NCBI GenBank assembly: GCA_000310025.1
Contig: FN649735.1
Span: forward strand, 3,939,660 to 4,003,659
From: Ectocarpus siliculosus
Lineage: Eukaryota > Sar > Phaeophyceae > Ectocarpales > Ectocarpaceae
Length of the DNA stretch: 64,000 nt
Reading direction: 5' to 3'
Each line of letters begins with the position of its first letter. Position 1 is the stretch's first letter. Below, in pieces: positions 1 through 64,000 of this stretch. Under the pieces are notes generated by a model, which was given only the letters and a program-made list of their open reading frames with translations, searched no databases and was not told where the DNA came from. Both the position numbers and the translations under genes were made by a program.

Positions 1-351
1 GTTCATACCGGAGGCGATCATTTCAGAGAGTGCGGCCCACACTTCCCACGATACAAACCCGTCGTCACCAGCTGAGCACTGCGCGTACATGATGAGAACG
101 GGAAAACCGAGGGATTCCTACGCATTAGGCGTCAGGTAAGGATCACCGTTGCATGGTATCTTGTTGGCTCTTGATGTGCAATGCTGGGCGAAGCCGGCCT
201 TATAGTAGTATTGTTGGGTCGTTCCCTGCAGAACTACATAAGATATATGTCCACTACTGTACCAGCTTCGCCTCCCATATATCACGCAATTCCTGTGAGG
301 GGAATGCGTTCTCGTCTGGAATAGCTGCCCTTGACTACTGGCTGTGCTCAC

Positions 352-729
352 CCGTGGAATGAGAAGTTGGCGGATGTAGTCTACGATACCGTCTCGGTCA
401 TAATCGCCTTCAACGCTAGCGCCGTCGCTGCCTAGACTCTTTCCGTCACCATCGCTTCCACCAACCCCATTGCCAATACCGACCAGACGCTCCAGCAGCA
501 TCCGCACACCGCCCTTGAGCACGGCTTGCTCATTGTACGGGTCCACGACGTTGCCCTTATTGCCAACAACGGGCTCGGCTGAAGGTGATCCTAATGCGGG
601 TGCTTCACGGGGCCATCTAGCTTGAATTTCCCCTAGGATATCTTCCAGTCGTACCAATCCAGTATTTTTTGGATCCAGGCCGTAAAATATGGACTTCAGT
701 GCCCAGACCACAGCGGATAGGTCGGGGAT
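352..729 (-). CDS. Exon with EF-hand-like loops (end of the large C2 gene as visible)
   Basis: This exon has 126 codons and starts and ends in phase 0. It lies between an acceptor ending CCAAG and a donor GTGAGC after Pro-Arg. Two segments fit the EF-hand loop spacing: DPKNTGLVRLED and, near the exon end, DYDRDGIVDYIR. The second has Arg in place of the usual Glu at position 12, so its Ca2+ binding is doubtful. Between them is a Gly/Asp/Ser-rich linker. Assignment to the upstream C2 exons rests on matching phase and strand. Confidence 0.5.
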
Positions 730-3700
730 CTTGGACGGGATGGTGCGAATCGTTTGGACGGGGGGCCACAGCAAGATAGAAGAGTTAGTAAATGGTGAGC
801 GCTCGTACCTTGACGTTTCAGTAATTCTTTATTATCACCCTTTTTTTGGGCGCTCCAGAAGGATAAGAACGGTGATGATTCCATCTCTAGATTCGGTTTC
901 TGCTTCCAGGTAGTTTTAGGTTGTTTTGAAATCAGCATCATTTTTCCTCTACGCTCAGGTGCCGCAATCAGTTGGAAGAACATCCGGGAGAAAAAGAAGC
1001 ATGGGATATATGGTGCATTCCGGCATGCCGCCAAATGAGCTAGGGCTCAAGTCCAACGAGCTTGTATGCGCTTCAACAGCTTCAAAGGTACGCAAGGAGC
1101 AACATATACGGCATTGCTATTCTCGGTGTATGACAGCTGAGACTAGTATTTCTTCCACACGGTCACCCCTTCCATCGCAAACGGTGAAGGCACCACAGGC
1201 GTGTTCACCGGTCCCAGCGTTTACGCGAGACGAAAAAAGTATTGGTTGCTTCGGGAGAGAAGTACACCGTTTTGACGCCGACGATACCCCCGTTTCCCCT
1301 ACTTCCCCGGTTCCTCTCACCGTGTATGACCGTTTGAAATGAGAATTCGCTTGGTACGGGGGAACATCAGCAACACTGGGTGTGTGCGACGAAAACGTCA
1401 CGTCCACGGTCAGTGAGGCAATCCTTTCACCCGACACCGGTTCGAAAAGCACAATTTCTCTGAGGCCTGCTCCTCTTCGATGCTTGGCATTGATCGAGTC
1501 CATGTGTTTCCCCGCTCTGTTGCCCTGGGTGTCTCTTGTTTGACGCGCTGCTTCTTGTCCTTCGCGCGAGTTGCACGAGTCGCCTCCACCAGCTGTGATG
1601 AGCGGTGTCAGCGCCATAGTGCCGCAACCGAGCAGGCAAGAGGGAAATGAGAAGGGAGGGGACTCCAACGAGGAGCAGGATGACACTCGGTCATTGTCAC
1701 ATAGACAAACCTCTAGCGTCAGCGGCTCCACTTCGGCCATCATGGAACAGTCTCGGGAAGAAGTACGACCACCGGCGGTGGTCGGCGTTGGCGACGAAGA
1801 GGACGACATTGAATCCCTTTTCCTGGCAATTGCGTGGAACGAAGTGTCCACTTCTAGAGTTACACCAGTGTCCTCCGGAAGATGGGTTGTTCCTGTGGTT
1901 GTCGTCAGCAACGGATATATGGATAGATGAGAAGCGTTTGAGGCAATATTTTTGGGCAGTGCGCACCTGTTGCTCAGTGCTGAGCTCGAGTCACCAGCCG
2001 AAGCAATTTATTTCATCCTCAGAAATGTCGATAATACGAAAGAGGAGCAATGATGTGGTAGATGGTAGGTTCATTGCTGACGAAGAAATCTGTCCCTCCA
2101 TCGATTTGCTAGGTTCACCTGCGTGTCTGGGGTCCCGACCCCAGTCTGCTAGTTGAGGCAGTGTGAGCGGGAATGTCCGACAAAAGCCCCAGGGCCCGGA
2201 AGGAAGAACCCTTACGCGAAGAAACGCGCATGTTTTCATGGCTCTGGCGCTCGCTGTCAAAGGATGCTCAGTGGGACTATTCACCCCAACATGGGTTTCG
2301 AACTCTGTCCTTTGGTGTAGCTCGGTGACGCTCCGCCAGCGTTTCAAGGTGCTGGGGCCAGGCGGAGTGAAGTGTAACTCCGACGCGACAAACTGAAGCA
2401 CTCCTCTCTGAACATGTTTCAGTAGCCCAGGGTAGAGCGGTCGAGTGAGGGGGGAATTTCCTGAACATGACATGGAACTGACAAAGGTACCTCAATCGTT
2501 GCTGTCGACATACAACCGTCCGTGCAGACGTCGCAAATCTGGCGGTTTCTGTGCGCACGCAGGAAATCACTCGAACCCCCACCTGCCTACACCGCCGTGT
2601 GCCCTGACTTCAGTAATTCTTTGGTATTTTCTTCTGCCGGACACCCCGTGTGGTCTGCCCACGCAATTGGTAACCTCGAAGCTGTAGCGTGTTCGTACCA
2701 AATTTTGGCGGTCGAGCGCTCGTTCGTGAGTAAGCCTATAGTCATTCTTGCGACGAAAATTGATTGCACCCCAGAGGGTGTGACACCAGATTGAAGCGCT
2801 GAAATCGCGGCAGCACCGTATAGGAAACAAGCGATGGTCAATAAATGAGACAATGAACAAAGTCCGACAAACACTTCTGAAAAGTGTCCGTTCTCTCGAA
2901 GTATCGCAGCCATCACCTTGTGGGGGACAAACGTCGTCGTCACATTCACGGTACAGCACCCTTCCGGAGACCAGATTCCTTTATCGGCATCACTGCTGTC
3001 GTCACCGCTTTCCGAGGAAGCCAACGGCGCTTCGGTCGAGCTACGGCTGTCTTCATGTCTACCGACGAAAGAGGGGGGTTCGGTCATCCTCATCTTCTTC
3101 GAGTTACTCTTGCTTTGAATACTTGTTGGCGTTCCCCCATGAGCGTGTCTGTCCGTGCTCATTCTTGTAAGACCTTTCTTCTCTTGAACTGCCCTCCCAG
3201 AGTTCGAAAGGCACGGTGCGAGAGAAACGTCCCCGTGGTAGACAGTGCGTACTATCCCATGGGGCGTGTCGACGTGGACCTGTTTTAGTGAAGAACAGTC
3301 AAGAGTAAGGTGGCCAAAGCAAACCGCGCACACGCTGCAAGACAGGAGGCGAAGTCTGCTATCTTGGCAGAATCACCTTTTCAGGACGCTTAACTCAGCC
3401 AGAGTAAAATGAATCGTATCCCGATCATGTTTAAGTCTATGGGTATGAATGCGTGAGGTACATGGCCCTGTAGAAATGTGTGCCCAGAAGTATATTAATC
3501 GGACCAACGTCGTGGAAAAGACGAAGCCTATAGAGTATCTCGTTCGTGGTAGTTTTGAGGGGAAAACCGTATCGACTCACCCGCACGTCGAGGGCTGGAA
3601 GCTCGTCATCAAACTTCAGCACATCAATTGCAAGCACGCCGCCGAAGTCGCCATCAGCCCTGACAGACAAGGATACTTGTGAAGAACCCATGCGGCCTCT

Positions 3701-6700
3701 GTTCGAGGGGGTGCCTGCTTTCGCCGCCGCTCCATCGCGATGTTGGCTTTGCCGAAGTGCGACGACCACTTGAAGGAGCGCGGGGCCGCGGCCTGCTGCG
3801 TCTTGCGGCTGTTGTGCTTCCTTTCCAAACGAGTGCATGGCAAGGTCGCCGATACTGACGTGGATAATCGAAATCAGAGGAAACGCGCGGGATGGGGGTG
3901 AGGTTGGGCAATTCCTTGTTTATGATTGACACACAGCGTTTAGCACCACGCACCCTTCGAACCAGAGTCTCTAGGTGCAGGGCGAAGGGTTCGTCTGGGT
4001 AGGCATGGCGCCTGAAGAGAAGACTTTTTCTTAGCAAATCCTCTCGCCGGTCGGCGTAGGTACCGAAGGGATGTCCTAAACGCCGTATGATACGGCGAGT
4101 AAGAGCATTTTCACATCCAGGAGTTGTGAGGGTCAGTGTCAACTACACCAAATGGAACAAATGAAAGGATACCACATGCACAGCGCGCCACCGTTGGATG
4201 GACACTCGCAAAAAGGAGAGTTCATTGAAGAATTTGACAACGATTCTCAGATAGGAAGGGCCCTACAAAAAACTTGAAAGGTCGCTGTAGGCTTAACACA
4301 CAGACAAAACCAGAAATGAACCTCAGAGCAGGGACAAGGTCGCTGTAGGCTTAACACACAGGCCAAACCAGAAATGAACCTCTGAGCAGGGACAACAATA
4401 GGTCGTGCAAGTGGGGGCACCTTCTGTGCGAGGAGAATGGAAGAAAATGTGAATTCACACAGATCGCACCTGACGAACAGGAGGTCTAACCCTCGGAGGC
4501 CATTCATCCCGTCGCCCCCCCCCGCCCTCGAAAGCACCTCGATCTCCTTGCCCATATCTTCGGATTGCTCGGTGAAGTCATTCATGGTACCGCCAGTGCC
4601 GGTATCAGTTTGTTGGCGTTTGGATCCTAGCCGGAGAAACTCACTCAGATATGTGGGAGGACAGGCTCGGTAGTGATCCTCGAGGTCGGAGTTGCCACCA
4701 CCACGACGTTCGCTTCGACTGCTACCGCAGGGATCGTTGTTGGGGTCGGTTTTCCTGTGCTGTGAGTAGAAGCCGCTGCAGGCCGGGAAAATAGAGATCC
4801 TGACCTGTTCGAGTGCGAGGTATTTTAATCAGTTTGGCTACTGTGTAAGACATCGGACGGCAGGTTTTGTGCAATGTGAATCGCACCCAGAGACCGACTA
4901 GAAATGTTTTGTATTTAACAGGCTTCGGTATTCCCTGTCGCATGTTCACTCTCGTGGTGAATAGTTAGAAGCATACGAAAGACGTCGGTTGGTCTTGAAA
5001 AGCGCCGAGAATGCCACGGCATGCCTCAGATCCTGTTCCTTGTTCCTTGGTCGACATGGACACATCCTTTTCACCCCGCCGCACGACCTCCTATTTCAGT
5101 GAGCCGGGCATCTGTTCGCACCTTTCCTCTGTGTGCTCCTGTGACTTCGTCGTTGACATTGTACCAGCCACGGATCGGTGCACCACTGCTCTGTGACAGC
5201 AAGCACGACGGGAGTCTCACTCTGCCGCCATTGTAAACACGGACAAACGCACGGAACGCGTCATCAGCCGATCATGTCGTAGACAGTATCCTTTATCCTT
5301 GCCAGTTTCCCTTTGCGATGAAAACGCCAGTTTCGGACGTACTGACGATGGACCTCGGACGTGGTGTCGGATTTTCGTCTTCCTCTCGAAAACGAACCGA
5401 CTTGGTCAATGCACAGCCATCATCACCTTACCGAGCAACACCGAGAAAATGAAATATCGGATCCGTGCTAGCGAGTGAAATAGAGCAAACCGGCGACCAA
5501 GTCTGTGTAGCCAAGCGTTGATACCCAGCCATGCTTGCCGGTCGTAAAAGCTTGATATTTGACCTTAGCCTTGCTTGAGCAACGTTTCCGATGGGCAAGT
5601 TGGCGTGTACATTGATAAACCCCTCGTCGCTGTCTTCACAATATCTTTCGAGGTTCATCAACCACGTGCCCATACCCGTTTATTCACCTGGCCATCCCCA
5701 GGACAAGGCACCGCTCGGTGATGGTCTCGCTAGAAAGCCCGTGATTGCTTGCACATGTAAGCAAGCTTCGAGGCGCTGGCGATGAGTGGCGCGTTACCAC
5801 TCGTCGCGCTGCGCTCTTTATGGTGATTGACAACTGCAACAATCATCAGAAACACATGCATATGCGCACCAACCCTTTAAGTTCTCCACGTCTAGGGATG
5901 GAGGGTTCGGGTCGAGCTACTATTGATCACCATGAGATAGGACGTTGTGGCAGCCACTGTGACATCAACAGTGAAAATATGTTAAGAGCTACCCGTCTCC
6001 TGTCTCTCTTCACGGACGATAGCAAGGTGTCATTCTACCATCTGCCCTGGAAGCTATGGATCCTCTTGCCTCTTACACATGCGACTATAACCACACAAGA
6101 GTCCGTATTAGAGAGAGCATTGGATGACGACTGGACTTCCAAACGGGTGCGGTCGAGGTTGCAGAGCGAGTTCTTGAAAGGCGTGTATCAATCAAAGAAA
6201 GACCTTCGAATAATGGGCTGATCTGGTAGCATGACGTACCAGAGCTCTTTTCGGAGAGTGGCCATCACTGTCCCTTCTCCTCCCCTCGGGGCGTAGCACA
6301 GAGCTATCAGGAGCTTCGTCCAAATGGCAGGCGCTGTCGGTCGTAGCTCGCGCCTGCGGAAGAGGGATGTGCAAGGCGTGTTGCCAGCAAGGCGATGCTC
6401 CCTTGCCTAGTCTTGCCGCCGCTGCGTACGAAGAGAGCCCCTCGCGCGAAGAAAATTCTTCTCTCAAGGGTAGGTGACTGACCATCCTGGGTGTCAGAAC
6501 GGCAGAAGGTACATTGTAGAGGCCCGTCAACGTTTGTCTCGCCGCAAGTTTCCAACATGAGTGAGGAACAATCTGTACTCCGAAATCGTAAAACGGCCGT
6601 TGCTAAAGGAGGAGTCCAATACAATTAGAACGAGTTTTATGGGCGTGCACCGACAGGTTGTAAAAATGGCTAAGGTCATTCATTGAATGAAAAAATTGTC

Positions 6701-9700
6701 CGCCACCTTTGTGTTCTTTGGTGGCTAAGTCTTCAGTGACAAAGTCACATCGGGTGTCGCGTGAAGTAGCGGGAAAAGAACGTCACACGAAGAGAGTCGA
6801 GGCTCAAAAAGAAGACAGCGCGGTGTTCCTCTTCGAAGGAATGGTGGTTGTCAATGACTTGACCAAAATACGCCCACTACGTCATGATAATGCTCCGAAA
6901 CAGGCAACACAGCGAAATCACCCGATGGACACTCACATCTGAGACCGTACTGCCCTGCCATTGACGTCGTTCCACGCAGGCTCCCCACCACCGCCAGAGT
7001 TTTCGACATGCAATACTATTTCAGCAAATAGCTCAAGTGGCCCCACTGGGCAATCTGGATGTGTCAGGCAGCGCCCTTCCTCGAGAACGACAGTGATAAT
7101 CTTCGCTCCGGGTGCATCGTTCCTGACTGTCGTCCGTCCCGATGATGGCCCTTGTGCGGATATCCCGGCGGTTGGGTGTAGGAGTCTAGGCATGACGTGA
7201 ATCCTGAGGTGTATATCACACGCCTTCGATGTGCTGCGCCAACCGTTCCCAGAAAAGCGAAGAGGGTACCACCTGGTTGCACGTGGTTCGTAATTAAGCA
7301 CGATTACCGATTTAGTCGATCTCTTTGTACATGAATATCAGATGAGTTGGTCCGCTATGGCATCGTCTCACTCACGCCGTGCGGAAGGATTTCACAGTGT
7401 CGTTACTTCTACTGTATCGTTTCTCACACAAGCTCTGTTGTGGTCTTGTGATGACCAAGAAAACTGTGTAAATCGCCGCTTCTTCGCGACTACAGCAGTT
7501 GCAGCCCGCCGTTGAAAAAAGCACTTAAGAGGATAACCCTCAGTTTCACATAAATTTAGAAAACGTGGTTAAGAAACACACCCCAAACCGGACGCAAAGA
7601 CATGCAACATCCGAATAAGAAAACACACGCCCATAGAGGCACGAGAGATAAGAAACTAGGGGATGGAGCTCATCGTGCATTATTAGAAAACACACGCGCA
7701 CTCCTGCCACGCGCCCCGCCATTTGGTGCCGACTTGTATTTTGTGCCGACTTGGGGATGCGAGGTATTGAGCGTGAACTTGCGGTTCTTTCGTTGAGTTT
7801 CTGTGTTCGCACTTATCGGTTGTGAGACGATCGTGGACGGAGGATATGGTTGTCGAAAGAATGGAGAGAATAAGACTAACGAAGATACGAATAAGTCAGA
7901 CGATGGAGCCAAACAATTAGAATGGTAAATGAAGAAACTCATGAGTATTCGACAGCCAGAAGTATAAGAAACTGTTTGAGAAAAATTAGCACTTTTGCTG
8001 GTGTTTTTGCTCCAGAAATATGACTTTGAGCATAAACCCGAAAATGACGTTTCTTATTCGCGCGCCGCACCTGTAAGCGCAAAGCATATCTGACATCTCT
8101 CTCACCCTTCCTGGAGGTGCCCGCTCTGCATCACTCTGTCACCAATAGGCAGCCACGTGGACGCCAGGACTATCTGGTTATCAGTGAGGGAATTTCTTTC
8201 TCGACCGCCAGTGGAATTTATCCCTACCCCAGGAGTTCCTTCTCCGTCTTCGCCCATTAGACTGACCAGGATCACCACGCTTCCTTGTTTCTGAGGCTAG
8301 ATGACAGAAATGGTTCAGCAACACGATATTACGGGCTGCGCTTGTATGCTTCACGTTGTTGGACATTGCTATGTAGTTTGTTCTATTTTTCCGCGGCAGG
8401 AGTCCAGTGCGAGGAACGCACGTGCTGGGATGTATTCTACCGTCCTTACACTCGAACGAAGCGTGTTAGGGGGCGGAGGGGATGAGGGCAGGATCAGCAT
8501 AGGACACGTCAAGCTGTTGTAACCATCGTCCGTATGCGGATCTGGTACTTGCAGAGAAAAACCGGAAGAAGACGAGCTATCCCCGATGCAACTGGGTAGA
8601 CAACACCACCAACACCACCAACACACGCCCATGCGAGTACTCAAGATTTCACCCACACGATCACGACTTCCTATGTTCGGCTGCAGCGCTCAAGCCTTCT
8701 TTGTCTCACCTCTACAACTAGAGCAGCCACTTCCCCCCCCCCAGCATTGGCTTGTCCCGTTCCAACGTCATCCACATGGTATTGTCCCCAACACTTGTCT
8801 GGGGCAGTGCTCGCCCGTTGATCAGCAGAATCCCGTCCAATTGCGCTATTCCGTCTCGCCGAGGAGCTTGTTGAGTCGTGCCGTGGCAAAGAGAAGATAA
8901 CAGAGCATGGCCGGGCCAGAGCTGATCGCACCCTTCTGTCGAGATGCTCAATCGCCATCACCTGTCAAAATGATGAAGGCTTTTCAGACAAGGCGTGCCG
9001 GTGCTCACATGTGCGTGACAAAGCGACGCTATGGAACTGTTTCATGGTTTTTACAAAGGGTAGAGCAGGATCGAGGTGACCTACAGTGGACTATGTAATG
9101 ATTTCAACAAACGGAATAGGGCATTCGGAGACACTCCTCCCCTCAGTTCTTAGCTAGAAGAAATTGCAGTCTTAACGTCGAGTGGTGAGCCATATGTCCG
9201 TCCGTCAGATCTGCAACCGGCGTGACAATTTCACCCGCCCTGACACCTGAATAAATAGAATTCTCCCTTGGTTCTGCTTCGGCGCCGAAAGCGGTCGGGA
9301 AATCTTCGGCTCGTCGCCAATGACGTCATGCCGCCACCCCCCGTTCTGGCAGCTCGCCGTGTTGGTTGAAACAGAAAAAAAGCAGCGAAGATCCAGATGA
9401 ATGGTACCTCCCGAGTCCACGTTTTCTTTCGGTGTGAAGGAGGCGTTTGTTTCCCCAGCCATTGGAAGGCGAGCCCCAAAGCAAGGGTGAGAGAATTTGA
9501 GCGGGTGTCCTTGGTGTGCGATGATGGGTGGTAGTTCAAGCACAGATCGGGCGGCCAGGGTCTGGAGGGACAAAACCAAAAATTCGGGGCCGAGCGCGCA
9601 TCATCAGTGGAAGAAACGATCCGGGCAGCGCACTCGTGGGCGAGCCGCTGAACGCATAAAGACGCACCATCGAACTGAGACTTGTCGCCGCATGTTGTGA

Positions 9701-12700
9701 TCTCGCACGACTATTCCGATCTGCCAGTACCGAACCAGTCCTGCGTAGAGAGCAAGGCCATTGATCCACACTCTCCGCAAGCCTACGCGCAACGCTCTTC
9801 CGGGGTATGACCAAGAAGCAATCTCGGTGACTTTTAACTTCCAGATGTTACAAAGAACACGTGAAATACGACGACCGTCTGCGACTCTGCTAAACGAACA
9901 AGAATCGGGTAACAAATGTCGAGGCGACCGGAATCATACCTGTCCTCGAAATACCTCAAAGAAGACCACCGGGAGCATCTTCTGGCCCAGTATCCAATGC
10001 ACGGGACATCCCACCACCACTCCATTGCCACGAGGCCAGCGAACGACCCAGCTTCGTCCGGCTCCACAGAATTTCCGGCCACTCTGCTGCAAAGGCCGGA
10101 CAGCGATAGATTCCTCTCCGGATCTCCGGCTTCTTCTTTCCTCCAGCGACGACAAAAGCCCCGGAGGAGAATCTACCACGAAATGCCCGCCTTTTCCTCC
10201 CCTTCCCTTTCCCCTGCCTCTGTCTGAGAACGTAACCCGAACCCACCAAGTTGGGGGGGTGCCTAGTGAAGAATCATCACTGTGGCCCTCCAGCGTGCTG
10301 ACGGTCGTCGGCCATCCTTCTATTCCTTGTCCGTGGATGGCGAGTACCTCCAGGAGTACCTCTCCAGGACGTTGTGAAACTGTGTTGCGGGAGATGGTAT
10401 TTGTCGCGCTTCCTAGCGGTGGTACCTGCCTTCCTTCTCCCAGCGACGAAACATTTGGGCGAGCTTGTGCGCAGTGGTTGTGTGGAGATGCGATCCAGGT
10501 ATCGAGAGCGCGCCATGGCTTGCCGTCGGTGGTGGATTTTGCTGACATACTTCCGACTTGAGCGATCTCATGTGTAGGGGAGTTGGTCAGGGTACTTGGT
10601 TTCTGCCGGGACTCTGGACCTTTAACTTCCGCCCCCTGTTCTTGTGTCACATCGCGATTTTGCCTGTGCTCCACCACAGGTGCTGTATCTGACAACGATA
10701 CTCGTAACTGCACCTCTAAACGAGACGTAGCACTGGCAGTTTGACCCCCACTAGCCTCCGCCATCCCCAATCCGATGTGGTTCCTTTTCTGGCCGTTCTG
10801 TCCTTCGCCGAAGCAGTGGTAGGACATCGCCACCCATTTTGCCCCACCTTCGAAAACGTCGTTGATATCGCTCACGGCGATGGTCACCGTGTCTCTTCCT
10901 CGGTCCTTCTCTGCGACTCCTCCATGACGAAGAAAACTGCCACCGCTGCTGCTCTTGGTCTCCCGTGCCGTGTTCAGTCTCAACGTCAACACGTCGAGTT
11001 CTGTACAGGACGATTTGAGCAGTATATCGCCACATTGAGGCAACTCTTGCCCCGGTGAAAACATCTCGCCTGCTGTTGCCCCGCTTCTCCCATCGCCTCC
11101 AATATCAAAAGCAGAGGATCTTGTTTCTCCTCCAAGCTCAAGCGCAGCACTAATGCCGACGACTCCAGTGACGTGTTGGTTCACCTGTAGCCCCAACCTG
11201 CCTCCTTCAGCGTATCGAATGCGAATCCCCATCGTCTCTACTCGAACTGTGCCCGCTGTTTGTTGGATCGCGCAGCCTTCTCTTTCCGATGGCAAAACCT
11301 CAGCCTCCCCGGTCAGCACCACCCCGAAATCGATATTGATTTGTCCCGTGATCGCCGAATATTGGCGACAGGCCTTCTCTCCTGAAGCGATCGTTCCTTG
11401 CGTACGAGAAAAACGTCCCTGTGAATTCTTCTCAAAACCCAGGTTTGGCTCGTTGCTAACTTCGCTGCGCTTGGATTGACCTTGTGGCCCCTTGCTTTTC
11501 CAGACCGGCACACGAAGATTTTTGAATGAGCTTCCGGGGCGACGCAATACCTCTGGCAGGGCCAGATCGCACCGGCCTACCGACCTACCCGACACGATCT
11601 CCAACCGCATCGTGGGTGTACAAGGGCCGAATTTTCCTCCCGAAACCATGCGTGCAACGTCTGGTCCTGACGGTAGTGCTAGCACTTGATGACCCACTTG
11701 AAGACCCCTGGCCTCTCCGCCAACAAGGTATTCCACGAAGCGTTCGGTCGAACAAGAGCCGTTCGGTGTAGTTTTGCTGCCTTGTTGCTCACTTGTAGAG
11801 CGTTCGACGGTATCATGTGAAGTTGTTGCCGGAGTACAGCGAGCGATGCTGTATGCTCCCGGTTGGAGGCTTATTCTCACGTACGGAGGTGTTGCTGGGA
11901 CAACACTAGCTGTAGGCAAGAGAAGGCTGCGTACCAGCACTCGAATCTCTGCACTTCCCAGCGGGTACGAGGGAATGAGCGGAAGCATAGCAGCTGCGAC
12001 GTCGAGTGATGGAGTGTCTGATTGGGAAACTCCCTGGATGGCGTGCAAGCGTGAAACCCCATTGGAATGTGTTTCGCAAGAATTAGTTGCTCTACTTTCA
12101 ACGGCAGGTTGTTGACCTCTCGTTTGTGTCTTCACGGCGGAGTGATGATCTAGTTCTGAGATGGTTGTCCCAACGACTTCCCCCGGCGTGTCCGGTTTTT
12201 CAGGATCACCGCGGACAGCTAGCTCCTCCCGTTGACTTTGAGAGGCATGTTGTTGCTGTTGCACGTGGAATTGCCCACGACCTTCTACGCTGTGGGTGCT
12301 TGAGCCCGTGGCCAGGGGCTCGATGGCTGCAGATGTTCCGGCACTACTTTGCAATGAATCTGGCATTGAAAGAGGGGTCGAGGCGCTCTTATTGCTTGCG
12401 CTAGACATGGATAACTCGAAGAAGAGGTCCTCGTCTTCGTTGCCTTCGCTCACATCGTGAGAGCCAGTGGTGGTGATTATATCCGCTCGGGTGATGTGGG
12501 GGTCAGGCGTCGGATTGCTGTTTCCGTTGGAGACAGGGAGGCCGTCCGGTACGTCTCCGTTCAATGTTCGGGGGGTGGCCATCCAAGCACGTATGGCGAT
12601 GCTGCCAATTTCGCGGCTATGTTCCTCAACAGGAAATATCCTGTAAGGAGAACGCGTGGGTGTGTTGTAGGGGTATGGAGTGCAGGGAAGGGGCCTTTTC

Positions 12701-13404
12701 GAGTCGAGCTACAGTATTCTGGGACCTACGAATCCTCCTGGCGAGGGACACGGTATTCCCATGTGACTCATCCCAGAGGTATGGGCAAGGACTACAGCAT
12801 GGTGGATGGTGCACATCGCGAGACGTCGAGGCCTACTTGTAGTCTAGACTGCCGCCCGACGAGACCGTGGCCGAGACCCTACAGCAGTCTTCTTCGTCAC
12901 GCAAGAGACCGAAGAAGTAGGGGTCGACAACCCCCTGTACGAAGTCACACGAGACTGTACCCCCACTTATCATGCATGCCGTATGTACCACTACTACATC
13001 TCCTGAACGCATGATATGGCTGATGTGTCTCACCTTTCGACGGCCTGCTTCTCCGAGGTCCCCAGGTCCTGCGGTGCCGGCAGAGTAACCTCACCAAAGG
13101 CATCGAGCATGACTTTCGAGACTTCTGCCGAATTGCCCATCTGTTGTTTCTGCCACAGTGACACTTCCAGCTCGATCGCTGCTGAGTCCCGTTCGCCACC
13201 CCTTACCCCCGTTGCATTCACCACCAAAAACACGGGTTTTGCATTGATCCACTCGGAGCAGATAGCAGAGTCTGCAGATGCCTGGCCATGACCCCACGCT
13301 GTGATCCTTGCGAACGCGGTAGGTTCCACAGGAAGATGCGTGTGCTGTCGGATTTGTACAGCAAGCACTGCTGGTTTTGTTGTGTTGCCGTGCTCCATTG
13401 CCGT
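352..13404 (-). CDS. Large multi-exon gene for a protein with repeated C2-like segments and an EF-hand-like exon (partial, 3' end off the window)
   Basis: Supported exons in transcript order: 13404-13034, 12640-9940, 8866-8710, 7233-6937, 4759-4470, 3854-3581, 3279-2917, 2407-2119, 1892-1321 and 729-352. The six from 4759 to 352 join without any phase conflict, and 13404-13034 joins 12640-9940 with a split Arg codon. Links across 9.9-4.8 kb are not fully resolved. Many exons show alternating hydrophobic strands like those of C2 (beta-sandwich, membrane or Ca2+ binding) domains, for example LLQVVVALRQS, IVLFEPVSGERIASLTVDV and WWVRVTF. Large multi-C2 proteins include C2CD3, which acts at the centriole and flagellar base and would suit a flagellated lineage, but I cannot show orthology. 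The last visible exon ends in a donor site, so the gene continues left of base 352. It could also be two neighbouring genes. Confidence 0.45.
1321..1892 (-). CDS. C2-like exon of the large minus-strand gene
   Basis: The frame is open for about 190 codons. It begins with two bases that complete the Gly codon from exon 2407-2119, after acceptor ACCACAG, and ends in phase 0 at donor GTGAGA after Ser-Tyr-Thr. A Ser-rich stretch and a variable linker precede the strand-like segment REIVLFEPVSGERIASLTVD, which resembles a C2 or related beta-sandwich core. No catalytic motif is seen. Confidence 0.5.
2119..2407 (-). CDS. Exon of the large minus-strand gene
   Basis: The exon runs from an acceptor ending TGTTCAG to a donor GCAG|GTGAAC. 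It starts in phase 0 and ends in phase 1, matching both neighbours (3279-2917 before, 1892-1321 after). It encodes strand-like segments such as GVLQFVASELHF and AFLRVRVLPSG. An earlier donor, GTAAGG after FLR, would also be possible but breaks the phase to the next exon. Confidence 0.45.
2917..3279 (-). CDS. Exon of the large minus-strand gene
   Basis: Exactly 121 codons, phase 0 at both ends. The acceptor has a clear pyrimidine tract ending AAAACAG, and the donor is AAG|GTGATGG. It starts VHVDTPHGIVRTVYHGDVSL and later has a Ser/Asp-rich acidic linker followed by a strand-like CTVNVTTTFVPHK. Strand spacing fits a C2-like fold with a disordered insert. Confidence 0.5.
3581..3854 (-). CDS. C2-like exon of the large minus-strand gene
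   Basis: The acceptor is TCCACGTCAG and the donor is CGG|GTGAGT. The first base completes a Ser codon begun in exon 4759-4470, and the exon ends in phase 0. It contains GPALLQVVVALRQSQ, then SQVSLSVRADGDFGG and LAIDVLKFDDELPALDVR, a strand-turn-strand arrangement typical of C2 domains. The preceding short segment IGDLAMHSF looks like the end of another such domain. Confidence 0.55.
4280..4395. repeat. Tandem duplication, two 58-bp units
   Basis: Units at 4280-4337 and 4338-4395 begin GGTCGCTGTAGGC and differ at only about three positions. They lie in the intron just downstream of exon 4759-4470 (minus-strand sense), so they are not expected to affect the protein. The near identity suggests a recent slippage or unequal exchange. 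Confidence 0.9.
4470..4759 (-). CDS. Exon of the large minus-strand gene
   Basis: The frame is fully open for 290 bases between acceptor CTACTCACAG and donor GTCAG|GTGCGA. It ends in phase 2, which fits exon 3854-3581. It encodes a polar stretch followed by DLEDHYRACPPTYLSEFLRL and an acidic/Gly-rich tail. I do not recognise the domain; it may be a linker between C2-like units. Confidence 0.5.
4760..6936. other. Mostly intronic; possible further exons unresolved
   Basis: A minus-strand segment near 5570-5640 encodes GFINVHANLPIGNV after a possible acceptor, and another frame at 6300-6560 stays open with Arg/Ser-rich sequence. Neither has two convincing splice borders. The 6937 exon ends in phase 2 and the 4759 exon starts in phase 0, so at least one exon is missing from my model here. 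Confidence 0.3.
6937..7233 (-). CDS. C2-like exon of the large minus-strand gene
   Basis: A donor CAGAT|GTGAGT closes the exon in phase 2; the acceptor is probably GCGCAG. The translation has a strand DIHLRIHVMPRLL, a Gly/Ser/Arg loop, then AKIITVVLEEGRCL and LELFAEIVLHVENSGGGG. The two hydrophobic strand pairs with a charged loop are C2-like. The exact 5' border is less certain than the 3' border. Confidence 0.5.
7234..8709. other. No firm gene; possible small exon near 8480-8560
   Basis: On the minus strand a good acceptor (pyrimidine run ending TGCAAG, near 8556) precedes an open frame encoding PDPHTDDGYNSLTCPMLILP and a Pro-rich run. It could be one more exon of the large gene. The remainder, including the AT-richer 7500-8080, shows no convincing coding signal. 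Confidence 0.25.
8710..8866 (-). CDS. Probable C2-like exon with a frame break at a poly-G run
   Basis: The frame reads RRDGIAQLDGILLING, then GDNTMWMTLERDKPMLGGG, the usual end of a C2 domain, where a W-x-L-E/R strand is followed by a GGG turn and a hydrophobic strand. The last strand (EVAALVVE) and a perfect donor GAG|GTGAGA are present, but in the next frame. The switch falls on a run of 10 G (10 C on the plus strand, 8733-8742); 11 would keep the frame. The cause is either a one-base error in the assembly or a real inactivating indel. Confidence 0.45.
8867..9939. other. Intronic or intergenic stretch, no gene recognised
   Basis: Several frames stay open by chance on both strands. None shows a family motif, codon bias or paired splice sites that I can support. 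Confidence 0.3.
9940..12640 (-). CDS. Giant exon (about 900 codons) of the C2-like protein
   Basis: The frame is open throughout, from acceptor CTTACAG (first base completes an Arg codon from exon 13404-13034) to donor GGACAG|GTATGA in phase 0. The start reads HSREIGSIAIRAWMATP, so the ATG at 12582 is internal rather than the true start. A Ser/Gln-rich disordered region follows, then strand-like segments including AEIRVLVRSLLLP, PPYVRISLQPGAYS and TGQINIDFGVVLTGEAEV, and near the end VLLEVLAIHGQGIEGW with WWVRVTFSD. These suggest two or more C2-like domains separated by long linkers. No enzyme motif is seen. Confidence 0.6.
13034..13404 (-). CDS. Upstream C2-like exon of the same gene
   Basis: The acceptor is TTATCTTCTTCAG and the donor is AAAG|GTGAGA in phase 2. 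It encodes AVLAVQIRQHTHLP, FARITAWGHGQ, SEWINAKPVFLVV, IELEVSLWQK and DAFGEVTLP. This strand order, with a charged loop after the first strand and a D-x-x-G-x-V/x-L end, is typical of a C2 domain. Whether an ATG a few codons in (near 13398) is the start, or further exons lie to the right, cannot be told. Confidence 0.6.
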
Positions 13405-13838
13405 CTGAAGAAGATAAATATCAAGACGGGAGATATGACAGGAGCAAATGCCGATCGTTGCTGCACACCATAGGCGCAATCCTCGGCGCCCGATCCTCAG
13501 ATAGGCATTCTGGGATCCTGGGTCCACTTCCGCATCAGTCGCATGAGAGAGAACTTAGACCTAAAAGCATCATATCAATTTCTGCCTCAAAATCATGGCG
13601 AGATCTACAGATAAGGATCGGATCGCAGGTCGCAGGTGGCAGGTCGTTTTGGTTCTCGCGCAAAGGAACCAACCGTTCGGGGTGCCGAGAACTTTATTTT
13701 TTTTACGGCGCGAGGGAGAATCAGAGGACAAAAAGAGCCGTCGCATAGATACAAGTGCATACGTTCGTGCCCCCGCATCCTCCTCTCTCCCTCCTTGCCC
13801 TTTTCCTGTATCTTTGTCCCTCACCAGCACAGAGGGCA

Positions 13839-14222
13839 ATGTCTTCCGACACGGGTGTGGTGGGAACTGACCCGCCGTCGACCCCACAGCAGTGCGAACA
13901 TGGTGACCCTCTGGATGGCTTTAACTGCAAGCTGACCGGGTAAGAGAGCTACACGCCCATTCCCCCATTGCTCAACCACGTATCTGACGACCTTCCAGCT
14001 ATGAAGATGGCCTTATCATGCAATTGTCCCGTTCTTGCCTTGGACCCCGTCGTGGGCTCGCGGGGAGCAAGGGTCTGGTGATGTTTTCGTGTTCAACAAC
14101 CCGCCGGCCTCCGGCACCCTCGATGTTGAACCGTCCTGCCCTGTTCGGGGAAAAGAAAAAAGAAAAGAGCAATGAAGTCGCCTCTACCCTCCGCCAAAGG
14201 AAGTCTCTCTCGCTGGTATTAT
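13839..14222 (+). CDS. Small two-exon gene model, unknown function
   Basis: Exon 1 (13839-13939) starts at ATG (MSSDTGVVGTDPPS) and ends at donor GG|GTAAGA. Exon 2 (13999-14222) follows acceptor CCTTCCAG, keeps frame across a Gly codon and ends at TAG. The product would be about 108 residues with a Lys-rich segment (EKKKEKSNEV) and no recognisable domain. The intron would be only 59 bp, shorter than its neighbours. It may be the 5' end of a longer gene, or spurious. Confidence 0.25.
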
Positions 14223-17200
14223 AGCAAGATGAGATCCTTGACCTGTTGAGGATCAACTGACGGTTTGCTTTTCCCTCCGGACTTCCAACCGGAAACTGAT
14301 ATCGTAGAGCAACTTCTTTCGGCTTGTAGGCAAGTCATACGGCCAGTTCGCTACATATCTTGGTGATGACGTGTACCAACAGTCGCACCCGTAACAGATG
14401 TAAGAAGATGCAACTCTGTGGGTCACACCGCGCATGATCCTCGTGCCAGTGCAAGACTAAGCAACTGCTGGATGCTGCGGTTGTGGAGACGGTGGATCGT
14501 GAAAGGTAGTCTGGACCCGGACTCTTTGGATCGCAGCTGCAGCCCCAGATCTGGGCGTGCGAACGCTCATGCATGTCGCCGCGCTCCGTGAAGTCCTCAA
14601 CTGACTTCGTTGATAACACTTTTAAAGTGCACACAATCTGCTTCAACCAGCCACGGTGTCTCCGGGATCGTCTTGGATGTTAGAATATGTTTTTGAATAT
14701 TTGAGGGAAGGCATGGTAACGTGGTAGCGACAAGTCCAAAACCACTGCTCTCTGCGGCAACTACAGTAAGGGATTGTTTCGCAACACTTGCCGACTACTT
14801 CTGAAGTACTTGAGTCGTTCGCATCTCGTGTGTGTTAGCTGGATGCTCTTGCGGTCGTTTTTCGATGCAGCAGTATCAGTCGAAACCAATCGATGTTCCT
14901 TTCCCACTCCGTCATCCATGTTTCACCTCCTTCTTGGCCGTTTTTTCACGTTGACCTCTTCCCGTCCCCCGATTTCCTTGGCTGATGGTTGCATTCTTGA
15001 GACCCGAAACCTCTTTGGGTTGAGATTAAGCGGGCGTACACGGCGCGACAGAAAGAAAAACCGGTGCGTTGCAACGACTACGTACGCTTTGTTTGGCGCC
15101 AAGCCTCAACGGCATATGGACACGTTGATCGGCTTGTTCTGAATAGTTGGAGCGCCTCTTCCGTCGTGGTGCTCGTAGGGGGATCACGGGGAGGCAGTCC
15201 CTCGAACGGGCGCGGTCCTGTGCTCGTGGGTGTTATGTCCAACACTTTCAACAGACTTGATCACCCTTCTCGTGCACGGTACATGTGTTCGGAAACGACT
15301 GAAGGTGGGCGTGGACTAATCAGCTAGGCTCATTTCCACGCTGATGAAAAGTATGTACCCGACTGCGTCACTTTTTGACCTTAGAAGGCGGTACCCATGT
15401 GTGTCGTTTGCCCTTTTCTTTTTTGGGTCTGTCGTAGTCTGTGTCTTCCTGCAAGGGAACCACCCCGTGAGCAATGCTTGCCACTGTTCCTACACCACAT
15501 CTCACGCTCTGGTCGACCGTGCACGTTTTGAACACGCGCGGCGTCAACTCGATGCGAGCATCGTCACGAAACGTTGTCTAGACATGCGCTGACCTGGTAC
15601 CCGCTGTAAAGACTGCTATGGACGCTTTGGGATAGGTGTACTGATTGTAAAAAGTACAAACGCGTGAAATGTGTTGTGGATGATCGCATGACCCTCCCAC
15701 CCCCCCCCTCTCTCTCTCTCCGCTCACTCTCTTCCCTCCACCAGGTGGTATCTGGTACTGTTTTGGGTGGGGCTTTTCTGCATCTTTTGTGCGATCGTCA
15801 GGCTGCGTTCCTGGTGCACGGTGACCCCGGTCATTCGATGTTGCCGGAGGTGGTTTCGCTGCGAGAAACATGGTACGCATCATGCTGTTGGTGTTGTATT
15901 TTTCGTCTTTGGGAGGGCCGTATTCGAACCAGCCTGACAACACCCTCTCTGTCACACGGCATTGATCACAATGTTGACAAACGCTTGGCTTCTTTCGTCC
16001 AAAAGCACGATTCCCGTTGGAATATAGTGGCTCGGACGCGCCGGGTTTCTGGCCCTGTTCTTCCTATTTGCGTGTTGGCATTGGCCTACACTGCAGAATA
16101 TCAGGACGACAGATATGAACAAAGAACATCGCTTTTTGATGATCAACGTTTGTGTTCACGGGAAAATATGGCAGCTATCAAGAACACTACGACAATTCTA
16201 TCAACGTTGAAAACCCCAGCGGCCATCCCGACGTCCCCGGTCCGGTTTTCAGTTCCCACCCCGACCGCCCGTCCGTTCGTCCGCAGTAGGAGGGCGGCGA
16301 TTTGGACCTGGTTCCCTTTCGGGGTAATATGTATCTCCGGACCAGAATGTTGCCCCATTTCCAGCCATTTGTGCTAAGTACTGTGTCAACCTTGAAGTAG
16401 GGCAGGCATCCCACGTGTGGCGGGTGTCCTGCCATCCTTGCCGTATATTCGTACCAGTGGTCGTTTTTTCTGGCCTCTTGGATAGGAAAATGCTAGAAGC
16501 TCCACACTTCTTCTACCTGCTACCACACGCGAGCACATGTGACCATCTCATTCGGGTACCCCCCTCCCGCCGCAGCCGCAACTCGAGTTTGTATCTATCC
16601 GTCGAAAGCCATTTACTTTGAAATGTTCGCCCGGTTTCTGAACATCCAGGGAGGCAACCAAACGGCGTTGTCGTAAGGCAGGAACAACAGCAGCAGGAGC
16701 AGCAGGAGCAGCAGCAGCAGCAACGTCGTGATCGTGGTCGGCGGCGAGCATCAGGAGAGTGGGAAAAATGCAATGCCCGTGATGACAAGGTTGGTGCTGC
16801 AACTTCTTCGATGGGAATCTAAGGCCGCAGGAAACCCACTGTCGGCACGTTCGGCTTAAGCTGTTGGCAGCCCCACCTATTTAGCACAAGAGCATGCCAG
16901 AGATACCAACGCCGCCATCCTCTCTGCCGGACGACGTCTCGACAGGACAAAAATGAGTGAGTGGATGTCTCCAAATCCGTTCATTGACTGGATGTGTCCT
17001 GCGAGGTCCTGCAACAAGATGACACAGGACCGTTGGCTGTGGTAGAACCGTTGGTCCTGTTCGGAAGGTCTCCGGGATCAAGACTTCGATACTGCTGATG
17101 CTTTGTTGCTGTCCTCAAGCACCTACCCATGCGCGTTCGCCGTCTTGAAGGCAGTGTTCACCGGCAGGCCTTTTCGTTTGGTGTAGACGTTTCAGTTCAA

Positions 17201-17928
17201 CACTGGTAGCGATAGGTACCCACACTTACACTCATGGTACAGGGGCACGGAAGTTATGGACCCCATTGACGGTAGCGGGGTTGGCCTTCGGCCGGTGGTT
17301 CCCCTCGGTGCCCAAGATGGTCGTTACAGCGATGGAACACGAAGAACACAAATGCGGGGGAAGATAGCGTGGTGTTAGGCTTGACGAGAATAAAAGGCTT
17401 TCATGCGAAGTCTTTTGCAACACAACCTCAACACCAACGAAAAAGGAAAGATGAGGGGAAACTCCAAGTAATGAAACCATCGTGCGTGCTTTTCTTTTCT
17501 TCGACGAAAGTGCGGTCCATCGCGAAATTCATCTTGTGTTCTCTGTAAGACCCTTAGCGTCCGCAAATAGCCGAGAGGCATACCTCTTCATGGCCTTGTG
17601 GTGAACACCTGATAAGGTCTCCACGTTTGTCTTTCTCGGCGAATATCTGAATCTCATCGAGCGGGTCCTAATACTTTCGGTTGATCCTATGTTGTCTGTT
17701 AGCCGCTGTTGTGTTTCACCACATAGGCCATAAGTAAGATTCCACCGCAATCTCTGTTTCCGTCAACTGTGACTCCCCACCCCACCTCACGCCCCCCTGC
17801 CCTGCCCCTCCCGCCACCGTCCTGTGCCTCAATCACTTAGCGTGCGCAGTCGAAATCACACCATCAACGGTATTTCCGTTGGCACCAAGACAATCTCCTC
17901 AATATACCTCCCGAACATGAGTTCGGCG
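14223..17928. other. Gene-poor stretch
   Basis: No coding region is supported. A strong acceptor-like pyrimidine tract (15706-15744) precedes a plus-strand frame with SGTVLGGAFLHLL, which faintly recalls a ZIP-transporter helix, but neither a donor nor other helices could be matched. Confidence 0.3.
16684..16722. repeat. Imperfect CAG/GAG trinucleotide microsatellite
   Basis: About 13 units of CAG and GAG in a row. No coding frame through it is supported. Confidence 0.85.
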
Positions 17929-18290
17929 TGCGCCGGTCTCCCGCATTCACCACGACGCCAACGCCACGGGCGTCAAGAACAACGTCGGGCTTGGCGCCGC
18001 CGACATGGCGACATCACCGCCATCACTCCCAAGCCCAGCACCGTCCTCAAGAGCGACGCGCGTCGTTTTCGAGGGGAAGTAGTAGGTCGTCCATGTCAAG
18101 CACCAGCGGGTCGTGCAGCAGGTCCGTGCTCTTGGTCGCCGCTACGTCAAGGACATCAACTCGTACCAGAACGACCACCACGCTCACATCAGGCACAACG
18201 ACAACAATAGGCACAACGTCGGCTCGCGGACGAGAAGGGCGGTGGCAGTCGTGGACGACCCTGGGATTGGAGCCGAGGCCACCTTGACAG
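17929..18290 (+). pseudogene. Decayed coding sequence split over frames
   Basis: C-ending codon bias and sensible protein text move from frame to frame. One frame reads DANATGVKNNVGLGAADM, the next DITAITPKPSTVLKSDA, another VVFEGK followed by stops, and a last one RALGRRYVKDINSYQNDHH. No splice borders explain the changes. This looks like a formerly coding region that has taken several indels. The family is unknown to me. Confidence 0.3.
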
Positions 18291-19989
18291 GAGGCGGTTG
18301 GATGGGTGCAGCAAACGGCCGCCTTTAAGTCCAAGTATCCATCGTTTCGCGATTGTGTCAGTGTCAGTAACGTCACAGGTGGGTACTGTTTTTGCGTGGG
18401 CACTGTTTTGTGTTGGTGCTCGTTGTGAAAAAGAGAAGGACCGGCCTATTCTTCCGTACTTTTCTGTTCGGTTTCATCCGCGAGTTGTCGGATCTATCCC
18501 GCGATGGCGATATGGTTTCTAATCAAGTTCGAGTGGAGGCCACTCATCATTGGAATAAAACGTGCGTGTTTGTTAGTACGAGCAGTTTTCTCCAAAGTTC
18601 TGTCTGCTTTGTGCTGTTTGGTCGTGGCCCATGGGAGCCGAGGAATGCGCTTTATCACGGCGGAGTGTGTGAGTACGATGGAGTGTATGAGCAGCCGATG
18701 AGCTCGCGTGTGGAGGGCGCGGATAGAGACATAGAACCAACGCACCCGTCTACGCTGCCCGGCGAAGAACGGGGGTGCGGGAGGAGTCCACCCGATTGCG
18801 ACCCGCTTCTATCCACAATATGCCTAACGTCTCGCTCACCAAATACTGACGAATAGACGTCACGGCCGTTGTATCACGATGAATTCGTACGCTCACGTGT
18901 GACTACCACGTGTGAATACCCGTGCACTGAAACGGTAGCGTGTGAGATCGGAATCAAAATCTAAGGAAGGAGTCGTTGGAATCGTAGGCAGTGAGCTAAA
19001 TCGTGATATCTTTGGGTGTTGGAGGTTGTGCGCACCATCCGCGTAAGCTCACAAGAGCCTAGGGCGGCCACGTGAGACCTTGAGGAGTGCTAGAGTGCTT
19101 GTGGACACCCTGGATTTGCATCTTGTCGTTCATAGCCGGTTCAAGCTTCCTAAACAATTTTTCCTGTTGCCGATGCGTCCTGCGACTGAGTATTTGCCGT
19201 AGGAAGGGCCGGAATTTACACCCGGGTGCAGTATAGGATGGACGAATGAACTTGCGTACACATAAATTAATCAGCACAGGGGAAAGCCAGGACAGTGCGG
19301 GTGACCGCTATTATAGGCACATTCGCTGAACTTGGCGATAGCGTGGGAAGTGCGGGGGGGCGTTTCCTCTTCCTCGCCTTGGTAAAGCTGAATACGATTT
19401 CCAACTACTGTACCTCCTCGTCGCAGATACCACCCGCAACTCCCTAGAACCAGTATTCGCCCACGCTGTATCGCCTCGGTTTGGATGAAGATCGGCTCTC
19501 TGCCAGTTGTCACGGCCTTCCTCGAAGGTAAAGTTCTGCTTTCGAGCCCCGATCGCGGCGGTCTTAGTTCGGTCGACATCGCTAAGCCCGCCTCCTCGTC
19601 GTCCCCGCGGAGGTCAAAGCAGAAGGAGCGGTTGCCATGTCCGCCTTCCCTCCTTTTCGTTCGGTTATTCTGTGTTGTTTCTGCGCCTACACAATGCCTG
19701 TCTACAATGAAACTCTCACCAGGCTTGCCATGTCCACAGCTTTTGATTGAGTCAAGCATGCCCTCGACAGCTTCGAAAGCCTTGCTGAAAAAAGAAATCT
19801 CAGGTCGTTGACCGGTGGGGCTTTCCGCCCTCCTGGCTCCTCATCTCACTTCTTCTAAGTATTCAATCTCACTTTCCTCCTTACTCAGAAGCTGTAGGCT
19901 TCGGTGGCTCCGACCTATATTCATTGGCCTTCTTATTCCGATTCCCCCACCTTTGTCCGACCGTGTCTCAAAGGCTGATCTCGACCTAT
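18291..19989. other. No gene recognised
   Basis: Open frames at 18392-18856 (plus) and 19271-19811 (overlapping on both strands) lack motifs, splice support or codon bias. Confidence 0.3.
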
Positions 19990-20690
19990 GGCTCACGTCT
20001 CGCGACATGTTGCTCCAGACGCGTGCAACCATGCGCGTAGTTTGAACGGTCGTCTCCTGTCTTAATCGCTCGTTTTTGCTTCTCGAGCATTGACGTCGGT
20101 AAAAATCGAATCTCAAAGCCCGCTAGGCAGGATATCAAAGTTAAATGATTGTGTCAGGTGGTGGTTTAGAGCAATGAAAGTGAGTTCGGGCCGAGTGAGT
20201 TTCCAGCGCGATATTGTGCCGAAAGCCATGACACGACGAAAGCGCATCCGGCGAGTCGACGGGTAAGCAAATTGTACGTTGTGCCAGAAGTGTGCGACCA
20301 TGCGCGCTTGTTTCGGTCCTTTTGCACGGTTGGTCTTCTGTCTTCCTGTCTTTATCGCTCTTTTTAGCTTCACGAACAACGCCGGAAACAATCGAATCTC
20401 GCCGTCAGCGTGGCAGCAACCACGGCATAATTCTCATTTCAGAGGTGTTTTAGTAATGAAAATATATGTGTGCCGAGTGAGTTTCCGACGCGACCTACAT
20501 AGAACCAATCGTTATCTTAGCAAGATACGGTTCGCCGATGCGCCGGCATGCTGCATACGCCTGAAATGTGCGACCGTGAGGGATCGTGTGCGACCATTCG
20601 CCCTGTTTCTCTCCTCTTCACGGTTCGCCGTCTTCCTGTCTCTGTCGCTCGTTTTTTGTGATCTTGGTGAATGGCATGTTTTAAAATTTC
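19990..20690. repeat. Diverged tandem repeat, about 275-bp period, three copies
   Basis: A block starting GCGACCATGCGCG, followed by CTGTCTT..ATCGCTC and ending CAATCGAATCTC, recurs near 20026, 20295 and 20570. A second block, GAGTGAGTTTCC, recurs near 20190 and 20473. Copies are clearly related but eroded. Confidence 0.6.
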
Positions 20691-21267
20691 TTGGTGAATC
20701 TCATCTAGGGATTCAGAGGAGTGAATTCATTCTTTGTGAAGTCTATCTCAACCATGTTGTGAAAGATCAAATGTATATCAGAAACCGAAAGGCCTCATCA
20801 TCAGCACAGAAAATGTTTCTCTTTGTTGGATAGTCATTGCACCTTTTGGGGTATTTGCTTTGTTGCACAGCAAGTATAATTTATTGCGATAATACATTTC
20901 TTTGGGTACTTGGCCTGTGGCCACGGTTGGAAGGTGTGTGACTGACTGACTGAGAAGCTACTGGGACGGCTGTTTACAATATCACCACAACAGCGAACGG
21001 TGACCGGTGAGTTTCTCTAGCACCACACTACCCTTGCTCTTCCCCAGATGGATAGGAGTCCGCGGTTGATTAGCAATGGGAATGAACGTAGTGTTGCACC
21101 GCGACTAACATATGAATCTACGGTTGTTCCACGAGCGTCTGATGTTTCAGTTTTTGTTTCCATTCGCCGTCGGGTCGTGATCTGTCAACAACGCAGTGTA
21201 CTCAGCCAGCAGCTAATCAAACCCGCTCAAAAACAAATCAGCTTCAGACAGGCAAAGCCGACGATAC

Positions 21268-22717
21268 TCACTCGTCGCGTTGATTTATCACAATATGCGG
21301 TCCCGAGATAGCCGTACTCCCTGCTTCTTCTGCTTCCCTCGCGCACTGGCGCTTCGCGGACGCTTCCGCCTCCTGTCTGTGCCATTTCCTCATGAACCAT
21401 GCCGCCCCGTCCTCGACCTTGTTGTACCACGCCTCCGGGTCCTTGGCGCTCTCTTTCCATTCCCCCCTTCCTTTTCGTCTCCCATGTTGAACGCCACGAG
21501 GTCCTCTCCTAGACGAGACACCCAGTCGCTCTCCTGCCTGCCCCGGTATCCCACGCCCGCCATCGCTCCTACCAGCATGCGCTTGGGGAGGCGGTTGTCC
21601 TCCATGCGCATAACGAAGCCCGCGAAACACAGTCTCCGTTTGCGCACGGTGGCCTCGATGGTTTCCTCGCAGCCGGCCTGGATGAGGGCCTGGGCATAGG
21701 ACAAGGGGGCGGTCTGAGCGGCTTGCTCCAGCCGATGCACCGTGTCAGGAACTGGCGGTGGGTCCCATTGAGCTTCGTGTAGTGCTCCGCTGTTAGGCTC
21801 CACGAGGCGCACCCGTACAGGAGAGTCTCCACCACTTCAGCCTGTTGTAGCTGGATCTTGAGCTGGCGGTCGGCCGGTCGCCTGTCGTACATCGAAACAC
21901 TCTTCCGGCGGTAGCACTTCCACGCTCGGCAGCTGCGGCTCGTAATCTCCCGGTCGGCCTTCCCGTCCGTGCAGATGGTACGTCCGAGGTACACAAACCG
22001 ATCTGTCTGCTTGCACCTCTGACCGGCGGCGCTGACCGTGAACGGGCGTTGCTCGATCGGCAACATGCACATGATCTCCGTCTTTGGCTCCGATACCATC
22101 AGTCCGAACAGGCCGGCCACGCGCACGATGACGGACATAATCTTCTCGAGACTCTCCGGCGAGCGCGAGACGATGGCCGCGTCGTCAGCATAGAGCATGG
22201 CCCACAGGGCCTCCACGTCCGTCACCACCGTCGTCTTCTTCCCAGCCGACCTGCCCTTCTTGCCCGTGTACTCCACTTGTGTCCCGATCTTGACCATGCC
22301 CGCCGTTACCTTGGGGTCCTTGTCGAGCTCGGCCACGGCGACCATGAGCATCGCGGCAAAGAACAAGTTGAACAGCAGCGGGGCCAGGTTGCATCCCTGT
22401 CGGAGGCCTTGGCCCACGTCGAACCATTCCGAGTACTGCCCGTCGTCCGTTCGGACGCGCGTCCTCATGCCCTCGTGGAAGTGGCGAATGACCGCCAGCA
22501 TCTTCGGGGGCACGCCGAAGCGTCGGAGCACGTCCCACAGTAGGTCTCGGTCCACCGAATCGTACGCCTTGGTGAGGTCGACGAAGCACGCGAAGACCGC
22601 AGTACTCTTCTTCCTCGCGAGCTCATGGAGCCGCTGGATCGCGAACAGCATGTCGAGCGTCGACCGGTGTGGGCGGATGCACTGTTGTAGAAAACACTTC
22701 GTAAGTACAGTATGCAT
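21268..22717 (-). mobile_element. Non-LTR retrotransposon remnant, reverse transcriptase (5'-truncated, frame-shifted)
   Basis: The reverse transcriptase palm is clear: motif [18 protein letters not shown], motif [18 protein letters not shown], motif [10 protein letters not shown], and the thumb-side [16 protein letters not shown]-terminal part typical of LINE ORF2 follows ([10 protein letters not shown]). The fingers region and any endonuclease upstream of HRSTLDMLF are missing, so the copy is 5'-truncated near 22690. The C-terminal part continues in a second frame from about 21735 ([17 protein letters not shown]) and a third from about 21470 (ending GPHIVINQRDE then stop), so at least two indels have broken it. 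No target-site duplication or poly-A tail was identified. Confidence 0.85.
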
Positions 22718-23983
22718 AGATAGATAGAAAGCGTAGGTGACGCCGTCTTTCGAGCGGACAGCGACGGGGCAGCGCCGAAGACGTCAACCCACCCGCAGTG
22801 CAACGCTAAAGCATCATGCATTACCCGAAAGGATCTCGAGCTAAGATTGGAATCGGGAACGATTCAACCGGCCCGGAAGCATTTGTTTCTGCTTCATTGG
22901 TGCACTCTTTGCATGTGTTCCGTTAAGGCAGCGTTGACATTGTTTGGTCGTTGCCTGGCACGAAATAGTTCTCAGCGGTGTTCATGCATCATACACGAAG
23001 TATTTTTCAGTCGTTTGTGAAAAAGCTTCCTTCTGGTGAACTTTGATTATCTTGACATGCTTTAAGTTCAGTAGCTAAATAGCTGTCATCCTGAGTATCA
23101 CAGCTTGCTGAATCGTACTACGCACGCAAGTAAGCATAAATCGCTCTACAGCTAGACGATGCACAGCACATAGTTGGTCAACCTCATGCTGAGAACGTTT
23201 TCAATATGCACGAGACGACGTCAATCGGATCTTCCCAAGGATCCTGTCATCGGAATGATTGACACTACTGTAGGATACAAGCGTCTGTCGGTAGGTATGC
23301 TCGGATGGTGTAGCCCCCCCATCCTCTATTACTCCGTTTTTCCTACCGCTCTCTCCGACCAAACAACTGAACATATACTATTGCCTCTGGAATCTCTTAT
23401 TTCGCACAATTACGCAAGGGTCCCCGTTTGATTTTTTCAAAATGTGCAATTTTCACGCAAGACCCTTCCAAAACCAGCATTTTTTCAAATCTTGGCAAAT
23501 CTTGACCCAAGATTTGCTCGGAGTTGGCTATTCGGCCCAATCTTGGACGAATTTGCAAATCTTGCTCTGCTGGAAAAAAATCAAACGTGGACCCTGGCGA
23601 AACAAATAGGTGATCTGTAGACATCTCAACCAAAGCTGTGACTTTTCTCGAGGGTCGAACATGCTGATTTTCATTCGTTCGCGACGCAGGCTGCCCCAAA
23701 GGTCGAAAAAGGCAAGATTTGCCCAAAGGAAGATTTGCTCCCCAAAAAGATGGGTCTCACTAGCATCACGTTTTTCCTCCTGTGGTACGTACGAGCTGCA
23801 GATAGAGACATAGAATACTTTCTCTCTACACACACTTCACGAGCCCGTGCTATGTAAAGGCCATCTAGGTACGCCGCTTACGTCAGCTTCAAGCCTCTTC
23901 TTGCACGCAATACCTCCTCCCGAGACTTCAACGCCCATCCATTGAACCAAATCCATACACACGCATACAACTGGATAGGACCT
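22718..23983. other. AT-richer non-coding stretch
   Basis: No supported gene. It contains the CAAATCTTG cluster at 23480-23740. Confidence 0.35.
23480..23740. repeat. Cluster of CAAATCTTG and its reverse complement
   Basis: CAAATCTTG or the core AAATCTTG/CAAGATTT occurs at least six times in about 250 bases, in both orientations (for example a head-to-tail pair near 23487-23505, then AAGATTTGC facing it). The function is unknown. Confidence 0.6.
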
Positions 23984-26900
23984 TCATGGATCTTTGCTGC
24001 ACAGGTAGTCATGATACTCCTGGGCCCAGTTTATTGACGTCTTCGCTTCCATCCCAGCAGTAGTTTCCTCGATCGGCGTCTTTTCGTGATGTCCCTCTCC
24101 CTCCACCAGACCATCCGTGTCTTCCCTTGACACACCGCTTGTCGCACCTGTAGCGTTTGGGGTAGCGTTTTCAGCCTCCTCGACTTCTTTCGGCGCAGCC
24201 CGAACCGGTTGTTTCGATCTGGTCTCAGAGGCCACACTTGACGAAGGAATCTCCCTCACGGATGTTATCGTTCCTAGGAATGAGGTGCAAGTGTCGTCGC
24301 TCCTGTCACGGCTACCGTTGCGGCAGGCTTGGTCTCCGTCACCGTCGCAAGCCGCTACCATATCGTCGACCTTAGCATGCCCGTCACCTACGGCTTTCCC
24401 CGTAGCGTCGTCTTCAACTGTGTGCCTTGTACAATCTTCATACTGAGCGAGGTGCTGTTCCAGAGATGCGATAAATTCCCCCCGCAGCGCTACATTGTTG
24501 AACGGCGGCGCCAGCAGTTTCGACAGGGCCGGCTCCGTTCCCTGGTGGTCGCCCGGTCTCGGGGGTGGCACCGCAGACGATAAAAGGTCCACCTCTGAAC
24601 GACACGGAGACGATTCCGCCGACGTAAAGGCAGAACCCGTAGCAGCGCCGACCAGTTTGCTCCCGCGAGTTCGCCCGCTGCGACTCGTCTGTTGATGGTG
24701 GTGCGGGTGCCGAGATGGCGGAAAAGGCGAGCCCGACTCACAAAAATCTTGGGTTGGAATCGTCACGCTCGGTTCCATCGTAGCCGCCTAATATGTCAGA
24801 CGAGCGGCATGACGAGAAAGGGTAGATGGAACATGGGGGCGCGCTTTAGTAGTGACAGGTTTCGTATCGAAGAGTCTGACTGCCGCGGGGAGGCGTCACG
24901 AACGAGGCCATCACACGGTCATACTCCGTTCTTCAAACAACATGTCGCCGAGATATCAACTACCAATGCAACTCTTGAAAGACATTTGTAGTTTTGTAGT
25001 TTAGAGCGGATACCTGCATGAATAGTCCGAATTCGCGCGCGAGCGGCAGTACACGTCCATGTTAAGCACCAAATTACAACAGCGCGTTCAATTTACCCGA
25101 CAACCAGCACCCCCTCCCTCGTAAGAAACAAGGTCAGATATACAGGATTGTTATACAGTAGGCCAGATTTGACAATCCCAAGCAACAAATCCATTGGGAG
25201 TAAAACACTTCGCAACCACCCACCACCAACCCAGCACGCGCCGCTCACTCACCGCCTCATCCTTGATCCTGTCTCCGATCTTACGGAGATCCTCCAACTT
25301 TGCCTCAAGCTCCGCTACGCCGCGATCGGAGATCTCGGGGTAGGGACCCTCCGATTGTTTCCCCTGCGTGCGTGTATCCAAGAGACAGAATTGAGAGGAA
25401 CCATGTCTTGCACTTAGGCGGCGACGGGGCGACAAGCGGATCACTGTTCGTAGTGCTCAACTTGCGCAAATGTAGAAACTACAACCACCCCTAGGAAGAA
25501 CCGAGTAAGGCAAACTATGCATACCACCACCAAAGGACAAAAACAACCCGGCCAACGTACCCCGGGGCCTACGACCGTTACCTCCAACCCCGCGAGCCCC
25601 GCCGAGTCCTCCCTGCATGTACCAGCAGCCCCCAAGTCGAAGAAACCCTGCGCATCCACGAGCCGCGCTCTGCCATCCCGTTCTAGCGAAACTTTGTCCC
25701 GGCAACTGAACGACGAGCGCCTTTCGCCGTCCACCAAAGGCGTTTTCTTCCCGCCTTCCGCATCCAACAAAGATCGCTGGTTCTGCGGTCGCGCAATCTC
25801 CAACGCATCCAGCGAAACCCCTTCGGGCGAGAAGCTTCCGCCGCTCTTGTCCTTGGGTACTTCGCTGGCTTTGGTTCGTTGTACCACCGCCGCCGGAGCA
25901 GCAGCGGTGACAGCATTGACCGCACCTGTGGCAGCGCGCCAGGAAGAAGACGAAGCAGAAAGAGAAGAAGACGTGGACGATGCTGAGCCGCGCAAATGGC
26001 TGCTTAGGGCACGCACCACGTCTACCTCCCGTCGGAAGTCGTCCAGGTCCTCTTGCCGAACCTGGATGCTACCACCACCTCTGCTGCCACCACCGTCACT
26101 GTCAAACCAACGGCGCAGACCCCTCCTGGTGAAGCCTTGCCCATCTCCTTGTGCGCCTGGGCCTTCAACTCGCTCTTCCGCTTCAGCTGCTGCTCCAGCG
26201 GCGTTCAGCAGCATCCTGACCATCACGTCTCGGTCTGAAGCGCTGCCAGCTTCACCAGGCGTGCCTCTGCTACTTCCAGTAGCAGCACTGGTCATGTTCA
26301 TGAGCTGTGTCGTGTATTTGTTGCGATCGTCACCATTATCGGCGGTTCTTTCCGAAGCAGCCACACGAGCCACGCTAGGATAATTGGACCTTTCGCCTTC
26401 TGTAGGCCGACCCTTCTCCGAACGAGAATCGCTCGTGGCTCCAAGCGCACTGCTATTGCCGCTGGCCCCGTTTATCGCTCTAGAGCTTGAATCGTCCTGA
26501 ACGGCGCTGCTGCTGCTCAAGCTGTTGCTGCTGCTGCTCAAGCTGTTGCTGCTGCTACCGCCACCCGCACCACCGTTGCTGCCACCGCTAGCGCTTGGGT
26601 TGGCCTCGTTTCGGGGCTTCCCCTCATTAGGTTCTGTAAGCCTCGCACTCTCTGCCCACCGCCCTACTTTCGACTCTGCTCTCAGGCTTCTGTCCTTGGT
26701 CTTCTTGGGGGCAGGCGGGAGCATTCTGTAGTTAGTCGAACCGGTCAAGGTAATGGGCGATGGCGGGAGAGAAGGCTCGAGACTGCCGCGGAGATGTTCA
26801 ACCTCGAGCCTGCCGGGAGCAAACTCGCCTTCCGGCGCGAACCCTTTCGGTAGAGCCAAAGTTCTCAGCGAAGAGAAATCTCGTTCCGAAGCGGGTGCTA

Positions 26901-27276
26901 ACATTCGCGTGTCTCCGTCGCCACCATCGCGAGAAATCACTCCTTGAAGCATTTTCTCCTCCTCCGATGCCACGCCTGTCTCTCCTACAGAAGAGTGAGT
27001 CGACTGTTTTTGGCGACGGGGCGACGGGCTCAACCCACGGGTAGCTCTGGTTGTGCTCGACCATACCCCCCCACCGTTGGCCTTACCCCGAGCCGTTTCC
27101 ACCCTGACCTTGCCCGCCAGGCACGCCAGGCCTTCGATGACGAGAGCCCTGCGACACATTCCACGGAAACGATTGGGGGGCTCAGATGGCATGAGCAGCA
27201 CAGGAGACGGGGCGGCCATGCAAACATTTTGGAGCCCAAGTCGTCGTTGGTTCAGGCGTGCATATCCTGGGTACAT
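23984..27276 (-). CDS. Three-exon gene for a low-complexity protein of unknown function
   Basis: Proposed exons: 27276-25582 (donor GAG|GTAACG), 25363-25253 (acceptor CACGCAG, donor GCG|GTGAGT) and 24787-23984 (acceptor ATATTAG, ending at TGA). All junctions are phase 0, giving about 870 residues. Exon 1 is dominated by Ser, Gly, Ala and Arg, with runs SSSSNSLSSSS, and has one moderately ordered stretch (VRQEDLDDFRREVDVVRAL). Exon 2 is a likely coiled coil (RGVAELEAKLEDLRKIGDRI). Exon 3 is acidic and polar and ends with TSINWAQEYHDYLC. The true start could be the first ATG at 27276 or a later one (CMAAPSPVL). Exons 1 and 3 might instead belong to separate genes. Confidence 0.45.
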
Positions 27277-27671
27277 GTACTACATACCTACAATTTGAGA
27301 GAGGGTCGTGCCAAGAGAGCTGCAAGTTTCTCGCACCGGGCCTTCCATTTCACCGTACCTTTGTATTGGATCATTTCGTAATTCCGTCTATCGTAGTTGA
27401 GAATCTCTCTAAACCGTTGCCTCCGCCTTTGTTCGGAGACAGGGAACCGTACGCAGCATAGTTTGATAGCAGCATAAGTTCATTGCGCACGATCGGCCAA
27501 CAAGGGCAGGCGACAACGGTAGGTAAGCCTGCGTGTGCCGAACGTGGGAACCGATTGTGCAGAGTTGTACTGCCATTGCTTTCGTGCTGCTAGGACAACT
27601 CGTGCCGATGTGCACAGATTCGGCATCTGGTATGAAAAAACACCATGCAATTCATGAACACACCATACCAA

Positions 27672-29307
27672 TCACCGCTGATTCCCCTTTACACAAGCAC
27701 TCGCTACAGCTCGTAGCACTAGCCTACCTCGCCTAACAGGACGAGCCAATGTCATCACCCATGATATCACCATTCGCGCACACCCCCCGAACCTGGCAGC
27801 CGGATCATTCCTGTCCCCATAGCCGCCCCTCTTCTCGTCACCCTCGCGAAAATAGCCGTGTAGAGCGCGCCGCCTCGTCCGCGCTGACGCGATACCTGCA
27901 TCCATTTGGAGATGGTTGATGCCGGTAGTGACACGTACTCCGTTCAAAACATCGCGACCCCGCCGCCGGCAACCGAACGATAAACATTCCCGCCTACAGG
28001 AAATATATTTGAAGGGCTACTCGAAGGCCGTCGAAGGAAGCATGAGAGGGATCTGAACCCAGCCCGCCACTCAGTGTCAAGGCAGCACCGGACGTGGCTT
28101 GGGAAACCTACTCTTTGGATGCCTATTGCAAGGATCCGGGCTAACCGAGTCCGTTCGCGCAGACCAGGTCGACCGCCTGAAAGTTGAGAGGGCACACCTG
28201 GCAGGGCCTGGGAGAGGCAACGGGCGCTGCGAGCGAGTTCCTTCACTGCCTCATCCTGCTTTTCCGTATCGGGAGGGGCTGTGTTCTCCTCCAGCTTGTC
28301 AATTCGACGGCTGTGCGACACACCAGCAGAACGGGAAGGGTTGGCATGTTAACACGACACTAACTTTCTACCGAAGGTACACTTACTGTTAGAACTTCAG
28401 AGTTCCTACAACCAACAACACTTCCACCCCACCCTAAAATAAAACCTCCACATTCCGTTGGTTTGTCGACAAAGGCAATAAGCCGTAAGGGTTGTCCAAA
28501 ACAATAATGTGATAGCGCGCTCTGTAAGCAAGTGCAGTTCGCTGCAGCACGCACGAACACGCTCCGTGTCACCACAGCGGGGCGTAGAGGTGCAGATCGA
28601 GCTCGGACCACCGTCAGCTTGTAGTAGCCGCCGTGCATCTTGGATCCAGTCATATCACCGATCGCTTGTTTAGTTCAGCACCGCCATTGAGCTCTTTAGA
28701 TCCGGCGCGGCTGCGATTGATTGCAACGCTCTCATACAGTACTGTGTACCATGGGATGCAGCATGTTGGTAGCGACGCCCAGCGGAAATCGAGTTCCATG
28801 TCACCGCTGTGGGTGAGCCCACCGCAGGAACGCGTTGCAATCGCTCTATCATCGCGAGTCGAACGGCCTCGACATGATTTGCCAGGGGCCTTCATCATTG
28901 CATCCTGGCTCACATCCGCAGAAGAGCGCGTCGACACGACACAATCTTAACACACGCTTGGATATCACGGCGCAAAAGATACGACGGTCGGGGGCTGCCA
29001 GATCATCTGCCGTCCGCAACTAAGAAGTGCCCGGCACTAAAAGCTCATACAAATGCGCAAGCTGAGATCCACGACCAGGCATGTGGAAAAGGACCGGGAC
29101 TCACCTAAGGCTAGTAAGAGCGGCCGTGAGCTCGTGAAGCCCCAGCTCGACTTTGACCCTGAACAGAGCGGTGTCGTCTTCGCCAGTGGGCAAGCTGAGT
29201 GCATTCTCCTGGAGCCGGAATCGGCTTTCTGCATCCCAGCTCTTGCTCAACGATTTTTTCTCATGCTCTCCGTACTCCACGTAGCTTGGCCTCGGCGTCT
29301 CAGACAT
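27672..29307 (-). CDS. Small predicted coiled-coil protein gene
   Basis: Exon 1 is 29307-29105 (ATG, MSETPRPSYVEYGEHEKK; donor CTTAG|GTGAGT). Exon 2 is 28310-28198 (acceptor GTGTCGCACAG; donor CCAG|GTGTGC). They join at a split Ser codon, and the heptad-like pattern runs across the junction: LHELTAALTSL from exon 1, then RRIDKLEENTAP from exon 2. A third exon from about 27895 (acceptor GGATGCAG) fits the phase and would end at 27672, but its Arg/Gly-rich translation is less convincing. The size and coiled coil suggest a subunit of a small complex. The family is not recognised. Confidence 0.45.
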
Positions 29308-30094
29308 GGCGCCCTCAGCAGTGTCGAGCCCTGTGCGTGCGTTGGGCGCGGCGCGGTTGGGGGCGCGGTTTGAGGGTGCTTCGTGCGCGAAATGGTGGGG
29401 TAAGATTCACGGAGCCCCCTGCTCGACTCGACTCGTTGGGCTGGCAGCGGTGGGGCAACAGCACACCGAGCACTGCTGTTGTCACACAGCACACGGGAGA
29501 GAGCGACAAGATGAGCAAAAGGCGCAAGTCAAGCAGTAGGTGAGAACCGTGGTAGTTTCTTCCTTTGTCGGCTGCGTCGACCATGCGCGCACGCCCCTCG
29601 TGGGTATCCACTGCTGTACTGCTGTACGCTGTACGCTCCGTTCAATGTCTTTCGAAGGGGAAGGATGCGGACCTGTTTTTTCGCTTGAGAGGTGTACTAT
29701 AATACAAATGTGATGGCAACCGCAGGCTACCAAGAGACTTGGCAGTACGTCTGTTGCAGCTTGAAGCAGAAATATCATGCATACCTGATAGCGAGTGTTT
29801 GCCTTGGCAAATGATTTATTCCAGGGCCTTAGATGCTGCTGTAGGTCTACTGCTGCTGTAGGCAGCAAAGGGCACTCGTGCTGAAATACTTAACTTCCAA
29901 GACACCAAGTACACCATTACGGCCGGTAGCTTTCACAGGGTTTTTCGATTAAGATTTGTACATGTTAGAGAAAGCAGACAATCGTACCCTACCTTACATG
30001 TGTAGTATATGGACGAATGTTGACGTCGTGCGAGGAGATAGGGAGTGTGGGTCAGAGTTACAATTTGCGGTCTTGTTTCGACCCTGGTCAGGAT
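29308..30094. other. No gene recognised
   Basis: This is the presumed promoter side of the minus-strand coiled-coil gene. No motif that I can name is visible. Confidence 0.3.
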
Positions 30095-30924
30095 TTAAGG
30101 GCCCCCAGAACGGGGGGTTTTGACGCTGGCTCTTTTCTCATACTTTAATCCAACATAATAAAGAAAACAACCTTCCCGCAGGAGGTACCTGGTAATTAGT
30201 ACTGTTATCAGTAAAGGACACCATGAAGAGGCGTCGTGCGTGCTGGCACGTTCAGGTTTGCTACTGGAGCTGAAATATCGAAGGTTGCAGCAGTCTCTGA
30301 AAACAGTCCGAAATCTGCGCCGGAACCAAGCGGCATCCAATATTTGTCACAGCCGTGCACACCGCCACGGACCGTAAACCCCTCAACGGAGGGTTGTCCG
30401 CAGTAGCTCGTGGCATGAGCTCCTGCTGTAAGCGCACAGTTCAGGAGATTGGAGTCCGCGGCGGTGTGCACGGCTGTGACAAATGTTGGATGCCGCTTGG
30501 TTCCGGCGCAGATTTCGGACTGTTTTCAGAGACTGCTGCAACCTTCGATATTTCAGCCCTTGTAGCAAACCTGAACGTGCCAGCACGCACGACGCCTCTT
30601 CATGGTGTCCTCTACTGATAACAGTGCTAATTACCAGGTACCTGTCAACACAGACCTTATTTGAACGCCTGCCGTTTTGGCTCTTTGACTTGAAATTAGA
30701 ATTGGGCGATTTTTTGTCTTGATTTCAAAGGGGGCGTGCGGAGGTAGACGCGTGAAATGTATGTTTTTAGCAGCCTCTACTGTCGCCCTGTGCAGGATTC
30801 AACGATTTCTGTTTTTGGCGATGCCTTCCGACTGGTCTTGTGTGTCTGTTGTACAGTTTCTGGTGCTCTCGCGTATGTTTTCAAAATTAGTCAACATCGA
30901 ACTTGCTGCTCTGGGGGCCCTTAA
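30095..30924. mobile_element. Foldback/MITE-like element with TTAA-flanked terminal inverted repeats
   Basis: A perfect 15-bp inverted pair, TTAAGGGCCCCCAGA at 30095-30109 and its reverse complement at 30910-30924, bounds an 830-bp segment with no transposase. If the outer TTAA on each side is the target duplication, the element starts GGGCCCCCAGA, which is the arrangement of piggyBac-class insertions (TTAA target). Inside is a large near-palindrome (30183-30643). The piggyBac link is inference from the TTAA alone. Confidence 0.55.
30183..30643. repeat. 461-bp near-perfect palindrome
   Basis: The left arm from AGGTACCT (30183) and the right arm ending AGGTACCT (30643) are reverse complements, centred near 30413, where AGCTCGTGGCATGAGCT sits. 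The outer 180 bp or so of each arm match almost perfectly; the inner part is more diverged. Reading outward, both strands encode the same chance peptide (WFRRRFRTVFRDCCNLRYF), which shows the symmetry rather than a gene. Confidence 0.9.
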
Positions 30925-31062
30925 GATATTTGCCCGAGCAGCAGCAGCTTTCCGAAGGCGTGAGGTGCAAGATGCAAACTGCAGCGCCGCGATGGACCGC
31001 CTTCGCGAGATTAATAAGTTTGTGAGGAAATAGAACAGGGAGGGGGGACGCGGACCCTATTC

Positions 31063-31088
31063 CCCAACCCTAACCCTAACCCTAACCC
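31063..31088. repeat. Interstitial telomere-type repeat (CCCTAA)n
   Basis: About four consecutive CCCTAA units (TTAGGG on the other strand). A degenerate echo, CTAACCCTAACC, occurs near 31924. It lies between the foldback element and the first helicase exon. Confidence 0.85.
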
Positions 31089-31268
31089 AACTTCCTCGAT
31101 TGCATGCTTTTTTCCAACATGGTTCTTCTAGTGGAAAGACCCTGCGAAGGCTACTGGGTACTGCTGTAGCCCGCTACAACCGTACAGGCGCTACAGAGTT
31201 GGAATACCAACTTAGTCGCTGTCGTGCTGCCCTTTCCACCCAAGGCACGAGGCTAATTGTAAGGGAGT

Positions 31269-34200
31269 ATGTCATGTGGTGTCGTGCTACAGTACAATAT
31301 GGTGCATGGTCGTGCTGCCGTGGACTTACATGGAAAGGATGCGCGCGCGCCAGCAAAGCCGCAGGCGGGGAACGGTCCTGAGAACGGTGCCGATGCGTCT
31401 AACAAGGCGTTACATTTGTTGGTGCCCTGTCGGAGAGTCGGGTTGATGATTGGTAGATGTCATGATTTTCGGTTCTGTGTGTTTCATGGCAGACATCGCG
31501 GCGGGGGGGGCTTCGACGAAGACGAGGATGCGTACTTGGTGCCCTCTGACTGGGAAGATGACGATGATGACGAGGACTGGAACGCCGGTGGTACCTCAGG
31601 CAGGCGGGCGAGGGATCTACAGAAGAACCTCACAGCGGTGAGCTCAAACACAAACCACCGTTGTGCAGTGTCGCTTCGCGAAGGATTGCCTAGCGTAATG
31701 CCTTAGTGCTGCTACCGGTGTGCGGTTGAAACGGTTTGCTCTTTTCCAAAGAATTCGTACCGCACGTGACGAGAAGAACGAACATCCCACTAGCCCGTCC
31801 ACCCGACCAACAAATGGATAGATTGGTAGATACTGCGATTTGGACCAATAGAACCGACGTGCATGTCGTTGCCCAGCTCGGCAACCGATAAATGTAAGCG
31901 CAAGTAATCGTCTCTTGTCGAAATCTAACCCTAACCTTCATCCTAAATGCCCAACCCCAGCTTGTACCCCATGTGCACCAGTTTTATTGAACACACGTGT
32001 CTGGCTGGGCTTTAACCCCCGGCCGCAAAACTACCCCTTTCAATGATGCTGCGCAAACAGTCTCGAGGGGCAAAAGGTGCTGCTGCTAGCTCCAGCGGCA
32101 AAGGCAAGACGGCCAGCAAGCAGCAACAAAAGCAGCAACAACGCGCTGGCGCCGCAAACACGGACGACGACGACGACGACGATGAGGACGGCAATGATTC
32201 CATGCTCATGAACCTCAAGGACTGCAGGGACATGCAGCTCAAGCCGCAGCACACCGACCGTCCCATCTGGGTGCTCCCCGACGGGCACATCTACCTCGAG
32301 GCCTCCTCGCCGTATTACCACCAGGTACCTAACCGCGCAACCTCACAGGCAACGCATTTACGACGCAAGTTCCATGGTTCGATGTACAGTGGGTGTCTAA
32401 AATATGGCGGTGTTGGGGAAGCTGATAGTGACCGCCTTATATGGAGCAGCCGCCTTATTCAATGCGTAAGCAACTTGATTGTTCCGTTTATGCCGCATAT
32501 ATTTCACCCGCCTTATAATAGAGAGCGACCGCCTTATTCGAGGACCCCTTTTGTACTTTGCATTTCCGCTCGATTGACCGTGACAAGTTGCGATCGCCAA
32601 CCCGACCATGTTTTTTTCTCGTTTCTGCCCCTGTTTCGTTACACAACGCTTCCTGGGTCTTGCTCATCTGTCCAGGCGTATGACTTCTTGGTTGCGATCG
32701 CGGAACCCGTGTCTCGGCCGGAGTTCGTGCACGAGTACAAGCTGACCCCCTACTCCTTGTATGCTGCGGTCGCTGTGTCCATCGACACCGACAGCATCGT
32801 CAAGGTGCTCAACAGGTTGTCAAAGGTAGGTGTGCTGCAACGTGGGACGAGACTTGTTGGAATGGGATGTGAGCGCGTTTTCCCTGTCGATTGCGGTAGG
32901 CGTGTCAGAGGCCGGTATACAGAATTACATCGACGTGTGGAATCACCACGCGCTCCAGAGTTGCGTCTTGATATGTTTGGCCTAGGACGGAGGAATGCTC
33001 GGCCTGATGCTACGCACTGAAACAGTTACGTCAGAGTTGCATGCCTCTTGTGTCATTCCCTGTGTCAGCTGATCCCTTCATGCTTGATTTATGAATATGT
33101 ACTGTGATGATCTTTTGCGGCACCATGAACGCTTCACGGTTTTCTGTGGCACGTACGTACGCTTCTCTTCCCGTGTGTTTTGCGGTTCTCAATTAATTCG
33201 TGGACGTGTGTGATACAGACTCCCGTCCCTGACAGCGTGGAGACGTTCATCAGGGCGTGTACGGTGAGCTACGGCAAGGCCAAGCTCGTCCTCAAGCACA
33301 ACAAGCACTACATAGAGTCTCCATTTCCAGAGGTACTTCGAGAGCTGCTCAAGAATCCAACGGTGAGGCATGAAAGTAGCGTGCGTGCTGCGCTTCGAAT
33401 AGAGGATTGGTATTCGTACGAGCTGGAAAAGGCCTACGGTACTGCCAGCGATTGTTGGAGCTGCCAATGAACAGTAACGGGAGTGGAACTATTATATTGT
33501 TCACTTCGTTGGGGGGAAAAGGGCTGATGTTTATTCTGGCTACAACGCCTCCATATGTTTGATGCTTGGCTTGGGGTATTATCGAGCACTGGTGACGTCA
33601 TCTGCATGCACAACAAGTTCTGCAACGCTCGTATTTACGGGCACTCACTAGCCGTTTCTCCTTTTCTACTCCACTTTTCCCACACTTGGCGGGCATATGC
33701 CCCTTTTGTGATGCCTTCTCCCGTGTCCACAACCTACGCTATTTGCGATCTGCAGCAAGAAAAAAAAACCACCGCGTCACCGCTGTCGCTTTGATAGGTA
33801 AGCCAAGCCCGTCTCGGCGAAGAGGAAGAGGAGGAGGTTGCGCCGCCACCAAAAACAGGCGGGACGAACAAGACAGCCGCGGCGGGGGGTGCCGCGGCAA
33901 GTGGTGCGGGGTCAGCAGCAACGGCAGCAGCAGCAGCTGCAGGGGGGGCGCGTGGTGGTGGCGGGGGCGCCAGGGGGGGGGCGGCTGGCGATGGATTCAC
34001 GTTGACGGATGCCCCGCAAGAGATGGACGTGAACCTGGAGTACAAGGAGCTGGCCCGCGAGGGGGATGGGGACGATGCTGACCCGGATGTGATGATGGGC
34101 ACGCAGCCGGGTGGAGCGCTGAAGAACGTGGCGTTTCGGGTGAAAAACAGGTGAGACCTGACCGTGGGGCAGTACGTAGTACGTGTGGTCAAAGAACTTG

Positions 34201-37200
34201 GCATGTGGGGTGCGGGTGGTTCCTGTACAATTCTTTTGGTGTGTTTGTTGGTAGAAACGTTCCCGACGACGTCCCTACTCCAACAATATTACAATCGGTA
34301 TGCTTGAGTATTTCGTCATTGAGGTACCAAAAGGACCGATGCCGATGCCCCATGCCGATGACACGGAAGGGATTGCGACGCGAGCGATACGCCAATGCTT
34401 CGGCCATACCCTGCACGCATACGCTAAAGCTTCTCGAAAATATTCCCTCCTTCGGCATCGTGGAACTCTCTATTTTTGCGGGCGTGCAGTGAGGTGGAGC
34501 ACGTGAAGAAGGCGGCGAACGACATGGAGTACCCTCTGATGGAGGAGTACGACTTCCGGAACGACACCTTGAACCCTCCTCTTAAGATCGACCTCAAGGC
34601 CAACACTCGCATCAGGGCCTACCAGGAGAAGTCCTTGAGCAAGATGTTTGGAAACGGAAGGGCTCGCTCAGGTTGGTCCTTTATGCTTTGCTGGTGTCGT
34701 TTTGAGGGGTTGTCGCACTCTTGATTGAATCAGCCGTTTGCACTCTTTTGTGGAATCGGCAGCGTCTCCTTGGAGCAAACATGGAGAGATGTTGATTCCG
34801 TGCAAAACATGAGCCCGATGTGATGTGGTCTGCAACTCATTCTGTGTTTTCATGTTGACTCTTGTTCCGCCGTTGTTGCCGCCGCTGTGGCTGCTGTCTC
34901 GACAGGCATCATTGTGTTGCCGTGTGGAGCAGGCAAGACGTTGACTGGGGTGACCGCCGCGTCTACCATCAAGAAGAGCTGCCTCGTGCTCTGCACCAGC
35001 GGCGTCAGTGTGTTACAGTGGAAGTACCAGTTTCAGGTTTGTCAGTCGGAGGCATTTTTTGTGTTTCTTCTTCAAGGTTGCTCATTTGATTTCTGTGTTG
35101 TGTCATCCGGCGAAGTCCTACTTGCTCCGGTATGTGGTAAACGTGACTATTATAGGCTATTGTATTCGGAGATTGTTGCGCCGCAAACGAAGGGATGATC
35201 CGCCGTCGCATCCTGTGTTGACTCTGCCGCGCATTGATGCGGTGTGGACTATTCCGTGTCTTCGTGATACTTTCTGCAGTTGTGGACGGACATCGCGGAG
35301 AAGGACATCTCCTGCTTCACTTCCGACATCAAGGAAGCCATCAACGAAGAGGTGTGACACAAGGTTTTCTGAACAAAACAAGATGTTGCGTCCAAAGTAT
35401 ACTTCTGGGAGCCGCCATTGTTTGAGCCACAAAGCGCGCCCTCGTTCGCGTGTTTTATACCATCACGTTTCTACGGACCCCACGCACTACCGACACAGAG
35501 GGGCCGGGCCCCTTGCCTGAAGCACGCACTATTGGCAATAGCGTCTCTCGCCCTCCCGAAAGACGCTTACTTCTATAAGCATCTGTTCTTCGCGAGACGC
35601 AGCAACTAATGCACTGTCTTCGTTTCGTTTCGCAAAGGCCGGCGTGCTGATCACGACTTACAGCATGATCAGCTTCGCGGGACAGCGTTCGGAGATCGCC
35701 AAGAAGATCATTGACACCATCACCAAGCGCGAGTGGGGTTTCATGCTACTCGACGAGGTACCCACAATCATGTGTAAAACGAATTGTAGTGTATATGCAC
35801 TTGCCCACCAGACCTGTCGCTTTGCCCTACTTCCGTTTACCTTTCGTGCGTGTGTATCATATTCGGTAGTGTTTAAGAGCAGAGCAAGTAGCTGCGCAGG
35901 CCTAGTTTTTGTGAGCAGTGCCCGGTAGCGTTGGCGGCCTACATGGCACCATCTTTTTCGTAGTCTTACTTCGGCAACGTTGAAGGCATGCACCGCAGAG
36001 GATGCTCTTCTGTCAGCGAGGCTTCCCCATCTGGTAGGAATGGAAGCTGCCGGCGACGGGTGCAACGTGTATGGGGCGTCAAAAACCGATCATCCGAAAT
36101 ATTTTCCCTGCGTTCTGTGTGTACAGAGACACGTTGTGTGTACGCTTGCCATATAGCTGCAAGCAGAATGTACATCTTCCGGTCAGGGTGTTGCGTTTTT
36201 TTGTTTCTGGGATTGTTATGAAACATGCCTGAGACGGATCGTTTATTGTAGTGTCTTCTGGCGGATTTTGGACCCCCGCGCGCACTGTCCGTCACCTGTT
36301 GACCCGTTTTGCTCCCTTCCACTCTTGGTCGCCGCGCAATCTGCCATTTTTCTTGCACATCGCGGGAAAATTTCCAAGGTGCACGTGGTTCCGGCACGCA
36401 TGTTCCGGAAAGTGCTGAGCGTGTGCAACGCCCACTGCAAGCTGGGGCTGACCGCTACCCTCGTGCGAGAGGACGACTTGATCTCCGACCTCAACTTCCT
36501 CATCGGGCCCAAGCTCTACGAGGCCAACTGGATGGATCTAACCCAGGTGTGTCAATGGTGTTGTGACCGATGTTGCTGTCGCCGCGCTCGTGTTGCTTTT
36601 TCTGCTATCATTGTAGTTGTGTGGATGACTTCAGTGTTTGGCGGATGTGAAGATGATGCGTGATCGTGTGCCGCGGTTGCCATAGAATGTACGACGGATC
36701 TTTTCTCGGGCCTGGACCACTGTTTCGTCGATACCCTTACCCGTACGTGTGCGTGTTGTGTGCTGGCTACAGAGTGGATACCTCGCGAACGTGCAGTGCG
36801 TGGAGGCTTGGTGCCCCATGACGGCGGAGTTCTACTCCGAGTACCTCAAGCCTGGGGTCACCGCTCGACAGAAGCAGCTGCTGTACATCATGAACCCCAA
36901 CAAGTTCAGGCGAGGCATCCGTTTGGCTCTGACACAGTTTCAAGTTGTAGCCAATCATAACCTCCAACTCGTTGAGGTCGGGCAAGACAACCATCCGACT
37001 CCTCTATCGCGTCATAGAAAGGGGTGTGATACATGCAAACGTGCGAGAAAATGAACCCCAACGCAATGACTTCCGGCGAGACATGCGTTCGGCTCCTCCG
37101 CAAGTAGCTATTCACTTGAAATGGCACCGACGGCAGAAATAGCGTGCAGCTTGGCGATATGTCGACTCAGTGATTCACACATTAGCCTTAGGTGCTGTAT

Positions 37201-40200
37201 CCCGAGCAGGCGTGACTGACTCTGTGCTAAATAGAGTGCTCAGTCTAGAAGCAGTACCATTTGGTGTCTCACTCTGTCTAGACTATCGCTTTCGCGATGG
37301 CGTGTTTGTGTGGTGGTTGCGGGCATGTTCTCCCGTATTTTCTTTCTTTCCAGGACTTGCGAGTACTTGGTGCGGACCCACATGGAGAGGAACGACAAGG
37401 TTATCATCTTCGGAGACAACGTGTTCTCCCTCAAAAAGGTAGACGGAAAGAGGTAGCGTACTGTCATGTGCTGAAATTGGAAACACGTCTCCGATTACAC
37501 GAACGACACTTACACACACTTTTTGGAGTACATGATTTCAGGTATTGTCAGCATTTTCTCCCCGTCCCTTCCCTAAGCCAGAAAGGGCCATGTGCACGTG
37601 GCGTTTGACACAAGACTTGCGTGATTTGGTTGGTAGAACTGTGTTCCAAAGCAGGTGCTCACATTCGTTCGAGGTAGACAGACCAAACTTCGGAGCAAGG
37701 CTATGCGATCGTTTCACGTAGTGCTGTATTTGTCGAAGCATCCACGGGGCAGTTGCGTAGAATCCCCACTATCCGGAAGAGGTGAGTACAGTGGGAAACG
37801 AAAAACCGCGAAGGTTTGGAACGTGGATTGCTTTCAAAAATCTCAGACGTGATTCTTGGCAGGAAGCTTGCGCTTCATGTGACTCTGGCGACGCCTATCT
37901 CCTCACGGTACCGTGGTTTGTACTCGGGATTAAAGTTCCGTCGTTGTTCTTCGCAGCTTGAGCCCGTCTCGTGATAACACCCGCCGGCGTTCGTTACCCT
38001 CCTCTCGTTGACAGTTCGCCACGATCCTACAAATCCCGTTCATCTACGGCGCTACGCCAGAGAGCGAACGATCGCGTATTCTGGGGACGTTTCGGGTGAA
38101 TCCCCTGGTGAACTGCATCGGCCTATCCAAGGTGGGAGACACGTCGATCGACATCCCGGAGGCGAACGTCATCATCCAGGTATGTTTTGAGAATGGAAGT
38201 ACGATTGGCGAACGCGGTAGTTCTGCTGCTCTACGTCCTTCTTCCTCGGATGACACTTCGCCGTGATAGAGCTCTTTGTTGTTGAATTGTTGTCCGTGTT
38301 GCTACCGAGTTCGCGGTACCTACGATATCATATCGGGCTGGTGACTCGCACTTTTCGTACGTGCGTCGAGAGAAGGCACAAGAAGCGTTTGTCCGCTGTG
38401 TTGCTTGCACTTCGAGACAATAACACTTACCATCGAACCATCGATGCCGCTTCTTTTTTCTGTGTCGCAGATCTCGAGCCACTTCGGTAGCCGTAGGCAG
38501 GAGGCTCAACGGTTGGGGCGGATTTTACGACCGAAGGTAAGAATCGCCTCCATTTGGTAGCGGCTGCGTAGATCCTTGTTGATGCGGCAATGTTTGAGGA
38601 AACATGTGCGTTTAGCTTCTACAGGTTGGCACCTCTCCTGTGTTGTCTGTCTTACCATTGCTGTCAAGTATTTATTTTCTACGATTCTCGACCGATTCAT
38701 GGGAAGCCGATGTATTCTGTCGGTCGATTGAAACTACAATTTTTGGCCTTTGGACGATGTTCGAACACGTGTCTTGTACACAAAGGTCAGCACACGGTGG
38801 CCCAATCATCCCTCCAGCCGTCGTTGGCTCCCAATGGGTCGACGTGCCAACTCTCTGTTTCTCTTTTGCGCACCTCGTAGGGACATTGGCGAATCCGACC
38901 GGGGCTGGATGTCACTCCGTCCACCCGACCAAAAGAATGAAAAGTTAATTTTACTCTATGATAGATTATCTTGCTAGATTGACACCGTTTTTGGCCTTGT
39001 CGGCCTCTTCACGTCATTTCCACCATGCTGGTATTCGTGCAGTCCAACGTCGACGGTGGTTTCAACGCGTTCTTCTACACGCTGGTCAGCACAGACACGT
39101 CGGAGATGTACTACTCGTCCAAGCGGCAGCAGTACCTCGTTGACCAGGGCTACACCTTCAAGGTACTCGACCTTTCCACAGCCTACTGTAGATCGACCCT
39201 GACGCTTATACTATCGCATGCGGAAGTCCCCAATCCTACCCCCAACACTTAGGTTCCTTTTCGGTCAGGGCAACACCGTCGGGGAATGCGCATGTTTTCC
39301 TTTTGACCGGGACTGTGCACACCAATTCCCCGCTCATCGACCAAGTCAGTCCCACTCAAGGGCCAGTTCGGGGTGTACCCACAACACTCGCTCGTCTATT
39401 TGTAGGTTTGCGACGTTTTATAGAGCCTTCGAGGTCAGGGCAGAGGATGTGTGACTCAAGAGGTTTTCGAAATGCAACGATTGGTCGGAGTATGTATCAG
39501 CCACCAGAAACAAAAAGATGTATCGGGAGAAACACGGAAAAACAAGAGTGACCGGAAACTACCCATAAGCAGCACGACGTTTTCGACGGACTATAACGAC
39601 GAGCAGCGATGCACGTGTCCCAACGAATTTGAACCAGGCCAACGCCAACCATGTAGGCTAGCCCTACGTAGGCTTGGCCTGAGTTTGAATCCGGACCAGC
39701 ATGAATGCGACAATGCATTCGAGCAATGCTGTGACCCGTGTACATGCCGCCACGCTTCTGCGTACGCTTCTGCAGGTGGTGACGGACCTCGCAAATGCGT
39801 CGGATCGGTCGCAAAGCAAGCTCCCAGACCGCAAGTCTGAGCTCCGGGTTCTGCAGGAAACGCTCATGGCCAAGACGGACCAGGAAGAGAAGGACGAGAA
39901 GAAGATGCTAGATAGGGATATGGACGACATCGGAGAGGGATCTGCAAGGGGCACGGTAAGCTTTGAAATGAATCCGTGACCTCGGGAAATAGTCCCAAAG
40001 AAACGGTTGATGGTGTATGAATGACGTCTCCACGCTTGGCGCGCTGTGAGCTGACGAACCGGAAAGTCGGGAGACAATGCGAACACCGAAGACCACGTTT
40101 CCCCACGAACAACACGTTCAAAGAATATAAACCAAGAGTCATGAAAAGGCAAGTGTATACTTCGGGTACAACACGATACGTAGGGACGACGTCGGTAAGG

Positions 40201-40518
40201 GGTTTATGTGCCGCGCTTTTTAACAAGAACACTTGCCTTATTTATGCTAATCAGATGGTCTCCACTTCTCTCAATTCCTATTTGTTGACAACCACTCCAT
40301 GTCGAGCAATGTGTTCACTCCACTTCGAGATGGACATACCGTAAATAACGCGATCGTTTCGAACTTATTTTTACGTTTCATGGGCTGTCCAGGTGATGCG
40401 ACGGAAGGGTAACTTGGGAGCGCTTTCGGGAGCGGACGGGTCAAGGTACATGGAGTACGACTCGAGGCCACCGCCAAAGAAACACCCCTTGTTCAAGTCG
40501 AGATACGTCAAGATGTGA
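31269..40518 (+). CDS. ERCC3: TFIIH DNA helicase XPB/ERCC3 (Ssl2), complete, 17 exons
   Basis: XPB is the 3'-to-5' DNA translocase of TFIIH; it opens promoters for RNA polymerase II and DNA around lesions in nucleotide excision repair. Exons: up to 31637 (5' border uncertain), 32061-32324, 32676-32825, 33219-33362, 33798-34150, 34490-34671, 34906-35036, 35280-35351, 35638-35757, 36379-36546, 36773-36909, 37354-37438, 38015-38179, 38471-38536, 39043-39162, 39776-39955, 40393-40518 (TGA). All phases agree, giving about 820 residues after exon 1, close to other eukaryotic XPBs. N-terminal domain: [15 protein letters not shown]. Motif [13 protein letters not shown] (split by an intron); motif [12 protein letters not shown] with the RED loop; [10 protein letters not shown]; motif [12 protein letters not shown]. 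Exon 5 carries a Glu run and a Gly/Ala-rich insert. The intron after 36909 begins GC rather than GT. The acidic exon 1 ([11 protein letters not shown]) makes the start codon uncertain: ATG 31269 or 31299. Confidence 0.97.
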
Positions 40519-41901
40519 ATCTGTCCATCTGTCTGATTTTGGTTGTTTCTCTGGTGGTTGCTACGAGAACCCCCCTATGTTCAAGCCGTGATGCGCCCGT
40601 TTCTCAGATGGGCCGCTTCGCTTGTTGGGTAAAAAGCGCGTGATTAGTCGGCTGAATCGCCCGTTATGCGTCTGATGGCGGGCTGGATCGCCTCCGTTCA
40701 CTTGCTGTCTACTTATGTTTCTGTGTCGTCCACCTTTGCCTGTGTGCAGTGTTCTAGCGGGTAGACTTCTGAGGGTGTGATAGTGTTGGCAGCAGTGGGG
40801 CACACATAAAGCTCCCGTGGCACGCCAAACGTGACCCCGTGTTATGATTCTCCGATTTGTCAAAAGGGGTAGTACTGCGTTTGACTGTGTGTAACGGATA
40901 GACACAACGCGAGACACCCCACCTGCAGGAGAAATACCGAAAAGATGCGGAATTTACAGTTGCTCTTGGGGGAATACCGTACTCCGGCAAGCACCGGCGA
41001 AAAAAATTTGGGCGTTGCCGTTGCACGAGGTCTCCTGCATCTTTCGATTGTGTGGTGGCGACGACGAACGCTCCGAGGGGACAACAACATGGGCGTTCGA
41101 CTGTAGGTATATCTCGAATGGGTAGTCTTTCTGTGCGTGTATTTATTTTTCCTTAATGGATTGATGAAGAAGACTTCGAAGAATCTGCATAGGACATCCA
41201 TCGTGTACTGGTCAGGGGTACCTGGGCGGTACCATTGACTATTTTTTCTGAAGTCTGGCGGTACAGCAGTACAGTAGGGGTTTCAATGGCGCAATACACA
41301 CGTGCGAGGATAATGACGAATGACAACGCGCGAGGATAATATGGAAAAACCGAGACGTCGATGATCTGGGCACCCGGAAAACGTGGGATATGTTGAGCTG
41401 CTGTTTGCCTGCTACAGCTACATTGTAGCCTACTATATATGTAGGAATCAAACGCATGATTCATTGTCATTCGTCATCATCATCATTCTCAAAAATCGGA
41501 CAACTCGAGTCGCACGCAGAGCATGGTAATACTGATGGCGATAGGACGACCTGCCCATTCAATCCAATATGCTTTAGCAATGGTACGCAAGCACTACTAG
41601 ACAGATGAGCCATGGTGTGTTCTGGATGGAAGCGGGGAAGCATCTGAATGGATAGAAAAAAGGAACTTGCCGGATTCGAGGAAGAATGTTGATGCCCTGC
41701 TGTGCTTCTTTTTTCATGTCCTCCCTGCCTACTCTGCCTTGTTGGGTACCTTGATCTCCCTTTTGCTGTTTTGCTTTTATTTAGATGGCTGTCTGCCCAT
41801 CTGCCGCCTCTTTGTTCTGTTGCCTCCACTTCCATGCCCTGGTGCGTAGTGCCTGATGCTGGTACGGCACCCTTTCATTTTTTTAGGCGGGTGTGGGAAG
41901 C

Positions 41902-41930
41902 ATTTATTTATTTATTTATTTATTTATTTT
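41902..41930. repeat. (TTTA)n microsatellite
   Basis: About seven tetranucleotide units. Confidence 0.9.
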
Positions 41931-42125
41931 TCATCGGTTTCCTAGGGGGCTCCTTTTCTCGACCGGTCGGTGCGGTATATATAGCTGTTCTTTTCTTTTT
42001 ATCATGTTTTTTTATCCGAGTGGTTTGTACTCTATTCTTGTTTTGTTTTCCCGCGGCGTCGTATGTGCCGGGTTTTGCGACCACGGGCTCCCCATTTTTG
42101 TGGACTATAGAGCTAATGTGAGAGA

Positions 42126-42152
42126 AACAACAACAACAACAACAACAACAAA
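42126..42152. repeat. (CAA)n microsatellite
   Basis: About nine trinucleotide units. Confidence 0.9.
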
Positions 42153-43478
42153 CGTGTGCATGTGCGCATACCATTTTGGACCCGACCAGACTGACGTCAT
42201 TTCGTCATTTCATTCGTCAGCCGATTAGCGCGTCGAGAGGGCGGCGTGGTTGGGCCAATCAGCTCCGACGGAACTGTGGACCTTATCCCGCCGCCCTTCA
42301 CACAGTTTACAGTCAGTCTCGTCTGTGCGCGCTTCAGCTGCTCCCAGTGTGGTGCGAACGCGTTACTCAAGTTCCGACCCCTGTCCGGGGTTGTGCTGCG
42401 CTCCCTTCTAGTCGCCTTGGGTGCCGTGAAGGCCTGCTAGAATCGAGGGCATACCGGAAGCTTTTGTTTGGTATTTCCATACGATCGCACGCCAGTTCTT
42501 GTCAACAGGACGCCAACCCCCATCCATCAAGCTGGAGCAGCGGGGTATGTAGCTCCTCCCGTGATACAAGGCACGCCAGCACACATCTACCACACTCGGA
42601 GCTATAGCTTTGAGATTTATCGCGGTACGGAGTCAAAGGGGTGCTACTGCTGTACCTCAGTGCACACGGCACCCCCGCGGCGTCGAGGTTGGTGGCGGGT
42701 CGTACACCTGGCCTTCGCCATGCCTGACGTTGTCGAAGCCACGTGGGTCGCGTTGGTTCTTGCCATCTCCTGCACGGGTAGTGCGATGGGAAGGGCTGGT
42801 TCAACGCCGACTCTCTTGTGAGCAATTGATTGTATGTCCGCGTGATTTTAGTCCGCACCGATTTGCTTGACAGAGCTGACGTTCGCAGTGGTTCTGTGTT
42901 TCGATAAACAGAACATGGATACCGACGGGTACAGATGTACAGCTGATTTTTGTTAGTAGAATGCTGTGCAATCTCATCTACTTGGCTACTCTTTTTATCT
43001 TGTAGCACACGCGTGCGACTGCCTGATGTCGACAAAATATGGAGTGGCGATGTTTACTCGTCGCCCGTCGGACGTTGCAAATGTGTCGACTGTTGTTTAC
43101 GCCATCTGTGCCAGCAAGTCAGCAACTGCTGTCGCCGTTCTGCTATCGCTTTGGGGACCTGCTCGAGGTTTGTAACTACACTTTCCTGTTTCTCATTGTT
43201 CCACATTTTCGTGACCTGCACATCATTTGTTGTTTGCATGTGTTTTCGCTCAACCCAGTTGCGGAGCAGTGTCTCTTCGTGTGCCATCACATTGTCTCTT
43301 CGTGTGCCAATCATATCGACAGTTGCAGCAGCGAACGGGAGTTGACTATGGGTGTATTGGCGGTATGCCCATACGCGTATGTCCATACGTGACGGCGTGT
43401 ATAGTCAAATCTATAGGAACTATAATTGTCTAGCTCATGAAGCATCGGCTCCTTCCCTCTGCCATTTTGTTTTCGCAG

Positions 43479-46400
43479 TGTGAGCCCACCGGCAGCTCCG
43501 GCGTCGTGCCCAAGGACAACAGTCGCTGCCGATGCACTTGGCAGCAGCACCAGCAGCGTCGGCGGCATCAGCAGCAGCGCACAGAGGGCCTGGTTTGATC
43601 CCACCAACGCGATGCCACCTCACACCTGGAAGATCTCTCGCTCACCTGAGGTAACGTACCTTAGTGCAATATGGCATGTGTGTACGACGGTGGCTGTTGG
43701 GGCTCATTGATTGCACATCTAGAAGCAAATAGCAATACTATGATCGTGGTGGCTCGCCCCCCACAGCAGTGCTTTTCTTTCTAGGATGAGGCAAAATCGT
43801 CTTTGGTAGAAGGCTTCCCTTCGGGAATTTGGTGTCTGGCCTCCCGCGGGCGGCGCAAGAGGACATGGCCACGGTCATTGCGGTTGTATCGTTGTACTCT
43901 ATCTCAACCTTCGGTAGTGCAACTGTAATGGCATAAACCGATCTCGCATTCATTTTCTTGGGGATTTTTTTGTTCTCACGGCGACTCTTCGCGTGCGCTA
44001 GCGACGTCATGTAGATCCTACTGCTGTAACACAGACTGCTGTGTTCTTGAACTAAATACGTTCTTTACAAACGGGTATATACACGGTCATCGCCCGGAGG
44101 TTTCTCCGCGGAATCTCTGTGATTAGTGGGGATTATTACATTTCCTCGTGAAATACCTCGGGGTGTAGTCGGGAATTGAAACCTGTGTAGTTGCCTTTTT
44201 GTGGTGTTGCCCGCTGCGTAGCAGTCGGCGAGGTGAGTCCCGGGCACATACGATAGGGCGCCAACCAGCCTTTTGCGTGCCTCTCACAAACAAGAGCGGC
44301 AACAGATCTTCTGATGGCCCATGCTCGTCATGCGCACTGCTGCCTCTGTAACTCTGTGTTGGTTGATCCCGCCGACTTCGGTTGATCACACTCTTGGTGT
44401 ACGGCTTTTCGACATTTGGTTCGGTGACCGTCCTTTGCGCGAAACACGTCCCCGCGAAATGGAGTCAGCGACGGCGACTGTACGTACCGATTGAACGTTA
44501 ACGTTCCACGGGTGCCTGGCGGTCCTCGGGTGTGTGCGGTAATATGATACCGACGACCCTCTTGCGTGCCCCTGAGAATGAACCATGAGAAGGGGCTCGC
44601 TGCCGCGAGCCTAAGTTGGGCCGAAGCACGAATAACGTTGAATTGGCACATGTACATACATCTGGCGGAAGAACAACGAAGTATTTTTCAAGCAAATTTT
44701 TCACAGTTTGGTCACACGAAAGTCTGCATAGATTACAGCAGTTGCAATTTTATGGAACATGCTTAGAAAAATAAAATGTTTCAGGTGAAAATCTTCCATA
44801 TCGTTGTCTCACTTGGTGAATGAACCCCGGTGACACGAATACTGCGTTCCAAACGCAGGTGAAAATGAAACCAGATCTATCTGCCAAGGGGTTTTCGGCC
44901 TTGAATGCGTTTTTTTTTGCGGGTTTGAGCAAGATCGCCTACGCTTCGGAGGATGAGGCGAGGGGACTTCTGGTGGGAAACTCCACTGAGCGAGGGCTTG
45001 GGTTCGACCGCTTTCACTGGTTTGAGGTGGGTGGTGGGATGTGTGTCACGAAGGCACACCCGTTAGACTGACAGGGAAATCTTGTATTTCGTTTTTACCG
45101 TTCTAGCAAAATGGACGACATTCGTCATCCACTCATTCGTTTCGGTATTTTCCCTGCAGCTGATGCAACCTGCTCATGTGCGTTCTTCTATTGTTCGCAA
45201 CGACGTAAGGGAATATGCAGACAAACACAGGAAGAATTTAGGCTCGACGATGCGAGGAGTGGGGGTTTCGTAACAGCCAGGGGTCATGACATACCCCGTG
45301 TGCCCCGATGACTCTAACTAACCCATCCTGTACCCGGGTTGCAGACCCCACAAATAGCGTGTTTTTTTCGTCACAAAGTAATGATGGTACGGAGCCCCTT
45401 GCGGCTTCGTTTCCCATCGGGACCAGCAGTCATTCCTCATCAACGCTGGCTGCAGTTGCGATCCAAATTTTGCCCCACCCCTGAAAAGACTCTCTGAGGT
45501 GTCCTCTTCACGTTGACACTTTTGAAAGCTTGTTTGAAACTCTACCGACGTGGACACAGCGCTGAAGTTCCAGTGTGAGGTGGTATCTCCGGAGAAGTCC
45601 AAACAAAGTTGGAGGTAGACACGTTGGGCATATTTGATCGACATACAGGCGATAGGAGTGCTTCACGGGAGCGACCCTCAGTTGTACCTATGCCTATGTA
45701 GTCCACTCTGGCGAAGTCTCGAGCGAGTTCGTCCGCTCTTCGAAGGTGGACAGCGTGAAGTTTGGTGCTGAGAGCTGCGCAACGGGCTCGAAGCAGCAGC
45801 CCTTTCACTTTTCGTCGCACGGTTCTTGCAAATGTCTGCGCGTGTAGAACACCACGTGCTTGAGATATCCTGCTGGTTTCACAGCACGTAGCCATCTGTT
45901 CTAGGAGCCCCAGCGGCGACAAAGGTATGCACCAGATGGTGTCGCATGTCAGCAAATCCCTTGGGGTTCACGCGGGGTACCATCGATGTTCGCGGAGCCC
46001 CCATGAATATTGTTTTCTCGTTTTGCGGGACCGCAACCCGGGTGTTGTCACCGACAGCAGTACAACGCACCTCATGATCAACATGAAAACGCGACAAACA
46101 GTGGATCCAACGACAGGTGCCCCTAACGAACAGTCGAACTGTGCCCAGTTCTTCGCCGTTTCGAATTTTACATTTTTGGAGTTTCAGAGCCGTACAAGTA
46201 AAACGGTTTGAACGGTTGCGTGATTAAAGTATTACGAGGTGAAGGTCGAAACCCAACTCTTCTCAGAGTACAAGCTTCATCGCAACGTAGTCGCGTCACG
46301 GTGAGTACATCTCGCAATATTTATGTTTCGCTGGCATCACATTTTTCTCGAAACACACAAGCACCCGCCGCGCCTCGTCGCATGTGTCGAAAAAAGGGAG

Positions 46401-49400
46401 GGGAGGAGGCAAGAAAAAACCCGTTCGGCAACCTACACGATACAGACGCCTTTGTCGCGGCCAGCGATGACATCCTCGCCGTCGTATTTCGGGGCACCAT
46501 GGGCGTCGCCGATTGGTACACCAACGCCAAGGTCAAGCCCAAAAAATGTCCTCAGGAGTGGAGGGTGCCACCGCCGGGGGGCACCGTGCATACGGTGAGA
46601 TTTTGGGTACATTCGGTGAGGTTGAGTCCATGAATGTCCAAGTTGTGAACGTTTGTGTGTGAAATATGTGCTTTCAGGCTCTATCCGCCAAAACACAAAC
46701 CAGCCGAGGGTTTGCGTTTGTGCCTTAGGGCTCTACGGCAAGGGCAGGTTTTGTTGATGCGTTCGGCCATGCAAGACAAGCTGCACAATCTAACACTGGA
46801 CCTGGCCTGTCAACGCATGGTCCTAGAACAAAAGGCATTGCTGATTTTGCCTGAACATCAGTACGTAAAGTTGTTCAAAAAGTACCCTTTAAGTTGTTCA
46901 AGAAGTACCCTTTCTTGGTACTCTTTGCCTCGACTCACGTTGCTTGGATCTCTCGGAGTCCAAGCGAAACGGGTAAATTTGACTGGGATACATTCTGTGG
47001 AATATGATTGGATACGGGAAAGGTCATCTGAATCGACAGCCGAAGTTCCTTGGCAGAAAGTGTGATGTGATAAGACAGCATCAAAGGCACTGTTTCGAAC
47101 ACCTGCTTCTAGTGCTCTACGGACGAAAAAGCTTTCAGGACGTAACAAATGCTCGATGCGTTTTCGTTTTTATGTGTTTGGTGATCACTAGGGGTTTGAT
47201 GATGCGGTGAGCACTGTCTGGTTCTCTACCCCCAGCGGTCAACCCACCGGTATGTACCAGACCATCATGGACCTATACAACGAAAAGGGGAAGAACCGCA
47301 AGCTTTTTTTTACGGGACATTCGCTTGGTGGTGCCCTGGCAACAAATGCTGCCGCCCGTGTGGCCTTCATCGACGACTTGGACATCGCAGGCATCTACAC
47401 TATCGGTAGCCCTAGGTGAGGCCTTTGCCAACTCCAAGTATCTGAGACATTCTTTGGCACGAGGATCTTATGTGCTGTGCTTTCGATGAGAGATGTGAGG
47501 AGAATCAGTTGCGACACTTTGGAGAAGCTGCGTCATCGCTCGCCCTCTAGGGCTGTTTTTCGTTCGACGACTTAGACATGCGGGATATCCTGCTATCAAA
47601 TTTCCGGAACCCAAACTATGAGTATCATGTCGTTGAATACCACGCCCGTGCTTTTGCTTGGTTGTATCACGTGTTTATTGTCCTCGTTAGAATAGTGGTG
47701 CGTCCAGAAACCCCCATCCTATGCAGAAGTACGCCTTGTGCAACGAATTTCTCCTTGGTGCTAATTTCGCGTTTCGTGCTGCAGTGCTACTTGATGTTGC
47801 CCTTTCGTTGAATATTTTCCCCCCAAATCGTATCCATCCTTTTCTTGTTGTGTGTAACAAACTCCAATACCTTGCAGGTTGTTCAACCGGGCTGCGGGCA
47901 GGCACTTCGACGGCCGGCCGAACGGCGGCAAAACCCTCAAAGAAAAGTACTTCCGGTGTAGGAACAACAAGGACCCCGTGCCGACCGTTCCAAAAAGCCC
48001 CTATGTCCACGTGGGCACGGAGATTTACATCGACAAATGGTGAGTGCCGCGTCCGAGGTTTCGGAAGACGGTCTAGGCAATCGATGGAGTATGCATTGTG
48101 GTGGGAGGCTCGTTTGCAGCACTGATCTGTTTTCGTTTCATTACGCACTTAATAAACAATTGGGCCACGTCCCATTTCATTCAAGTTGTCCACGAAGAGT
48201 GAAAGTATTTTCAGGTATTCGGCAGTCTTGACTAGAGGTTGCGTCTGCCGTCTTTTTCACACTTTTCCTCGTCGCTCCCACCGTTCAACTTGACAGATGA
48301 AGATTAGGGGGGTTAAACGTTTGGCGTTGGTATTGGAGTTGTCCCCTCCGGATTTGTCTGTGATGTAACGCTGCGTATCGCAAACATTTCCAGCAGCACC
48401 GAGGTCGACCAGCTTGATAAGTCGATACAAGGCTTCTTCCCACCTCCCCGTACCCGGTGCATGTGTCCGTTCTCGGCGCCCCCTGGCCTGCAAGGCCGTT
48501 CTCTGGGCCTTGCCAAAAAGGGTGTAAGATGCATTTTTGAACCTACACACGTGGGGACTAGGTCGCCCTTGTTTTTTTCGTGATGAGTGAGTGTTTTTTA
48601 CACACGTGGGGACTAGGTCGCCCTTGTTTTTTTCGTGATGAGTGAGTGTTTTTTGGTCGATTTCTTCTATGATAGTGAAGCCCAACATTTCCTCCTGTTT
48701 ATCGGTTCAGTTCATATTTTTCTCAACAATAATGGCGAAATTTTCTGGCCGCTGATGATGTGCGTCTAGATGATCAAGTCGGAGATGCTTGTATTGTCAC
48801 ATACGATCCAAAACCAATCTCGCCGTCTTGTAGGGAATATCTTCGCTCACCTTGGTGTTCGGACGAGAGGATTTTCCATGCGGAGATGTTGGGCAACAGT
48901 TGCATGCAATGAGTGAAAATGCACGCCAGTATTGCATTTCCGTTTCCACCGCTTACTTCAACATCCTTCGATGCAGCGATTGTGTGACTCCACCTGCAAA
49001 TGTAAACGCTGAGCAGCGTGTTTGCTCAGGAATGAGTTCACCATACGTGCGACGCTGCCACTGCTCTTCACCATCAAAATACTTGCAATTCTTTGTGTTC
49101 GCCGCCGCCAACGTTTGCGCGATTTCCTGCACGTTAGCGGGACGATATCTATGGCAAGCATGGCGGACCGAATTTTAGACCAGCTTCTCTGGTGGTTGAG
49201 GTTCGAGTACATCCGCGGCATCGATGACCACTCCACGTCGGAATACATCCGGCTGTTCAAGCAGGTGCACTTTGGTTGCTCTCTGCAATAGTACCTCGTG
49301 TCCTTGTACTCAAGTTCAGGCCGTACGGTTCCCCTTGTATTTGTGAACGGCGTGAGGTACTGTCATGAACGTTCAGCAGGACGCAACACACACCGATGCA

Positions 49401-50405
49401 TTTTGCAGGAAGTAGAGTGCAGGTTGCTCTCATGGTCCATTGGAGAAATCGCCCGTGAAGGAGTTTTCCAGAGTGTCAACCTCTAGTCGTGTCACCACGC
49501 TTGTCGCGTAATTTCACACAGACACGCCACCACCCCGCGAATTGCCGTATCACAGATCGTCCTCAACTCCAGGGTCCCGCTCATGGACAAAGCTGCCAGT
49601 GTCGTAATGGATGCGCTGGGCGACCTCGTTCTCAAGGTGACAAGAAAACACTGCACGCACGGTTGCGTTTGGGTTTGTTCAGCGGTGGCGTGTTGCAAGT
49701 TGGCTCTCGTTTTAGGGTGTTACCGTGAAAACGAAAACGATCATCGGTATTTCTGAGTTGCCCATTGGGCGACATCGCTCCCCAGGCGACGCAAGACTGT
49801 CTATGTTCCCAGTGTTCCAACTTGGTGCGTGGTTGAGGATTTCTTTGGAATGCGAATTGCTGATTGCGCCTTGATTTACGTTTCTAGCATTTGGCTTCTC
49901 GTGTGCTTGTTCTTATTTTCACTATCTCTGAACGCACGTTTGAACGAATCTCTACTGGTTCATGGTATACTAAAGTGCCCGATATAATACCGCATTTATA
50001 CGGCCGCCTGCCCTAGAATAGGCCAGTGAAATCCCGTAGCACAGACTGACTATTCAAGTTGTCTCATACTCAGAATAGCGCCGGGTGCTCTTTTTCAGGC
50101 TCGTGTTTTCCCTTGGACCATAGCGGTCTCATTTCGCCTCCCCCGCCCTGTACTGGAAATATTATTTTTGACAGATATTGCTCGGCTGTTTCATTCGCAC
50201 TCCACACCCTTCTTCGATTGCCTTGTCGGTTTCGCCCATGCAGGTCGCTCCCGATGCCGCTGAGAACAATAAAATGTTAGCCGACATGCTCAAGGGTATG
50301 AGAAAGAACAAAATGGTCGACGATATGTTAATAGGGGTGGAGAGAAGAGACGGGCTAGTCGACGAAGCCAAGGGACGAGCTAGGGTAGCCTCGCAAGCGA
50401 TTTAG
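43479..50405 (+). CDS. Class 3 lipase (fungal-type triacylglycerol lipase, alpha/beta hydrolase)
   Basis: This predicts an ester hydrolase of acylglycerols or galactolipids. Exons in matching phase: 43479-43650, 44859-45026, [unresolved exon(s)] ending 46594, 47192-47415, 47878-48039, 49138-49264, 49556-49636, 50244-50405 (TAG). Before the gap: KGFSALNAFFFAGLSKIAYA, the usual helix ahead of the core. Core: DTDAFVAASDDILAVVFRGT with the FRGT oxyanion loop, then DWYTNAKV. Nucleophile elbow FTGHSLGGALA (Ser of GHSLG), then GIYTIGSPR, RNNKDPVPTVP (probable catalytic Asp) and SPYVHVGTEIYI (probable catalytic His). The C-terminal exons encode a membrane-proximal-looking Trp-rich helix (DQLLWWLRFEYI) and a Lys-rich tail. 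The exon start for the FRGT segment (46208-46450) could not be fixed, and further 5' exons before 43479 are likely. Confidence 0.85.
48544..48653. repeat. Tandem duplication, two 55-bp units
   Basis: Units starting TACACACGTGGGGACTAGG at 48544 and 48599 are nearly identical. They lie in the lipase intron between exons 47878-48039 and 49138-49264. Confidence 0.9.
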
Positions 50406-51354
50406 AACGTACGGACGGGTAGAGGCTCACGGCATCCGCCCGCTCAGGTCGAAGTGCAGCTTGTATATATATATGAATAAATGTTTGAACAATGGAAGGG
50501 GCAAAAACTTGTATAGTTGCGTTAGGGAATGGTCCATGGAGGGATACTCCGAGCAGATCAGAGTGATATTTTCGGAACGTTGGGCTGTAGAATTACCATA
50601 GGAAGGGCTTATTGCCAAGTCGACTCAGAGTCCTTGAGGAGTCGAGATTTTTTTTTGTTGGCGTGCGGACGAGCGTGAGTAGCAAGGCCAACAGCACATG
50701 GCGGTCGCCGGCGTGACGTTTGAATGTTTTTTGTGCTCATGTAAATAGACGGGAAGTCTACGGAACGAATAGCCGAGCATTACTGCAAGTGCTTTGCGAG
50801 TCAAAGGAGCTGTCGAGAGCATTGAAAGCGGAGTGTCTCTCTGTCGGGGAGGGAAGAAGGTTATTGTTTATGGAAGTATATATTTACCATATGAGTGGGC
50901 AGGCGAAGATTGAGTTTGAAAGGGGGAGGTTGTTAACGGGTCTATGTTTTAGCCCGACTGCAGCAGCAGTGCCAATGAACCGAAAGGATTGTCATATATT
51001 CGTGCGTGCGTGGACGGCTAGCGGCGCACCCTCGCAATAGTTGAGCAGGCTGAAAACAATTTGCCCCCCACCCACAGTCATCAAGACGACGACGATATCG
51101 GGGATTGCTCCAACCCCGGTTGCAACACCATGCTGTGCGTGCCGAGCGAACGTAGAAGGAGTGATCAGGGCGCTACAACTCCCTGCAGGTGATCCCTTCG
51201 AAAGGCCAATTTTTTCCCAATCGATCACAGGCAGGCCCCACCTCGTCTCATTACTTTGGGCAAACGGTGCAGAAGTCCGAGCGGCATGGTCGACGTTGGG
51301 CGAAGAAAGTGTTTCTTTAATGAATTGCTGAAGCATCGACCGCGCTACCCGGCT
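50406..51354. other. Intergenic, flank of the LTR retrotransposon
   Basis: The 3' flank of the lipase gene. No further gene is supported. The segment ends in GACTA (51355-51359), the left copy of the target duplication. Confidence 0.4.
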
Positions 51355-51359
51355 GACTA

Positions 51360-51735
51360 TATTATGGATATTGTGTAATACCCTGGCACGGTGGTGTAGA
51401 GGCTGTGTCGTCGACGTTAGTCGAGGTGATGACACGTGCTAGAGGGTAGCCTGGAAGACGAGAGTCCTTCCACGGAGTGGAGAAGATGTAGAGATATTGG
51501 AACACTGGCGCTTAGATGGCCAACACAATCCGGAAGGATCACACGAGAGAGTGAGCTACTCGGTTACCAAGCACCACGCAGAGAATACTGCTAGAGTAAT
51601 TAATTCCTCCGCGTATACATACGCACGTTACATTCGAACCGACATTCGAACCGACACATATGAAACCTACGATATACAAGAGCAGTGCTGCTGAACATTG
51701 ACTAATACTGGCTATGTGCTAACGTTTCCATAACA
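51360..51735 (-). repeat. 3' LTR of the copia element
   Basis: 376 bp. In element sense it starts TGTTATGG and ends CCATAATA, an 8-base inverted end with one mismatch. It contains a tandem CATTCGAACCGA duplicated inside. Position is fixed by the GACTA duplication on its outer side and the polypurine tract on its inner side. Confidence 0.93.
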
Positions 51736-51748
51736 CTCCCCCCCAATG
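51736..51748 (-). other. Polypurine tract (plus-strand primer site)
   Basis: In element sense TTGGGGGGGAG lies directly before the 3' LTR. This is where second-strand synthesis of LTR retrotransposons starts. Confidence 0.8.
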
Positions 51749-52087
51749 AAAGTTGCTCTGAATTGTACCAAACTACAGTGATGAATATTAAAGCAAGTAC
51801 ACTCGTTTCCTGCGTAACGTAACTCATTCGTTTCATGCGTTTCAACCACTAATGTACCAAGTGATAATTCATGTTTTACACGTGCTACAATACCTTCAGG
51901 CGCTTGCAAAGAGTACCTGCTATTATTTCTTGCATAAACCAAAGCATAATAACTTTCAATCCTACATGGCTGGTTCAACCAGTGATGGTGCGAGGCCGAA
52001 TGTTGACTACCGAAAGAACACGCTGATTCACACAAACAGAACAGATGCAAAAATACTTCGTAACAAACACACAAACATATAACACGA

Positions 52088-55000
52088 TTACTTGGACTTG
52101 TTGCTGATGAAGTCGTTGACGTTGAAGCTCCTGATGATGTCCAGCAGGTGTTTGAGCCGATGCTTGTTAAGATGCTTTGTCCCGATGTCAGCAGGGTTGC
52201 TTTCCGTCGGGATGTAATGGATCGATATCCGTCCTTCCGATACTAGCTCTCGGATGTAAAAGAAACGAAGGGCGATATGTTTTGTCCTCGAGCTAAAGGA
52301 GCGGTTTCCAAGCGCGTGCAGCGTCGCCGTGTTGTCGCAGTACAGCGGCACTTGCGCAAACTCCTTACCGAACCCTAGCTCAGTTAGCATGTTAGAACAG
52401 AACACTGCTTCCTTCAAGGCTAGTGCCGATGCAATCAGCTCTGCCTCCATGGTAGACATGGCAGTTGGACCTTGTATCCCCGACTTAAAACTCACCGGTG
52501 CATTGCCTAGCATCGTCAAGTAGCAAGAGGTGGACTTTCCGTTGTCAGGGTTGTTCGCCCAGTTGGAGTCCGAAAAGGTCGCAAGCTTGAAGCCTCCAAC
52601 CTTGTACGTGATTCTAAAATCCATGGTGCCGGCCAGATAGCGAAGAGTGTGTTTAGCTGCCACCATGTGGATCTTGCTGGGCTTCGCCATTGCACGGGCC
52701 AGTTGACCCGTAGCGTACATGATGTCGTAGCGGAGCACTTGAGCGATGTACATCAGGCACCCCACGATGCCCTGATAACGTCGCGTTTCCTCCTCGCCTA
52801 GCAGAGTGTCCTCTGGTTGCTTGTTGGAGAGTTCCGAACCGTAGCCAGGCGTGCTGGTTGGTTTGCATTCAGACATCCCGAATCTTTCTAAGATGGACTT
52901 GCTGTACGCTTCTTGGGAAACCGTCAGTGTACCTTGGGTGCGGTCCCTCTTAATTTCCATACCCAAGACAAGCTTCACGTCGCCCATGTCTGCCATCTTG
53001 AACTTTAAATTTCTCCTTTATCATCAAGATGACATTTGCGTTGTTTCCGGCTAGAAGAAGATCGTCAACGTAGAGCGTCAAGTAGACTTGATCGTCGTCG
53101 TGGTCGTACAGGTAGACGCAAGTGTCAGACTTGAGAGGAACGAAACCTATCTCAACAAGGAAAGGGTCGATGGTGTGGAACAAGTTACTGGGGCTTTGGG
53201 CCAGCCCGTAGAGGCTCTTCTGTAGCTGCATCACTAGATCACCTCCATCCTTGTCCTTGACCTCGAAGCCAGGTGGCTGTTCGACGAACACGTTCTCCAG
53301 GATGTCCGCGTAGAGGAAGGCTGTGGACGCGTCCATTTGATCCAACTCCAGGTTGAATTGCACGGCTATGCACGCTAACATCCGAATGCTCTGTAACCTG
53401 CACACCGGAGCGTAGGTGCTGCCGCAGTCCAGGCCAGGCACTTGGTTCCAGCCTTGTGCCACTAGACGCCCCTTGAAGGAGCCGTCTGCCTTACGCTTGA
53501 ACACCCATTTGGACTTAATCCGCTTCCTCCCTTGGGGAACTGCCTTGCGCGGGACGAGCTTGTACACTTGACGTTCCTTGAGACTCGCGATCTCGCGTTC
53601 TGCAGCTGCGTTCCACTGCGGTCCGTCCGGCATGGCCCTTGCGTCTTGGATCGTTCGTGGAACATCCGGTTGGGATGCCCCCATAGCGTACGCATATTCC
53701 GTGAAACCAAAGGAGCCGTCCCTATGGGCAACGTCAGGGAACTCCCCTTTCGCGGTAAATGCGTAGGAGATACGACGAAGCTCGCGGATGGTCTTTGAGG
53801 TGGGCATGCGCGAACTCGACCTGGTGACAGCAGGTGCCGACGTGGATCCTCGTCCACCACGAGAACCACTTCCACTTGCCGAGCCGCGACCTCCACGTGG
53901 CGTGATGCCTCCCTGCGCAGATCCTCCTCGCGAAGATCCACCACGAGCACTTCGGCCACCACGAGACAAACCGCGCCCACGCGCAGATCCACCCCGCGGT
54001 ACAGCACTAGACGGTGCAGGACCAGAAGGCGATGAACCAAGCGGCGCCGAATCAGGTGACGAACCAGGAGGAGACGCACCGTCATCCGTTTCAAGGGGGT
54101 TTACTCCCCCAGGCGAGGCAGGGCTACCTCCCGTAGGTGTACCACCAGAAGTCCTAGACGCGTCGTCGTTGGGAGCAGTTCCTGCAGGACTAACCCCAAG
54201 GTCACGTTTGGTTGTCGCACGGATTAGCTCTTGAAGCTCAATCACAGGTATGTCCCCAACGTCATGATCAGGAGAGAGCGAATCAACTGAGTGGTTGAAA
54301 GTGTAGTTTCGCACGTCTCTTACCATGTCGTCGTGGTTGTCGTACGTGAACTCCCCGCCGTCGAAGCCACCCTCATCCAACGCAGGTGCAACGGGAGGTG
54401 TCTCAATGAAGACAACATTTCGACTCACCCGTACACGTCGCGTCTCAGAGTTGTAGATCCGGTACGACTTGCTGTCCATGCTGTATCCGACAAGGCGTCC
54501 TTCCCAAGCACGATGCTCCATCTTCCTGGTGTGGGTCTCTTCGTGCACGAACGCCCTTGATCCTATCACCCGAAGGTGACCAAGGTAGGCATCCTTGCCG
54601 TAGAGGGCCGTGTACGGCGTCCCGTTTTGCAGGGCTGCATGAGGAACCCGGTTGCTCAGGTAGACTGCCGTCTGGATCAGCTCCCCCCAAAGGAAGTTCG
54701 GTAGAGTTGAGTCAGCGAGCAGACAGCGCACGATATTCAAAATCGTCCGACCCGCACGCTCGTTCGCTCCGATCTGCTGAGGGGTGTTTGGAGAGGCGAA
54801 CTCCAGCTTGATGCCGATATCTTGACAGTACTGACGGAATTCCGCACTCGTGAATTATGTGCCTTGATCCCCGCGGAGGCAATGAATGCGTTCGCCGGTA
54901 GGAACCACGGTCCCTTTGTTGAACAACGCGAGGGAGTCTACAGAACAGGTCTGGTCCTTCATGAGTACTATCTCCGCCCACTTGGTCTGCTGGTCGACGA

Positions 55001-56190
55001 ACTTGGTGGCATACTTGAATCCGCCCAACGCTGTAGGCGTGAAGGGGCCAAGGGTATCGACGGAAACGTGTTGGAAGGGGCGCAAGACGCCGTAGGTGGC
55101 CTGCTTTGGATGAGGTTGTTGTGCGCTCTTTCCGAGCGGGCAGACACTGCAGTCCTTCACTTCTCCGGTGTAGTCGACGCCGTTGACCGGTTCTTTCCTT
55201 AGAACGTCCAAGCTCTTGCCGTTGATGTGCCCCATGCGCCGGTGCCAGAGACCAGCGGACTCCACCTTCAAGGCGAGGGCTTCAGGGGCGTCTCCGAGGA
55301 CCGTCGGGCCGCCAGGTTCACCCCCTAACTTCACCTCGATGGAGTAGACGCATTTTCTGGCCGTGGCGTCCACCCCGAGGTTCTGCATCGGGAAAACCAC
55401 GTCACCCGACTCCAACCTGGGGTTGTCCGGATGAAACATCGTCGCCACCCCCTTTAGCATCGCCAATGTCACACAGAAGAGGTTGGTGCCCAGTCCTGGT
55501 ACCATGATGACGCGAAAGGAGACGTGCCGGTCGTTTCCTTTGTCATCCGTGACAGCGCCGAAGATAGTCCCCGTCGCAACACCTTTGAGGACATGCTGGC
55601 CCGCGGCGACGATCTGGTGTGGAACCCGAAGGTGTTCGACGTCGCGCATATGAGCCCGCAATCCTGGTGTAAGCCCAGGGTCGAGGTAGTTGTCTGTCGC
55701 TCCACTGTCCACAACCATCCGGATGGACGAACCGTTGGAGCGAAAAGGAGCAAGCGACAACTCTGCATGAGTCGCCATGAACGCACCGAAGAAGCCTGAA
55801 GGCAGTCGGTGGTCCTGCGCACTCGACGTTGATGAGGCAGATGCAGGTGCCGCCTGTGTGGCGGCAGACGCCGCCGAAGGCGGCTGGGAAGAGGCAGACG
55901 ACGAGGTTGCCTCCTCCAAGGAAGTTCCGAGGGCGTTGAAAGAGAATCCGAACGAAGTAGGCTCTGTCAGAGCCTGTTGCGCCACCGCCGGAGACGATTG
56001 CGCCAGGTGAGCACTCCCGATATTTGGGAGTTGCAGAAAGTTGGCATGGCCTGCTGACTGCAGGAGCACCAAGTTCGCCGCCAACCCTTCAAGCTCATTT
56101 TGCTTGTCGAAGCTTGATCTTGGCGTGGAGGATGATTGCTTGTCGAAGCTTGATCTTCCACTCGCGAAAACCCGAATGTCCCGCGCATTT
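52088..56190 (-). pseudogene. Copia pol polyprotein (protease, integrase, reverse transcriptase, RNase H), broken
   Basis: Protease: VVDSGATDNYLDPG (active DSG). The GAG-pre-integrase zinc finger is LWHRRMGHINGKS with DCSVCPLGK (H-x4-H, C-x2-C). The integrase core begins VSVDTLGPFTPTALGG. A TAA at 54855-54857 cuts the integrase just after RGDQGT; homologous sequence resumes immediately in the same frame. Reverse transcriptase has KSKWVFKRKADGSFKG and LYVDDLLLAGN. At about 52990-53005 the frame shifts by +1 before the RNase H/connection part (VKLVLGMEIKRD, YCDNTATLHAL, ADIGTKHL), which ends at 52088. A long Gly/Ser/Arg-rich linker lies between integrase and reverse transcriptase. Two independent breaks make this copy unlikely to be active by itself. 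Confidence 0.92.
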
Positions 56191-56241
56191 CCCGATGGAG
56201 TCCAGCATGCGGTGGAGCCCGGAGCTCGAGGATTCCGCCAT
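56095..56241 (-). pseudogene. Gag remnant
   Basis: An ATG at 56241 begins MAESSSSGLHRMLDSIG and passes FREWKIKLRQAI, like the N-terminal part of copia Gag, but stops at TGA (56095) after 48 codons. There is no CCHC zinc knuckle or capsid-sized ORF anywhere in the element. A 21-bp direct repeat (56101-56121 and 56137-56157) marks the site, suggesting a deletion with local duplication. Confidence 0.6.
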
Positions 56242-57220
56242 CACTGAAACCAGGGTCACACGCCGAGCGTTATACGGTTTTCAGCACACGTAAGACGCCT
56301 CGATTACCTGCGAAGGTTCGACGCGCCAGAACAAAACGGTGCTATGCTACACAGAGGTAGGCTTGGTGCAGGTCGCAGCTTCGTAGCGTACAACCCACTT
56401 CCAGCGGAAGCGATGTAGCGTCCGCTCGGACTACTGCGCTACTACGAGCACAGCTATGACCTACCGCAGGTGGCTAGGCTGCGGTGTTGCGGCGACGAAG
56501 TTGCCAACTCCGGCCTCGTCCTGCAGGCACACGGGTCAGATGTACTGCTTAGACTTGCTACGCGTCTTTCGGCGCAGACTTGTGGCTGCTGCACGGATGC
56601 AAACAGGCCTGGTCAGATCCTCAACCTACACTCGCACCGGTATGCACAGGGTACGCGTAAGATATCTTGGACAGACGTACCTCGCGTATAGCACAACGCG
56701 CAGGTAAATTTACGTGAGCGGATCACGTGGGTGTAGCTGTAGCAGCAGTCGGCTACCAGCTAGCAGTCGTATCCTCAGCCTGCACACGCTACCAAGCTTG
56801 GCAACTCAGCACGCGGGAGATATCTTGGACAGACTATACGCCTCGCGAAGGACCACGCGCAGGCGACTTTGGCAGTCAGTTAAGAACACACAGAACACCG
56901 AGGACGGCACTCCGCACGCAGAACCAACTACCTGCACAACTCTATTCGCCGACCGAAGTCAACGCCTAGATATTATGCCCCCCGAATTCTTTACACAGTA
57001 TCGCACCGAAATGTGCAGCCAAGAACCCAGGTGATCAGTCCGGGCCCAATAAGCAAGCGGGTTGACTCAGTGTGACCTCCAGCAGAAAGTAGACTCCGAC
57101 GGTAGCTCCCCGCGGAGAATACCCAAGCTGGAAGATGTGTGTGTTCTCCACAGTACTCGACACCAGCAGAAGACGCAGTCGCCACAGGCCTCCAGACACA
57201 CACAGTCGTGGCTCAGAACC
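56242..57220. other. Leader region of the copia element
   Basis: About 980 bp without a supported ORF between 5' LTR and gag. A direct repeat AGATATCTTGGACAGAC occurs near 56660 and 56819. Directly next to the LTR, in element sense, GGTTCTGAGCC could be the tRNA primer binding site: it is similar to, but not identical with, the initiator-Met type of copia elements. Confidence 0.5.
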
Positions 57221-57591
57221 TATTATGGATATTGTGTAATACCCTGACACGGTGGTGTAGAGGCTGTGTCGTCGACGTTAGTCGAGGTGATGACACGTGC
57301 TAGAGGGTAGCCTGGAAGACGAGAGTCCTTCCACGGAGTGGAGAAGATGTAGAGATATTGGAACACTGGCGCTTAGATGGCCAACACAATCCGGAAGGAT
57401 CACACGAGAGAGTGAGCTACTCGGTTACCAAGCACCACGCAGAGAATACTGCGAGAGTAATTAATTCCTCCGCGTATACATACGCACGTTACATTCGAAC
57501 CGACATTCGAACCGACACATATGAGATCTACGACATACAAGAGCATTGCTACATTGACTAATACTGGCTATGTGCTAACATTTCCATAACA
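57221..57591 (-). repeat. 5' LTR of the copia element
   Basis: 371 bp, about 98% identical to the LTR at 51360. The 5-bp size difference is a single indel near 57547. It is followed by GACTA, the right copy of the target duplication. Confidence 0.93.
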
Positions 57592-57596
57592 GACTA

Positions 57597-58493
57597 CGTG
57601 CAATATGTCAACGTTATTGCCGAATTCAAGACGGGAACGATGTGACACATTTTTTGTTTGACTGTTTTTTTCTTTTTTATGTGCCATGAACCAAAGGATA
57701 TGAAGACACCATATATATTCCAATGTATCATGGCAGACGACGCCAGTACCTTGCAGGTGGTACAAAGGAGCGGCTACCGAGAAGCCGACAGAGAATCAAA
57801 AATCCTGCGTTGGCGTGTAAGTGATTGCAAAGCCGTCGAACGTCGCCGTTCCGCGGTTACTTCGGAGGTTGGCATGCACTCATGTCTTTGCCACACCCTT
57901 CCTACCTGCCAACATTTGTTTTTTGTCTCGTCCTCTTGTATGTAGAGAATTCATCCTACACCAAGCTTGCCTACACCTTACAACTTCCGCCCCCGAAAAA
58001 AAAAGGTGTGGGGGCTTCAGTTGAGGCCGTGGCTACCCGCGGGCTGTTATTGTTGGTACAGTTTAGCAGTTGTTGATAACCTCACCGTCGGCATGCGACT
58101 TTGCCCGTGACGGGGGTATCTCAACGTATTCCCTGACACTCAAACAGGGAGAATTACGCTCGTGATCTCGAACTACCGCTTGCACAGCTTCCTGGGGTAT
58201 GGTGGTTCGAACTGAGTGTTGGGCGTGAACATATGTGTGTCATGCGCGATACTTGGTGCATGCCCGCAAAAAAAAATGGGGGTTCCGCGAGACAACACAT
58301 TGCTACAAATATGTCCATACACAATGTCCCAGCAGTGTGTGCCCACTGCTCCGCCAGAGCCTGCGTACAGCAGTGTGTATTGCGGTTGTCCAAACACATG
58401 CTGTGACGTGCTAAGCGGCCGCCTCATCATTCTACTGGCAACAGACGATTAAACTCTGCCGCAGGACCCGCGAAGAACAACAGCAGCATCAAG
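57597..58493. other. Intergenic, upstream of the EsV-1-7 gene
   Basis: No supported gene. The start at 58494 follows directly, so this should hold its promoter; no clear core element could be named. Confidence 0.35.
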
Positions 58494-59141
58494 ATGGGAA
58501 AAAACGACAAGTTGTGTGCTGCCCCAGCCTGCCCCAAACGGCCATCATTTGCTGCAGCAGGGTCCAAACCGGAGTACTGCTCTGCACATTCGAAAGAGGG
58601 GATGGTGGACGTCAGGAACAAGAAGTGCGCCCACCCTGGCTGCACCAAAAACCCTACATTTGGTACGGAAGAGACTTTTACCAGGATTTTCTGTGCTACA
58701 CACCGCGAGCAAGGAATGGTATCCCTCACCGGTAGGCGCCGCCGGGAGAAAACACCAAGAAGACCGGACAAAAAACCGAGGGCAGATCTTTCACACTCAA
58801 GAATTTCTGAACAGTCCAAATCCTCTGCTGATGGTAGGGGGCGCGGCGGATATGAGGGCGGTTTGTCCACGAATCTGGGCGATGGACCCGCCCACCACGA
58901 TTCTGCCAACGAACGGTGGAGGGATCGCGATCCATCGTTCTCCAAGAAGCAACCGTCCGCGGACCGTTCCACCGAGCCGAAGAAGAAGCGAGCCCGCCGG
59001 CCAGAGGACACTCAGCTTGCTAGGCCGTTGGCTACAGCAGCAACAGAGGATGACCAGGCTACGTCCACTGCTGCTGTGGACGCCGGGAGGTGGGTGTCGA
59101 CGGGGGGGAACCACTGGGTATTTCACCCATGGGGCATGTGA
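58494..59141 (+). CDS. EsV-1-7 domain protein (IMMEDIATE UPRIGHT family), two repeats
   Basis: A complete 215-residue uninterrupted ORF. Two cysteine/histidine repeats: residues 8-32 (C-x4-C-x15-C-x2-H) and 45-70 (C-x4-C-x16-C-x2-H), each followed by EGM or QGMV; the second includes CTKNPTFGTEETF. This is the EsV-1-7 motif, first named from an Ectocarpus virus protein and found in IMMEDIATE UPRIGHT, a regulator of early sporophyte development; the family is large in brown algae. The motif probably binds zinc. The rest is polar and disordered with a nuclear-signal-like EPKKKRARRPED near residue 160. Most likely a nuclear regulator, inferred from the family. The start is the first ATG, just before the first repeat. 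Confidence 0.85.
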   Translation: MGKNDKLCAAPACPKRPSFAAAGSKPEYCSAHSKEGMVDVRNKKCAHPGCTKNPTFGTEETFTRIFCATHREQGMVSLTGRRRREKTPRRPDKKPRADLSHSRISEQSKSSADGRGRGGYEGGLSTNLGDGPAHHDSANERWRDRDPSFSKKQPSADRSTEPKKKRARRPEDTQLARPLATAATEDDQATSTAAVDAGRWVSTGGNHWVFHPWGM

Positions 59142-59747
59142 CAGCCGGTCGGTGTGGTTCGTCGCCACAAGGTACCAAGTTCAAGTTGACTTACCAGTCA
59201 TGCCTCGGGTGACGGATGGCTGCAAAGCCGTAGTGTACTGCGCTGTCTACAAAAGTCGGAAGTGGCCGTCGCTAACACGATGGGAACACCAGGACCTTCT
59301 CCAGCTGCAGCAGCAGCAGATGATGTCAGCCCGGCGGAAGTTGTTGCTGGATGGTACCAAATTGGGGGTGGGGTATCTCGTTCCCATCGGCACGCCAGGA
59401 AGGCAGAGGTGAGTCAAGAACAAAATTCTGTACATGATGTAAAACTTGGCTGCGCGGGCTGTTTGCAGCAATACTGCTGCACGTGTTTAGTCTTTTTCAA
59501 TACGGCCCTCTCGCGTCGCCAACAAGGCCAAGTAGCTGAAAGTCCCACGTGTGTTGCTCTCTCTCTATCAATGTCTCGAAACAAGCACTCGTGCCAGTGC
59601 AAGAGATCTGTGGTAGCTGCGAGATCTAACGCTTTGGTGACCGCCAGTTCAGTCCGTGCGAGCGTCCCGGCGGCTCGGAGCTCAGTTGGAGAATCGGCGG
59701 TATTTTGGGGCTACCGGACATGCGATAGCCGACCCGCTTACCCTCCA

Positions 59748-60006
59748 AGCAGTGGAGGTTCAAGCGGAGGGGGGCAACAAGCTCCATCGGCACACGAGCG
59801 GCCGCGTTCTTGGTCTTTGGTGGGACCTGAGCACGGGGTCTGTCCGATGTGGCCTTGATGAGCAAGTCTAAGTCTGTGAGCCCTGTGAGCTGCGTCCACA
59901 CAGCCCCGAAAATATGGAAGCGGCTGCACGTCGCTGAGGCCAAGAACGCGGCCGCTCGCGTGCCGATGGAGCTTGTTGCCCCCCTCGATTTGAACCTCCG
60001 CTGCTT
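59748..60006. repeat. Inverted repeat, two 66-bp arms
   Basis: Arms at 59748-59813 and 59940-60006 share GGGGGGCAACAAGCTCCATC and AGCGGCCGCGTTCTTGG in opposite orientation with about five mismatches, separated by about 126 bp. Either arm read outward gives the peptide EGGNKLHRH, a sign of duplication rather than of two genes. Confidence 0.8.
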
Positions 60007-61767
60007 TGCCGCAGGGAACACGTGAACACGAACAACCTTTCCTCGGAAGTAGACTCGTGAGGGAAGGAGATACCAGAAGCAGCACGTTGACCATCCTCCT
60101 TGACGACCTCGATGCATGCTCGCATCTACTGTACGAAGCGATCAAAATTGTACCCTGAGAACGAAATCCATGCGTACGTGCCAATCTATCAATTCTGGGC
60201 TACTTTTTTATCCACTTGCCAGCAGCTAGAGGCACACACTTGAGTGGGCCTCACCACCATCGTGATGTGTTCTTCCTCGCGTCGCCTTCGCTAACAAACA
60301 AAACGTTGTCCTACCGGTAGCATGTAGCAGCAGGCCAGCACGACCACATACAAGCGCGGCAGATAGGTGGCATCGTTGCCCCGAAAGAGCTCGCCTCACG
60401 TAAATTGACTGGTCTTCTCTTTCCGTGGACCTGTGCCTGTAAGCTCCACTTTCATTCCTGGAGAATATAAGACGTTTACGTGCCAAAACGCCGAGGCACA
60501 ATACTTGCCGTTGCCAGCCCTGCGCCGTGTCACCCTTGAGTTTCGGAGGACAGAACGATACATCGGGCGGCTTCGAGTCTGGCCGGGGGGCAAATCCCCC
60601 GGCCTGTTTTTCTAACTGCATTTTGACAGCAATGTGATGCTCTCGCTCGGTCCATGCATCCGTCAGGTGACACCAGACGCAAGGGAGAAAGGGTCCCGAC
60701 CTGTGGCATGGTACAGATGCAACTATCACGGCCTTGCATCGCTGGAAGAAGCCTCCAACGACGCAAGTATATACTTTTCCAATAACGAGAGCGTGTACGG
60801 TGGAGGTGTGCCTAGTGTGCCACTGTTTGCGGTGCAGATGTATTTGTTCGGAGTTGGCGGCGCAACATGGTGGGCTCACCATCCGACAAGTATGTGTTGA
60901 TACGGCCAAATGTTTGACGCTGGCTGGGCACCGCGCTTGGTTCTGTACTGTCGTCATCGTATGAAGGAGCGGATCTGGGAATAGGTATGGGGGCATAGAT
61001 ACAATGGACCGGGACGAAGAGGTCCGTCCGTAGATGAGATGGGTGACGCTTGATGTTTGCTATGTGCTGGTACATTAACTTCTACTAGTTTAGGGCAGGT
61101 CAGCACAACTACTATTCAGTAGTATAGTTGGTTGTTTTTTTGTTTCGCGCCGTGAAATTTTGGGGTTCACTATGAACCATTTTGTGTTTGTTTCGTGGTT
61201 TTCTTGTCCTCCGTCAGTGGGCCAGCTTCGAGGCTCACATTAAGGTGGTCACCTGGTGTTGGATGCCAAGGAATCAACCGCGTCTATCTACGCTTTTTTT
61301 GTCGACCGACCGACGAGCGAACATTCATTTGGTAATCAGCTTTGTTTGGGACATTGGTGTTGCGGGGCTAGTCCCTTGCTTACAAAGACTACAGCGACGG
61401 GGGGGAGGCTGTTTAGTGCCGATATGTGCCCAGAGCGTGACTCTCCCAGAAGAGCATTGACCGGCACTATTCCTGGACACCGTCACCATTTTTCAACGGG
61501 CCACACTTTATTATTAGTATACAGTTGGCGCCCGCAATTAAGAAACATTTTGGTAAGAAATTGAGGCTCACTTTTTCCCGAAAAATAAGAAAATAGGGTT
61601 AAGGCCATTTCTTGAGGTTGTCTTTTTTTATGATCTTTTTCTTTTTTCCTTCTCAAAAAAAGACAACTGGCCGTAGAAGGTCTTCTTACAATGTCTTTTT
61701 TCCTCAAAAAAAGATCGCCAGAAAAAGACAACCCGTTTTGGACAGCCCATCCTGTCTTTTTTGGGGG

Positions 61768-61800
61768 CAGTTTTGGACAAGTGGAGGCTGTCCAAAACTG
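61768..61800. repeat. Perfect 12-bp hairpin
   Basis: CAGTTTTGGACA at 61768-61779 pairs with TGTCCAAAACTG at 61789-61800 across a 9-base loop. Around it (61618-61815) runs of GTCTTTTTT and AAAAAAGAC alternate and can pair too, giving a compound foldback. Confidence 0.85.
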
Positions 61801-62040
61801 TTGTCTTTTTTTGGTCACAACCATATCACTCGTACCTAGAAACTTGAATCTCTCGAAGGCCCACCGCAAACTCTAACGGTGGTCACACGAGTTGTGTCAT
61901 GTTGCTGGCTGGTACAGAGTCGGTGGCACCGGCGGTAGCCAATGTTTTTTCAGTGGGCTGGACCAGGTGGACAACCCGATGTGTGCGGCAAACAAGAGGC
62001 AAACAAACCGAGAGAGCCTGGACGCAGCAGCGGTGGGTCA

Positions 62041-62219
62041 TTTTGTGATTTGCTCAAGAAATTTGGATTATTAGAAAAAGCGACAAGAAATCAGAAACGC
62101 CGAAACCAAGAAATATCAAAACCAAAATCCAACCTATGAACCGAACCATTGACTTCCTCTCGGACTCACTAGGTATCACTTATCGGGCCAACCCGACGTC
62201 TATGCCCAGGTCATATCCC
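62041..62219 (-). repeat. 179-bp direct repeat, copy B2
   Basis: Identical base for base to 62588-62766. It begins TTTTGTGATTTGCTCAAG and ends GGTCATATCCC. Confidence 0.95.
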
Positions 62220-62587
62220 CATACACACAAAAGTCAACGCAAATTGGAGAACAAATTTGGCACTAGACAGATTTTTCTCTTCCCATTGATCCCTCCTCTC
62301 TTGAGCGACAGGGTGGGTGGGTGGGAAAATTCGATCAAGTCCCAAACGAAAACTCTTTTCTCTCGCTGCTGCTTTGCTGCACTGCCTTTGCGGGCGATGC
62401 AACGTTTTTCCCTTCGAGGTCCTCGGCTTCCCAAGGATCCCAAAAGCTTCTGCCAACCTCTCTCTCTTCTCTGTACCCTGTACATAGCTATACCCCCGTA
62501 TACCCTTTTTTGTCTCTCGCCGCTCTTTCACGAAATTTCCGGTACGCTTCCACAAACCACGGATTCACGGTTATACCGAATCCTTCG

Positions 62588-62766
62588 TTTTGTGATTTGC
62601 TCAAGAAATTTGGATTATTAGAAAAAGCGACAAGAAATCAGAAACGCCGAAACCAAGAAATATCAAAACCAAAATCCAACCTATGAACCGAACCATTGAC
62701 TTCCTCTCGGACTCACTAGGTATCACTTATCGGGCCAACCCGACGTCTATGCCCAGGTCATATCCC
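62588..62766 (-). repeat. 179-bp direct repeat, copy B1
   Basis: Exact copy of 62041-62219, about 50 bp from the recombinase stop codon. The perfect identity implies a recent duplication or copying during replication of the element. Confidence 0.95.
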
Positions 62767-62814
62767 ACTGCGCGGCCCGATATTCGGCGCTCTTGTCCAC
62801 GCTGTTTCTCCCCT

Positions 62815-63948
62815 TCAACTAGACGCTAGTGCGCGCGATACATAATTAGCGCCTTCCCCTCCTGCCCTAACGTACGTCATAAAGGCTCCTGACTTCCACC
62901 TTCCCGCCCTCTGAATCTGAATAACCGATGCGCCCTGCTTTGCTAGTTGCGTCGCACCACCTATCCTCCCTGAGTGTAGCGCGAAGTGCGTTGGGTTTTC
63001 TCCTACTCTTCTCGCCATGTCTCTCAACGCTGTTGTTGCTTCCGACCTCGACACTACTGCCCACCGTCCCTGCTTGACCGACTGCATGAGCGGCGCGGTA
63101 CTTCCTAACTCTGGGTGCACGTCAAGCAGATTCAGCAAAATCTCGAGCGCCCCCATCTTCTCAGCCATCTGTCCCACTTCCTCGTCCCGCGTTACTCTCT
63201 CTCTCGTCACTACCGCGCCTCGCCTTTTTTGGTCCGCTTTTGATGCGCGAAAAGTCACTTCTACTCTGTCTGCCCGCCTTCTTTCGTCCCACGCTAGCCG
63301 ACACGATCCTTCGAAGAATACAAGGTTCCCCCTCGTACGACAAAAATCGGCGTGTACTAATCCGTTGTGGTAGGCCCACAGCTCAGACGCTCGGCACAGC
63401 AAGAAATACGAGAGAGCGATCCCCATCCACGTCACTAGTCTGAAAACATCCGTCAGCGCTCTTTCTCTCCCTGCTATAATCATCGGCACGGTGAGCGGTT
63501 GCCTTACCAACTGTTTCGTCTCTGCCCTCGCATGCAGTCTGTCTATTGCGTTCCCAACAGCTGCCACTCTGAAGTGCGACGTGGGCAGCTCCCAGCCTGC
63601 GTACAGTTTATGGAAGTACTTGATAGCCGCGAGGTACCCCTTCACCGTTTGGCTCTGGTTCTTATACACTAAGCACCTCGATGCCATAAACACAGTCAGC
63701 TCTCTCACTGCGCTATCCACGCCGTCCTCCTCGTACAACCATGGACTCAGATTCGCTTTAGCTCTTTCATCTGTCCACGTGTCCCACTTGCTGTGGTATC
63801 CTTTCAGCGTGCTCGCGTTCAGGGAGCCGTGCTCCATTATCCTGAGGAGCCTTTCGCCTTCATCGCTCGTTCCTTTCGTCCCGTGTTCGCTTCCTGTACT
63901 TGAACACGTTAGGGTCATTACACCTTCTTTAGTTCTTTTGCCCATCAT
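62815..63948 (-). CDS. Tyrosine recombinase (DIRS/Ngaro-type integrase)
   Basis: A 377-residue ORF ending in RALASS. Tyrosine recombinases cut and rejoin DNA through a covalent phosphotyrosine; in DIRS-like elements they insert the circular cDNA. An N-terminal SAM-like core-binding part (TLKGYHSKWDTWTDERAK; QTVKGYLAAIKYFHK) is followed by the catalytic part: first Arg in LLCRASELWAY, a Lys-bearing strand VEVTFRASKADQKR, then ALHSGRIGGATQLAKQG (H-x-x-R), RAGRWKSGAF (Trp in the second His position) and the nucleophile Tyr in MTYVR. All catalytic positions are present and the frame is intact, so the protein could be active. The frame stays open upstream of the ATG to the window edge, so the real start may lie beyond 64000. 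Confidence 0.85.
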   Translation of the reverse strand: MMGKRTKEGVMTLTCSSTGSEHGTKGTSDEGERLLRIMEHGSLNASTLKGYHSKWDTWTDERAKANLSPWLYEEDGVDSAVRELTVFMASRCLVYKNQSQTVKGYLAAIKYFHKLYAGWELPTSHFRVAAVGNAIDRLHARAETKQLVRQPLTVPMIIAGRERALTDVFRLVTWMGIALSYFLLCRASELWAYHNGLVHADFCRTRGNLVFFEGSCRLAWDERRRADRVEVTFRASKADQKRRGAVVTRERVTRDEEVGQMAEKMGALEILLNLLDVHPELGSTAPLMQSVKQGRWAVVSRSEATTALRDMARRVGENPTHFALHSGRIGGATQLAKQGASVIQIQRAGRWKSGAFMTYVRAGGEGANYVSRALASS

Positions 63949-64000
63949 TCTCGTCTTACTCTTATTACTTCTTTTCTTTACACGCTTGCCATGCGGCTCC

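Follow-up and report, generated by a model that had tools for sequence, protein, structure and literature searches.

Organization of the locus

The window is the whole 64,000 nt stretch of DNA that was analysed (G000:C10:3939660–4003659), and the genome searched is the corresponding 189.5-Mb assembly of 492 contigs. At the right end of the window, on the minus strand, is a tyrosine recombinase (YR) ORF at positions 62815–63999. It has 394 codons in the window with no stop and is open at the window edge; its identification is based on the frame, domain matches and catalytic residues. The full catalytic set is present, i.e., Arg186, Lys237, His325-x-x-Arg328, Trp351 and Tyr359, numbered from an ATG at 63948 (codons at 63391–63393, 63238–63240, 62974–62976, 62965–62967, 62896–62898 and 62872–62874, respectively). 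An earlier in-frame ATG is located just beyond the window edge. The complete frame of another copy reads ...WPRMEPHGKR, and the first codon in the window corresponds to the E. The C-terminal part of the protein matches the phage integrase family phrog_1 (E 0.0009) and Phage_integrase (PF00589, E 0.009, below the curated cut-off). In a PDB sequence search the only mechanistically sensible matches were Cre chains, with E about 0.03; ankyrin and designed-repeat matches were rejected as composition noise, and a single-sequence AlphaFold2 model was discarded (mean pLDDT 36).

Downstream of the ORF are two direct repeats, 62041–62219 and 62588–62766, that are identical over 179 bp and have 368 bp between them. 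An exact repeat of this length is far beyond chance. Direct comparison of the repeats, together with the 394-codon frame and its catalytic residues, bears out what a sequence-only reading of this DNA had reported, namely exact 179-bp repeats next to an intact recombinase gene.

Comparison with other copies of the element in the genome refined the repeat borders. The right-hand terminal repeat, B2, is 178 bp (62042–62219, minus strand), its end being set by seven 3' junctions and by the uninterrupted target. It is identical to B1 (62589–62766, minus strand) at 178 of 178 positions. Position 62041 is an A that is common to element and target. A2 is 262 bp (62327–62588, minus strand) and is 100% identical over its length to A1, the 5' end of the element, which is found at C10:4008226–4008487 (window-equivalent 68567–68828), approximately 4.6 kb past the window. 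Thus the copy of the spacer that the sequence-only reading had predicted to the right is present, but only in part: as only the 262 bp that follow the B1-A2 joint recur as A1, the 368-bp spacer consists of A2 and an unpaired segment of 107 bp (62220–62326, minus strand), which is missing from A1 and so has no counterpart at the 5' end. This 107-bp segment could hold, e.g., 3'-processing signals. All seven 3' junctions examined end in ...ATCACAAA with flanks that diverge after it, and the intact 5' junctions all start with ACGAAGG (copy L039 is without the first bases). The termini are therefore ACGAAGG...ATCACAAA. The B1|A2 junction, CACAAA|ACGAAGG, is the joint expected in a closed circle of the element.

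Several other features are present in the window. An EsV-1-7 gene fragment at 58494–59141 (plus strand) has two cysteine-rich motifs (PF19114, E 1.9e-29). EsV-1-7 genes are typical of brown algae and also occur in the phaeovirus EsV-1, and this domain gene backs the brown-alga host proposed from the sequence. A Copia-type gag/pre-integrase ORF (PF13976) at 54855–56084 (minus strand) is part of an LTR retrotransposon. A 70-bp inverted repeat (59747–59816/59937–60006, 91% complementary, 120 bp apart) is possibly a terminal-inverted-repeat element. A T-rich stretch at 61560–61830 displays repeated and inverted AAAAAAGACAACC-type motifs, with an inverted pair at 61722–61747/61786–61811.

Genome copies and coding regions

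The remainder of the element, Gag, RT/RNase H and A1, is to the right of the window, where an assembly gap covers most of it. A gap of 3,258 Ns (C10:4003660–4006917) directly follows the window end and separates it from A1. Because of this gap the RT/RNase H region is not visible here, and the 6.8 kb that the assembly shows is a nominal length. A search for more copies with the same ends, which had been proposed as a check, found at least a dozen in the genome. Copy L033 has no gap and measures 7,226 bp between the outer ends of A1 and B2, which shows a full element length of ~7.2 kb.

In copy L042 a 616-codon frame overlaps a 1,114-codon frame, and the YR follows. The 616-codon frame is glutamine-/proline-rich with a CCCH-type cluster, C-x8-C-x4-C-x3-H, and is taken as a putative Gag. 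The 1,114-codon frame has the RT motifs STADVNNAYRNV, YVDD and LGHTID and the RNase H motifs SDASFD, TLEL, RGDN and IPGRENTLADGISR. Sister copies have STADVNNAYR, YVDD and LGHTID in the RT, and the D-E-D-D residues of RNase H are in SDASFD, TLEL, RGDN and LADG. RT, YR and Gag all score below the curated cut-offs of Pfam. The RVT_1 match in sister copies covers the correct segment at a sub-threshold E of 0.13–0.2, and the RT assignment thus rests on motifs, position and linkage. A whole-genome RVT_1 profile search returned only the strongest matches, which are other retroelements. Neither the RT ORF nor an RT profile matched any PDB sequence, and no relatives were found among IMG/VR viral contigs and phages. 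Towards its N-terminus, the RT ORF contains an in-frame 120-bp (40-residue) tandem repeat whose copy number differs between element copies (5.8 at L042:5408–6099 and 4.8 at L033:4482–5053).

The gene order is conserved well beyond this family. Relatives were counted as matches at 36–68% identity, and in many of those at 36–64% the RT is directly followed by a YR of the same orientation. Many families with identities as low as 36–38% still have RT-like and YR-like matches as neighbours, in unchanged order and strand (e.g., C11:4993412/4995875, C14:656512/655420 and C315:9291/8272). The RT/RNase H expected to the right is found in sister copies, upstream of the YR, and divergent relatives have the same order; in the copy studied here the RT region falls in the gap. 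A related YR family with 37% identity and a 415-codon frame (e.g., C26:3448285–3449364) has dozens of nearly identical intact frames genome-wide; it seems to have expanded recently and to far greater numbers.

The A1/A2 and B1/B2 pairs of the present copy show no differences over 440 bp. Repeat pairs of other copies have 0 to about 13 mismatches, which indicates that the family has young and older members, and stops or frameshifts are present in many copies. The recent activity suggested by the sequence-only reading is a reasonable interpretation of the 440 identical repeat bp, but they are no proof of present activity. In L014 and L016 the flank is followed directly by A-spacer-B with no ORFs, and the B parts are truncated. 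These are solo A-B remnants, as would be expected from A1-A2 recombination. Repeats that occur apart from the recombinase had been named as grounds for rejecting the element; they do occur, but as remnants of this kind they do not count against it. Solo AB repeats are known in Cafeteria Ngaro elements (PMC8547959).

Target sites and insertion

The 3' flank (61881–62041) is part of another repeat family that hosts the element and has at least 36 uninterrupted copies elsewhere. Several copies of this flank family (61881–62040) have a second unit, 80–89% similar, ~220 bp upstream. When joined, the flanks of the element match uninterrupted target copies end to end (319 vs 320 bases). Copy L033 is inserted in a different repeat. 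Both host repeats survive intact at dozens of other places, which allows the precise product of each insertion to be deduced, and the uninterrupted target sites reveal the cleanness of insertion base by base.

For a conservative insertion, the length of the target's A-run should be the sum of the As at the two junctions less the four of the circle joint. The present copy gives 5 + 4 - 4 = 5 As, and ACACG-AAAAA-TGACCC is found in 36 of 38 uninterrupted copies. L033 gives 7 + 3 - 4 = 6 As, and CCAC-AAAAAA-CAGCAG is found in most of 35 uninterrupted copies. Neither insertion shows a target-site duplication, nor was any base lost. A further element, in L036, is nested within the A1 of another, again cleanly and with no duplication. 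Elements of this order typically insert without such duplications (PMC8969392). At the three positions to the left of the insertion point, A is present in 5, 8 and 6 of nine insertions. Such A-rich insertion points resemble the AAA of the circle joint, although nine insertions are a small sample and the homology is loose (GAT in L036).

In the established model for the class, an RNA without the extreme ends of the element would be copied into DNA, and the internal B1-A2 segment would template the B2-A1 joint to produce a closed circle. The YR would then recombine the A-run of the joint (CACAAAACGAAGG) with a short A-rich genomic site. The insertion products offer direct sequence support for conservative circle recombination, a step that in this class is usually only modelled.

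Classification of the element

The sequence properties make it highly probable that positions 62041–64000 (minus strand) represent the 3' end of a Ngaro-like YR retrotransposon, A1(262)-Gag-RT/RNase H-YR-B1(178)-A2(262)-spacer(107)-B2(178). The YR is the last ORF and has the R-K-HxxR-W/H-Y set, as is characteristic of Ngaro. The class assignment draws on the repeat layout, the Gag-RT/RNase H-YR order and the lack of room for a methyltransferase, and largely holds. In the textbook Ngaro layout A2 adjoins B2, and the 107-bp spacer departs from this. It is conceivable, but unlikely, that the element represents a layout variant with a conserved unpaired A2-B2 segment and an RT/RNase H lineage too divergent for standard profiles.

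Inside the window the recombinase and repeats alone are visible, as they would be for a DNA transposon of the Crypton type or for an isolated recombinase gene between unrelated direct repeats. This is extremely improbable, since A2 has its partner A1 at the opposite end of the element, and Gag and RT/RNase H are present in sister copies that share its ends; for the family, full-length copies with RT/RNase H rule out a Crypton, i.e., a YR without RT. The same split-direct-repeat layout would be seen in a DIRS-group element that is PAT-like or Toc3-like, and such elements are also reported from algae. In PAT elements, however, a methyltransferase is located after RNase H and before the YR. No methyltransferase match was found in sister copies with Pfam at E up to 1, and in L042 the RNase H and YR matches are 48 bp apart, so that YR follows RNase H almost directly and there is no room for the domain. 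The lack of the domain makes this element Ngaro-like rather than PAT-like. The B1-A2-B2 end was originally read as Ngaro/PAT; the split-repeat layout stands, and Ngaro is favoured over PAT. A PAT-like identity is quite improbable, even with five PAT-like families reported in Ectocarpus (PMC12477816). As the methyltransferase domain has been lost in some PAT lineages (PMC4157794), phylogeny could still place the element among PAT. Classification as Ngaro-like also drew on PMC9210276.

Comparison with known systems

DIRS1-like elements are likewise YR retrotransposons with RT/RNase H and no target-site duplication, but they have inverted terminal repeats and an internal complementary region. Both are missing here: a self-comparison of L031 shows A and B copies in direct orientation only. 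PAT-like elements have split direct repeats with internal repeats in common with this family and differ in the methyltransferase domain.

In Ectocarpus, Ngaro elements are described as 15 families that make up about 2.45% of the genome (PMC12477816), and the element, although real and correctly read, is thus an ordinary example of an established kind. Those families are of the same class, most likely from a related host, and abundant, and related YR genes found here are likewise many and near-identical. The present family may equal one of the 15. It adds a well-bounded young YR family, possibly one already catalogued, to a genome type rich in them. The Ngaro types 1–4 of Cafeteria burkhardae (PMC8547959) have the A1-[ORFs]-B1A2B2 organization and the Gag, RT/RNase H, YR order in common with this family. 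Their length is similar, about 6 kb, and solo AB repeats are found in both. The family described here differs in the extra 107 bp between A2 and B2, an RT under the Pfam cut-off and the 40-residue tandem repeat in ORF2.
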